Shown here: positions 1-64,000 of the stretch, piece by piece
Layout of the letters: each line of letters opens with the position of its first letter
Position numbering within the stretch: position 1 is the first letter of the stretch
Source: Macrotrachela quadricornifera
Lineage: Eukaryota > Rotifera > Eurotatoria > Philodinida > Philodinidae
Direction: 5' to 3'
NCBI GenBank assembly: GCA_022393335.1
Contig: JAJEKB010018899.1
Span: forward strand, 46,927 to 110,926
DNA: 64,000 nucleotides
The notes under the pieces: generated by a model
The model's input: the letters and a program-made list of their open reading frames with translations, nothing else
What the model was told of the DNA's origin: nothing
Database searches by the model: none
Program-made: the position numbers and the translations under genes

Positions 1-2470
1 AAAATTTTCCAAAAATATCGAAAAGTTTTATTGAAAATGATTTCTGATCTATTAGGAATCTATTTTAATTCATGTCACACAGAAATCGAATTATTGAATA
101 TTTTGGATAAAAACTGATTTGAAGTGGAAGTGAAGTAATGAAAAATATTTTTGGCAAGTCGATCAGCTAAGTTGATGCATCCCAGAGGTACAGAGAAAAT
201 TTATTGAAGATGATACGTTTGACGGTTTTGATGAATTGCGGAAGTGGTGCATTTCATTTAGTCATAATCAGAAAGTTAATATTTTTTTGTTATGGTTCTC
301 AGTGAAAACGAATGTGACGGTTATGGAGACCTTGTATAGAAAAGAATCAGTTAGAATTTGATGGAAGTTTCTGGGAGGAACTTAGCCGGAACAAAGTAGC
401 AAGAGATTCGTTGAAAATCATGTGATGTTCAAACATTTTCGTTGTAGTTCTTTACATGTGGATTTGAAAGAAATGTGTTGGAGTTTCTATCGAACATTTA
501 CCAACCATTTCTTGTGAAATATTATGCGGAAGATCGCGGAATACTGTTTCCATAAAAGTATTGGAATGTCCAAGAACCGACTGGTTCCATACCTTATCAT
601 TCAGCCTGGGTGTACAAAACATACTATCAAGTAAAGTTTTAATATTGGAATTGATTGAAGAATGTGAAGCTCTTTTGCCATGAACAGAAAGTTTTTTTCT
701 TCTCCCATGCAGGATTCTAACACGAATTCTGACATTGTTAATGGAGAATGTATAAATCCTACGCGTTATTTCTATGTCAAGAGGATCTTTGATCTTTAAG
801 AAATGATTGCATAAGTTCAATTGATATATTCTGAATTTTTTTCTTAATTTAAATCAACATAACTCCTTCAATTCATCGTTTGAATTGATTAGGATTGATT
901 GTTTTGCATCAAATTATTTAATCTGCTTATGAAGTTGTTGATAATCTGTTCACTTTTTTTGCTGATGAACAACACTGAAGCGTGTCTATGAAAATTAATG
1001 AAAAAATAACAAATAAAAATTACAAAGAAACGGTGATTATTTGTGAAATATTTGATACATCGATACTAGCTGTCTTAAGTTTCAATCGAGTTGAATAAAA
1101 GAAAAAAAAGAATCTCATTTAAAAAAAAGGTGGGTGAGTATTTTTTAAATAATCTTTGATATGAACAAGATAGAGAGCTGTGCTTTTCACTATTGGAAAG
1201 AGCAGATGAAAACGCATCAAATTATATAAGATAAAGACTTTTAACTTAAACGTTTGAACTCTTGTGCAATAGTTGAACAAAGAAATGGCTTAAAAACAGT
1301 TCTCATTTTCGCAGAAAAAAATGAAAAAAAATCGAGTGTTTTATAGAAATGATCGGCAAATTCAATTAGAATTATAGAATATAATAATTAGAACTTCCGA
1401 AGCAGTACAACTTTAAATCAGAACATATATATAGTTCTGTAGCTCGTAAGCTGGCGACTCTAATCCACTCCTTAAAGTTTAACATTTGTCCTATCTTGAT
1501 AAGACAACCATCATCTCTTCTAAGATGATCATGAATTACAATCGAGTTATGAAATAAATCTGAAGAATTCGATATAATCTTGAGGAATATTAGAAATTTG
1601 TAATATACAGAGATCATACAATTAAATCATAGAGTCGAATGATTAGCATAACATTGCTCGATACAAACATGAAATATCCCAATATTAGATGAGAGTATTT
1701 AGTATATTAACTCGAAATTGTATGTTATCGAGTGTATCTTAAATGGGAAATACTGTTATTTTAATTTATTTATGTATTTAAGGCATATAAATGTGAATTT
1801 GTATACGCAAATGGATCACGTCTCGAAGCAATGATGGATTGAAGATTGTAAAAGTTAGAGCATGAGCGAACAGATTCGATTGAAAGAGATCGTCGAATTT
1901 TATAGCATGAGATGACAACGAGCTGAGGGTAAAAAAGAGTTGCTCTTAAAGAGAAAATACGCGTAATTAAGAATTTCCTGCTAGCAATATCAAGCAAAAA
2001 ATCGAGATTTCAAAATATCTTAGAAATGAAAATTTTCATGTAATCAAAAATATCTTTGATCTAATAAAATAAGAATGAAATTAAATCTAGAAATAAGTTA
2101 AGTTTTTTTGGATAATGTCTTTGTAACAGTCGAAATTTTCAAGTATGCTTTATCTTATGATAATGTACAGATTGGAATTTGTCCAAAGACATTGTTGACG
2201 ACTATCAAGATAGGAAGTATAACTATAACACGTATGTTGGAAAAAATATTAAATCATTTTTCTTTATTTGCATCAACTAGATAGGTAAAGTCATGTTTCA
2301 AAATATTTTTCTTCTCAGCACGCACATAAAACATAAGAAAATAGATAAAAGATAAATATAATATTTGTCATGACATACTTATGTATTATATTATAAAACA
2401 GGTGAAATACTGTCGTCAGTTGTAATAAAATCGACAAGAAGAATTTTTTTATTATTTTATATTAGCAAAT
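1..2470. other. Gene-poor AT-rich stretch with no supported gene
   Basis: No intact gene is recognised. The minus strand between about 452 and 820 stays open for 122 codons, but its translation has no familiar motif, and the reading beyond it on the same strand is broken by stops. It could be a decayed coding sequence. The remainder is low-complexity AT-rich DNA with only short chance reading frames. Confidence 0.4.
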
Positions 2471-3758
2471 ATGTCTTTTCATACTATCACTATCGATGAT
2501 CAACTTGAACCAGCTAAAGTTGATTTTACGTCTGTTCAATCACATTCATCTGTAGCAGAATATTGGACTTTTAAAGTTGAAGAAAATCGCGATATTATTA
2601 AGAACTCTTCGCAAAATTATTCGTCTTTGTACACTATTTCTAATGATTCATACACTGAAACATCATCAAATGCTATTCTACAAGCATTTGTTTCAGCTTA
2701 TAATCAACATCATGATATTGTACTCTCACCTGACGATATGTGGATGGTTGTATGCTTATATTTTGCTAAGCATGTCAATGATAATGCTGAACAATTACGT
2801 TCACTCTTTGTTGAACATTATGATGGTAAAATAAATTTGACCGTTCGTGATTTTCAGAATAAAAATCAATGGGATAATTTTTTTGATGCAATGAAAGCAA
2901 AAATCATGAATAATGTTAAGGGTGATATATGTCGTATATTGACAGCTGATTTTTCAACTACAGGCAAGATTGAATCAATTCTCTCAACTGCATGCATCAT
3001 GCATACATTTAAGCCTTACTTTAATTATAGACGAGTAATGAGGTGCATTTGTGGAATTCGACGAGTACATTTTATGGGTAAATACTATTATTTATTTGTA
3101 ATTGAAATAGTGCATTTTGATCTTTATAGCAGAATAAAAAATATTTTGAGATGCTTTTTTTTTAATTTACAATTTGAGAAGATTGCAATAAATGCAATAA
3201 TTATAAGTTGTTTAAAAAAAATGTCTTATTGAAGTGTTACATTAATCTATTAAATCATTCTCTTTTTTTTTTATAGGTACTTTACATGACTGGCAATCAC
3301 TTTATATCAAAGCACAACAATTACAATCATTTGGTAATGATCAATTCCGCAAATATATAGATGGTATTTTGCCTATCTTTGATGAGTTTATTAAAACTTA
3401 TCAAGGTAATGTAAATAAGCAATTCTGGATTAAAGTTTGTGATATTACACGAGATACAGGCCTCAGATATGGCGGTGGAGGATCAGGAAAATTGATCACT
3501 GGTTGGATATTGAAACTATTTGGGTTAGAAGCTGATAGGGTTCGCGATCCATCTGACATACACTTACCCAATATTCGTGTACCAGTTAAACTCGAAGATG
3601 AAATGACTGGCAAACAGACACAATGCTACATTGTCGGTGGATTTCATGGTATCTACTCGACAGATAATCGTCACAAGCCAGTGATGAGTCTGTCGGTCAT
3701 TGAAGAAACAAAGCCAAGTCAATCGAAAAAGGAAATATCAGATTATGACGAAGATTAA
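2471..3758 (+). CDS. DUF4419-domain protein, two exons
   Basis: Exons are 2471-3077 and 3277-3758, giving 362 codons plus stop. The intron starts GTAAAT, ends in a T-run plus TATAG, and rejoins the frame exactly. The start is the first ATG after AT-rich leader DNA. Hallmarks of DUF4419 seen here are the SPDDMWMVV block (about residues 88-96), the HVNDNAEQLR block that follows, the CGIRRVHFMG strand spanning the splice junction (about residues 194-203), the DITRDTG segment and a GGGGSGKLITGWI stretch. Family length is roughly 350-420 aa, so the gene looks complete. DUF4419 proteins are widespread in fungi and invertebrates and their biochemical role is not established. There is no signal peptide or membrane helix, so it is probably cytosolic. 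Reading on past the donor without splicing hits a stop at 3232 and loses the second half of the domain. Confidence 0.85.
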
Positions 3759-5738
3759 TGGTTTTAACTTGTAGACTTAATTTTTTTCAATTCTTTTTTA
3801 AACATATCTTTTAAAATTGAATAATATTAAATTATTGTAAAACGTGTTATTCAAGATTTTATTATATCTGTTTTATTTCTAATAATTATTAGTTGCATTT
3901 TAACTTTCAAAAAATAAAAATATCTTGTATAATCAAGACATAAAAGCATGAAGAAAATATCAAAGTTTGAAGTTTTATGATTTTCTATCGAATCGAAGTA
4001 CATTATTCCTTCGTTAATGATAATCTTTTTGAAAAGTATTTTAAAAGATGAATTAGTTATGGAAAGATATGTCGCACGAGATCTACAATATTCGAAATTA
4101 TTTTGTATGTGACATGCAATAAGTATTGTTTTAACAAATATTTAGGGCAGACCAAAAGTAGTGAGAGAGGTACTATTTTTCTTACAGAAAGCCTTAAAAG
4201 AATTTCTTTTTTTATGAACAAGTAGAGCGTCTTTCATTCTATCTTTTCACGTTATTTAATCACTATTCAACTAATATCATAATAATTAAATTTTGATAAG
4301 AATTATTTTTGTTGATCACTAGCTGGTAGCATTTAGATTATAATGGATGTGATACTTTTACATTCCATTTTATTACCACTTAATATACAAAAAGATGCAG
4401 CGTAAAAAGCTCTACAATTTATAAAGAGCGATCATAAAAAGTCTCGTTTTCGCAATGTTCAAATTGGACAGCTCAGAGTTCGTCCATTCTGAAAATAAAA
4501 AGTGCAACTATAAAATAAGCGATACTTTATAAATTTTAGAGTGTTTCACGCTCCATCTTATGATATATTTTGTTTTTATTAATACAAAGATTAGATGATA
4601 ATAAAATGAAATGTAAAAGCATCCCATTTTTTATGCCCACAATCATTATGATCTAAATGTTACCAGCTAGTGATAAACAAAAATAGTTCTTATCAAAATT
4701 TAATTATTATGATATTAGTTGAATAGAGATCAAATAGAATAAAAAGATAGAGCGAAAGACGCTCTATTTATTCATAAAAAAAGACATTCTTTTAAGGCTT
4801 TCTGTAAGAAAAAAAAGTGGCGCCCTCATTACTTTTGGGCTGCCCTAAGTTAGATATTATTCATTTTTACTCGAGAATAAGCAAAATAATGGGTAGTTAA
4901 TAGAATTGCGAAACTAGTTTTAAATATAAAATTATATCTTCAATGTTTTTATGTATTTTCAGCAAAAAATATTAAATTTCGGACGACATACAAATATTCT
5001 CAATGAAGTTACCATTCTATTGAATGTACGACTCAATTCTGAAACCAATCTGATTTAGAAATATTTAATATAGATGATGAATATTAAAATGTAAAAATAC
5101 TTTTGTTAGCAGTTGATATTCCTTGTTCATATCAGTTCACATGTTTTAGATATCCTGCCGGATCGTAGAATAACATATGACGTCCATACAAATACAGTTA
5201 TTTTAATATACGAACATAACCGTTCGTGCTAAATTGATAAATATAAAATATATATTATTGAGGTCATGAAAGTTAGGATTAATTGACTAACTGATTTTTC
5301 AAATACATATTTCTTTTGCTAATTATACTAAGAAGTTGAGAGGCTCAGCATTTAAAGAACCAATAGATATTTGAAAGAAAAAATAATGAGTCTAATTCCA
5401 TTTTTCTTTCTTTTATGCTTTTTTCATTCATCTATAATTAATCTCTTCATATTTGTTTCGTTCCATAATTAATATTTTCAATCATTTGTATTTTTTTCTC
5501 GAACTACCCCATTTTACAACTTTAATATTTTCAATGATTTCACATAATCATCATTTTTAATAGTCTCATTATAATTCATCTTTCCATTTTTCTTGTATAC
5601 GACTCGAAAAATTTAATTCAATCTAGATAAACTATTATGTTCTTGTTAAATATTTGATATTTTTTTATAAAATATCGACAAAAATTTATAGTATTTATTC
5701 AAAATGTTCTCATCATATAATTGACAAGAAAATATTCT
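3759..5738. other. Intergenic stretch holding a foldback MITE
   Basis: Apart from the palindromic element at 4145-4845 there is no supported gene. The rest is AT-rich with scattered short open frames and no recognisable product. The left part is the 3' flank of the DUF4419 gene and the right part is the 3' flank of the UNC93-like gene, so the two genes converge on this stretch. Confidence 0.6.
4145..4845. mobile_element. 701-bp foldback MITE, Tc1/mariner-type TA duplication
   Basis: The element is an almost complete palindrome. Its left end GGGCAGACCAAAAGTA matches the inverted right end, and homology continues inward for over 300 bases on each side, for example the TTTTAAGGCTTTCTGTAAG block on the right and its complement on the left. 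It is flanked on both sides by TA (4143-4144 and 4846-4847), the target duplication of Tc1/mariner-type insertion. It has no coding capacity. The inner blocks ACTATTCAACTAATAT and CCAAAAGTARTGA recur in the element at 27176, so both belong to one family. Confidence 0.8.
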
Positions 5739-7347
5739 TTAACTTATAGGAACACTCTCAAATGGCGGAGATCTGTTCAACTTATTACTCACATTACTAA
5801 ATGAGATAATAAAGAAGGCAAGTGTGCTTAAATGTAGAGCAATGACAACGATCAATAATTGAAATTGGAGACCAAGACCAGCTGCATAGACATAAGCAAT
5901 AGCTACCGTCACACCCTGAAATTTCCAAATAACTTAATTGATAAGGTAATAAGAAAATAATTACCTGAATCAATTGAAATAATGCAAAAGCTGAAGCACT
6001 TGTTTCTTTATATTGATTCACCAGGATATTTACCAACTGCAATTCAAAGAAATTCTCAATCAACAAAAAGTATAAATAAAATCAACCTGAGTATTTACAC
6101 CACTGTCGCCAACACCAGCCAAAAAGGAACCAATAAAAGCGATAACTTGGCTTGCTGATGAACTATTACATATAAATCTTCTTCGAATCTGTATTTTTCT
6201 TTTAAATTAAATTCACTTACCTGAATTCAAAATACGGCTTAGTACTAGTTTCTTTTGCTGATGCATCAAATGGAAAATTAATAAATGTCGANNNNNNNNN
6301 NATTAAAGCGTTACCTGTATAAGCAAATACAATGAGAAGAAGAAGCATATTTCGAGTTTTTAGAAGTTGAACAGCAACTTTCATTGTTTGAATAATATTG
6401 GCTAAAGTTATTTTTTCTTCTGTATTTGATGATTGAAGTTTTGTTCGACGTCTTTCAATCAAGCTGCGCCAAATAATTATTGCAAACACAATAAGACTGA
6501 TAGCACAAACAACGGAAAACACAGTAAATAATAGATATCGTGTTGATCGTGTAATTGTATCGCTATTAACTGATAAATATACATACAGATTGCCGGGAAG
6601 AAGACTAATAGAAATGAAGAAACACAGAGAGAGAAATCAGAATATATATCATATTGAGTAAAAAGCGATATTAGCAACTTTATTCAAAAACGGCAATAAG
6701 TTGAAAATTTTCTCATGTAAATGTATCGAACTGTACAATTTACCTAGCTTGAAGTAATGCCCAGAATATGCCTGCATTACGACTTGCTGTCGTCTCATCA
6801 GAATTTAATGCTAAATAATTTCCTTCTGCCGTCCAAAGAATAGCTCCACCAATACCAATTAATATCGAGACCAAATAAAATGACCAAACCCTTGGTGAGA
6901 TAAACGAAAGAACATATAAGCTGCAAAATAAAAAATACATGTTAGGAATATAATATCAAAAAGAGATATACTGACGAATAGGTTGATGCACCGGCGAACA
7001 TTGATACGGCTGGTCCCAATATAGATGCAACAACTGGTGAAAAAATATTACCAATAGCGAAGAATACATAAAGAATAGCAAGACTATAATGAGATTTAGT
7101 TTATATGGATAGGAATAAATATATTCACCTGATATAACCAGTGCCTTCAAATTGTGTTCCGTTGATTGTCTCATTTCGGACACCTTCAAGTACACTTTCC
7201 TGAATATCATGAAATAAAAAGAGTAGTAATAATATGTACTAATACATGAAAATAAAATACCTCAAGCATACTTGTAGCTTGAAATGCTGTAAATAAAAGC
7301 ATAAAGGCCAAACCAAGCCAAAAAATATTAATCAAACGAGTATCCAT
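5739..7347 (-). CDS. UNC93-like multi-pass membrane protein, eight exons, interrupted by assembly gap
   Basis: Exons from the 5' end on the minus strand are 7347-7261, 7199-7129, 7083-6976, 6920-6744, 6604-6221 (contains the N run), 6162-6087, 6036-5965 and 5915-5739. Introns are 45-140 bp, all GT-AG, and phases agree. Family marks of UNC93 (an MFS-type branch regulating ion channels or receptor trafficking) are an N-terminal FQATSMLE block, the WTAEGNYLALNS loop followed by ASRNAGIFWALLQ, the LLPGNLYVY helix, and a C-terminal GVGDSGVNTQ motif with SAFALFQLIQ. The assembled model is about 383 codons against roughly 450 for typical UNC93A, so around 70 residues are probably missing at 6292-6301. 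The start ATG is followed at once by a hydrophobic helix, as expected. The exact acceptor of exon 6 was chosen by phase and is less certain. Confidence 0.85.
6292..6301. other. Assembly gap of 10 N
   Basis: Ten N bases lie inside exon 5 of the UNC93-like gene. The length is likely a placeholder, because the protein is short for its family and the sequence on both sides is coding. Confidence 0.98.
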
Positions 7348-8669
7348 AATTTTTCGAAGCTAAGACTAATCAAAAGCAACACAATAACAATGATAAATGT
7401 ACCCTTTTACAGTGAAAATGTGTTTCAATGTTGCTTGCCTAAAAAGATAAGAAAGTAAAAAAAGATGAATAAGATAAGGTGCATGTTATTCTATTTTAAA
7501 CTATTTTTAACATTCAATTTTTATTCCAATTAAACATTTTTTTCCAAGAAAAATACAGAGACGTTAGTAAAAAAAGACATTGCGAATATATCTTATGTAA
7601 TCAGTTTATATGTAATAATATAGGTTCCATCGAAATGAATGTTCAAAATTCTTGTATTATTCACAATAATGAGTAATCTTCAATTCATGATAAATATTGA
7701 ATTTAGTTATTCATTTTAATTATTCTTTTTTTTTAGATACTTTTTATTTTTATGAAAATAAATGTTAGAATTTTAAGACACATGTCATTTTTATCTTATT
7801 TTTTTTGCCTAATCAAATTATTTGTATGATAAGTTTATTGATTATAAATCGTTAAACTTTAGTAAAAATTAACTTTTCAATGTTTAACATGATCTGTATA
7901 CATTTATAAAATTGATTTAAATGAAAAATTTTTTTTCATATATGTAATTATGCTATGAGATCATGTAGAGGGAGCAGGTAGCACTATAATTTCAGATATA
8001 TAGTAAGTAATACATTTTTTTATGAGATGAAAGCTTGTCGAAAATTAAAGGTGATGGTAATTCAGAAGTGGAGTAAAAACCTTTTTCTTGAATATTTTTA
8101 TATGGTTCAATAGAGTTGGTCAAACTCTACAAAATTGTATTAACGAAAATTATTCTAAGGTAAAAAATTATTTTTCATCCACCTGCTTATATGAAAGCGC
8201 TCCAATGTATATTATGTTCTTGGTAATGTTACAGTATGTGAATATAAATATAAATGAATAGGTACGAGAGCAGGTATTCATTCAGCAATGGTATATTCCA
8301 ATAACAAACAAGCAATCACCGAGCAAGAACTGATTCCGTTTTTCATTTTATATATGAGATATTTTCAAATGACCATTCGATTGAAACGAAGAATATTTTC
8401 TTCACTTTAGATGTAATGAAAGACCTTTATGTATTCTTAATTAGAAAATCTAACTGATAGCGGTGGCAATACAACTTTCATTCATGCATTGCATGTGAAT
8501 TTGATCTGTTCGCACGTGGTTAGGCAACCATAATTTTCCTCATTCAAAATATTATCCTGGTGCTGTGTGTGAATATCGAAATATTTTTTCTTTCGAATAG
8601 TCTTTTCCTTTATTCACTGCAAACCATTTAAACTTTCTGAACAATAAAAAAATGATATCAATTAGTTGT
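7348..8669. other. Intergenic stretch, nothing recognised
   Basis: This lies between the 5' end of the UNC93-like gene and the 3' end of the NHL-repeat exon, both on the minus strand. It is AT-rich with no credible reading frame, RNA gene or clear repeat. It should contain the UNC93-like promoter near 7350-7450, but I see no unambiguous TATA element. Confidence 0.5.
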
Positions 8670-9589
8670 CTATTCGATTGAAAATCGTTGTACTCGATGA
8701 TTGCTCCATTCGACGACATACAAATTACCTTGTCGATCAAATGATAAATCAACGGGATCCCACAACTGATTTGCTTCAGTTCCTCGTCCTTTTCCACCAA
8801 TAATTACTTCTCCATGTTTCATTCCTTTGTCCCACCGCAATATTCGATTATTCCAACTATCTGCCACAAAGATTGTGTTCAACTGGTCGAGAAACAATCC
8901 TTGAGGTTTATACAAATGTGTTACCTCCGTACCTTCTCCTCGACCACCTGCCAGAACTATTCCTTCTTGTGCACCCAGAAACCATTTCATTATACGATGA
9001 TTATGATAATCTGCCACATACACTGTTTGATCTCGATCGACAAGTACTTTTGCAGGACTACTCAATTGATTGAGACGATTACCTTCTCCATTTCCACCTG
9101 CCACTGTTGTTCCTTCTGTTTCTCCTATTTTAAATCGTTTTACTTCATGTTTTTTTGTATCAGTGACGTAAAGAAATCCCTGATTATCCATTGTCAATCC
9201 GTGACAATCAATATTCGAAATAAGTATTTCACCCTCTTTTGCATCATTTCGACAAGGCCATCTCATCACTCGTCGATTTCCAATATCACAAATAATGAAA
9301 CTGTCTGTCGCTTTGTCGATAATTAGATCTGCTGGATAATATAACTGATCCAATCTTTCTCCATTTCCATTTCCACCAGCTACTACTTCCCCAGTTGTTG
9401 CACCTTTCTTCCACTTCACAATACGATGATTTAAATTATCAGCAACATATACTGTTTCATCATCCTCATCTACATAGAGACCACAGGGATTATTGAGTTG
9501 ATTAAGTTCACCGCCACATTCATTTCCCCCAGCAACAGTAACTCCGTCCTGTTTCCATCGGGCAGTGTAAGAAATATGTATGGGAAGAC
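8670..9589 (-). CDS. NHL-repeat beta-propeller protein, 3' exon (5' exon not found)
   Basis: The minus strand is open from a CAG acceptor (9592-9590) to a stop at 8670, about 306 codons. It contains six NHL repeats, each with an AGG(N/R)G...NQL...P loop followed by a strand such as YVADNLNHRIVKW, FVADSWNNRILRW or YVADYHNHRIMKW. NHL repeats fold into a six-bladed propeller used for protein, RNA or carbohydrate binding. Stand-alone secreted NHL proteins form large families in rotifers. The exon begins in phase 2, so at least one upstream exon with the start codon, probably a signal-peptide exon, must lie beyond 9590. I could not find it within the next several kilobases. The nearest in-frame GTG at 9419 is not a credible start, because two thirds of a repeat precede it. 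Confidence 0.85.
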
Positions 9590-12500
9590 CTGAAATGAGA
9601 AATAAAATATGATCTATTTAATTGTATCATGAAATGAGAGGATGAGCGAAGAAATTCTGTCTCATATTCTTTACTAAATTATTTATTTTTATTTATTAGA
9701 TTTTGTTTATGTCATTTTATTGACATTCGTTTCATTCTTCTGTACGATATTCAGTCACGACCTTTTCAAAGTCACAAATGCTATTATTTCAGAGAAGAAG
9801 CGTTATCTAGCAGTATTTTTTCATATGTTTTGGAACGACAGGGATTCAAAGAGACAGATTTAGTTTATAAAGACGTTCACTCATATTACTGAATGTAGAA
9901 TGCAATTCTTAATGAAATGATGTATTTCTTAAATCAAACAATAGAAACTGTGACATTACCATTTTGAATTATAAAATAAAAATAAAAAATATCTATGACG
10001 AAAGCAATCTGTTTAATATTTTTAGAATTTTCTTTTTTATTCTGAAAAATGCATTTTGGTATATGCGAAATTTCAACGAACTGCTATCAACAATTCTTTA
10101 TTACATTTTTCGTTTTTCATTTAGAAGTGGATTATAAAAAATTTGATTAGGTTAACAGGTTTCTTGTTTGATATGAAAAGTATTCTAAAATCCAATTAAT
10201 AACATTCATTAGATATTGATTCACTTCATCATAAACTAACAGCGTGACTATGATCATTAATATAGTAATGAAGACGAATTTCTTCCATGGGGAGAATAAG
10301 TTACTGTTAAAATGAGAAAATCAATTCTTTAACTATGGAATTTAAAATCTTTTTTGATGAAAAAATTAGGTCATATTTTGGGTAAAATCATAAAAAGGAT
10401 AACTTCTCAGAATATAATATTCTTTACAAACGAATTATCTCGAAAGATTTACATCCATTTAAGTTAAAACATTCAGCTTATACTAGAAAACTTGAAATCT
10501 GTTATTGAAGATGTCAAGAAAAATCATAAAATCTGAAAGTCTTATTAGTCTATCTAGCATACAGATATATCTTTTTTGCAGGCACTAAATATATTCTAAA
10601 GTGATAGAGAAATAGATGTTCAAGTCAAAAATCGTTATTACTAATTAAATATTTTTTCATTCCATGATCACTACCATGTTAAAGCGTATTTTTAGGATAA
10701 AGAACAAATGGAAATCACTAGAATGAGAAATTCACATGTACTCCTCTTCATACTCTAGTCTATAAATTATCCTTACAATAACTAACTTTGTCACAATCTC
10801 AAGACTAAACAATGAAGAAAAATTAAATATGGTTTAATCAAAATGAAAGGTAAATCAGAGAAAAGATAGTATCGTTTGAAATCAAATTAACGCAATTACT
10901 AATAAAATGATTAAAAATAGATAAATAATTGATTATATTACGTTCTGATGGAGAATATTCAGCTGTGTTCATATACATGGTAGATTATATCGATAATATA
11001 AATTAAATTTTATAAAATCCAAATAAATTTGGCAACTCCTCGAACGATAAATCTGAAAAATAAATAAAGTAAATCAATAATAGATTAATTAAATTATTAA
11101 AAAAATTAGCAAGAAAGAATATAATGAAATATATGTATACAATTGTTCAATTGTAGTGCTCTATTGTCCAGTAAAGACAGATAAAGCATTTATTGCAATG
11201 TATATTGTTCCATATCATAAACTTGCAGTATGTTCAGCTAATATGATAAAGAATTATAAAAAAGAAAATCAATCATAAATGGAAAACTCATTTGAATTTG
11301 TTTAAATATTAAAGCAGGCATCAATAATTAATAATGAAATGATGATAAGTTTTGATATATATCGGTTAATAGAGACATCAAATTATCAGTAAAAATAATT
11401 AATATTTTCAATTTAGTAGAACAATTTTCATTAGACATACAGTGGTCATGACCATTCTGCTTGTTGTCATCTAAACAAGTACAATTGTATGCAATTCATA
11501 ATTATAATGAACCCAGAATTGAGAATTGAAAAGAATGCACTGTAAAGCTTTTGAATAATATTCATGCATTACATACAAATATAAAATTTAGTCTAAAATT
11601 TAAAAATAACAATATAATCTCATTTCTTGATTTAATAGTTTAAAAAAATGAACTCAAAACTGTGTGAACTCGCTCGTTAGATCGAAAATATTTGAGGTTA
11701 GCCCATATTTTATGAATTAGCTAGAACATATGTATGATCATATAAGAAACCTTTCTTCTTTGCTTCGAAACTTCTTTGGAAACGAAAAGACAATCACTTA
11801 CGTAAGTGTAAACACTTGTAGATTAAAGCTTGGCTCCCAGTCGGCTTAGAGAAATTAATAATTGTGTTCATACTCAAACATGATCGTATTATAAAACTAA
11901 AACGATAGAAATAGTTATCATTAGCATAGATAGAAATTTCATAAAGACTGCTCTTTTATTTTTTTTGTATGAATCTAAATTTGATAGGATTAGGTTTCTT
12001 TCTTATCTTCAGCATTAACGATATATAATATGAAAAGACAAATATTTACCCACGATTTCAGTCGGTGAGTTGCTGCGATGTTACTCTTACCAACTTAAAA
12101 AAACACTACTGTAACGTACATGCAAAACGATGGCTGTTGCATCTATCACTTTTGAGTCGGTTACACATTTATAATATTCTTATAATGTATGTAGAGGATG
12201 ATGTCAATAAAAAAATATATAGGTGAACTGAAGCGATAAGCTGTCACGCATTCATCGATTATTCAATGCGCTGCATGCATAATTATTCTTTACTTATACA
12301 CGATAAAACGAAAGAGGAAGAAATAGGTATTTATCGTAATAGGCACCTTTCTCGTCGTTAACATTCGTTATTTTTTCAACCATTTATTGGTAGAAAATGA
12401 TTCGCAGTTTAAAGTCATTCTCCGAACGATGACTGTTGAGTAAGACAACCAGAGTTCGACTCCAATAAGCTATTCCTGAATGAGAATCTAAATATCGATC

Positions 12501-12689
12501 CGTTCTCACATAAAATGCAAAACTAAACATGTATTTAAAGAAAAAACGTTACATACATGTTCACGTTTATCTTACAACCTGCTTTATAAAATGGAATTAG
12601 AAAGATCATATTTCTATTTTTTCTCTGTTTTTGTTTGTTATTGAACAAGAATTTTATTGCAAGACTATTGCAATAAATCTACTGTATTA

Positions 12690-13160
12690 CGCTCACCTTT
12701 TAAGGTTTCATTGAGATACTGTTTTAAATTATCATTATTGAGTGGATCCATAGAGACCCATCCAATTTTTTCCAAAGAATTTTATAGTTTTTTTCCTCCA
12801 AAATGCTGGTAGGCTCTAGAAAATTTTTGGTGAAAAAATAAACCAAATCCTTTCGATTGAAAATCTTGAGTTCTGGGTCATCTCCTTGGAGTACTGCAGT
12901 GATCGTAGTTAGCTAGCTTGCGAAACGATTCAGTAATAATCTCTCAGAACTTCTAAACTAACCTTAAAATTTTCATGTTTATTAAAAAGTACAGCAAAGC
13001 TGATCAGAATATCCTCTCAAACCGATGCAGAACTAGTGGTTTTTCTCAAGTAAGTCGGAAGTAACCCTGCTGAGCCAAAGGAAACAATGAAATCAACGTG
13101 GTAAGTTTTGAATCTTTCTACAATGACATCTTCCGATGAAGAGTCTTATGTACACACATC
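12690..13160 (-). pseudogene. Decayed multi-exon gene fragment, family unknown
   Basis: Three protein-like blocks read in order on the minus strand. The first, about 13160-12970, includes EDVIVERFKTYHVDFIVSF and ends at a GTTAG donor-like site after an in-frame stop. The second, about 12915-12770, contains DPELKIFNRKDLVYFFTKN. The third, to 12698, contains EKIGWVSMDPLNNDN and ends at a GTGAGC donor. Blocks two and three overlap in different frames around 12770, implying a single-base indel. Biased charged/hydrophobic alternation and splice-like borders argue for former coding function. I do not recognise the family. Confidence 0.4.
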
Positions 13161-13449
13161 GTAATTTAAAACGAACAAGATTAAGGATGAGTCATTGAAT
13201 ATTGGAAAGGATCAATCATCCATTAGTACTTCATATTATTTTTTGTAATCTTTTCGCAATGCTATGATGAAAGTTAAATGAACATTCGACAAAACACGCA
13301 AATTCTACGTGCGGACCAAAAGTAGTACCTGTGTCATCACAACTATCTATATTTTTAACTTGTCGATATCATGTTGCTAACGAAATTATTCGTTGGTTGT
13401 GTTCAAGATGTCATGGGTGAGATTGAAAAGAGATGATAAATCATCAACC

Positions 13450-13950
13450 AATGAAATGCAACGACAATCAAAGTTCGAGGGATGGCGAATCCATGGCAGA
13501 AGAACATGAACAAAGTTGTCAAGTGGACAGTAGCATCATAACTGAGTCGAAAGACGATAATGATAATTTGCCATGCATGGATGATTAGATGACTAATTGT
13601 GAATCGATGGGTGATGAGTCAAGCAAGGTCTCATATGAAGTCGAATACCAGAAAAATAATGCCATGGAACAATTGCGGATCATATTCTAATTATTGGACA
13701 TAGACCCAAACCATGACAAGTAATCCGTAAATTTCTTAATAAAGTTTTTGAAAAGATTCTTATATTTAGATCAGGGTGTCTCCTATTCGAGTCAAAGTTT
13801 CATAGAAATCTACATCGATTGTGTGATATGTTAGATGGAAACTCTCAAGCTTCGCATGATTTAAATCCGCACAGGATAATAGTATCTGAATCAAACGGTC
13901 TTACAAAGTGAACAAAACACGCTAAGAAAAGAAATATTGTTCACTTCATA
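13450..13950 (+). pseudogene. Possible decayed acidic coding fragment
   Basis: One plus-strand frame gives a polar, acidic protein-like reading (for example DSSIITESKDDNDNLPC) interrupted by TAG and TAA stops. It continues with a more hydrophobic piece containing FLKRFLYLDQGVSYSSQSF. No start, no clear splice sites and no family assignment. It could be the linker region of a dead transposon gene or chance. Confidence 0.2.
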
Positions 13951-15864
13951 AAGAAAAAACACGTCAATCAAAACTGAGCCCATAGTTTACCAAAATTTGT
14001 TTTCGTCTATTTTTCTTGTAATAACAGTAAATTTGGTCGTAGAGTGATGGTCCACAACAGTATGGAGTAATGATGATTAGGATCATACTCTTAAAAATTT
14101 TGTTCCCTATCTAAATCCAAATTTTTAGCTTATTCTAGCTGACTCTTGAAACATTATGAAGGAAACAACTGTCTTTCGAGAAAAAATATTGTAATACTAA
14201 ATTGAGTTAGTCAGTATTTGAACATTTTCTCCATCTTAACTTGTCGAAATCTTTTCGAGTCATATCGCATTTGAAAGAGCAAGTTTCGCTCTACAAAAAC
14301 TGTATATATGTACATATCTGTTACACCTTCATTATCAAGGAATCCCTATCACAAAATTGGACCGACCGTACGAGATTTTCTGCTTTTTTCCTCGTTCTTC
14401 TTTGAAGTGCAAGGCTGCATTTCTCTACGAACGTCAACTGTGTCAGGGATTTTTTATGGTTTTGAATAGAAAAAATACAGGGCTATCCAGCAAGATTTCC
14501 AGGCATTTAATAATATCGAGAGATAGTCCGTGAAATATATGGTTTTTTGATAAGCGAATCCCTATAAGCCGAGACGGTGAACACAGAAAACTTGCTCAAT
14601 TTAAGATGCGTTGTAGAGGGAAGAATTTTATGAATATTGATGCAAACCACTTCAAAAAATATTGAATCCTCGATTTTCTATAAGCATTTTACGGAAAGCC
14701 CTAAAAATGACTACTTCGACCAAGGGGGCTCTTGTTTTGGATGTCAGTTTTAGACTCCGTTTCTAGGGATGGGAAGCCGATGTGGCTTCTGGGTTCTCAA
14801 GAAGTAAGAACACTGGCTAAACTTATGTTCTGAGCGTTTTTTAATAGATTTCCTTATTCTTATGAACTCGGTGCTGGTTTCCGTTCCTAAGAATCGGAGT
14901 ACCCATAGTGACTTGGTTCAAAACGACAGAAACAATATGTCTAAAGACTCCAGCGGGTTGAAAAACATGTAAAACAAAATTGTCAAGTGGTTTTTCGTTC
15001 CTAGAAACCTGGAAGTTGGTATGAGTTCTGAGCTTCTAGAAACTGACATCCTTAGTTAGCGGATTTATCTCACTGTAGCTTGCGTTACCCACTAAATTTT
15101 ATTCTTTTTAGGTAGTTGCAATCAATGGAGAATCGGGACATCTTCAATAAGTCCAGCTAACTTATTTCATATGAAATTTCATGTTTAGATTTTATGAAGT
15201 GAATACTTACGTGTGATTGAAAGCGATTGAAAAATGAAGCTTTTACTTTTGACAACAAGCTGCTTTTATAGAGAAGAAAAAGAGAATGTTATTGCAAATA
15301 GAAAAAAGAAAAGAGGAAAATGTGTCGTACTTCTGTTTTGTGTGAGATGAAAAAAAAGCCCACACGAAAAAATGACATAGGTAAAGTTGCCAACGGATTC
15401 TATTAACTATCGTTAAAAGTCACCCAATGACCGGCGCTGGATCTCTAGAAGATTGTGCTGGGTAGACAACTTGATTCTAGACCGAATAGTCTTATGATCA
15501 AGATTGGTCATCGCTCGAAAAATAGGAGTTTTACCCGAAATATTGGATTTTTAAAGGACTCTAGTTGGTATTTAAGCATGGTATGCGTTCGACTTCTAGA
15601 AGGTTGTACTGGGTGAAAAATTTAATATTGCGTCGAGTGATATTATGTTTAATTTGTTGGACTAAGCGTGGTCTTTACGAGTAAACATAAGAAACTGATA
15701 AGTTGTTTTTTAAATTTCACTAATGTCAAATGGTAGAGCTTATTGAGCTATTAACTAATGCAATAGTCATTTGGGTCAACAGCCACATTTAAGAATAAAT
15801 CTCTAATATATAAAGTGTTTGGAAAGTTACTAAAGTAGATAGAAAAAAGTGAGTATCACCATTA

Positions 15865-16669
15865 CAACTCGAGCAAACGCGCTGATTTTTTTACTAGTAA
15901 TAAAAGCATGTTCATCCTCCATATCTATAAAGACAAGCCTAGAGGGAACATTTCTCAAGTACGATCGATGATTTCGACAAAAAAATGATATTTTTCTTCG
16001 CACAAAGAAAAAACAATGTACAGGGTAGGAAATTATGTTTTTCCAAGAGGATCTGGTTCAAACTGCTGACGATATAAAACTGAGTTTAATGCCAAATGAA
16101 AGCCCGTGAAAAATCAGATATATGAGTATAATTGACAATCCAAAGGATGACTATGCATTAGAGAATTATGGAACTGCAGCCATATGGTTGGGGACTTCCG
16201 TGGGTGTTAAGTGACAAAACTATAAGCTTCTTTAAAAACCCATTCGTCTATCCCTCTTTATAGAGTTCTCTCCGCTGATCATTTTAATAAAAACAAAATT
16301 TTAGTTTAACGGATAGACGACGATGCTAGAATGCAAATACCGCAAAAACATCTTAGCTTCAGCATATATATCTGTTTGAGATGTTCAGTATTTTGACTCT
16401 AGTACTGTCGTCGATTAGTGAAAATTAAATTTCGTTTTTACCAAAAGATCAACACAGAGAGCTCTATAAAGAGACATATGAATCAATTTTTTGCGAAGCG
16501 TCTATTTTCCTATCCTATACATTGGTTTTCCTTTGTGCGAAAAAATAACATTTTTTTGGTCGAAGTCACCGGTGGTACTTGAGAAAGATTCTCTCTAGTC
16601 TTATTTTTATGAAAATGGAACATACAAGTGCCTTTATTACTGGTAAAAAATCAGCTCATTTGCTCGAGC
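15865..16669. mobile_element. 805-bp foldback element inserted in the mariner left terminal repeat
   Basis: The ends are CTCGAGCAAA (15868) and TTTGCTCGAG (16659-16668). Complementarity continues inward: CGCTGATTTTTTACTAGTAATAAA on the left pairs with TTTATTACTGGTAAAAAATCAGC on the right, and matching TCGCACAAAG and CTTTGTGCGA blocks lie further in. A second inner inverted pair surrounds about 16240-16490. TA flanks both sides (15863-15864 and 16670-16671), so it is probably a non-autonomous Tc1/mariner-mobilised element. The open frame inside it at 16579-16827 is not a gene. Confidence 0.7.
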
Positions 16670-16799
16670 TATTGAGTTGGTACGACATTTTTTGCCTTTT
16701 TTTCTTAAATTTCCTAGAACAGCCGAGAAGTTCTAGAAGTTTCCATAGTAAGGGTATATATATAGGGGATACGAATATCTTTCGAAGAACGACAAAACT

Positions 16800-17154
16800 A
16801 TGGATATCGACGTTGATCGTGAATTAGAAATAAAGATATCTCGTAAGGCGCTGCGTGTGCTTCTGCTTCATAAATTCCATTTGGGTCACAAAGCAACGGA
16901 AGCAACAAGGATATACTCTCCATTCGTACAGCACAACATTGGTTCGATCGGTTCAAGAACGGTAACTTCAAACTCGATGATTTTCTTCATACAGGAAGAC
17001 CACCAGAGACGGATATGGACCACTTAAAGCAGCTTATTGAAGAGGATCCAAGATTGACTACACGGTGTTTAGCAGAGCGACTTAAGTGCTCTCATACTAT
17101 AGTAGAAGGATATCTGGATGAATTAGACAAAACGTGGAAATATGGTGTTTGGAT
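16800..17154 (+). pseudogene. Mariner transposase, N-terminal half (helix-turn-helix region)
   Basis: It starts at an ATG after an A-rich leader. The first frame gives the paired-type helix LHKFHLGHKATEATR, and after a frame change near 16915 the frame continues through TAQHWFDRFKNGNF and HTGRPPE to EDPRLTTRCLAERLKCSH and KTWKYGVW. This order is the standard N-terminal DNA-binding part of mariner transposases. The reading is cut at 17154 by the hAT-like element; the C-terminal half resumes at 18788. At least one frameshift plus the insertion make it non-functional. Confidence 0.85.
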
Positions 17155-17819
17155 CAGAGCCCGAAACGAAGCGAAGATTCGTCGAGGCACCTCGCTTCGC
17201 TTCGGTTTTAACCGAGGCGAAGCGAGTCGAAGCAGAGTTTTTGAATTCTTAGACGATGCGAAGCGAGGCGAGGCGAGAGGTAGTCGAAGCGAAGCGAACC
17301 GAGGTGAAAAGTGGCGCCTCGGTTTTCAATGACATTTTTATTAGTGAAAAATATCTTTTTCTACTGGTTGCTCAATTCTATTAATTGAAAGCGCATTCGG
17401 TATGGACTAAATAAACAGCTTCTGTCCACTTCTTCTTTTGTTTGATTTTCAACTTTATTTCTATCTGCTTCGCTTATTTGGTCGTGAAATATATGTTCAA
17501 CTTCTATATGGATGGCTTTGAGCGATAAGTGTATTTTGATCTCTTCACTTGACCGAGCCAGGTATCTCTCCAATATTTCTTATTTTTAGAAATAGATTGA
17601 AACACTGTTGAAAAATAAGAAAGATGAATATAAAATTGTAAAACGCAACGGCGGCCACCACTCGAACCATTAACAGTTAATGATATATTATTTCTACGGT
17701 CAATTAAAAACAACAAAGTGAAGATATGAACAGGATAAAACATTGTTTGCTAGTTTTCTGTTTTTGTTCCTTTATTAAAAAGGAATGTCTCTCATTTACC
17801 CTAAATTCTAGTACGCAAA

Positions 17820-18465
17820 ATCTACCTATAAATCAAATCCATATTTTTGGATTCCCAGACAAATAAAACGAAAAGTGATACAGTATTAGGGATTTTCTAA
17901 TTTAGAGATTTTTTCTCGATTGATGACGAATTCCACTCTTTCACAACGAATTTGTGACCAGTTATTTTTTAAAACATCTGAAATTGGTCATCTGATTATA
18001 AGATAGCTACTTACAGCAGTTATTAATTCGATATGAATGTGATGGAACTGGTCACCAAATTCTATGATCGCTAATTACAGCAGTCATTAATTCCATATCG
18101 ATGTCATACAACTGGTCAGCAGATTCTATGATAGCTGTTTACAGCAATTATCAACTTAATATGAATATCATGAAACTAGCCACTAGATTCTAAGATACCT
18201 ATCTACAGTAGCTATTGTAGAATCTGATAGCTAGTTCTATCAGCTTCATATCGAATAAATGCTGTAAGTATCCATCTTAGAATCTGGTGACCACTTTCAG
18301 GTGTTTTAGAAAATAACTGATCACCAGTTTGTTGCAAAATAGTGAAATCCGTCATCAATCGATAAAAAAATCCCTAAATTAAAATTCCTAATACTGCATT
18401 ACCTTTCGTTTTATCAGTCTGAGAATCCAAAAAATCTGGATTTGATTTAGGGGTAGATTCTGGGT
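17820..18465. mobile_element. Foldback element nested inside the hAT-like element
   Basis: Left-arm motifs AATCTACC, AAATCCATATTTTTGGATT, ACAGTATTAGGGATTTT and TCGATTGATGACGAATTCCA are mirrored in the right arm as GGTAGATT, AATCCAAAAAATCTGGATTTG, AAAATTCCTAATACTG and a block around 18345-18365. Each arm is about 180 bases and they enclose 64-bp tandem repeats. No coding capacity. Exact ends and a target duplication were not resolved; it may alternatively be the palindromic core of the hAT-like element itself. Confidence 0.55.
18001..18280. repeat. 64-bp tandem repeats in the palindrome core
   Basis: The block GATAGCTACTTACAGCAGTT starts at 18002 and recurs in diverged form at 18066, 18130 and 18194, an exact 64-base spacing. 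Each unit carries GGAACTGGTCACCAAATTCTA-like sequence. A further copy in inverted orientation occupies roughly 18205-18290. Subterminal arrays of this kind are typical of foldback transposons. Confidence 0.7.
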
Positions 18466-18787
18466 GCCAGAGTTTGAAGTAAATGAAACATACCATTAGA
18501 AAGTAAAATTGTATCAGATAAGTTAATTAAAAATTTCATACAATCTAGATGTTCGGCAGTGCAGAACTAGAATACGTATTTAATATACTCAAAATTCTCA
18601 CAACTGTTTAATATAACATCGCTAAAAACCGAAGCGAAGCGAGGCGAGTCGAAGCGAGACCTTCACGAGGCGAAGCGAGGCGAAGCAGACTTTTCAAAAT
18701 TGACTACGAGGCGAGGCGAAGCGAGGCAGAGCAGTAACGAAGCGAAGCGAGCCGAAGGGGTGAAATATTGCCTCGTTTCGGGCTCTG

Positions 18788-19440
18788 GTTTGGATGCCAC
18801 ATCAGCTTCAACAGAGAGTTGACCCTTGTATGGAATTAGTAACATCTTATCGCAACTATCAATGGCTCCATATTCTTATTACTGGTGATGAAAAGTGGCT
18901 GATGTATGTTAACCACACGCGCAAGCGACAATAGTTGGGAGTTGGACAAAGTAGTGTACCTATAACCAAAAATGGTTTTCATCCAAAGAAAATTATGTTG
19001 AGCGTTTGGCAGGGTGTAAAACGAATTATTCATTGGGGACTTCTTCCAGTTGGCTGCACCATCACTGCTGATATCCATTGCCAACAATTGGATTGAGTTG
19101 CAGTAAGATTCAAGGAAAAGCAGGATAGAATTAATTTTTTGCATGACAACACCAGACCCTACATTGCAAAGTCGACGCGTGAAAAATTATTGGAACTCGG
19201 ATGGGTTACGGTTTCACATTCACCTTATTCTCCAGACTTGATTTCCACAGATTACCATTTGTACTGTTCTCTGTGTAATCATCTACGCGAGAAAAAGTTC
19301 GACGACGAGAACGACTTCAAAATGGACCTTGCCAACTTCTACGAACGAGCTATCCTTTATCTGTCCGAGCGCTAGCGACAAGTCATAGATAGTAAAGGAG
19401 CATATATTGTTGAAAGTTAGTTGTAATCTTGAAGTTAAAA
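18788..19440 (+). pseudogene. Mariner transposase, C-terminal catalytic half
   Basis: Reading resumes after the 8-bp duplication with LQQRVD, then LITGDEKWLMYVNHTRKRQ, HPKKIMLSVWQGVK, TITADIHCQQLD, KQDRINFLHDNTRP, STREKLLELGWVT, HSPYSPDLISTDYHLYCSL and LREKKFDDENDFKMDLANF. The three catalytic aspartates of the mariner DD34D triad are visible (GDEKW, HDN, SPDL). In-frame stops follow RKRQ (near 18931) and QQLD (near 19096), so it is dead. Similarity between the two halves and to intact mariners suggests fairly recent inactivation. Confidence 0.85.
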
Positions 19441-19515
19441 AATAAAAATAAAATTTAAAATATTTCGTGCTAACTCAATATAATGGTGATACTCAATTTT
19501 TTTTTGGTAAACTGA

Positions 19516-21108
19516 CTGCTGGTCCACCTTGTTTATTAATATGAGATTCTAATAAGATTTGCTAGTTTTCAAAATCATAATACAATAAACCATATTTAAC
19601 GATCGATCATGAAAAGAGAGCATTTTGTTTTAATAATAGCCGAGAATATGACTGACGATAAATTTTTATTTTATAACATTTTTTTTGGATAAATTATCAT
19701 AGAATGAAATTGCATATTTCTTGAAAATGAATCATCAATGAAGATCTTTAAATAAGTGTATTTTGTATATCTCCAAAGTAGTTAGAAAAGACTATTTTAT
19801 CGATCAGTTACAGTCGATGAGTTGACATATTTCAAATATTTATGAAGGATAAACTTATTAAAAGAATGCATGACATCATTCGATTTGATATCTCAAATTA
19901 GATTGATTAGTGATGTCTAATAAAAAGAAAGATTGAATAAATTCTTGCGATTTATTTTATTAACATTATTCAAAGGTTGTAATAAATATCGGCTTGACTT
20001 TGATAAAAACATGATAATATTGAGTTATTAGTATTTGCGAAATCTTCTGATATATTGTCAAATAATGTTGTAGAGCTTTCCATCGATATTTACGTACTAC
20101 TTAGGTTAAATTGAATCAATAGTTTACCTTGGACAACAACATTATTTTTTATGCCTAAACCAACATGTTGCACCATCACCATGATCACTAATTGATACCT
20201 GCTAACAATTTTCTGGAGATGAATTAGTAAAAAAAACAAAATGGTGCTATTCCAAACCATTTATGCATAACTTCAATTGAGATCGTTGATGATAGGATAA
20301 ATGAATGAAGAATTATAATACAAGTAGTACGCCTATGCAACATAATGAAATGAAATTCTTTAATGTAAATTACAATTGATTGCTCTATATATATATATGT
20401 ATCATTAGAAAAGAATAGACTATTGTTGAATAATTGGCAGCCAAGCATTGTGTTATACTCTTTGAAAAAAACAGACGAATCAACATTCAATAATAAAATA
20501 AACCAATTCGCTATTAAATTATTATTTTATTTATGACAAACGATTCTTTTTCTTTAGGATAATGTTTTTTTTTTAATTATATTGAATATTATTTAAACAG
20601 ATTTGCAAAAGGTTCAACTACAGTATGAGGGCATCTTATACATCAATTGGTAGACATATTAAAGAGTGAGAATATCAAAAATTGATTACCATTGTATCGT
20701 TATTTTGCAGTTGTACCAAAACGTGTTATTCTATCTCTTTGTGATAATGAAACAAAACCGAATCATTGTTTTAGATTATTATTTTTATTCGAATTAAGTA
20801 AAAAAAAATACGAGAATGCGAAGGAAAGAGCATGTATAAACTTCTAAACAACATAGCAATTTTCAATTCGATAGTGCATTTAATAAAGGTACAAGAGGGA
20901 GAACTTTTGCTCATTATTGTTTGAGAATAAAAAATATAAAAGTAGAGTGTGACAACGGAAAAAACAATAAATAATGCCTAACTCTGATGATTATTTACTG
21001 AGGTTGTGTTAATTCGTACGAACGAAAAATAATAGAGTTCTTAACAGCTTATTCATTCTTAAAGCACTTGTCTGTATCATTGTTATTTTTGAGAGAAATA
21101 GAAAGAAA
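19516..21108. other. Intergenic stretch, nothing recognised
   Basis: AT-rich DNA between the mariner right end and the terminal exon of the cysteine-rich membrane protein gene. A short AT microsatellite (ATATATATATATG) is at about 20386-20400. No credible gene is seen on either strand. Confidence 0.5.
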
Positions 21109-24100
21109 TCAATACCATGATCGCCGCCTTCGTTTCTGTTGATTTTGACGAATATCAGTCAGACATTGCTTGAGATAAATATTTTCTTGAATTAATTCAT
21201 TGATTTGACTTCTCATAGTGAGAACGTCGTTCGAAGGATGTTCTTTTTTATTGCCATGTGTGCTGGATTTTTCATTGGAGTATTCAAGTAAACATTCAAC
21301 AGACAAATAATTGGATGAAAGAACAGCTTTGTCAACTCGTGGTGTAGTTAATAGAAGAGTAGATTGAGCTAGAAGAATAATCGATTAGGTTTGTTTAGCT
21401 CAGGTTAACGAATAGAAAGTGCATGTTAGACTTGGGAAATTACAGTTAAGGATGCATTACTTTTGGATTATGAAGAAAAAGTTCAACAGGATTTCAACAA
21501 TATTGTCAATTGCTATAGAATGATCCATCAGTATCTATATTACAAAAAAAAGTCTAATATCTCCATTTTAATTTGATCAATTGGATTGATACTTTTCTCA
21601 ATAATAGGAGAGAGCTTCGAATTTTTTATAAGAAAACTATTAACAGCTACTGGCTTGAACTATTACTATTGATTTCGATGAAAAATGTGGATCCATCTAA
21701 GTAAATCTCAATCGTCCCTGCTCTATTAAACATATATTATTGAAGAAGAAATTATAAACAAATTGTCGTAAGATATTTAGAAAAATCTAGAACAATCGAT
21801 TTTTATTAAAGTTTTGTTAAAAGATTTGGAATACATATTTCACTGAAAGCAAGGATTTTAATGGTCCAATATTTCAAAAGAACGGCGCAAGCAATGAAGT
21901 TGACATTCCTTATAACTGTACATATCACTGAGTTCTACATACAATATTTGAGGACTAGAAATGGATAGAGTTCTGAAATTTTCATTATGAATAGAACCAA
22001 TAAGGATTTATCTGTGTTAAAATTTTCAATTCTGCAGAGTTTTGTATTCATCTAGAAAATCATGTCAAAATTGAGTTTTTAAAACTAAAATCTCAATCTT
22101 TTGTCACGATTGCCTGGTAAGATATTGAGTAGTGTAGAAATTATCAGTTAGAATTTGCATGCATCCTTTGTGCCTCGTAGCCTGATGGAAAAACAAACAC
22201 TGAATCTCTAGAAACTATCTAGTAAAAAAATGATTGTTGGGTGATACAAACGGGATACCAATTCGTTTACTTGCCATCGGTATCAATCGTAAAATTTTGT
22301 CTTAATCCTCATATATAGGCAACTGACAATGTAACATACATTGGTCATCATTTGGGATTTGTAATACATGTGAAATTGTGCAAAATTTGTTGATCTTGAT
22401 TGCACAGGAATACTCGTAGCTTACTTCGATAAGCTAATATTTCTTTACTAAAACTTAATAGTGTTGGTTCATAGCAATAATTATTAACAGTTGTCTTATA
22501 TACAAAGTTTTATATTCCCATCTAGCACTGAGGAATAGATCACTCCAATTGATCAAATCAAAGTAGGAAGGTTGAATTCTTTTATCATATAGAAGCTTAT
22601 GGACCATCCTATTTATTAGATATTGATGAGATTTTATACATCTCAATATCCTAATAATATTTGCATATCAATTTAGCTCGTAGAGCTGAAAGATCTCGCC
22701 TAGCTCCACTCAAGTTGAATTGGAGCTATTTACATAGTTACAGAATAGCTCGGCAATCAACCAACTTTTTTTGAGTTGTAAATTGCTATGCATCTAATTG
22801 CAATACTCTGGCAAAAATAAATCTTATCATAAGCTGAATGATAGAATTAGATCGACAGACGAACTTAAAAAATGTCCAGCACAGTTAATCCATACTTTAT
22901 AGAAAGAAAAATGAGTTTCGAAAGGTGCGAATTTGTGAAATTCAACTTTTGAAAAACTTCTGACGATTCCACAAAAAAGTTTACAGTCACTGCTCGGTAG
23001 AGATAGTTGGGTGTGCAAGTCTACAATAGCACCTGGTACTGCTGAGATTTTGACAACATTCCTTGTATGATCATGTTGTTGAATCGCTTGTTTGATTTTG
23101 ATCGTCAAATTGGATACCAAATTGTCAGGTAACTGAACAATTGTACTTTTTATTATTGATCGCAAATGTGATTCTAATGATTGTGGAATGGGTGACAGAG
23201 ACTGAAAAGAAAGGTCAAACTGGATTATGAATCGAAATTATCCATTATGCATAACGTCTTAGACTACTCCGAATGTTGTATATTTACTTATGTTTTTTAG
23301 ACTTTCGAATTTCATCATTTTAACTGTGAAATGTTAAGTACATGATAAACGAATCTTTCATAGAAAAATAACCTTGTGACAAAACGAACCTAAATAAATC
23401 GACTTTGATTGCACTCTTAATGATCAGAGATAGTATTTCGAGTTTTTCGTTACCGGATCGCCTGTTGAAAAATCTAAATACTAGCCTACAATGTAAGGAA
23501 ACAGACTGTCTACAAAATGAGCTGATAAAATTTTTATGAAGAAGTGTTGAGTAATGGAAGCGTCGTGAAAAACTAAACGCTCAATTTTTTTCTCGGTTAT
23601 GTAAGTTTCCAATTATCTAATATAGTTTCTCTTACAGTCTATAGATAAATATCTAAATACTGCAGAAAGTCGTAACTGTCAGTAAATAAAATGTGTATAA
23701 GAATGACTTACGTCGATAGCCGTCTCAATTTGAGGCGATTGTAATTGAGGTTCACGCAGATTATCACGAGCTGGTAGACAATGTCGAACAAGAGGATGAC
23801 ACCAGAGTTTGTAAATAATGAATATCATCGCAACTGTATCAATAAGTAGAAAAACGAAGAGAAGCGTATGAAAGACAAGTGCATTTAAGCGAATAATTGG
23901 TGATTGATTGTTCTGAACATAGTAAGGTTCTTCATTAAGTTTAGCAGTGAATGTTGTTCGATTCTTTAGATATCGCAGATACTGGCCATGTGTTTCGAAG
24001 TAGAAATGATCTGAGAGATCATCGATGTGCTTTATAGTTGCTTGCCATCTACCATAGTAATGTATCTTGCCATCCTTCCTTAGTGGCTTTGTGATATTAA

Positions 24101-26405
24101 TAACTTTGACGAGATATACGATGAAGTCGGTCGAGAATCCGATGGTTTGATTTCTCACATAAAAAAGATTACACGTATCAAGTTCTTGTAGATGGTGATC
24201 GTTTTCGTCAGTGTCATTCTCAGTGCTTGATGGTCCATGTAGACAAAGGCGAAGAGCTCCGATGAAATATGGTCCATTGATATTAACTTGAACAGTGGAA
24301 GTATGACTGGTTAGAGTAAAGTCGAATAATCCGGTAACATTCTCGTTTGGAAAAGTGCAATTATTTTTAGGTATATCTATGGGTGTGGCATCACCACGTA
24401 TGAGTTTAATATCAATATTGCCACATTTTGCTCCCGTGTTTATCAAATAAACAGTCATCGAAAATGGTTGCTTGTCGAGCATTTCAAAAATTTTCCAATG
24501 TTTACCATTTGTTTCAGGCAAAGGCAATTGAAGTGCATTGTCGAATTTCACATTTTCTGAATTCTCATTGCATTCTGCACGAAATGTGTTTTTCCCGGTA
24601 TCATATGAACGAAAATAGAAGAAGGCAAACACACATGAATATACGACAATAATAAAAATGACAAGTGATGCAAGACCACCAATCCATCGTTCTCCTTCCT
24701 TGATAAGGTCGAGACGCACGAAAACAAGTTTTATCTGTTTGCGATGACTATCGAACGAGACTAACTGTCGTTTTTTCAGGAAAAACATGATGCACCATAG
24801 AATGAAACAAAGTCCGATAGTTACAAGAGTGAAGAAAAGAGGTGAAGTGATAAAGCAAAAAAAAGTTAATTTTTTGTCGCTAATAGAAAATAAGTTGAGT
24901 ACTAATAGATCATCATAGTTGTCGATAAGAGACGTATCTGGATAGTTAAATATTTGAGTCTTCGACGTAAAATCATTGAGATCGACTTCACCACTAGCAC
25001 CCAATGGACAAAATGATTTTTGTTTGCAAGGTTGACATTGAATCGCTGGATGGCCTCCTGGATTTTTTGTTCCTGACGGACAAACAGTACAGGGACCCAG
25101 ACTGGATATATTTTTGTACGATCCACTAACGCATGGTTCCGGCTGTAAAAACCATCCCTGGCCATTGAAATTACTTAACACAGAACGGTAACCAGCGTTA
25201 GCGGATGGAATGTACAAGGACGAACCGGGTATAAATACAAGCAAACCATTTGGGCGTGCAATAATCGTTCCAAATATATTGTATCCGAGAGCTCTGGTCA
25301 TCACATGCGTGATGTCATGTAGATGAAGTATTTGTTGATTATTGGGAATAATATAGTTAGGTTGATCATCAGTCATTGAACTATTACTTGAGATGTTTTT
25401 ATACACATGTACTTCGAATTTTGACCATATATGAAATTCGGACTTGTCTACACTTACAGCAAGTGTACCTTGGTCGTCAAGCCAGGCAACTGAACGACCA
25501 AAACCTTTCCCTTTTGTAGACATTATACGATTTTCAGTAGAACGATTACAAAAACTGTCCTTGTGACAGGGATTTTTGTAAATTTGTACCCTCTCATTGC
25601 GAACTGTTCCAACAGCTATTAACGTTCCTGAAGGATTGATCGAAACTGAGATGCAATAATCTGGATCGTAGACAGATATTGTCGTTGCTCGAGCATAGTC
25701 TTCGAAATGGCCACAGATCATCTTCTTGAGAATTAGAGCTGGAAGTTCTACCAAATACATGCAAGCTTGACTAAAAGTAGCAGTATCATGAAACATTTTA
25801 TACCCTATTATGATGGCCCAATCATTGCTTACATCGAACGCATAGGCGATTACTCGCGTGCTAGTCGTATTGTATATAGTATTGTTTGATTCAAAATTAA
25901 TGAGTTTGCTTGTCGACATATCATAGCAAAGTAAAAAAGAATCAGCTAAGACGTAAGCATACTTCTCCTGTGGATCGACTTTCAAGAACATGTACGTTTG
26001 TTGAGCGCCTTCCCACACTGTCGTATCAATTATTGTAGGTATGGCCTGATTTAAACAATTGGTTCGGTTAAAAGTGATTCGACTAAGTACGATATGATTG
26101 GTTTTCTGATTCTGAGCGATCTGAACGAATGAGAATGTGTCATTTTTCGATTTCATCGTAAGACCAGCGAGATTATAGACATGAAGTCCTCGATTTTGAC
26201 AGGTCATAATACATCGATTGTTTTCCGGCAGGAAGGTAACATAATATTTCGTCACGTTTGGGTAATTGGTGACTCCTACGAGAAAGTTATCGGTTAGTGA
26301 CACACCTAAATTCCGAAAGTCCTTGTGCTTATCAAAATTATTATTGGTGGTCAAGATTCCCCATTTGAATGTCAGCAGTAGAATGACTATAAATTGCATC
26401 CGCAT
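21109..26405 (-). CDS. Secreted/multi-pass membrane protein with cysteine-rich (GCC2/GCC3, ephrin-receptor-like) domain and coiled-coil tail
   Basis: Exon 1 (26405-23712) encodes 898 residues: a signal peptide (MRMQFIVILLLTF), a beta-rich ectodomain with many N-glycosylation sites, a cysteine-rich segment at about 426-470 (CTVCPSGTKNPGG, CQPCKQKSFCP) of the GCC2/GCC3 type, and membrane helices near 512-540, 568-600 and 835-865. It ends ETAID at a GTAAGT donor. Reading through instead adds ten residues and a stop. Exon 2 (23201-22865) starts at a TTTTCAG acceptor in phase and encodes KISAVPGAIVDLHTQLSLP. A last exon (21368-21109), in matching phase, ends in a coiled coil and RRRRSWY, for a total of 1,096 aa. 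Exon 1 is certain; exon 2 is likely; the link to the last exon (donor GTTCGT, 1.5-kb intron) is tentative. Role unknown, probably a cell-surface receptor-like protein. Confidence 0.7.
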
Positions 26406-26550
26406 TGTGTTTGTATAAAAAGTTCTCGGTTGAGTAAAGAATTATGACACGGCTCGTTATGTTATAATTCAAGCAAGCAAGATATCCACTAATAGATGAT
26501 TGTCAGTTATAACATAAAACAAAAAACAAAAACAACAGCGTCATATATAG

Positions 26551-27085
26551 CGACTGGGTGAGTCTATGAGAGAATTGATGTCATTATCATCCGATACTCT
26601 AATGTATTATTTCTCCTCCCTTATCTATCTTGCTAACTCAAGTCGTCAATGCATTACAGCGGCTTGATTTAGCAGCTAAATTATCAACAAATTGGTCCAA
26701 AATAATAAATAAGGAAGAAGGAAAAACACATTATAGTGACGGTTGGTAATAACATCAATTCTCTCATATAGAGGTCTGATTCTTTTGTGTTCTTTACTCT
26801 ATGTTACTATCGACGATAATCAAGATGATACTTTTATTGTATCAGTTGTCGTCGATAGTAATATCCAGCAAACGAGGAACAGTAAAGAACACAAAAAAAT
26901 ATAATATATTTTTCCTCCTTTCTTATCTATCGTGTTGGACTTATTTGTTGATACATTAGCCACTAAAACAGGCCGCTAATAATACATTGACAACTTGAGT
27001 TAGCCCAATGGATTAAGAAGAAGAAACAATACAATATAGTGTCGGATAATAATGAAATTGATACTCTAATAGACTCATCCAGTTG
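26551..27085. mobile_element. 535-bp foldback element with nested inner palindrome
   Basis: The left end ACTGGGTGAGTCTATGAGAG pairs with the right end CTAATAGACTCATCCAGT. Complementarity runs inward through ATCATCCGATACTCTAATG and its partner CGGATAATAATGAAATTGATAC, and through TAACTCAAGTCGTCAATGCATT and its inverse. A second hairpin lies at the centre: TTTTGTGTTCTTTACT near 26785 and AGTAAAGAACACAAAA near 26880, with ACTATCGACGATA and TCGTCGATAGT inside. No coding capacity. No target duplication could be assigned with confidence. Confidence 0.65.
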
Positions 27086-27175
27086 TGATAAAGAGTGTTC
27101 CATAAGTAATGATTTCCTTTTATTTTCTTTCTATCTTTGTCGTAGTGAGCCACAAATAGATATTCAATATACTTA

Positions 27176-27845
27176 GGACATACCAAAAGTAATGACGTTA
27201 GTATGTTATTCTTTTAGTAAAATGCCCGAACAAATTTTTTTTCTCATGTAGTGATATAGAAAAAGATGTTCTATTTTTCTGTACTATTTGTTCACTGTTC
27301 AACTAATATTTCAGGTGGAATAAGTGACTGAGCTTTGTATCTTTCACATTTCAGTTTTCGAATACTTTATATGTTGTATCGAATCACAAACTATGCCAAA
27401 TAAATACAACGCGAAGAGCTCTACAGTTTCTACAGAATAGCTTATTTTACATTTGAGATAAGCAAAAACAATTTCTCCTTGTATAGAAAAATATGCCTTG
27501 TTTGGCGGTAGCAGGACAAGAATCTACTTTCACTAGAAACAAAAAATACACAATTCAAAGAAGCGTTCTTATGTTGATTATACAGCTTCTTACAGTACAT
27601 CTTTTGACGTATTTTGTTTTATTTTGAATAAAGGACATCAGATAAAAAAAGATGAAATTAGAAAAAATGAGTTCATTTTGTGCCAAAAACGTGTCGTTTT
27701 CGCACTAAGAAATATTAGTTGAACAGTGATTCAATAGTACAGAAAAATTGAGCATCTTTTTCTCTGTCACTACATGAGAAAAGAAAATTTGTTTAGGCAT
27801 TCTACTAAAAAATAACATACAGACGTCATTACTATTCGACATGAA
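27176..27845. mobile_element. 670-bp foldback MITE, same family as the element at 4145
   Basis: Left arm ACATACCAAAAGTAATGACG and right arm CGTCATTACTATTCGACAT are inverted copies. Homology continues inward for more than 130 bases, including CTCATGTAGTGATATAGAAAAAGATG versus its inverse near 27760. The left end follows a TA; the right end has diverged and lacks an obvious TA. The terminal ACCAAAAGTARTGA and the inner TTCAACTAATAT are shared with the 4145-4845 element. Confidence 0.65.
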
Positions 27846-28380
27846 TCTGAAAGAATGTGTGAAAAAGAAATAAAAGTTGCGTTTTCATGGAATCTTATGA
27901 GGGGCGTGCCTTTACTGTGTTTGAATTTTTTTTACTTAATAAGTACAATTCAAAAGGTACATATATAGGACTGTAGAAAATTGCGCACGCTATTCGAACA
28001 GGTATTTACTTTTTTAAAAATGTTAAGTTGTAGAAATATAATGTTAAAAATATCTAGTCAAACTATTTTTTCTTAGAGGGATAGATGGAAAGAAAAATTT
28101 CAACTTAAAATTTAAGTGAAGAAAAACGCGGCACCTCTAGTTTTTCTTCGCTAATAGCATTTATCGGCTTGTGAGAAAACTCCACTCAAAGCTTTGAATG
28201 TTTCTATTAATATAATTAAACATCTCACAATATCGAATCAACTATACACAAATCAAATAAATGCAAAAAACACATCAACTATCGTACGGTATTCTCGTTT
28301 TCTGTTGCTAAGCAGACGCTCTTTCGTTGTTTTCATTGCATAATTTCTAAAAGTATGATCCATTCTTTCTTTTCTGTGCA

Positions 28381-28388
28381 TATATAAA
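28381..28388 (+). promoter_or_regulatory. TATA box of the tail-collar gene
   Basis: TATATAAA lies 36 bases before the start codon, followed by a TTTCAGTGTC stretch at about 28407-28416 that could be the initiator. Short leaders of this kind fit compact invertebrate promoters. Position and sequence only; no experimental support. Confidence 0.5.
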
Positions 28389-28423
28389 GATCGATTTAGT
28401 ATACGTTTCAGTGTCTTTTAGCT

Positions 28424-30551
28424 ATGAACACAATGAATTCATTTAAGCTCATCTGCATACTTGGCTTGGTCTGCAAAATTGATGCTCTCGCTTTAGGACT
28501 AAAATCAACCAATGCAAAAATGGGATCAGAGCAGAAGCTAAGTTTAGCCAACACCGTCTTTAATACCGAAGTACTGACACAGTTCAATTATCAAGGCAGT
28601 GAAATCTACATTTACAGCGCTGTGCCAAATGAAATCAAAAATAGTGATGCACCTAAGAAGTGGACCTTCTACTATGTACCCATTATGATACCAGCAATCA
28701 CTAATCATTCAGGAGGCAAATGCATATTTACAGTGGAGAACGAAGTTAGAATCCGATTGATGTTAGGTAATAATGAAGTTAAAGAAATGGCAGCAAGAGA
28801 AATCATCAAGAAATATGATCTAAATATTACTAAACATTCACACTCCTGGGTTATTGCTCCACTGATGATCGACTCGTTAACGGCTTATCTTGTTCGAAAA
28901 ACAACAAACTTACCGGTTAAAGATATCTTTCCTTTCAAAGCTGAAAATCCAAACGAATTGGAAATGGAATTTCGATTCGAATGTTCTTCCAGTGTACATG
29001 CAACAGAAGTTGAAAAAAAAATCGTTGATGATGATGTCTATGGAATCGAAGTAATTTTTCACTTTGCCGGTTCCAGACACATGACAACCAATACGATTTT
29101 GATCACCAGTGACATACTGAAGACTGTGGCCAGTAAGACGATTACCGATGGTGGCAATTCCAACGCTCAGTATATACACCGGAATCAAGGATCAGCATTT
29201 GTCAGCAAATATGTGGCCAATATAAAGTCGATGAGCTACATCGAGGATCGAAGTGTAAATGATCCACCATTGTTCACTACTCTACTAGGGCAATTGAATG
29301 CATTGTTACAACAAGGTAGACACTCTTGTGGTATACTTAAGTTTGATTGTAGTCATCATTTTCTCTCTAATTATAGCACTGATTTCATCAGCTCAAATAC
29401 AACTTGCCATCGAACTCTACGATCAAGTTTGGTCGGCTCGGGACTTAAATCCTGATCGCATAACTAGTGAATTCAATAAAGTATTCACCTTCAATAAGAC
29501 AGCAACAGAGGAGCATAACTCTTCGAGTCAGTACTTCAATTTTCATAAAGCAAATGCAATATTACCGGCTAAATCAGGACATGGCGGCTTTAATTTCAAG
29601 GGCTTCGGTATAGAAGCTGGAGGTGATATATCAGATTTAAATTCAAGTAATGTTTCAAACACGACAAAGTCATTATATTCTCTAACTGAAATCGAAGACT
29701 TACTCAAGCAAGAATCAGTTCAAATGGCATGGACGGGTGAAAAATTCATACCGAAGTCATTGTTTGTTTATCGACTCACTGATATTACCGATCGTCTAGA
29801 AGTTCATATTAACTCTCAACAAAGGTTTGCTGAGAAGAAAAGCGGTGGTTTTGTTCGTGTAGTGAATCTTAGAAGTAAACCATTACCAGCCTCAGACGGA
29901 TACTCATCACCACTTGTAGGTGAAATAAAGTTGTACTCGGGTGATACATCATTTCTACCACGTCATTGGGTGTTCTGTGATGAGCAAGCTCTCTCTCGCA
30001 TCGAATATCGTCGTCTATTTTCTGTTATCGGCGAATCATTTGGAGTCGGTGATGGAAATACAACATTTAATGTACCCGATTTTCGCGATCGTTTCCCACT
30101 AGGTTATGATCCCATTGGAAATCAAGTAAACGGTTGGAAAAAAGGAGGAAATAAAGAACAGATACTCACAATTGATCAAATGCCTACTCATTATCATAAT
30201 GCTGGTACATTAAACACTGCTAATGAAGGCATTCATAAACATAAGGTCAATGATCCAGGCCATAATCACGGGGGATATACCGGAGTACACTCTACACATG
30301 TAATACATAGCGAGAACCTCGCTTGGCATGGCACCAACGTCAAGGACCGCTACGCCATCTTCTACAATACCGTATCTCATAAACACAGTATTCCAGTGGG
30401 ACTAAGTGGGATAACCCTCAAAGATGATGGTACTCATTCTCATTCGATTCAAGGTGCAACCAACTCAACTGGTGGTGGAAAATCATTTAGCATTATACCA
30501 CCTTATCAGACTATTGCTTACATCATCTTCACTGGAGCAAACCATGCTTGA
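28424..30551 (+). CDS. Secreted protein with C-terminal phage tail-collar domain, two exons
   Basis: Exons 28424-29315 and 29377-30551 (61-bp GT-AG intron) join in phase to 688 codons. The N-terminus is a signal peptide (SFKLICILGLVC). Residues about 30-470 are a beta-rich region with no family I recognise. From about 477 the sequence is a tail-collar domain as in phage tail fibres and bacterial microcystin-dependent (MdpB-like) proteins: GEIKLYSGDTSFLPRHWVFCDE, then a DGNTTFNVPDFRDRFPLGYDP block. A histidine-rich tail (MPTHYHN, HKHKVNDPGHNHGG, HSHSIQG) and the closing PPYQTIAYIIF strand follow. In phages this region trimerises and binds surface ligands or metal. The intron and signal peptide show it is resident in a eukaryotic genome. 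The collar module is probably of bacterial or phage origin; a surface-binding or adhesive role is inference. Confidence 0.85.
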
Positions 30552-30930
30552 AGTGTCACTGTATCTGTAACCCTCTTTTTCACCGATACCTTTCTCATCA
30601 CTAGCGTACTCTGATGCCATCATACCTCTTCTCATCGCTTTACGAAAGATATCCATGAATACACAGACCGAGCGTCTCAAAAGTAAGGAAAAATAGTATT
30701 TTTTTAAATTTCTATTTTATCGGTTGTCGGTTAGCACTGATATTTATATCACACATACTAAGTGTGATAAGTAAACAATTAAACTTTAGTAATCGATTCA
30801 AGAGCATACAAAAACAGAATAACTAACAAGAAGGAAAATTTAATGAATTCCAGTTAAACTTTTTTTGAGGTAATAGCATCACGTAGAGCTACATAAGCTT
30901 GCGCTCTCTTTCATGTCTGTCGTGTTATGA
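30552..30930. other. 3' flank of the tail-collar gene, nothing recognised
   Basis: No gene or repeat is seen between the collar stop codon and the first readable piece of the decayed DDE transposase. It may contain the transposon's left end, which I could not identify. Confidence 0.4.
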
Positions 30931-32547
30931 CCATAAGAAAGAATGTGATGACCAATACTTAAGTCTACTAGATTATGTGTATTGTTTCATTCTCTCTTGT
31001 GAAACGAATATGATAAACACAGTATCTGTGAGGACCATGTTAGCCGATCGTATTGTAAAGAAAGATTCTTATCGTCCTTCGGGTTACATTCATGAACAAA
31101 AACTCGTCGATCAATTATATAAAATACTTAATGATGTTATGACAAGTTCATGATACAAAATAGAAAATGAAAATACACTGGACTACGACGATTCGTTCGA
31201 TGACGCGCATGATGACGAAAGTTATGACAGTAAAGTCGTTGTAGAAATTGATCCTATTTTTCATAATAGTGAAAGTGAGAAAGATACTGGAGACGATGTG
31301 TTATTGAAGACATTTTCTCCTGAATATATGAAAAACATCGTTGACTTCTACAATGCAATGAAGAAAACAATCAGAAAATGAAAACACATGTGAAAAAGTG
31401 TTTAGCAGCGATTTAAACGAGTCCGTCACATACAGTATCTTGGCTGCTTTGGAAAGTATTTGGAAAATCATGGTACAAAGAAGCAAAAAGTATAAGATAT
31501 CGATACGTTTGTGTTTAAAAGATTCAAAGCGGCTCGTAGGAATTATCTTTCTATCCACGACATCGATCTCAAACGTTGGGCTATTGCCTCTCGAAAAGTT
31601 ACAAAGTTCGTTACAAAACATCTCCTTGATAATGCAGAAGAACTTGAGCAGTTGGCTGCTCGATTTGTCAAAGAAGGCAAAGTTGAAATACAGTACTATA
31701 GTCCTGCAGAAATTATGAATACCAATTAAGCTGGACTGGAAAAGGAATTGCATTGCACTCGATCATTGAGTTATTAGGGCAAAAAATTGGCAGTTGTCGC
31801 TGTCAAATCTAAAATGCAATCATCCACTTTTACAGTTTGCAACCAATGATTAATCTGGTCAGTAAAGTGGTAGAACCTATTTATTTCTGCTTCAATAAAC
31901 TAATAAGTGATAATGAGTTTGTTTACATTTGTTTTCATTTCTCTAGTCTATAATTTCTTGGGATTCCGTGCAAGAATGTTTCAACCTATAAATGTTGTTA
32001 TCACTTGCAGCGCGTCTGATAAATTAACAAAATCACTGATTCACCATCGGATAAATAAAATACTAGCTTTAAATGCACCCGACAAGTGTCTCCTTGTCTC
32101 AGGTACCTGGCCTGAACAAGGCGACGTCAAGATATATATAAGAAAGTACCCGGTTGCAAACGTATCAATATTCGGCAGAAGACTACTGATCGATTGCAAC
32201 CTCTCGATGTGTTCTACAATCGACAGATGAAATCGATAATACGCCATGTCTATGATCGTGCGATTGTCCATCAACTGCCTATTGCTATGAGTACGCGAGA
32301 CAATATAATTCGCCTACTTTTCCCCACGCACAGTCAAATCTCTGCTAAAATTTTTAACGGGCTGATTCGCTACGCGTAGTATGCCAGTGGCTATGTTGGA
32401 AAACATCCTGAAGCCTTCAAAACGGTCTATGAGGTATACTTCGATATTCTTACGTTCTCTTGCCAGGCCATGAACTGCGACCAATCTCATTGTATTTGTT
32501 ACAGTTGGTGCGACAAAAACTTATGCTTTAACCATTTTTTTGTAGAA
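30931..32547 (+). pseudogene. Decayed DDE-superfamily transposase (rotifer/fish-type, CENP-B/Tigger-like)
   Basis: Successive pieces in shifting frames are collinear with one transposase. They are SVRTMLADRIVKKDSYRPSG with KLVDQLYKILNDVMTS (31020-31150), an acidic stretch with ENTLDYDDSFDD (31170-31375), FKAARRNYLSIHDIDLKRWA and SRKVTKFVTKHLLDNAEEL (31510-31730), QPINVVITCSAS (near 32000), TTDRLQPLDVFYNRQMKSI and STRDNIIRLLFPTHSQISAK (32170-32380), and a closing CSYSWCD-type cysteine cluster with LCFNHFFVE (to 32547). At least six stops or frameshifts and a deleted middle make it inactive. Terminal repeats were not found. Assignment to the family rests on recognition of the QPLDVF...HNQ and LCFNHFF signatures. 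Confidence 0.65.
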
Positions 32548-34252
32548 TAGCATTTTCATTAATGACACTTCATCAACTATCTATCATTATATGTCAATAG
32601 TTAATGACACCTGTTTTTTTTACCGTAATAGCAAGACATTTTGTCTATTATAATAGATTATTATGATTATTATAAAAAAAAGTTATTATTCAAATCAAAA
32701 GATTTTTAGAAAAAAAAATCAGTCTATTCATTACATTCTTCGTATGAAGAATGAGGTGATCATACTTTTTGACTACAAAACCATGGACCCGAATCCTTTT
32801 GACTTTCTACTAGTCATAGTGAGCTCTATTTGTGGTCAAAGTATGAGCTTTAAAGCGAGTGAACACTTGGGGTATCTTCCTCGTTGCAATGATTAGATGA
32901 AGTGAGTTTGGCAACTTAGAATATCCTGTGCAGTGATTGCCATCTATTGACGCCTTCTACGGCGCTTCTGGATTAGTTACTACTAGGCTATCAGTAGAAT
33001 CACTACCACGATCGTGATGATCGATCGTGTTTTGGTAACTTCACATCGATCCTATGATCCTTGTATAAATACACAAACACCTTTCTTCATATAACCTTTT
33101 CTTTAGCACAGGGACTAAAAATAGTTTTGGACAGCTAGGCAATATTTCGCTAACTTAGGAGCAACCCTAAATATCCATGAGCTTTTATAAATCTTGAGGA
33201 TTAGTGAGAATTAGAATCTTAACGGTGATGGCAAAGTCAAGGATTAACATGAGTTACTCTCTCACCCACCCACACCCTCGTATCCAAAAGAAACAGAAAC
33301 CTACCATCATATACAAAACCAATGATTAGTTGCCAAACGGCCTCATCTCTAATCACCCACACCCTCATCCTCAAGATATGATGAAAATCATCAGAAAATT
33401 TTTGGACCTTTGTTTGATGAATTTGTCTCCCAAACTACGTAGTATAGGATTGGAAATTTCATCATAGCTTCCTCGCAACAGCCTAAACACACGCTGAAAA
33501 TTTCATGCAATTCCAGTGTCCTTCGCCCTGATATCGATTTGTGGGGTGGTGAGGAAGGCTTTAAATACCATATAGGATTGCTCCAATTTCAATTCCTTGT
33601 TTGGATTTGGAAATAGATAGAATCGACTGAAATTGCTCGCAACTGAATGAGTGTGGTTGATATAGTACTAAAAGCCAATGTTGCGTCGGTAGGATTAAAT
33701 AAACTTTATGACATTAAAAGTAGATCGACGATCGCATGAAAAGAACGGACGATTCATAATATGAGAGGATGAATGATTGAGAATAGATCACAATGGATGA
33801 AAAACTCTCTCATATTTCCTACCCAATTCACATCGTTTGATCTACCGACCATTGTTTTTCCTCGAAAAATTATTCAACCTTGATCAATCCAAAAAATAAA
33901 ATTTTTACTTCTCTGACACATCCAAAACAATTATCATAAGTTGCTTGAAATTTTACTATTTTACACATTTTCTCTCTCTTTCATTTTCTAAGGCTATAAT
34001 TTTCGCCTTTAAAAACATATTTGGAAGAAAATGTGCCATCGTTACTATTGCTTGGCTTTTAAAATATAAAGCATTAAATGCTTGAGGGATTGAAAGTTTT
34101 TTTCCTTGAAAATAAAACAAAACTCAAAGCAGACAGTCATTGTTTAAAAGTAAAATAAAAACAAACAAAACGAAACAATATATAAGCTAATGGTTATTAA
34201 GAAAATTTTTCATTTAGTGCGCATAAAACTAAAGTGATACTTGCTGATGTAA
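32548..34252. other. Intergenic stretch with C-rich telomere-like tracts
   Basis: No supported gene. CACCCACCCACACCCTC at about 33258-33274 and CACCCACACCCTCATCC near 33355-33371 resemble the complement of a TGTGGG telomere repeat. The open frame at 32663-32896 has no recognisable product. Confidence 0.4.
33250..33372 (-). repeat. Degenerate CCCACA (telomere-like, C-rich strand) tracts
   Basis: Two short runs of CACCCAC/CCCACACCC are separated by about 80 bases. They read as TGTGGG-like sequence on the minus strand and are opposite in orientation to the G-rich tract at 35550-35700. Too short and degenerate to be an active telomere. Confidence 0.35.
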
Positions 34253-36095
34253 ATGAAGAATATCACTAACAAAAATATCGTACTAGTGCTGTTTATTGTT
34301 ATTGAATTAGCAAGTAAGTCTCATCTTTTGAAAATTGTTTTTATATTAATACATTTTTCTTGCGATCCACTGCGACAATAAAATAAAATGATAGACACTC
34401 AAAGAAGAGGTTATGAACTACATAAGATATGTATCAAATTTTCATCAATTTTTTAATAATGCGTCTCATTTTTATAATCTTTTTGGGTTTAAGATCGAGT
34501 TTAGAAATTGTTCCGAGGTTTATTACACATACAAATATTGTAAATTTGTGCATGGTTATTAGAACAATAGGATATCCTATAGAAAACAAAAAACCAAACA
34601 TTGTGTAAGCTTATTTTATATAAAGCTATCTAAAGATTTATTGCAATAAAATCTATCATAAATAGAGTACCGCGGGTCTGGTTCGGTTTTCGGTTCCATT
34701 TTTTTGGAACAAACCATAGCCTATTCCACTATATCAAGGAAAAAAATAAATGACACTAGTAATTGTGAAAACGGTCCTTGTCGTCTTCTTGTCTAATTCT
34801 TTTCTTTTTCATTTTTGTCTGATTCCTACGATTGAAACGGAATTTCTAAAACTACTAATTAGCTTGAACCTATGTGAAAATTCAAATGAAATATAAAAGA
34901 TACAAAGACATAACATACTCATTATTTAGAAATCGTATTCTGTTTGTCCAATTGAATATAATATTTCATAACTATTGTCGTGAAGAAATGAAGAAAGACC
35001 AACTTTTTGTTGTATAGCTATAGTCAAAAAGAACTTCCATGAATATGTTTTATCTTAGGGCGTTTTTTCTATCGTTTGAAGTACCTTGAAGCATTGTATT
35101 TTTAGGAATAACTCTTCGATAGTTGTACTAGATAATAACTATAGAAAACTGTGTTCTTTCTTATTTGTAGTATATATTTATATGATTATATAACTTTCTT
35201 TCACTTCGAAAAGTCTGTTTTATATCAATATTATACTATTGAAACAAGATAGTAAGATCTGGCTATGGGATCTCTTGTAAAATAGATATTCTACTAAGAA
35301 ATATATCGTACAATAATATCAGATTAAACTACATCGCTGTTTGTACGTAGTTACTTCATCTAAACTAAAACCAAATAGTAGCATGTGTCGAGAAACTAGT
35401 TTACTTAATCAGACCACCATATTGCAGAGAAAAAAAACTTTATGCAGAAGTAAATAATACACTGGTTTTTCAATATAACTTCATTGCTGTTGATCAGTAT
35501 ATCAACAAACGAAGTCCACTCATTGATTCTGAGGAGAATCGAAATTTAGCTAGGGTGGCTGTGGGTGCCGGTAGGTGTAGGTGAGGTAATAAACGTGGAT
35601 GTGGGTGAAACCATAGACGGGAATAAGGTTTTTTTGTGGGGTTTCGGTGGCGATTTGAGTGTAAATCTGGGTGTGGGTATGGATGAAAGTGAGTTAGAAA
35701 TACACTTCATGAACTTATACATTGAGAAGGATGTCCAGTAGCAGGCTAACATGCATCTGGCACGTGCAGCCACGCTGTTACCCACATGATTCTAAAATAA
35801 AAAAAATCTTAAAAGTTGAACGAGTTACAAAGAATATTGCCTGTGAAACTGTGAAAATGCATGAAAAATATCTTTTTATGTACATCGTATACGCATTAAT
35901 CCGTTAGAAAGAAAACATGCAACTACGTAATTAACTAGTGATATAGTACTAAAATATTTTATAAACATTTTCTTCATCTAAAGAGAAAGTTTTTGCACTA
36001 AAATATTAAAATTTACACATATTTTCAGGACATAATCCATGGAATGAGTTAGATTTGGATAATTTCCTAGTCGCTACTTGTGAAAAGCATAAATA
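34253..36095 (+). CDS. Possible tiny secreted-peptide gene, two exons
   Basis: An ATG at 34253 opens a signal-peptide-like exon (KNIVLVLFIVIELA) that ends at a consensus GTAAGT donor after 61 bases. The only convincing phase-compatible acceptor I see downstream is TATTTTCAG at 36020-36028. It adds HNPWNELDLDNFLVATCEKHK and a stop at about 36095, for a 42-residue product. The intron would be 1.7 kb, long for this genome, and holds the G-rich repeat tract. Equally possible is that the first exon is the orphaned start of a gene whose body has been lost. No family is recognised. Confidence 0.3.
35546..35710 (+). repeat. Degenerate G-rich (TGTGGG-like) tract
   Basis: The plus strand shows repeated GGTGTGGGT-type words: GGCTGTGGGTGCCGGTAGG, TGGATGTGGGTGAAACC, TTTGTGGGGTTTCGG and CTGGGTGTGGGTATGG. 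Spacing is irregular. The core TGTGGG equals the telomere unit reported for bdelloid rotifers such as Adineta. It is probably an internal relic or a satellite with similar composition. Confidence 0.45.
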
Positions 36096-36652
36096 ATGTG
36101 ACGGATACATTTCTTTGTTAACAAACATCCACTCACGAAAATTAATTAAAATGAAAGAAAAACTTGATACAAAGCAATAAAATCAACTTTTGTGTATTTA
36201 TTGGATTTGCGTATTGTTGAAAAAGATTCATGCGATAGTAAATTTCTATTTTCAGGAAATTAAAATGCAATCACAAAAAAAAATTTCGTCGAAATTTAAT
36301 TCACTACTTTCAGACATAAGCGCAGAAAATTGATTTTATCACAGAAGAATATAGGAAATAAAGTATATACTTTAAACTTTGATTGGATGTAATCATTTGA
36401 CTCTATCCAAATCAAAAAATAAAATATAGATGCATATTTCATATGAAAATGTGATTTGACTTAATCAAAAATTTAAATAACAGGTATTCTTTATATACAT
36501 GCTCGTAATTAATTAATATTATTCCAGTTATAAGTGTGAGAAAATGAAATATACTTGTATATATCGAAATTTGATCTGGATACTTTCAAGTTAATACTGT
36601 TAGTTGACATATCTAGTAGTGTAACATTAGACCCCGAGCTGTGCTTGTAGCA
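36096..36652. other. Upstream region of the fibrocystin-L-like gene
   Basis: AT-rich, no open frame of note. It presumably contains regulatory sequence for the large gene that follows. Apart from the TATA-like site at 36653, nothing specific is recognised. Confidence 0.4.
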
Positions 36653-36658
36653 TATAAA
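36653..36658 (+). promoter_or_regulatory. Candidate TATA box of the fibrocystin-L-like gene
   Basis: TATAAA sits 29 bases upstream of the end of the short leader and 34 bases before the ATG at 36687. The spacing would imply an extremely short 5' UTR, so transcription may start slightly downstream or the motif may be fortuitous. Confidence 0.35.
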
Positions 36659-36686
36659 TTCTGTATATTTTCAATTAGCTTGAGAT

Positions 36687-39600
36687 ATGATCGAGGCTTA
36701 TAACAATCGCTATTTTACTTTATTGGTTCTTTCAGTTTTAATCAATGGAGCAACAGTATCTTATACTACAACTCTCAACGACGGTACTTCACAGCAAAGG
36801 AATGGCAGTACTGAAGGCGGCACTCTATTATGGATTTATGGATCTGGTTTTGCACCAAATTTTTTTAGTCTAGAACCATCAACAGAAACATCAAATACAG
36901 TTCAATTGGTTAGAGGCAATGATACATATGACTGCGCAATGCAAACTGAAATGGCGACTGAGTCTCAGCTAGCATGTTATACTCCACCAATGCCTCCAGG
37001 TACATATCAAGTTCGTGTATATGTTCAAGGCAACCTGATTCCACTCTCTCAATACAGTTCTCCGAATGCGGCTGTTTTTGTGGCAACATCTAGTAATACA
37101 CCTCAAATTACGAACATATCACCAGCAGCAGGCTTACCACAACGATTAGTTTCCTTATATGGTGACTTTAAAACACAGTGTTACTTACGTGACAATATTA
37201 ATTGCTCTCAAGAAAATGTTTCAGTCATTTCTCGGTAGGAAATATTTGATTCGATGAGTGTTAATGTGCTTCTAACAACAATATATTTAGAATTTATATC
37301 GGTGGTCAACTGTGCAACTTACTAGATCCTGAATCTAATGAATAGTGAGTTTGTGTCTGTGTGATAATATTTATACTATGATTGCTATTATAAATCTAAT
37401 TATAATCGATTGATTTTTTAGCTATTCCACTCTAAATAGTAGTCAACTTCAATGTCGTTTTGAAAGTAATGATGTCGGTAAGCAAACAACGTTCTTTTTC
37501 TTGTTTGTTTAGTAATCAACAAAATTTGTTTCGATTATTTTTTTAATTGATAGGAGTGTTTAATGTGAGTATGTTGGTTTCGAACGAATACGGTCGTTCA
37601 TCGACTAGTTCAAGTCTATATCGAATGTCTGGCACTGGCGAAATATACGATTTTGAAACTTATGCTGGTTTGTAATTTTTTTTTGTAACTATCTATTCGG
37701 TTATTCTAGTTCTTCTTTTATTCTTACTAGTTATAACAAATATTTCGTCTGATAGTGGAAGTTTAGAAGGTGGTACAATCTTGGCAATTAACGGAGAATA
37801 TTTCAGTGAAAGTAGCCAGTATCCATTGGCTGTCAATGTTGGCGATGAACCATGTATTATTTTCAGTACCGAATTGAATTTGATTCAATGTAGAACGATG
37901 ATGATGCCAGTCAACAATCGAAATCATTATCATGGTAAGTCATTCGATAAATGAAATAGATTATTTTATAGTACTTTATAGGTGGTCGTGGCCTACATAT
38001 CTATCAACAATCTGGTTATATTGCCCTAGTATGTTAGATATTAATTATTGTTCTACTATTATTCATAAGTGAATTATTGTTTTTTTTTTACTATTGTCAA
38101 GACAAATTTAGGTAATGCAAATCCACCAGTACCTGGCATCAACGCTAATCGAACATGGACTGGAGAAGCCTCATTTTCTGCAAATTTTCCATCTGGTGCT
38201 ACAGTATGGTTTATCGGATTTCTACGTGCACCAATAACAGCTGCATTCAATTTTCGATTGGAAACCAATTCTCAAGCTATTCTTTATCTAAGCAATGATG
38301 AAAATCCTGCTAACAAAGTACGAATTGCTTCTAGTACAGCCCCAGATTCAAACAGAATTGTACTACAAAGTAATACTGAGTAAGTGAAAAAAAGATGAGT
38401 AATATAGAGATGATGCTTATTATTCATTTTACGTAGTTATTATATGTTCTGTGTCGGCTCCATTCAGAATGGTAATTTTCGTTTATCAATAAAAGCATCA
38501 ATGCAACCATTGAATTCAAGATCAGGACTTAGTCCTCCAGGTACCAGTGAAATTCAAAGAATCACTATTGGTGGTAATGTTACAAGTGAACATCAGGTAG
38601 GAGATGTGTAAAGTTTGTTCAAGTTTTTACTTATATCATGAAATTTTGAATTTCGACGAGATTATTTTTAAAATGTTACTCTAGTTTTGTAATAATCTAT
38701 GAAATGAAAATACATCTAAGCGTTATATATTTTTTTCCTTACAGCGTATTATCTATACGACTAATCCATCGACCGCTGGAATAGCTGAAATTCAAGATGT
38801 ACAAGCTTTTTATGAAATATTTCAAATCGGATTTGAAGGAGTCTACACAGGTAAGCTTTTACACATTAAATCCTTTGTTCTTCATGTAAAATTTTCGATT
38901 CATTATCGACATTAGGACTGCAAGATGGTCCTCCTCCTCCACAAGATATACAGGATGCTCTCAATGATCTGCCGACAATCTATCCTTTCTCTGTAACAGT
39001 TGCTCTTGTTGGCACTGCCTACAGAGTTACTTTTCCGGTCGAAATGGGTGATGTTTCACCATTAACTGCAATCTCAACAGCATTTAATGGAACACAAAAT
39101 TCGACAGAAATAGTAAAAGGTAATGCATCTAACTCACATATAGCTTTTCAACTCGATGGAGCAACAACAAGTTACCTGAATTTTCGAGATGAGAACATTA
39201 CAGATGCTCAACTAAGAAATGAATTTATCAATTTATTTACAATTCGATGTCCACCCTCATTAAATAATCCACAAATAGCATCTTCTATCGTATATACAGA
39301 GGAATTTGAAGGTTCAAATTCATATAATAATGAGATTGATGACATTGAAGATATGGCTTTTTGTGGTCGTGAAGCACTTAGAAATTCCAGTCAATATCTT
39401 ATTTATGGAAACACTTTGATAGCTGAATATATGTGTTTTGCCTATAAGATTGCTACAGGTAGCTCGATTACTATGAACCTACTCATTGAAAATGATGGAT
39501 CTACACCAGTTCTTGAAAGTCTTGCTATGAATCTAATGAATCTAAGAGCAGACTCACTTTGGCATTATCAATGTGTCAAATTACGTGAAACACTCGAACA

Positions 39601-42600
39601 ATATTCTCTTACATACTTAACGGTTACAACATTTATCATTATTCATGCCAATCTGAGTTATTTCACTCCATCAACTGCCATGTTCGATACAGTTACTTTG
39701 CGTAATGATTTTCCGATTGGCTATGAAATTGAGAATACGGCAACGTTAACCGATCAATCATCCTTAGGTCTATGTACATTTCCATTCGTTTACAACGGTA
39801 AAAGTCATTCATCATGTGTACTTGATGATACCAACACGCCTATCTGTGGTCTAACATCGAATAGACGATTCTACTGTCAAAATTCATCGATCGAAGGTGT
39901 TCGACGACTCTTTCCAAAATATCAATTACTGGATAATTCATTTCAAGTTACTCATATACCATCGAACTATACAATTGATATTTCTTTTCGGTATACAGCA
40001 TGCATGTCACCATCATTGGTCATAGTAAAACCATCAAATGTTAGTGAATGCTATTTTTTTTTCTAAAGTTCATTATGATATTTGTTTTCTTTTTGTTAAG
40101 ACTGGCTATGTAATATCACTTACAAATGCATCAAAAGCACTTAGTGGATATTATTCTATTATGTTCGATGGACAAATATATTCTCCTATTCCAGCAGCAA
40201 TAAGTGGATCAAATTTAGCTTATGTGCTTCAATCATTCTCTGACTTTGGTTATGTTTCTGTAAATCGTACAGGACAATGTTATCAGTATGTATACACGAT
40301 TCAATGGTTAGTCAATGGTGAACAACCACTCATGTCAATAGCAAATTCATCTCAAGTAAGACCAATAAATGCACCGATCTCCGTTTCTTCAATAAGACGT
40401 GGTAGTGCGACTCTTGTATATTATAATGTTCCAAACGATATACTACGAACCTATCATTCAATACCTCAGGTTCGTTCTTTTGCATATTCTCGATTTTTAT
40501 TTCCAAATATGTTTATAGGTGGAAGTACTTGTTGGTGGTTATCCATCTTATTGTTCAAAAGAAAATAATAGCTGTGATTTTCAATGGTCTATTAGTCATA
40601 CACCAGAAATTACATCTGTCGAACAGAATGGTACAATAGTGTCTATTCATGGTAATGGATTTAGTACTCATCTAGAATCTAACATGGTTTCAATTGGTGA
40701 AAGTGGCTGGTGTACAGTTCAAGCAGCCAGTGTAACATCGATTCTTTGTTTCATTCTTAATGCACCATCAGGACATCATATTTTACAAGTTAATGTTGCA
40801 GATAAAGGTCTTGCCTCAAGTAACGGTAGCTTTATGGTATACGTACCATTATCGATTTCTTCATTCTATCCAAATGGAGGAGATTCTGGTGGAGGTTACA
40901 CATTGACCATTGTTGGCAATGGATTTTCATCGAACCCATTAGTCATATTGGGCGAGACCTATTGTATAAATATAACTGTGATAGGTTTTACAACAATTCA
41001 ATGTATTGTTCCTCCAAGTAGTAGTGGAAGTTTAACTCAAGTTAGAGTAACTGTTAATAATGGTGTGGCTTCAACAACAGCATCTGGGTTATTTACATAT
41101 AATGTAACGGCGACACCAACTATTCATTCTATTAATCCAACGTTTGTAACAATGAACGGTGGAGTAGTACACATTAATGGTACTGGATTCGGCTCCGGTG
41201 ATGTTTCCGTAGTAATTGATACAAAGAACACTCGTATTTTAGCGTCATCAAACAATCATATTTCGGTGAGTGTTAGTGCTCTACCACCTGGACGTTATCC
41301 CATCAGAGTTCGAACTTCGACGGGATTTGCACGACCTCTCTTTTATATTGAATATCGATTCTATATACAACAAGTATCACCTCAAGTAGGATCAGCTTAT
41401 GGTGGCACTGATATATATCTTAATGGAATCGGTTTTGAAAATGGAACACGTATTCAACTTCGTGCTCAGGACAATCGTATTTCGCCTTGTAACATTGTCT
41501 CAATTCAATCAAATCAAGTTCATTGTCAAACAACGTCGAATTCACGTAATGTGATCATTACATCGCACGGCACTCATCCGACATATGGTTTTGGTTATGC
41601 TTGGCTTCCTATTCGTGAAACAGTACAAGAAGGAACTATTGTTACTTGGTATTGGGATTCTGATCAACTTCTATCACCAGTTAATTATACAATACAGCAA
41701 GTAACTAGTGCATATAGTTCCACACCAGTAACAGACGGTTTTGATTCTGGTCCAGCAACATCTTCCGGTAAATGAAAGATTATTAAAAGAACATGTATTT
41801 TACTTCTTTCTTTTCTTGTAGGCTCCTTCTCCTATCAATTTGATACTGTAGGCACCTATTATTATTGGACACCAAATGTATATCAAGGCAGTGGCTATGC
41901 AATGCGTGGTGTGATTGACGTTATAGCTTTACAGTCTGAGACAATGACTGTAGAAGCTGTTTGGGATAAGTTTACTGGTATGTTTCGTTTAGATAGATAT
42001 TTATTAAAAATGAAAATTTCCTATTTATTTCTTAGCTCAAACCTGTACATTTCCATTCATCTTCAATTCAATCAATTATACGGCTTGTACAATGGCGAAT
42101 GATACACAATTATGGTGTTCACCAACAGCAATCTACACAGGACAAAGACTCTATTGTACTCCAACAGGTATGTTCGGCATTCTATTAGAAGATAGATCAA
42201 ATTTCAAGAAGACCTATTTGATCCTCAATTGTATACTACTATATTTTTAGTTCCAATTCCTACTTCATCTTGTCCTTCACCTATTATTAATGCAAGTTCA
42301 TGTTCTGAATCAGTACCAACAGTTTCTAATCCAGACCACTTTTTGTCTACAACATGCACAGTCGAATCGATTACATCCATATCACCTACGGAAGGTCCCG
42401 TTGGAACCGAATTAACAATTACAGGTTTCGCATTTCGTGATCCTTTTTTTCTGTACAAAAATTATTTATTATAGGCACACGGTTCAATGGAAATATATGT
42501 GATTATGATGTTCAAATAGGATCATCCTATCATTGTCCAATAACAAATATGTCATCAAATCAACTTGTATGTCAGATCGCAGCACAATCCATGTTAGATC

Positions 42601-45600
42601 CAAGAATTACTCATACTGTTCGTGTTATTCGTCATCGTCAAGGTTATCTCGCTAATCAAGGTCAATTGCGATTTAAATTTTTACCATCAATCTCAAGCAT
42701 TACTCCAATCACTGGTAAGATTTCCAAGAAATGCTTTTACAAAAATCGATTGTTTCTTTGCCTATCTACCTTTTAGGTTCGATCTATGGTAATACTCGTG
42801 TGACAATCAATGGAGATGGATTTATATCAGATGAGACATTGGTATATATTGTCGGTGCAAATTATACACATATTGGATCTGCATCCTATTCACAAATCAT
42901 CTTAGTTACTCCACCACATTTAATATATACAAACATCGATTTAAGCATGCTCATTTATGTACGTACAACTCAGGCAATATGTCTTATACCATCGTGCCAT
43001 TTTTCTTGGGCAACTCGTGTTACACCCTATTTTAATTCGGTCAATCCGTTACACGTACGTGGTACTACGAACTTAACTATCATCGGTGAAAATTTACTCA
43101 GTGGTGGAAACAATACTACCAATGCTCATGTGAGTATTAATGGCAATATTTGCAATGTCACAGAGATTAGAAATGAATCGATAAAATGTATGGTGATGGG
43201 TGTCGAAGCTGGTGAATATCCTATCGATGGATCAATTGATGGTTTGTTTTTGACTATTTAAAATCATCAATAAATACTGATATTTTTTTATTTCAGGTAT
43301 TGGTAATATTCATTCAGTGGCAAATATTACATCAGATGCCTACATATCGACAATAACACCTCTGGTTAGTAGTATTTATGGTGGTGCAACATTAACAATT
43401 ACTGGTCACGGTTTTTCAAGTAATATTAGTCAAATTCAAATTACTATTGGATCAAATCCATGTTCAGTAATCGAAGCAACAGAAAGTGAAGTACAATGTA
43501 TCATTCCACCTCAAACGACCAGTCTCACTACAGTCAATATTAATGTAAATTCACATCAAGTTTCTTTTCCATCTTCATTTGTACTGAATTATAATATTTC
43601 CATAACACCCAATATTACTTCTGTAAGTCCCAGCACTGGCAGTGGTTCACAAAATCTGCTTATTAATGGAAATAATCTGATTGGTGCCGGACAAACAAAT
43701 GTTACAATAGGAGAGAGACCGTGCAGTATTAATAGTATTTCGATGAATTCAATAACATGTACAGTTAGTTCAAATTTATCAGCTGGTAATCATACAGTGA
43801 ATGTTTATGTTGATGAAATTGGAAACTCCAATGAAGAAATCATCTATAGACATGATCTTTCTATTACTAGTGTTACACCGCCAGATGGCGGGTATGGAGG
43901 TGGGGTGTCAAGTACGATCTCTGGTAATGGATTTGATGGAACTGATGTGACCGCAAGTGTATGTAATAAGACTTGTTTATCAGTAGAAGTTGTATCCAAT
44001 GGACAACTCATTTGTGTGACACCACCAATGCCTATGGTTTCAACAGATACTTTATGTAATATGACAGTGAATGTTGATGGCATCAGTAAAGAAACAGTGT
44101 TTACTTATAAAACTAATTTAACTACAACAGTAACATCAATAAGTCCAAATCGAGGAGGAACAGGTGGCGGAACAACGGTTACGATTAATGGAACTAATTT
44201 TCCGTGAGTTTTTCGACTTTAACATCACTGATATGAATAACTTTTTTTTTACATGTAGAACTTCTATCACTGCTATTACAGTAACTATTGGGAATACACC
44301 ATGTTCTGTACAAACAGTTACAAGAACAAGTATTACATGTGAGACTGGCAGTCATCGATATTCAAGTGTAGTAGCTCCGGTTATAGTATCTATTAATGGT
44401 AGTGGTTATAGTACGGGTTCAGTTTATTTTCAATACATTGATCTTTGGTCTAGTTTATATACATGGGGTGGTGAAGAACCACCAGAAGCTGGTACACTTG
44501 TAGTTATTGAAAATCAAGAAACCATCTATTTGGATATTGAGACACCTATTCTGAAAGCACTTGTTATCGATAATGCTACATTAATCTTTGAAGATTCGCA
44601 AGATGTTACTTTGAATGCTGAATATATTATTATTGTCAATGGTGGTAATCTCATAGTTGGAACAGAATCAAATCCATTTCAACATCGTGGTATAATCGAT
44701 ATTCATGGACATTTACGATCGATTGAATTACCTATTTGTAAGTAATATTTATTTTTTATTATCTACTAAAATTTATTAATAATTAGTTGGTGCCAAAGTA
44801 TTAGCTCTTCGTGAAGGAACATTAGATATGCATGGAATACCTACTGTTCGAACTTGGACACGATTGGGAATGACTGCTAATAATGGTTCATCAACGATTA
44901 CTCTACTTGAATCTGTCAATTGGACTATAGATAGTCAAATTATAATTGCAACTACAAATAATCGTTTCAGTCAAAAAGAGAGTGAACTTCGTCGTATTAC
45001 AAATATCTCATCAAATGGACTTACATTAACTTTAGATAAACCATTAACATATACTCATTTAGGTATGACACAAACGTTGAATTCAGTAGCGATTGAAATT
45101 CGTGCTGAAGTGGGTCTTCTTTCACACAATGTCATCTTTCAAGGTTTTACAGATTTAAAATAAATACATATTTTAAATAATAGAGCAAACTTTATATTTA
45201 GGCTCAGTTACTGAAACATGGGATGAAACTATAGAAGCATGTCCAAATGGATTTAATCCAGGTAAGAAAAATTTGCATAAATTGAATAGAATATTTATTA
45301 TTTTAATTTTATTCTGTTTTCAGATGAATTCGCCGTTCAAACATGTTATCTCGGTCGATATGGACAAGAAATTGGTTCTGATCAATTTGGTGCGATGATT
45401 ATGATTAGTCAGGACAATAACACTACTAATAATAGTCAACGAGTTGTTGTTCGTTTATCCAATGTAGAAGTAAATATTTACTTTTCTTCTCTTCTTTTCA
45501 TTTGTTTAGTTTTTTTTTATGAGATAGGTTTTTCATGTTGGTCAAGCATTTCGTCTCGATCGATATGCAATAAATTTTCAAAGGAATGGAAACATGAGCG

Positions 45601-48600
45601 AATCTTACGTGAAATCATCCTCTATTCATGAATCATATAATCGAGCTATTCATATTCAAGCTACCGATTATATCACTATTGAGAATAATGTTATCTATAA
45701 TATTATGTATGAAATTGATATTCAATAAGATCTTAAATAATTTATATTTATTATATATATAAATAGGGGAAATGCAATGTTTCTATCAGATGGTATTGAA
45801 ATTGGACATGTTTTTCGAGGAAATCTAGCTGTTTTTGTTCGAACAAGTTCGAGTCTTCTTAATGAAGATTTGACGCCAGCAGCATTTTGGGTAAGATAAT
45901 TATTTAGAAATATTTAGTTGAAAACATATATATACATATAGTTGAGCAATCCAAATAATGTAGTCGAATTCAATGCAGTAGCTGGTACTACTCATTATGG
46001 TTATTGGTATCGATTTGATGATAAACCTGAAGGACTTTCTCTTCTAACTCATCCCAATTATTGTCCTAATCGACAACCTTTTGGTCGTTTCTACAATAAT
46101 ACTGTACATAGTACGGGTCGATTTGGAGTATGGATCTATCCTGAATATGCTCCATCGATATCAGGTAATTGTAACGATACTGATCCCACACAAGCAACAA
46201 TCGATGGTTTAATCTCATGGAGAAATAATAAAGGTATCGAGGTAGTCATGTCTCGTACGATACAAATCAAGAATGCATTAGTTTTTGATAATAATGATAT
46301 GGGTATTGCCTACATCACAGCTGTCGAACATCAAGAAACTAATCCACCGTATATACGTCCAACATTTTATGATGGTGTTAATGGTTCATTGGTAATTGAC
46401 AGTATAATTATTGGTGATGTTGGTATTTCCTCTACTCCTGTTGTACCTTCTACAGCTGGTCTAGTCGGTAAGTCAGATGTATTCGGCGATAGATAGAAAT
46501 AGATAAATTTTCTAATCTGAGAAGTATTGAAAGATAACGCTCTTAATTGGCTTGATCATATTTTTGAATATATTTATACTTGTTTAATTTGTTTTAATAG
46601 TTATGTGGGATCGAGGATTACGTATTCGTAATGTAGTTTTTATGAATTTTCCAAGCAATGAAACACGTGCCATATCTGGACCAATCATCCTTGGTCGATG
46701 TACCGATCGTTGTGGAGGTAAATATATATACACATAGCCTATATATATTAGTATGATTTTTCTACAAAGGTTGGCTAACAAAATTCTCCAACATTTCATT
46801 TATAAATGTTTTGGTTCGTGGTAGATTTCGATGGGCATACGATGCAGTATATTATGATGAGGATGGTACTTTGAGTGGACAATCCGATTCAATGATTATG
46901 GCACCTGATGGTATTACTAATAGAACATTGAGTTGTACACCAGTACCTGCGTTTGAGAATGCTATTCAATGTCCTCGATCACAAGGTGAATGGTTACGAT
47001 TTTCATTTAGTGAGATTTTAGAAAGACCTTTGGGTCGACTATTCATCTATGATAATGCAAATTCATCAACTATCGTACCATGGCTTCCAGAACAGCTAAC
47101 CTATCCTAATGGATATATGGTTGTATTGAGAGCAAATCAATCATATACACTTCGATTCGAAACATCTATAGTAAGAATATTCTATTGTTTCATTCTATCG
47201 TATATTGTTATATCAATTTCATTCTTATTAGACTGCCGATAGTATGCGATATACTGGCGTTATCTACGATGTAGCTCCGGGTGATTTTCTAATCATTCAA
47301 CATCATATGAATGTTTTACCATTTAAAGCGAATACTACAATCGATCGACAAATGATTTTAGGTTTATCAATGCCACTATCGGGAACGAATAGTAGTAATG
47401 GTGATTGGTATTATGATTACGCTAATTCTCTTTTCTCGTACATTGGTAGATAGTAGTACCATTGAACTTCTTTTTTTACATTATATTTCATTTAGTTATA
47501 AATCCATCAACGGCTAATACAAGTATAGATATACAGTTATCATATCAGATATATGTATGCCCATGTAATTCCTGTGGATGTCCACCAACTACGACAACGA
47601 CAACGACATCAACAACAACCTCTTCAGCAACAACAGCTACAACAACATCAGCGACGACAGCTACAACTACATCAGCCACTACAACAACAACGACATCAGC
47701 TACGACAACAACAACAACATCAGCTACTACAACTACAGCTACAACAGCCACTACAAGTACTGCTACAACATCTACTTCAACTAGTGCCACGACAGCTACG
47801 ACAACGACGACTACAACCACAATATATCTACCTCCAATACAACCTTGTAATGAATTACCGACCAGTTCACAAGTGGTAAGAGTGTATTTCACTTTTGAAA
47901 TTTTAAATATAAAAACATATTGACTCAAAAGTAGATAAGTAATAAGAGAGATACGTACATGTATATATGTATGAAATGAATATTTGAAATTCAAAAAGTG
48001 ATACATATATTATTACTGTTTTTTTACTATACTATTGTAGTTTATTTCTTAATTTTGAAAATTGTTTATCTTTAGTGTCAAAGTATTATTGCAAGGAATT
48101 GGTCAATTGATGCTCACTGGACATTTGGACCACAAGACTATCCTAACTGGAGTAAGTCTACCATGTATTAACAGTAATTTTTTTCATAGATGAAAATTCA
48201 TTTCAGGTGGCGTGAAGCCTGGTGATGGCAATAATATCTTTGTTCCTCGATGTATCTGGCTTATTATTGACTATCCTCTACCACGTATTCGAACGTTACG
48301 CATTGATGGTGTAGTTGAATTTCAACAAGTATGATTTATTTTTCTATCGATTATTTACATGTTTTCTGATTTTTATTGCTTGTTACTTTAGCAACGAAAT
48401 CATACGATGTATGTTGATAATATCATTATTAATGGTGGTCGATTAATTGCCGGTAAATATCATTACATTGAAAATATTCTAGTCATTCTTATGAATCTTT
48501 GATAGGTTTACCTACTTCTCCGTTCATTGGTAATATTGATATAATTATGAGAAACACTGGTCCACTGACTATACAATGGCCTCAAAATTTTCCAGTAATA

Positions 48601-51600
48601 GAACCAAAAATGATTAGTGTCATAGGTGGTCTTGATTTACATGGTACGCCACGTGGAACCTCTTGGACACGTCTTGCTGTGACTGCTGTAGCAGATCAAA
48701 GTATAATTATTCTACGACAATTTGTTAATTGGAATGTCGGAGATGAAATCATCATCACTACTACTGATACAAATATAGCACATACTGAACGACATGTTAT
48801 TGCTAATATTCAAAATGGAACTATTATACAAACGGTAACACCATTAGCTTATACTCATCTCGTCTTGCAACATACATTTGCCAATGGACGAATGATTAGT
48901 GTAGCTGCTGCAGTTGGATTATTGACACGTAATGTACGTATAATTGATCCAAATCCAGGATCTAGTTTGTCTGGTTTTCGAATTTTTATTACCGAATATC
49001 AAACAAGTTTGTGGCATGTTCAGACCAATCTCTTTTACAGCACATGTTACAAAGGTTATGCTCGAATAACAAATACACAATTTATTGGTTTTGGACAATT
49101 GGATGATAGTTACAATACGGATCAACGATCCGGTATTTATATGAGTCGTCTTGGTGATTACAATCCAAACCGTGCTACTTACATTAGTTCTTCTGCATTT
49201 GATAGTGGATTCAATGCTGCGTAAGTAACAAAATGTAATTAACTGATCTTTTTTCTAATTGTTCTATTTATAGTATTACGATGGTAGGCACCAATGGCAT
49301 CTCTATCACGAACAATATTATTTATAACACATATCGATCAGGCATTATTGTGACTGGAACAAACAACATCATTCAAAATAATCTTGTTTCAACTATCTAC
49401 TGGTTAGGTACAGGTCAAATACCATCAGTAGCTGAATTTAATTTCAATAATGATGGTGCTATTATGACACGTGATGTTAATAGTGTGAGACTACTAGTAT
49501 GTACTGACATTTTGAGTAGATTGTTCGTTTTTTTTATACTATTAATCATTGTTCATTGACAGGATAATATGGTTGCTGGTGTTGAACGTTTGGCGTATCG
49601 AATTCAAGGTGAAACTTGTGGAGGCCCAGATATTTACATTCCACCAAATATAACCAACGAATATGTAAATAACGAAGCACATTCAGCTATGTCCGGTGTC
49701 AATATTTGGCCATCAGACAAAGGATTTATATATGATCGAAGTTAGTTTATCAAGCATCCTTTGATTTCCTCTATATACCTATGTTTTTTTTTAATTGTAG
49801 AATGTGTTCTGATCAAAGGATTCAAGTAAATATGAAGTGCAATACGCACATAAAAAGATAGTAGTTAGGATAATTCTGTATGTTTTATAAAAATAAATAG
49901 GGTTTATAAAGCATGGTACTATGCTTTTTACATCAATACTCCACGCAATATCACTATTCAATCCTGTTCGGCAATTGACAGTCGTGTCGGTATTTTCACT
50001 TATATTCTCGGTCCATCAGGTGATTATTTTTTTCCATAGATATTCTTCTTCTAACTATTGAGATCTTTATGCACTATTAGCTTTATCACATGTGTCGATT
50101 GCTAGTCGCGTTAATATTAATGATTCGATTGTGATCGGTTCGATTACACCGCAAGATTGTAATGATACAATAAATCAAAATTCTATTAATATTCAACTAT
50201 CACAGATGGCAATACCTAAAGTATCAGATAGTTCAAGTTTCAATGGTACAAGTGGTCGATCAGGCATAGTATTTCCTACAGTATCAAGAAATAACTATGT
50301 ACCTGTTCGTTCTTGGACTGGCATTGGTATTTATCCTTGCCGTAAGTGAATAATAAACATTAGAATTGATGAATAAATGATTTTGTTGGCCATTCTAGTC
50401 AGTGGTTTGATGTCAATCACAAACACTACTCTCGCTTTCTTCAGTGATACTTGTGGTCGACATGATGTTGCCATTCAAGTGTCACAAAGCAATGATGATG
50501 GACAATTTCCAATTACTACTAGCTCCATGGTTACCTATAACATATCTAGAAATAATCTTATTTACAATGGTCAACCAAATCTAAATGTAGTAAATCCAAG
50601 TCGATGTGGTGGTAAGTCTATATAATCTATGAAATGATTTGTTGATGTGATCATCAATGTAGATATGGATTGTGATGGTTTAAAGAAAGATTTGATTACT
50701 GATATTGATGGATCACTTTTTGGTCAACCTGCCAGTGTGTTTTCATATGCTGAATCATTATGGGGTCAGTATTTGACGATATGTATTCTAGGAAAATATA
50801 ATCATAAAATATTCTTTATTTAGGAAATCAACAGCATGGTATTGGAGATTTTCGTATTCCTAGAGTAGCATATACGGATTTGTCTGGTCATATGATGAAT
50901 ATTAACTTGACTCATCCATATCGTGGTATTAGTCGCACCAATTCTTGTTCACTTCAACCATTATGGGGAATGTATATGTGTAATTCGAACATCAATTATC
51001 GTATGTTGATTATTGAAAGTATGGATTCAGACACAGAAAAGCGACGTATTTCGCCTGTTGCTATCATGTCTAAGAGTGGTTACATCGATCTGATCAATGG
51101 ACCTCAAGATCAAACATTCTGTAATGGCTATTCCTGTCGAAAACGTATTTCAACATTTATGGCAATCGTTCAATCTGAACAGACCTACGAAATATTTTTC
51201 TCAAGTACTCCACCTCGACAGACACGTTTTCGTTTGCTCAATGCAGATCCCTCAATGAAATGTATTTTGGCACTTTACTACTACTCATTACAACAGATTG
51301 ATGTCTATGCTAATACACTGTACGTACCACCAATTAATCGAGATCTTCGAGCTCCTGGTCTTATGTTATTGGATCAACCAAACAATGTTACATTATCTTC
51401 TCCACCTGGAAGCAATTACTTTAATAGGTTAGATTGATATTTTCTTTCCGTTTTAAAATAGATTATCAAATGAGAAAAGATATTTTTGACTCCTTTCAAC
51501 AAAGCAAAATTAATGCTCAAAATACTTTTTTTTTCTAAAACAATGTTGATTTTCTAAGTGCTTAGTGATGATTCTGTTTATTTTTTTCTTTATAAATAGA

Positions 51601-53706
51601 ACATATCAAATGGCATATTTTCTTATTGATGGCAACACTACGATTGATCTTAGAATATCACCACTACTAATTCTCTCTTTTGGTTTTCCAGCTATCAATC
51701 CGGCTGGCTTTTTTGCAACCAATCTTATTTCGAATCTAGCTGCTCTATTGAATATCAGTCCGGATAAAATTCGTCGTGCCAGCATTGTTTCAGCCTCGAA
51801 TAGCAGGTAAATGTTTGACATTTTTATTTAAGTTTCAAGTTAATTTTATTTCTACTTTAATAGTCGTCTTCGTCGACAAACTCAATCTGTTGCACCACCT
51901 GTCCAATTGAAGCTAGAACTGCGTGATGAACCTCGTCCTAGTACGACTGCAGCTACTGGTATTCGAGCAGAAATTCTAGCAAATATTGCTTCTACAATTA
52001 TTAATCGTTACCAAGCAGGTGAATTGCAAGTGGGATGGAGCAATATTAATGTTGTCAATGGTGTTGTTCCAACAAATTTGAGTGTAAAAGAACCATATGA
52101 TGACTTTGAAGTTGAATTGAGTGTCATTCATCAACTTGTCTTAGTCACACCACCAAGTGATTGTCGTCAACAGAGTCCATGTACAATTCAACCAGTTCTT
52201 ATTGCATATGATGCACAAGGAAATGTCATTCAAAAGTTAGGATCCAATGATCGTCCATGGCAAGTAAAAGCTAGCCTTGTCAATCAACCGAATGTTATGT
52301 TGGGTGGTAGTGTTGCAAATTATACTAATGGACAAACACAGTACAGTCTACTCAGTCTACCAGATAATGGTACGTATCAAGTTCAATTTACTGTGATTCA
52401 ACCGGATGGTGTAAACGGGTATTGATAAGTTATTTTTAGTTCTTATACACTCTATTTTTTCTCTGTACTAGTACGTTATTTATAACAAAAAATTTGACAG
52501 TTCAAACTCCTCCTATCAATGTAACACGAGCAATACTTGCTGGTCAACAAGTGAACAATGTTTATGTTGTCAATGTGAATGAACAATTTAGTATAAGTGT
52601 AATGCCAATTGATAGTATAACTCAACTGAAACTTGGACAAATTCAATGGGGAACTTGGCGATGGTCTGCTAATGTCAGTCTGTGTAATTTGCCAAATTTC
52701 AATCGTGCAGGATCATTAGTTACGAACAGTTCATCAAGAACTGTTATTAATCTTGTAGCAGGTACCATTACAGTCACAAATTTGGCAATTAATGCCACTG
52801 GTATGTATATGCTAACAATTCGTTTGATGTCTTCGAATAATGAACACTATATTGAATTAAACTCAAATGGTATCCTTGTGAAAGCAGATAAGAGTAAGTT
52901 CAATATATACATAGAAAAATAACTAAGAAATTTGTATCGTTCCAAGGTAATTTTATTACTGATGTTGAATCATTCTTAAGCAACATCACATTCGATGGTG
53001 ATTTTGATGCTCTCAATGCTAGTGGTCAGCTAGAAACCAAACGTGCAATGATCTACAACTATTTGCTTAGTATTGGCATGCCTCTCATGAGTGACATCGT
53101 TCTAATGAAAGGTTCTTTTGAGAATTTAAGTTTGAAAAATCGTATTTCTCAACTATTTTAGATACTAATGGCACTATTGTCGTCCTGTTTGAAGTAGAAC
53201 CACTTGCTACAAATGTATCGAATGCTGTTTCAACATTGTTATCGAATCCTAATCCCGGAGTCGGTCTCAATATTGTCTCAGTGAATATTAATACCCGTTC
53301 CTATTCAGTTTCACGTACAACAAGTACCACTGTAACGACTACTATGGGTAGTACCGATACTACTAGTACTAGTAGCTCGGATAATGTTGGCTTGATTGTT
53401 GGTCTTGTAGTTGGTATAGTCGGTGGTATATTACTTATTAGCGGCATCGTTTTCGGCTACCTAGCATATAAAAAAGCGCTTGTCAATAATCGTCTTCAAG
53501 TAACAGAATGTGATACGCAACAGCTGACTAGAGCGAATGAAACTGCTACTCCATTATCCGTATCCAATACACAGATCAGCATATCAGATGTAAAAACAAT
53601 TGCATTTCCTCCAATTGTTTCATTTGCTTCACCGACATCCGGTCAAATTCCTATATCTCAACCTCAATCAGCTATATCCAAAACCAACCTCATCTCGTTC
53701 CAATAA
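36687..53706 (+). CDS. Fibrocystin-L (PKHD1L1)-like giant surface protein, 46 exons
   Basis: I traced 46 GT-AG exons whose phases all agree, totalling 13,959 nt (4,652 aa; human PKHD1L1 is about 4,240). Boundaries include 36687-37234, 38916-40039, 40519-41767, 43297-44203, 47496-47875, 48506-49220, 50824-51427 and 53162-53706. Domains in order are a signal peptide (residues 1-25), IPT/TIG repeats, a PA14-like region (342-522), and fibronectin-II-like cysteine patches (CTFPFVYNG, CTFPFIFN). Many IPT/TIG repeats follow (about 1020-2200; motifs such as GGTTVTINGTNF), then G8 domain 1 (about 2210-2400), parallel beta-helix repeats (to about 2920), a threonine-rich linker (about 3027-3105), G8 domain 2 (3123-3300), more beta-helix, and one membrane helix (VGLIVGLVVGIVGGILLI, about 4547-4570) with a short cytoplasmic tail. 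In vertebrates it is a ciliary/stereociliary coat protein. A surface-coat or adhesion role is inferred here. Confidence 0.92.
47592..47820 (+). repeat. ACA/ACN trinucleotide minisatellite coding a threonine-rich linker
   Basis: About 230 bases of imperfect ACA, ACG, ACT and GCA triplets with a higher-order word like ACATCAGCTACGACA repeated several times. Within exon 29 of the fibrocystin-L-like gene it encodes about 75 Thr/Ser/Ala residues, a mucin-like, probably O-glycosylated spacer between the two G8/beta-helix modules. Both other frames are also open, giving long shadow frames that are not genes. Confidence 0.85.
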
Positions 53707-53717
53707 AACTGAATAAA
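53702..53717 (+). terminator. Polyadenylation signals of the fibrocystin-L-like gene
   Basis: AATAAA overlaps the stop codon (53702-53707) and a second AATAAA follows at 53712-53717; another, CAATAAAAAG, lies near 53879. The first two are very close to the stop, implying a minimal 3' UTR or use of the later signal. Confidence 0.45.
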
Positions 53718-54171
53718 TCAAAATTTTGCCATAGCTAGATTCCGTATTTCTTCCTATTTCTTATCATACCACATATTGCATTCTTTAATTCTTTTTTTTT
53801 CTTTTAACTTCGCTTCTCTAATGATAAATGTGCTTTTGAAAAGAGAGATATGATTTAGTGTTTTTCATTTTATTTTTCAATAAAAAGAATACTATATCAA
53901 TATAAAGAACAAGCTATAGAAAACTCTTTTAAGTAAGCCATTGCCCACAGAATTTTCTTTTTCTTTTTCTTACATCTTTCTCGATGTATTGACGAAAATG
54001 ATGTTAAAAGACAAATTTGATAAGGCACACACATCACATTGTATACATGGTGTCCGAGATAAACATATAGAGATAATAGTGAAGTATTTACACAGGTCTC
54101 TAACGCTATTTATACCAGGATCATTTAGGAGTGATATACATACAAGAAAGTCAATTGATGTATTCATAATC
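53718..54171. other. Short intergenic spacer before the carboxylesterase
   Basis: The frame of the esterase is open upstream to 53941, but that extension lacks an ATG before a signal peptide and begins at a TTG, so I treat it as 5' flank. Nothing else is recognised. Confidence 0.6.
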
Positions 54172-55776
54172 ATGGTAGAAACTTTCGCATTAGTATTATC
54201 ATTGATGTCATGGATTATATTTGCTACTATAGCAAGCAACAATCCACCAATAGGTCAAACACAACAAGGTATTTATGTTGGTCGTCAAATAATTTTAAGT
54301 GGCATGAACATCAACTATTGGTATGGAATACCTTATGCTCAGCAACCCATCGATAATTTGAGATGGATGCCTCCTCTAGCTCTTGCTATATCCAATGCCA
54401 CTAATAATGCATATATTCCCAATGCTTGTCCTCAGAAAAATAGCTTTGGTGTTCCAATCACTGAAGCTTGTCTCACCTTAAACGTGTACACTCCTGCCAA
54501 TGCAAGTAATTTACCTGTATATGTTTGGATTCATGGAGGTAGTTTTACTTCGGGAGCTGGTGTACAGTATGATGCTGGTCCATTCGTTAGCACAAGTATG
54601 AACAAATCCGTTCCTGTAGTCGTCGTTACGATCAACTATCGACTTGGTCTACTTGGTTTTCTGGCAGATAAAGCCTTATATGACGAACATTCAGGCATCA
54701 ATAACAAAAGCACTACCGGTAATTATGGCATATTAGATCAGATGATAGCACTAGATTGGATAAAGAAAAATATTGATGGTTTCGGTGGTAATCCAAAACA
54801 AATTACTATTGGTGGTGAGAGTGCTGGTGGTATTAGTGTCACTATTTTGCTTACATCACCATTGGTGACTGTTGGCACTTTTCAAAGAGCGATTATAGAG
54901 AGTGGAGGTATATGGCCTAATGCCGCCAACATCCTAGAGAAAGCCATTAATAGTAGTGGTAAAATTTTGAGAGCTATGGTGAATTGTACTACAGTACAAT
55001 GTTTGCGTAATCTAACAGTAGATCAAATCCTTTCAGTTCAGAATACTATGACATCTAAAAGTATCTTTGAAGCAACGGCCACCCCCGTTATTGATGGTTA
55101 CGTGTTGTATGATATAATGGAAAATAACTATGCCAAAGGACATTTTCAAAGGGTTCCCATATTGATTGGTTCCAACACGAATGAAACATCCTTATTTACC
55201 TGCCCAGTTTTTAATGGAACGGCCAATACAACACAAGTTCAAACATTCCTCAACATAATATACAACACGACTATTATCGACGAGATTTCTTCCTTGTATG
55301 GTTCTATTTTTGCCTATAATAATCCATTGACTTATTTAAACATAATCTATAGTGACTCTTGGGAACACTGTGGATCCAGACGTATTGCCTCCAAATTTTC
55401 TAGTTATGGATTACCCTCTTACTTTTATACATATAATCATCTTATACCTGTTGCACCATTATGCTTCGGCGTCACGCACGCTGCAGAACTTCCAATGCTT
55501 TTTCCATTTCTTCTTCCTTATTTGTATCCCAATTATAATTTTACTGTATTGGAGCAACAATTCTCCACAAATATGATCCTTTATTGGGCCAATTTCATCC
55601 ATACATCGAATCCTAACTATAGTGGAAATCTGACAAACTGGGATGCTTATCTTACCTCCTCTGATAATGATTTTGTGCTCGATATCAATCCACGAATGAG
55701 GAATTACTATTATAATTTTACTTGCTCACGCTTATGGGATCGATATGCTGTTACAAATAGCACTTTTACAACATGA
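54172..55776 (+). CDS. Secreted type-B carboxylesterase, intronless
   Basis: The ATG at 54172 begins a signal peptide (ETFALVLSLMSWIIFATIA) and gives 534 residues, the usual size of type-B carboxylesterases/cholinesterase-like alpha/beta hydrolases. Visible landmarks are the YGIPYAQQP entry motif, EACLTLNVYTP, the oxyanion-hole HGGSFTSG, and the nucleophile elbow GGESAGG with Ser217. The acid is probably Glu338 (SNTNETSLF) and His436 (GVTHAAELPMLF) completes the triad. It would hydrolyse ester bonds of lipids or xenobiotics outside the cell; the substrate is unknown. All three catalytic residues are present, so it is probably active. There are no introns, in sharp contrast to its upstream neighbour, which ends about 470 bases away. 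Around nine N-glycosylation sites fit secretion. Confidence 0.92.
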   Translation: MVETFALVLSLMSWIIFATIASNNPPIGQTQQGIYVGRQIILSGMNINYWYGIPYAQQPIDNLRWMPPLALAISNATNNAYIPNACPQKNSFGVPITEACLTLNVYTPANASNLPVYVWIHGGSFTSGAGVQYDAGPFVSTSMNKSVPVVVVTINYRLGLLGFLADKALYDEHSGINNKSTTGNYGILDQMIALDWIKKNIDGFGGNPKQITIGGESAGGISVTILLTSPLVTVGTFQRAIIESGGIWPNAANILEKAINSSGKILRAMVNCTTVQCLRNLTVDQILSVQNTMTSKSIFEATATPVIDGYVLYDIMENNYAKGHFQRVPILIGSNTNETSLFTCPVFNGTANTTQVQTFLNIIYNTTIIDEISSLYGSIFAYNNPLTYLNIIYSDSWEHCGSRRIASKFSSYGLPSYFYTYNHLIPVAPLCFGVTHAAELPMLFPFLLPYLYPNYNFTVLEQQFSTNMILYWANFIHTSNPNYSGNLTNWDAYLTSSDNDFVLDINPRMRNYYYNFTCSRLWDRYAVTNSTFTT

Positions 55777-56339
55777 GAGCTTCTTAGCAATAGATTTCTT
55801 AGTGGACTTCAATATAATATCAGTAGTCCTATTCGATGTGCTTATAATCAAAAGTAAATGGAGAATTTAACCTGCCAAAACATTTTATATTTTTTTACTT
55901 AGAAAATATTCGATACTCTTCAGGATATTACATAATGAGAAAGATAAAAACTAGGAAACGAAACGAAAATAGAAGCAAAGAATAGTTTTACTCTGTTTTT
56001 TAAAAGGAAAATCAGATTTTTTGGGCAATCTATAGATTATTGAAATGATATTCTCATTACTGAATATTTATTCAAAAATTCTTTTAAATTTGAATTTGAT
56101 TAATTTAAGCCATCTGTAATTCTCTTAAACAAGAACGAAACCTATCATGCCAGTTTACTTTATCCTTACAATATTGAATTAATGATGTTGTAACAAATTT
56201 AATTATCCACTCAAATCAATAATCCGTCTCATTTATGTCTTTATCTACTATCCACACTCTTTTGAACAGTGTTCCTCATTCAATAACTTGTGGAGAAAAC
56301 TCATAGACATTTATGAGTATTCATACAATTAATTAGTTA

Positions 56340-56620
56340 CCTCTTCTGCGTTGCAAAAAAAATTTAACATTTTAGAGTTTTCAGCGAAAAAAACTATTAC
56401 TTGAATCCGAATTTCGAGTAAACTATCACCTGATTTCTTCAATTTGCCACAGAACTTCAAATGACTGGGGAATAAATCTTTCAGGTTTTTAGTTGAGAAA
56501 TTCTGTTTTTCATCAGAATCTGCTGTTGAATCGTCAGAGTAACTGTAAATTTCAGTATCAGAATTGGAATTTGAATCAGCTAAAATTTCCGAAATTTCTT
56601 TTTCATCTCAACTTTTTTTT
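56340..56620 (-). pseudogene. Acidic ORF remnant, possibly the N-terminus of a dead transposase
   Basis: The frame reads DEKEISEILADSNSNSDTEI, then SDDSTADSDEK, then a basic/hydrophobic tail (FPSHLKFCGKLKKSG) to a TAA. There is no in-frame start, and an upstream TGA blocks the frame. Acidic Ser/Asp-rich beginnings followed by such a tail occur in piggyBac-type transposases, but no catalytic part is present nearby, so identity is open. Confidence 0.25.
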
Positions 56621-57376
56621 CTTGCCATATACAATGCACTTCAAAGGTGATACGAACAAAGTTTTGTTCTTGTATGTGTGTAAGTTCGATTTATTCGTGA
56701 TCTGTGTATAGGAGAAAAGGAAGAATACCAAGGTAGACGCACTGGAATATATAAGAAAAATCCCGATAAAGAATAATGATAAAGGAAGGAAATTTCCATT
56801 ATGCACTATGTTTGAATTTTCGTAATACTTCGAAGTACTAACACATTATTTTGTCAATACAGGAAAAGTATTCTACAGACTGCTTCTACTCACTTCTGGT
56901 TGATTTGAAATATATACCACGCTCGCTAACAAAGGGTTAATTACAGATAATGAATGTCATGTGTAGACAATGAAAAGGCTTTAGTCATGGCCTTTTCTGT
57001 TTATCTACTTATCTATCTACCTACTGACTCATTTCTTTGGTTGGTGTAGAAAAAAACCCATCTATGGATGAATGATCACATTAGTGAAAAAGAAATAAAA
57101 GCATGTGCTTTTCGCATATTTGTTTAGTTTTTTCTTACCTTTATTTCGTATTGTAACAAGTGTATTCATCTATTATTTCTTGACTGTCATCATCCAGAGA
57201 TATTATTTAACAGTAAGTGGTTTTTAGAAGATATTGGTGTAGTAGTGTAGTAAGACTATTCAAAAAATTGACTAGATCATTTTTCTTCTAGAGAATAATT
57301 TAATTTTTTACCTATATACAATGGAATAAAATGGAAGCACTTTTCCTTCATATAGTTTATGCATTAATAGAAACAA

Positions 57377-57384
57377 TATATAAG
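57377..57384 (+). promoter_or_regulatory. Candidate TATA box of the HD-dGTPase/FAD fusion gene
   Basis: TATATAAG is 70 bases before the ATG at 57454, which itself sits in a favourable AAATATGTC context. A eukaryotic-style core promoter in front of a bacterial-looking gene would fit domestication, but AT-rich DNA yields such motifs by chance. Confidence 0.35.
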
Positions 57385-57453
57385 AGTTATCGGTATTTTT
57401 TTTATATCGTTCCAATTTTAGAATACTTATTAAATATATGACACGATTTAAAT

Positions 57454-60400
57454 ATGTCTAACGATAGTCTCAATGCAAATACTAACGATCATATAGGACA
57501 GTACTTTGACTTTAATAATCGAAGTGCTCGGTATCAAGCTGAATCAGTTCTACTAGAAGATACAAAAAATGCAGCAGCAAGATTTGAAGAAGAACGGGAT
57601 ACAATTCTACGTAGCCGTGCATGGGCAAGACTTAAAGGTATTTACCAGTTTGCAATAAATTATACTGATCCACGGCTGACGAATCGTGAAGCACATTCTA
57701 TCAATGTAAAAGACACGGCCGAAAAGATAGCAAAAAATTTGGGATTGGGCAGAGAAAGCCAACTTTTGGCAGGTAATATAGGACTAGTTCATGATATTGG
57801 TCATCCACCGTTCGCACATTGGGGTCAATTGGCAATAAAAAAAGCTTTACAACCTCATGGATTAAACTGGAATCATGATACTGCCGGTGTAAGAATACTC
57901 ACCGATTGGATGGAAGATGGCAAAGAGGGTCGAAATTGGTCTCCGACTTTCATTGAAGGCATGGTCAAAAGATTCTGGCATTATGACCAGAGCAAGCCAT
58001 GTAGTTTTTATAATCATGAAATGACAGAAATCCCTGATATAGTAAAAAGTATAGACCAAGCGCATAACGGTGTAATGAAGTTGGAAAGTTTTAACCACAT
58101 AGAAGGGCAAATAGCCGCTCAATCTGATCGTTTGTCTTTCAACGTAACCGACCTTGAAGACGGATTTCGTATCGGACGTTTTACGCCAGAGATGATAAAA
58201 AGCAACTTTCCGTTCGCTTGGGATATTTTGGATAGAACAGTCGATGAATTTATAGCTGAATATAAGATTATTACTTCCTGTGATAAACATATTCAGTTAC
58301 TTAAAACTATCATCTACAAAGATATTGATATGATGGGCTTCATCAGTCAAAGATTTGCTGCATCTTTTCACGAAGCATTAATGCAAAACCTACTTGATAA
58401 TACAATGGTAAATCTTAAAAAAGCCATAGATGCGCAACTAATTCAGAATGCGGAAGATATCCGAAATTTTGATAGTGTATGTGTGGAATTTTCTTCAACA
58501 CTCAATGAACAGTTCAAAAAATACGCTCGTTTTTGCCGTGAATGTATATTCAAGGCAACAGCACCATTTGAACATTTGGTTGCTGCAATGATCAATAATT
58601 ATGAAATCGGAAAAGTTCAGCTTCCACCAATCTGGCAGAAGGAGTTTAACGAGATTCAGACGGCTGGTGAAAAGATTGAGATTATTGCTAAATTTCTCAC
58701 ATGTGAAATAACTGATCGCGATGTGATCAATCATGTGTCTAAATATTCGCCTGATGTTTATCGTGATCACTGTCCACCATTTGAATCAATAGTAGATAGC
58801 AATCTAACATTTGACGAAGCTACTAAGCGAATGAATGAGTTACTTCGAAAATATTTCGAAAATAACATTGGCATACCAATAATCTCTGTCGACGACCTCG
58901 ATTTTAGCGATGATAAATCAATTCCAATCATTTCCGTGGCAAAGAAGTTCATTCTCAGTGTACCACGGCAGGGTGAAACTATCCAGATTACGAGTACGGG
59001 CAAATACAAATCTGGTGAAGAATTTCATCAAGGTGATCCCGTGAAGTGCGGAGACGATATTATCAGTGGTACGGGCATCGCTTTTTATAATCCTACCGAT
59101 GATCAGTGGTTGGCTGCCATTTCAGGACTTGAACAGGATGATCGCAACGTCATAGTTTTAAATGAAGTGACTCGAGAGCAAGCAATACGGCTACAAAAAA
59201 CACTAGATGAGTATGGTGATCCAGAAAGAATTACAATATCACAACTCAAAGAAATTCTTGCTTATGCAAAAAGTCTAGGACTTACTAACCGTTACACTTC
59301 AAACGTTGGTTTCGTTAAGAAAATGATGGAGAATGTTCCAGGATATGAAAAGGCACCTGGATCCATATATGGATGGAAACAAAGAAAAGGAGCGCATATC
59401 TGTCGAGCTATTTATATTGAAGGTGCTGGAGAGTTATTTCAATCACTTGGAGAACCAGAAAAATTCTATGATGGTGCTTTGATGGTCAAACATGCTACGG
59501 ACCGGATACATGTTCTCGCTAGTAACGTAGGTTTTCGGACCTATCGCCATTTGAATAATAGTGTAATCGCAAAAGATGATGTTCCGTTGCAAGAGCCACA
59601 TAGAACCGAAAAATTCCGAACAACCCACGAAATTACAAGCGGTTTTGACTCAACAAAGATAGTTATCGTCGGTGCAGGTGTAAGCGGAATTATATCAGCC
59701 ACGTATCTGATTCAGGAATTTCTTAAAACTACTCCTTTTGGCTACACTTTGGAAATAAGTATAATTGATTCAATCAGAAATCCAGGAGGATCTACATATA
59801 ATCGGCCATCACCGGCAAGAGTTACTATGGCTAATTCGATCGGAGGCCTGGGAATCGAATCGTCAACCGCTTGTATGGAACACATTAACAAAGATCCCGA
59901 AAAATGGAAGAATATATTTCGTGATGCAGCTTATAAAAAAGATCAAGGCTTTGATCCTCAAGCAAGTGTTTCACATGCGCAGTATGGAGAGTACGTCCGT
60001 GATCATTTCGAATCATTTATCAAACTTCTTGAATCGAACAAAGCTCCAGTAAAAGCTGAGTTTATTCATGACAGAGTAATCAAAGCCACGGAAGATGCAG
60101 CTGCGAGTAAATGTATAGTCACGTTAGGAAGTGGAAACCAAATTTGCGCTAATGCTATCGTATATGCCATGGGAAATGCCAATCCAAAGCCACTCGTGGA
60201 TAAAGATAGTCTTACGTTATGTGGCAAAAATGGCTATTACAATCTTGACGACCATGCGTTCACTCCAGAAAATGTGAATGAAACTGATTTTACTGTGATC
60301 ATAGGCACTGGAAACGGGGCGTGCTTTTCCGCTCTATGGGCAGTGGATCATGGTTACAATGGAAAATTTCTATTGGTATCAAGGAGTGGTCTAGTGCCTG

Positions 60401-62187
60401 AAGTAGCTAATCAATCCAAGCCATACACTAGAAGTATATGTACAGTTGAGAAGTTTGTAGGAGAAATGAAAGGAACAACAAATATAACAGCTGATTACTT
60501 AATGGAGCTATTCAAAAAGGAGATGATAGTTGCTCGTGCAGCAGGATTCGAATGGCGAGATGTAGTAGATTCGATGTTCCCTGACGCGAATATACTATGG
60601 AGATCGATGAATCGAAATGAACAGCAATCTTTCATACAAAAACACGGCGCGTTATGGTGGGGTGCCAGATACAGAATTCCCAATGAGCAATGGGAACAGG
60701 TAAATAAACTTCGGAGGGAAGGAAGACTGGAAATTTCGGGTGGATTACAATATATAGAAATTGCTACAGATACCGGTTTCAATTTGACTATCAAAAATCC
60801 GGATGAATCTCTTAGAATTGTGCACACAAAAAAAATTGTTAATAACACTGGTCCATCAAAATGTTTGGAACAAATGCCTGTATGCGCCAAAGAACTCGTT
60901 GCCAATGGTTTAGCAAGAATGCACCATAATGGAGGGCTTGATGTTAATGATCATTTTAGACTCATTAATGCTGAAGGTCAACCATCGTCACAGTTTTATG
61001 CACTGGGACCTATCGTCAGTGGTGCATATCCTGAGTCAATAACAATTCCGGCTATTCGCTGCAACGCTAGTATAATGTCCAACTCATTAATTCAGCATCA
61101 TGTTACTGCAAAAAGAAATGAACTTCATTTCAGTGGTTACAACCATAGACCTTACGATTATTCGACAATGAATCCGGATATGCTTTCCGATGAATTTAAG
61201 AAAACACGCTTTGCTCATAGCCTAACAAAAATCTATCCACGACATTATACAGTGGAAGAGAAAGCTCAATTCTATACTATTGAATTTGCAGAAAAAGCGC
61301 TAGCATCCGGTAAAATTAGTGCTCCGCCAAATAAATCAGTACTTTGGTCCGGTGGTTACATTCCTTCACATCCACTCGGTTATGGATTGAGTAGAATTAT
61401 CGCTGAACGTTGGTTAGTGGAAAAGAATGCTGAAGTTGAATCAAAAAGTGAGGATAATTATACATGTGAAGACCTTTATCATACAGTAGCCATGACGGAG
61501 GCAGGATTACCAATTCTAAATGAAATGTGGGACGATTTGAGTATTCCTTACAGCATAAAAAAACTAGTGACACCTACCTATATTTTGGGTTTTGCTGCAT
61601 GTGCCATTGGTGAAATCAGTCTCAATGTGGATGATACAGACACAGATTCATTCTTTCGTGAAAATGAATTACAGATTGTTATGGAGAATCCCAATATTAC
61701 TTCGGTCAGAGTAATAAGAGTGAATCGTGAAACAGACACCTTGCAAGAAACTTTATATGTAGATCGGCACAAATGGTATAATGCTCAGAAAGATCAATGG
61801 GTAAATTCTATAATAGCTAGATATCAACTGGCCCGTCGTAGCTGGGAAAGAAGTAATTGTAATTATCCATTATATGAACGTATGTCGAGATCTTTAATCG
61901 AAGAACTGTACGATAGTTATACAAATATGACAAGTGGGAACAAGCTGATTCAAGGATTTCATAGAGTAATTGATATAGAATACAAAGATATTAGTCAGGA
62001 GCACGACAAAGCGTTGGAAATATTGCGATTGAAAAAGTTTGCTCCGCTGATTGAAACTGATCACGAGTTATTAAATCATGACAAAGCAAATAACGAAGAT
62101 TTCAGAATGGCTCTGAAAAATTTTTATTCAATCAAGGATGGCGAAGCGCGTAAACAATCATTAGACCTTACTCAAGAGAACATGTAG
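57454..62187 (+). CDS. Intronless fusion: dGTPase-like HD phosphohydrolase + unknown middle region + FAD/NAD(P)-binding enzyme
   Basis: One uninterrupted frame encodes 1,577 residues. Residues about 1-470 resemble bacterial dGTP triphosphohydrolases: RSRAWARLKGIYQF, then the complete HD set H81 (REAHS), H113-D114 (VHDIGHPPFAHWG) and D225 (AAQSDRLSF), plus the LNWNHD motif. Known relatives hydrolyse dGTP to deoxyguanosine and triphosphate. Residues about 490-720 are unrecognised (SNVGF...IYIEGAGELF...DRIHVLASNVGFRTYR). From about 735 an FAD-binding Rossmann motif (IVIVGAGVSGIISATYL) opens an HcpA/YdhS-like FAD-NAD(P)-binding domain, with a second nucleotide motif near 946 (VIIGTGNGACFSALW) and a late NNTGP block. 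About 350 C-terminal residues are unassigned. There is no signal peptide, so it is probably cytosolic. No introns in 4.7 kb, beside a gene with 45, suggests horizontal acquisition. Metal ligands and dinucleotide motifs look intact. Confidence 0.85.
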   Translation: MSNDSLNANTNDHIGQYFDFNNRSARYQAESVLLEDTKNAAARFEEERDTILRSRAWARLKGIYQFAINYTDPRLTNREAHSINVKDTAEKIAKNLGLGRESQLLAGNIGLVHDIGHPPFAHWGQLAIKKALQPHGLNWNHDTAGVRILTDWMEDGKEGRNWSPTFIEGMVKRFWHYDQSKPCSFYNHEMTEIPDIVKSIDQAHNGVMKLESFNHIEGQIAAQSDRLSFNVTDLEDGFRIGRFTPEMIKSNFPFAWDILDRTVDEFIAEYKIITSCDKHIQLLKTIIYKDIDMMGFISQRFAASFHEALMQNLLDNTMVNLKKAIDAQLIQNAEDIRNFDSVCVEFSSTLNEQFKKYARFCRECIFKATAPFEHLVAAMINNYEIGKVQLPPIWQKEFNEIQTAGEKIEIIAKFLTCEITDRDVINHVSKYSPDVYRDHCPPFESIVDSNLTFDEATKRMNELLRKYFENNIGIPIISVDDLDFSDDKSIPIISVAKKFILSVPRQGETIQITSTGKYKSGEEFHQGDPVKCGDDIISGTGIAFYNPTDDQWLAAISGLEQDDRNVIVLNEVTREQAIRLQKTLDEYGDPERITISQLKEILAYAKSLGLTNRYTSNVGFVKKMMENVPGYEKAPGSIYGWKQRKGAHICRAIYIEGAGELFQSLGEPEKFYDGALMVKHATDRIHVLASNVGFRTYRHLNNSVIAKDDVPLQEPHRTEKFRTTHEITSGFDSTKIVIVGAGVSGIISATYLIQEFLKTTPFGYTLEISIIDSIRNPGGSTYNRPSPARVTMANSIGGLGIESSTACMEHINKDPEKWKNIFRDAAYKKDQGFDPQASVSHAQYGEYVRDHFESFIKLLESNKAPVKAEFIHDRVIKATEDAAASKCIVTLGSGNQICANAIVYAMGNANPKPLVDKDSLTLCGKNGYYNLDDHAFTPENVNETDFTVIIGTGNGACFSALWAVDHGYNGKFLLVSRSGLVPEVANQSKPYTRSICTVEKFVGEMKGTTNITADYLMELFKKEMIVARAAGFEWRDVVDSMFPDANILWRSMNRNEQQSFIQKHGALWWGARYRIPNEQWEQVNKLRREGRLEISGGLQYIEIATDTGFNLTIKNPDESLRIVHTKKIVNNTGPSKCLEQMPVCAKELVANGLARMHHNGGLDVNDHFRLINAEGQPSSQFYALGPIVSGAYPESITIPAIRCNASIMSNSLIQHHVTAKRNELHFSGYNHRPYDYSTMNPDMLSDEFKKTRFAHSLTKIYPRHYTVEEKAQFYTIEFAEKALASGKISAPPNKSVLWSGGYIPSHPLGYGLSRIIAERWLVEKNAEVESKSEDNYTCEDLYHTVAMTEAGLPILNEMWDDLSIPYSIKKLVTPTYILGFAACAIGEISLNVDDTDTDSFFRENELQIVMENPNITSVRVIRVNRETDTLQETLYVDRHKWYNAQKDQWVNSIIARYQLARRSWERSNCNYPLYERMSRSLIEELYDSYTNMTSGNKLIQGFHRVIDIEYKDISQEHDKALEILRLKKFAPLIETDHELLNHDKANNEDFRMALKNFYSIKDGEARKQSLDLTQENM

Positions 62188-62788
62188 AAAATGCAAAAAA
62201 TGTGCGATCTGTAGACTGCGCTACAATTGATTATTTTACGTCAGACACTGATCATTGTCTGATGTTGTATATTCCTTTTCCCATTCAGAAAAGAGAAACA
62301 TATCTGGCAGATGTTTATTCGATTTTTCATTGATGCAACAAGTTTTTCTCCAGAATATTAGAGTGTTGTAGTGCGTGGATAACTATAGCTATCACATCAG
62401 CAGGTAAGTCGAGCTTGTTGAATCAATCTCATCAAGAAGTAAATGACAAAGTGATTGAAATGAGGAAATTGTTCAGGTTATATACTATGTATTGTAATAC
62501 TTTATTTGGAAAGACGTCATTATATTCCATTCACCAAGTACAGTTAATGAAACTCAACGTGAATGTATCGGTCCTCGGCGCCTGATTGACATCGTTGTCA
62601 GTTTTCCAAAGAGAGGATTCCAAATATTGACACTGATGAATGAATCCATAGGTAAACTACCATAATTTGGAAAAGTATTCTTTTGGTCATTTTTTGCTTA
62701 TCTAGTAGCATTGATTAAAAAAAACTCATAATATTCGAATTGTTTGAGTTATTTTAGAATTCTCGATATCATCATTTAATTTGTAGAA
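62188..62788. other. 3' flank of the fusion gene with one possible exon
   Basis: Between about 62510 and 62652 one frame gives a protein-like reading (CIGPRRLIDIVVSFPKRGFQ) ending at a GTAAAC donor-like site. A stop precedes it with no start. It could be an exon of a gene continuing to the right or a remnant. The remainder holds nothing recognisable. Confidence 0.3.
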
Positions 62789-63000
62789 GGTTGTGGAAGA
62801 GATGACTATTCAATTGCACAAGTTCCAAAATATGTTTCTATTTAAGAAATATCTACTCTTACGTAATGTATCGAGATATGTCTATACGAAGTGGATTGTT
62901 GATGAAAAACCCGTAAAAAATTTCTTCAGAATATGCTTCAAGCGAACGCTAATGGATTCTCCAGAAAATATTTATTCTTACGAATATGCAAAAGGTAACC
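62789..63000 (+). other. Possible coding exon of unknown gene
   Basis: It is bounded by a TTTGTAG acceptor and a GGTAACC donor-like site. One frame is open throughout (for example RNVSRYVYTKWIVDEKPVKN and FFRICFKRTLMDSPENIYSY). The frame that would join the preceding possible exon instead reads GCGRDDYSIAQVPKYVSI and stops. Neither reading is recognised, and the two are incompatible, so one or both are chance or the gene is decayed. Confidence 0.25.
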
Positions 63001-63522
63001 TATAAACTACAGAAATTCGGAAACATCAATCATCACAACAGAGTCTTCTAATATGTGGAGAGCTTTACAAAAGTCAAACTATCTTTACGAAATCAAATAA
63101 AACTATGAGAAAGTAGCAGGTTATAAAAGAAAAAGCTACTTGATGTTTTTATCCATTATGTGTTCAGTATTATTTGTTCTATAATGCAGTCTAGAAAAAA
63201 AAATCAGTGTTTCATGATTTTGTTGTTTTCTAATAAAGATTTTAAATATATTGATATTTTTACTTCAATTGCGACAGAAAAACGACACATAGAAGTGCAT
63301 ATAAATTACCATATGTCAATGATTTCATTTTTATTTGAAAATACTTTCATACCAAGATAAAGAGAAAAGGAATGTTTCTCATATAAAATGTGAGAAAAAT
63401 TCATATATTATAGAAGAGTTTACAAACAGCGTTATCATCGATGAATAGGTAATGTTAAATGCATCATAACTAATGTGTAAAAGTTTCAATGAGTGCATTT
63501 TCATATATTTTTTCTGATCTAG
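63001..63522. other. Intergenic or intronic stretch, nothing recognised
   Basis: AT-rich sequence between two possible exons. The open frame at 63160-63360 has no features of a gene. It is either intron or spacer. Confidence 0.4.
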
Positions 63523-63835
63523 GATTATTCCAACCTCATTTAAAAATCGTTCGTCAACAATAACATCAGTAACAGCGACAGAGCTTATGCATGAAGACAA
63601 TGATGGCGATCGATTTTTTTATTATTTAATGTTTATCATGCCAATACTTGCACTTACTGCTTATATCTATGATGCTTACACGCTTCTTAAATCTGATGAT
63701 CGATTTGCTGGTCTTCTTTCTTCAATTTTGTTCATATTTTATTTCCTACAATACTCTTCCGTTATTAACTCTAAAATACAACTAACAATTTACCATTGTC
63801 TCATTTGGATAATTCCCTCGACTGAAAGGAGGGTC
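63523..63835 (+). other. Possible exon encoding a two-helix membrane segment
   Basis: After a TCTAG acceptor one frame reads through TELMHEDNDGDRFFYY, a helix FIMPILALTAYIYDAY, KSDDRFAG, and a second helix LLSSILFIFYFLQY to ERRV. The composition is that of a membrane protein exon. No upstream exon fits in phase and the sequence runs on to a GT-rich tract (63850-63880). No family is assigned; the window may cut a gene here. Confidence 0.3.
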
Positions 63836-64000
63836 ATACAAAAAAAAATAGTTTGTTTGTGTGTGTGTTTGTGTCAGGGTCAAAAGAACATCGAGGTCAA
63901 AAAAACATTGTCTAAAAGGCTCATGAGCACTTGCCTTTCACATATACTTCCGGTAAAGTTTGACCAAAGGTAATCGGGGTCGGGGAATCGAATGGCACTA

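Follow-up and report, generated by a model that had tools for sequence, protein, structure and literature searches.

A bacterial-type fusion protein with HD phosphohydrolase, flavin-enzyme and tentative ADP-ribosyl-cyclase-like modules in the bdelloid rotifer Macrotrachela quadricornifera

The gene, its copies and its genomic surroundings

The window, i.e., the whole stretch of 64,000 nucleotides analyzed here, was examined by ORF analysis. At 57454-62187 of the forward strand it contains one frame of 1,577 codons, which runs from an ATG start to a stop without an intron; the single frame reported in the preliminary description of this DNA was thus confirmed to its exact coordinates. The encoded protein can be divided into four modules, M1, M2, M3, and M5, and the label M4 is used for a module of related proteins. 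The features are as follows.

57454..62187 (+), whole gene: one frame, 1,577 codons; four genome copies without internal stops
57454..58863 (+), M1 (residues 1-470): HD dNTP-triphosphohydrolase-type module (PF01966, TIGR01353, PADLOC dGTPase, 2dqb)
57694..57696 (+), H81: predicted metal ligand, identical in 14/14 rows
57790..57795 (+), H113-D114: predicted metal ligands, identical in 14/14 rows
58126..58128 (+), D225: predicted metal ligand, identical in 14/14 rows
58864..59628 (+), M2 (residues 471-725): module without known family (no Pfam match; blastp per module)
59629..61089 (+), M3 (residues 726-1212): FAD/NAD(P)-binding, class B flavin-monooxygenase-like module (PF13454; structure comparison, low-confidence model)
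59671..59688 (+), GAGVSG: first dinucleotide-binding motif, residue 740 (alignment)
60304..60321 (+), GTGNGA: second glycine-rich motif, residue 951 (alignment)
61156..62103 (+), M5 (about residues 1235-1550): ADP-ribosyl-cyclase-like module, tentative (profile against PDB; hmmsearch control; hhalign)
61345..61347 (+), W1298: candidate active-site tryptophan of a WSG motif, identical in 6/6 rows
61405..61407 (+), E1318: aligned to the TLED glutamate of the genome's CD38-like gene, identical in 6/6 rows (hhalign)
61666..61668 (+), E1405: aligned to the catalytic glutamate (SFFxxxEL motif), identical in 6/6 rows (PDB profile, hhalign)

Four near-full-length matches to the gene were detected in the 450 Mb genome, on C3463 (the window contig, 111 kb), C4891 (2.1 Mb), C3902 (271 kb), and C2190, each without a stop inside the match; the first codons of one copy (L002) fall in a stretch of N. 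DNA identity is 97.3% between the window copy and C4891, 98.1% between C2190 and C3902, and 88.2-88.4% between the two pairs. Flank similarity continues within the pairs, whereas between pairs it stops about 50 bases from the ORF. Together with the identities, this is the pattern expected if two loci that duplicated long ago are each present as an allele-like pair. The dN/dS ratios, calculated with our own Nei-Gojobori script, are 0.21-0.26 over the whole length in all 6 pairwise comparisons of the four copies, at most 0.33 in any pair when the four modules are taken singly, and 0.23-0.29 for the last 32-42 codons, where the ratio is undefined for one pair. The gene as a whole and each of its four modules are under purifying selection, and a chance frame is excluded because all four copies lack stops and show low dN/dS.

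The G+C content of the gene (0.386; 0.30 at third positions) is similar to that of the five window ORFs compared (0.34-0.38; 0.19-0.37). The window also contains ORFs with carboxylesterase, TIG, G8, and fibronectin type II domains, and the C3902 copy is flanked by ORFs with 7tm_1, phosphodiesterase, and TLDc domains. The 10 kb beside the C4891 copy (L094) are open end to end in six frames; they were taken as N and are uninformative. A contaminant scaffold, the objection anticipated in the preliminary description, was rejected, as contigs 111 kb, 271 kb, and 2.1 Mb long carry copies, with animal-type genes beside them. Among the neighbours of the gene, none related to secretion, immunity or defence was seen. 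Several minor features of these regions were also recorded. The window carries an ORF with a DUF4419 domain at 2471-3232 (+; E 5.3e-37), and at 29298-30551 (+), beside animal-type genes, an ORF with a phage tail collar domain (PF07484, E 2.9e-18) that was perhaps acquired; the latter is overlapped in a different frame by the ORF at 28424-29455. Beside the 85% copy on C3902, the ORF at L091 5158-7611 has a type I phosphodiesterase/nucleotide pyrophosphatase domain (E 9.7e-19); some 2.4 kb separate it from where the gene copy ends, and this nucleotide-related neighbourhood may be due to chance.

Modules of the encoded protein

The HD phosphohydrolase first noticed in this frame, with H81, H113-D114, and D225, was supported as a dGTPase-type module. 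Pfam HD (PF01966) matches residues 80-158 above its cut-off (E 4e-8, 34 bits against 22), the PADLOC dGTPase model matches M1 with E 1.7e-31, and the PDB sequences that match M1 are dNTPases, the best being 2dqb (E 4e-14). The best dGTPase model, TIGR01353, covers residues 43-368 (E 1e-30) and is missed at its curated cut-off (107.4 vs. 152.35 bits), as is the anti-phage dGTPase model NF041026 (56.9 vs. 400). In an alignment that left out P0012, which has no M1, and included five canonical dGTPases taken from 80, H81, H113, D114, and D225 were identical in all 14 rows with M1, i.e., also in the close homologs, and in 5/5 canonical dGTPases. Residue 142 is Asp in 14/14 rows and Asn in 5/5 canonical dGTPases. 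Compared with bacterial dGTPase (TIGR01353), rotifer M1 thus shares the HD fold, the four metal ligands, and the second-sphere H141, but differs by its sub-cut-off score, D142, a long branch in the tree, and the fusion to three further modules. Since the curated cut-offs are missed while the ligands and the dNTPase matches are kept, M1 probably works like a dNTPase, yet appears to be no member of the named dGTPase subfamilies.

The preliminary description had left two modules of more than 200 residues unassigned, and both are real: neither residues 471-725 nor about residues 1235-1550 have a Pfam match. For the first of them, M2, a profile search against PDB sequences returned weak unrelated rows only (best E 0.056), and blastp per module revealed that M2 occurs in those relatives that carry M3 from its N-terminus. 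In M3, NAD_binding_9 (PF13454) matches residues 737-908 above its cut-off (E 7e-13, 49.2 bits vs. 21.8). The flavin/nicotinamide enzyme with two Rossmann motifs that had been proposed is supported by the PF13454 match and GAGVSG, and the second motif is the weaker claim because it reads GTANGA in P0007-P0010. A sequence profile of M3 found no related flavoprotein in the PDB. In an 858-residue model of low confidence, structural matches were listed for the flavin part only, which says little about the rest; the longest M3 alignments (253-262 residues) were obtained with FzmM (8cp5, 8cp2), at an rmsd of 15 and with Z tied with many other flavoproteins. Judged by this model, M3 looks like a class B monooxygenase. 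It resembles the YdhS-like FAD/NAD(P)-binding proteins in scoring above the PF13454 cut-off, and the aspartate N-hydroxylases FzmM/CreE in that FzmM is among its structure matches; it differs from both as part of a fusion and in the absence of a PDB flavoprotein match by profile.

The length of the FzmM alignments bears on a rival reading of the whole protein as a biosynthetic multi-enzyme, in which the HD phosphohydrolase, an N- or C-oxygenase, and a NAD-cleaving step would build a small molecule from a nucleotide, an amino acid or NAD, joining other acquired biosynthetic genes in the rotifer. FzmM starts natural-product pathways (PMC10404684, available part), and bdelloids use acquired biosynthetic genes according to the available part of PMC11258130, whose text, to that extent, has zero mentions of dGTP, phosphohydrolase, NAD-binding, FAD-dependent or HD domain. 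This reading is nevertheless doubtful: the rmsd and the tied Z-values weigh against FzmM in particular, and the Pfam scan found no carrier-protein or synthetase domain.

The C-terminal module had also been left unassigned; its lack of a Pfam match, seen in 3/3 M5 rows, stands, and a resemblance to ADP-ribosyl cyclases had been missed. A three-row M5 profile searched against 177,635 PDB sequences found five at E<=1, all of them ADP-ribosyl cyclases (best 0.012), and at E<=5 an antibody joins them. With a six-row profile the four matches were again all ADP-ribosyl cyclases, though weaker (best E 0.084). Two stretches match the cyclases in order, PKNKTVLWSGGY and then AEGE...DSFFRENEL. The genome also contains, at C4667, a gene that is clearly CD38-like (PF02267, E 1.3e-27); it is a CD38/ADP-ribosyl cyclase-like gene of the usual animal kind with several exons (L095, C4667:19078-19722); the PF02267 search of the genome found C4667 only and missed the fused gene. 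When M5 was aligned by hhalign with the joined C4667 exons, a single-sequence template, the alignment was colinear over 110 columns with 32% identity (P 0.0027, probability 11%) and paired W1298 with the WSG tryptophan, E1318 with the TLED glutamate, and E1405 with the catalytic one; the second active-site tryptophan sits in a gap. The Glu/Glu/Trp motifs are placed by CD38 numbering. An initial view of M5 as lacking the second glutamate was withdrawn after this alignment. In an hmmsearch control on the C4667 exons, the real M5 profile scored 3.4 bits and the reversed one 1.1, and none of 200 column shuffles reached the real score (best 2.2).

Based on this weak but colinear resemblance, the chance that M5 has the ADP-ribosyl cyclase (CD38) fold is put at about three in four. 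The alternative, a different fold with two short chance resemblances, would agree with the weak E-values, the silence of Pfam and PF02267, and the low hhalign probability, but it is disfavoured, as the PDB profile searches list nothing but ADP-ribosyl cyclases at E<=1, the colinear matches hold two catalytic glutamates and the WSG tryptophan, and no shuffle matched the real profile. If M5 is a cyclase-type module, its likeness to CD38, the Aplysia cyclase, and bacterial Tac1/ARCtox/Nac1 lies in the colinear WSG, Glu, and SFFxxxEL-Glu motifs, whereas it differs in being missed by PF02267, in one unaligned tryptophan, in not being secreted, and in its fusion to an HD/flavin protein. Bacterial ARC domains are, in the parts of the reports available, toxins that hydrolyse NAD+ and NADP+, in which the glutamate matching CD38 Glu226 is essential and a second glutamate favours hydrolysis over release of cyclic ADP-ribose (PMC12356396, PMC12605009). 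Since both glutamates are present in M5, the rotifer module would, by analogy, be expected to hydrolyse NAD(P)+ instead of stopping at cADPR.

Relatives, module combinations and origin

In a search of 5.8 billion proteins, with candidate lengths tied to the whole query, the window protein matched 11 proteins at E<=1e-5, and an eight-sequence alignment matched 12 at E<=1e-8, three of them new, among the 7,999 candidates sharing most words that were scored. Five rotifer-like relatives have 70-85% identity: Adineta vaga I4U23_022998, Didymodactylos carnosus (partial), Adineta ricciae, P0002, and P0005. Nine non-rotifer relatives, found among both searches, carry the same modules in varying combinations; P0014 is from a Bdellovibrionales MAG (2.4 Mb contig), and the others, from JGI, ENA, and Logan, are presumably bacterial. 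The fusion is therefore present in three named bdelloids and in relatives outside the rotifers. The order M1-M2-M3-M4 was found in P0007, P0008, P0009, P0010, and P0013, where M4 is a zeta-toxin-like module with a constant GGMSVGMT in place of the Walker A lysine. This module occurs in P0007-P0010 and P0012-P0015 and is absent, as is PF06414, from the rotifer proteins and P0011; the relatives' M4 thus resembles the Zeta toxin family (PF06414) but lacks its Walker A lysine. In P0014, M1 is followed directly by M4, P0015 has M1, M4, and a true zeta domain, and in P0012 the C-terminal portion of M3 is followed by M4, M5, and additional domains, among them a methyltransferase. A shared origin of M4 with M5 is not supported by blastp (best E 1.6).

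The metagenome protein P0011 (1437 aa) has M1-M2-M3-M5, the same order as the rotifers, and shares with them the linker before M5 (HFSGYNHRPYDYS; HYSWFDHRPYDYT). The architecture is therefore not a rotifer invention, nor is the domain order peculiar to an animal, and other relatives continue from HD-middle-flavin into a different module. Of the 43 columns in which all seven other rows have Gly, P0011 reads W at 26 and G at 8, which indicates that TGA, given as W in the database, means Gly in this protein, and that its code is one that reads TGA as glycine, as in NCBI table 25. That table applies to Gracilibacteria and Absconditabacteria.

The exchange of modules with zeta-like and true zeta-toxin domains (P0015), and the methyltransferase in P0012, could also suggest that the rotifer took up an effector of bacteria or a protein of the polymorphic-toxin type and either turned it against microbes or kept it for other reasons, and ARC toxins are known (PMC12356396, PMC12605009, available parts). 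We consider this quite unlikely, as the Pfam matches of the relatives scanned include no secretion or delivery domain and an unrestrained cytosolic toxin is not expected to persist intact at two loci.

A tree of M1 was built from 34 rows, i.e., 14 fused forms and 20 canonical dGTPases picked from 80 loci. The six rotifer rows form one clade (100/100), sister to the metagenome protein P0007 (97/98), and a branch of 2.58 changes per column (100/99) separates the canonical dGTPases from the other rows. The rotifers and seven other fused forms constitute a weakly supported clade (83/43), and P0011 stands on a very long branch outside the other fused forms; for these reasons all fused forms are not claimed as one clade. 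The suggested horizontal acquisition was supported in that, beyond the rotifers, the closest relatives come from metagenomes or bacteria. A whole multi-domain gene of bacterial type was probably transferred to the bdelloid ancestor, and such ready-made transfer is the simplest reading because non-rotifer relatives share the modules and the rotifers form one clade. Given the much greater diversity of the non-rotifer forms, the reverse direction, from rotifers to bacteria, is unlikely.

None of the named genomes searched yielded the donor lineage. A genome-contig search with the canonical HDIGHPPF motif gave mostly dGTPases, and the 80 loci kept match query residues 3-421 only. Viral contigs gave no relative by the flavin, C-terminal or zeta-like modules, and 14 phage records match in the HD part only. 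P0008 has matches in 550 plasmid records, none covering more than 80% of its length, and no plasmid matches M5 or the M4 of P0012. In the phylum of G001, the flavin module was detected in 17 of 398 genomes (E<=1e-20), in open frames of 459-1053 aa. Other whole-genome searches were empty, which shows little: 0/297 for the fused profile at E<=1e-60, 0/398 and 0/241 for the zeta-like module, 0/398 for M5, and 0/8 for the flavin module in one further search. PF02267 gave one weak match in 249 whole genomes.

Proposed function

The reading that we prefer, at about even odds (roughly 0.5), is that a bacterial-type multi-domain gene entered the genome of the bdelloid ancestor and was kept as a working nucleotide-pool multi-enzyme. 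M1 would bind metal at H81/H113/D114/D225 and remove triphosphate from (d)NTPs; M3 would be a class B monooxygenase using NADPH, FAD, and oxygen; and M5 would attack NAD(P)+ at E1405, with W1298 and E1318 assisting, so that nicotinamide and (cyclic) ADP-ribose are released. Acting jointly on dNTP, NAD(P)H, and NAD(P)+, the modules would most likely constitute a nucleotide-depleting or nucleotide-signalling enzyme, derived from a bacterial conflict or stress system and serving stress or defence inside the rotifer cell. A nucleotide-pool enzyme is favoured because three of the four modules are nucleotide-directed (dNTP, NADPH/FAD, NAD(P)+), and a conflict origin because the relatives exchange zeta-type modules, which are nucleotide-acting and toxin-like. 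Each activity, their coupling, and any rotifer role in defence, stress or metabolism are what we infer from these features. A bolder and improbable version is that bdelloids inherited ready-made a conflict enzyme that depletes two pools (dNTP and NAD(P)), with the flavin monooxygenase as a redox sensor or switch, and use it for cell-autonomous immunity or as a desiccation/DNA-repair brake; we know of no such two-pool nucleotide-depleting effector from any animal.

In the literature searched (titles and abstract starts), no description of the fused protein was found, and supplementary tables of acquired genes may list it; the combination of HD, flavin, and ADP-ribosyl-cyclase-like modules appears to be undescribed. 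The ADP-ribosyl-cyclase-like resemblance of the C-terminal module, seen at the level of sequence, is put forward, weakly, as new. If the preferred reading is true, an animal lineage received and retained a complete bacterial-type enzyme of four modules, and HD dNTPase and ADP-ribosyl-cyclase-like chemistry join in one chain; one could then test concretely whether conflict genes acquired from bacteria contribute to innate immunity or stress tolerance in animals. The relatives point to a bacterial protein family that is rare, for the most part unnamed, and apparently undescribed in the literature searched.
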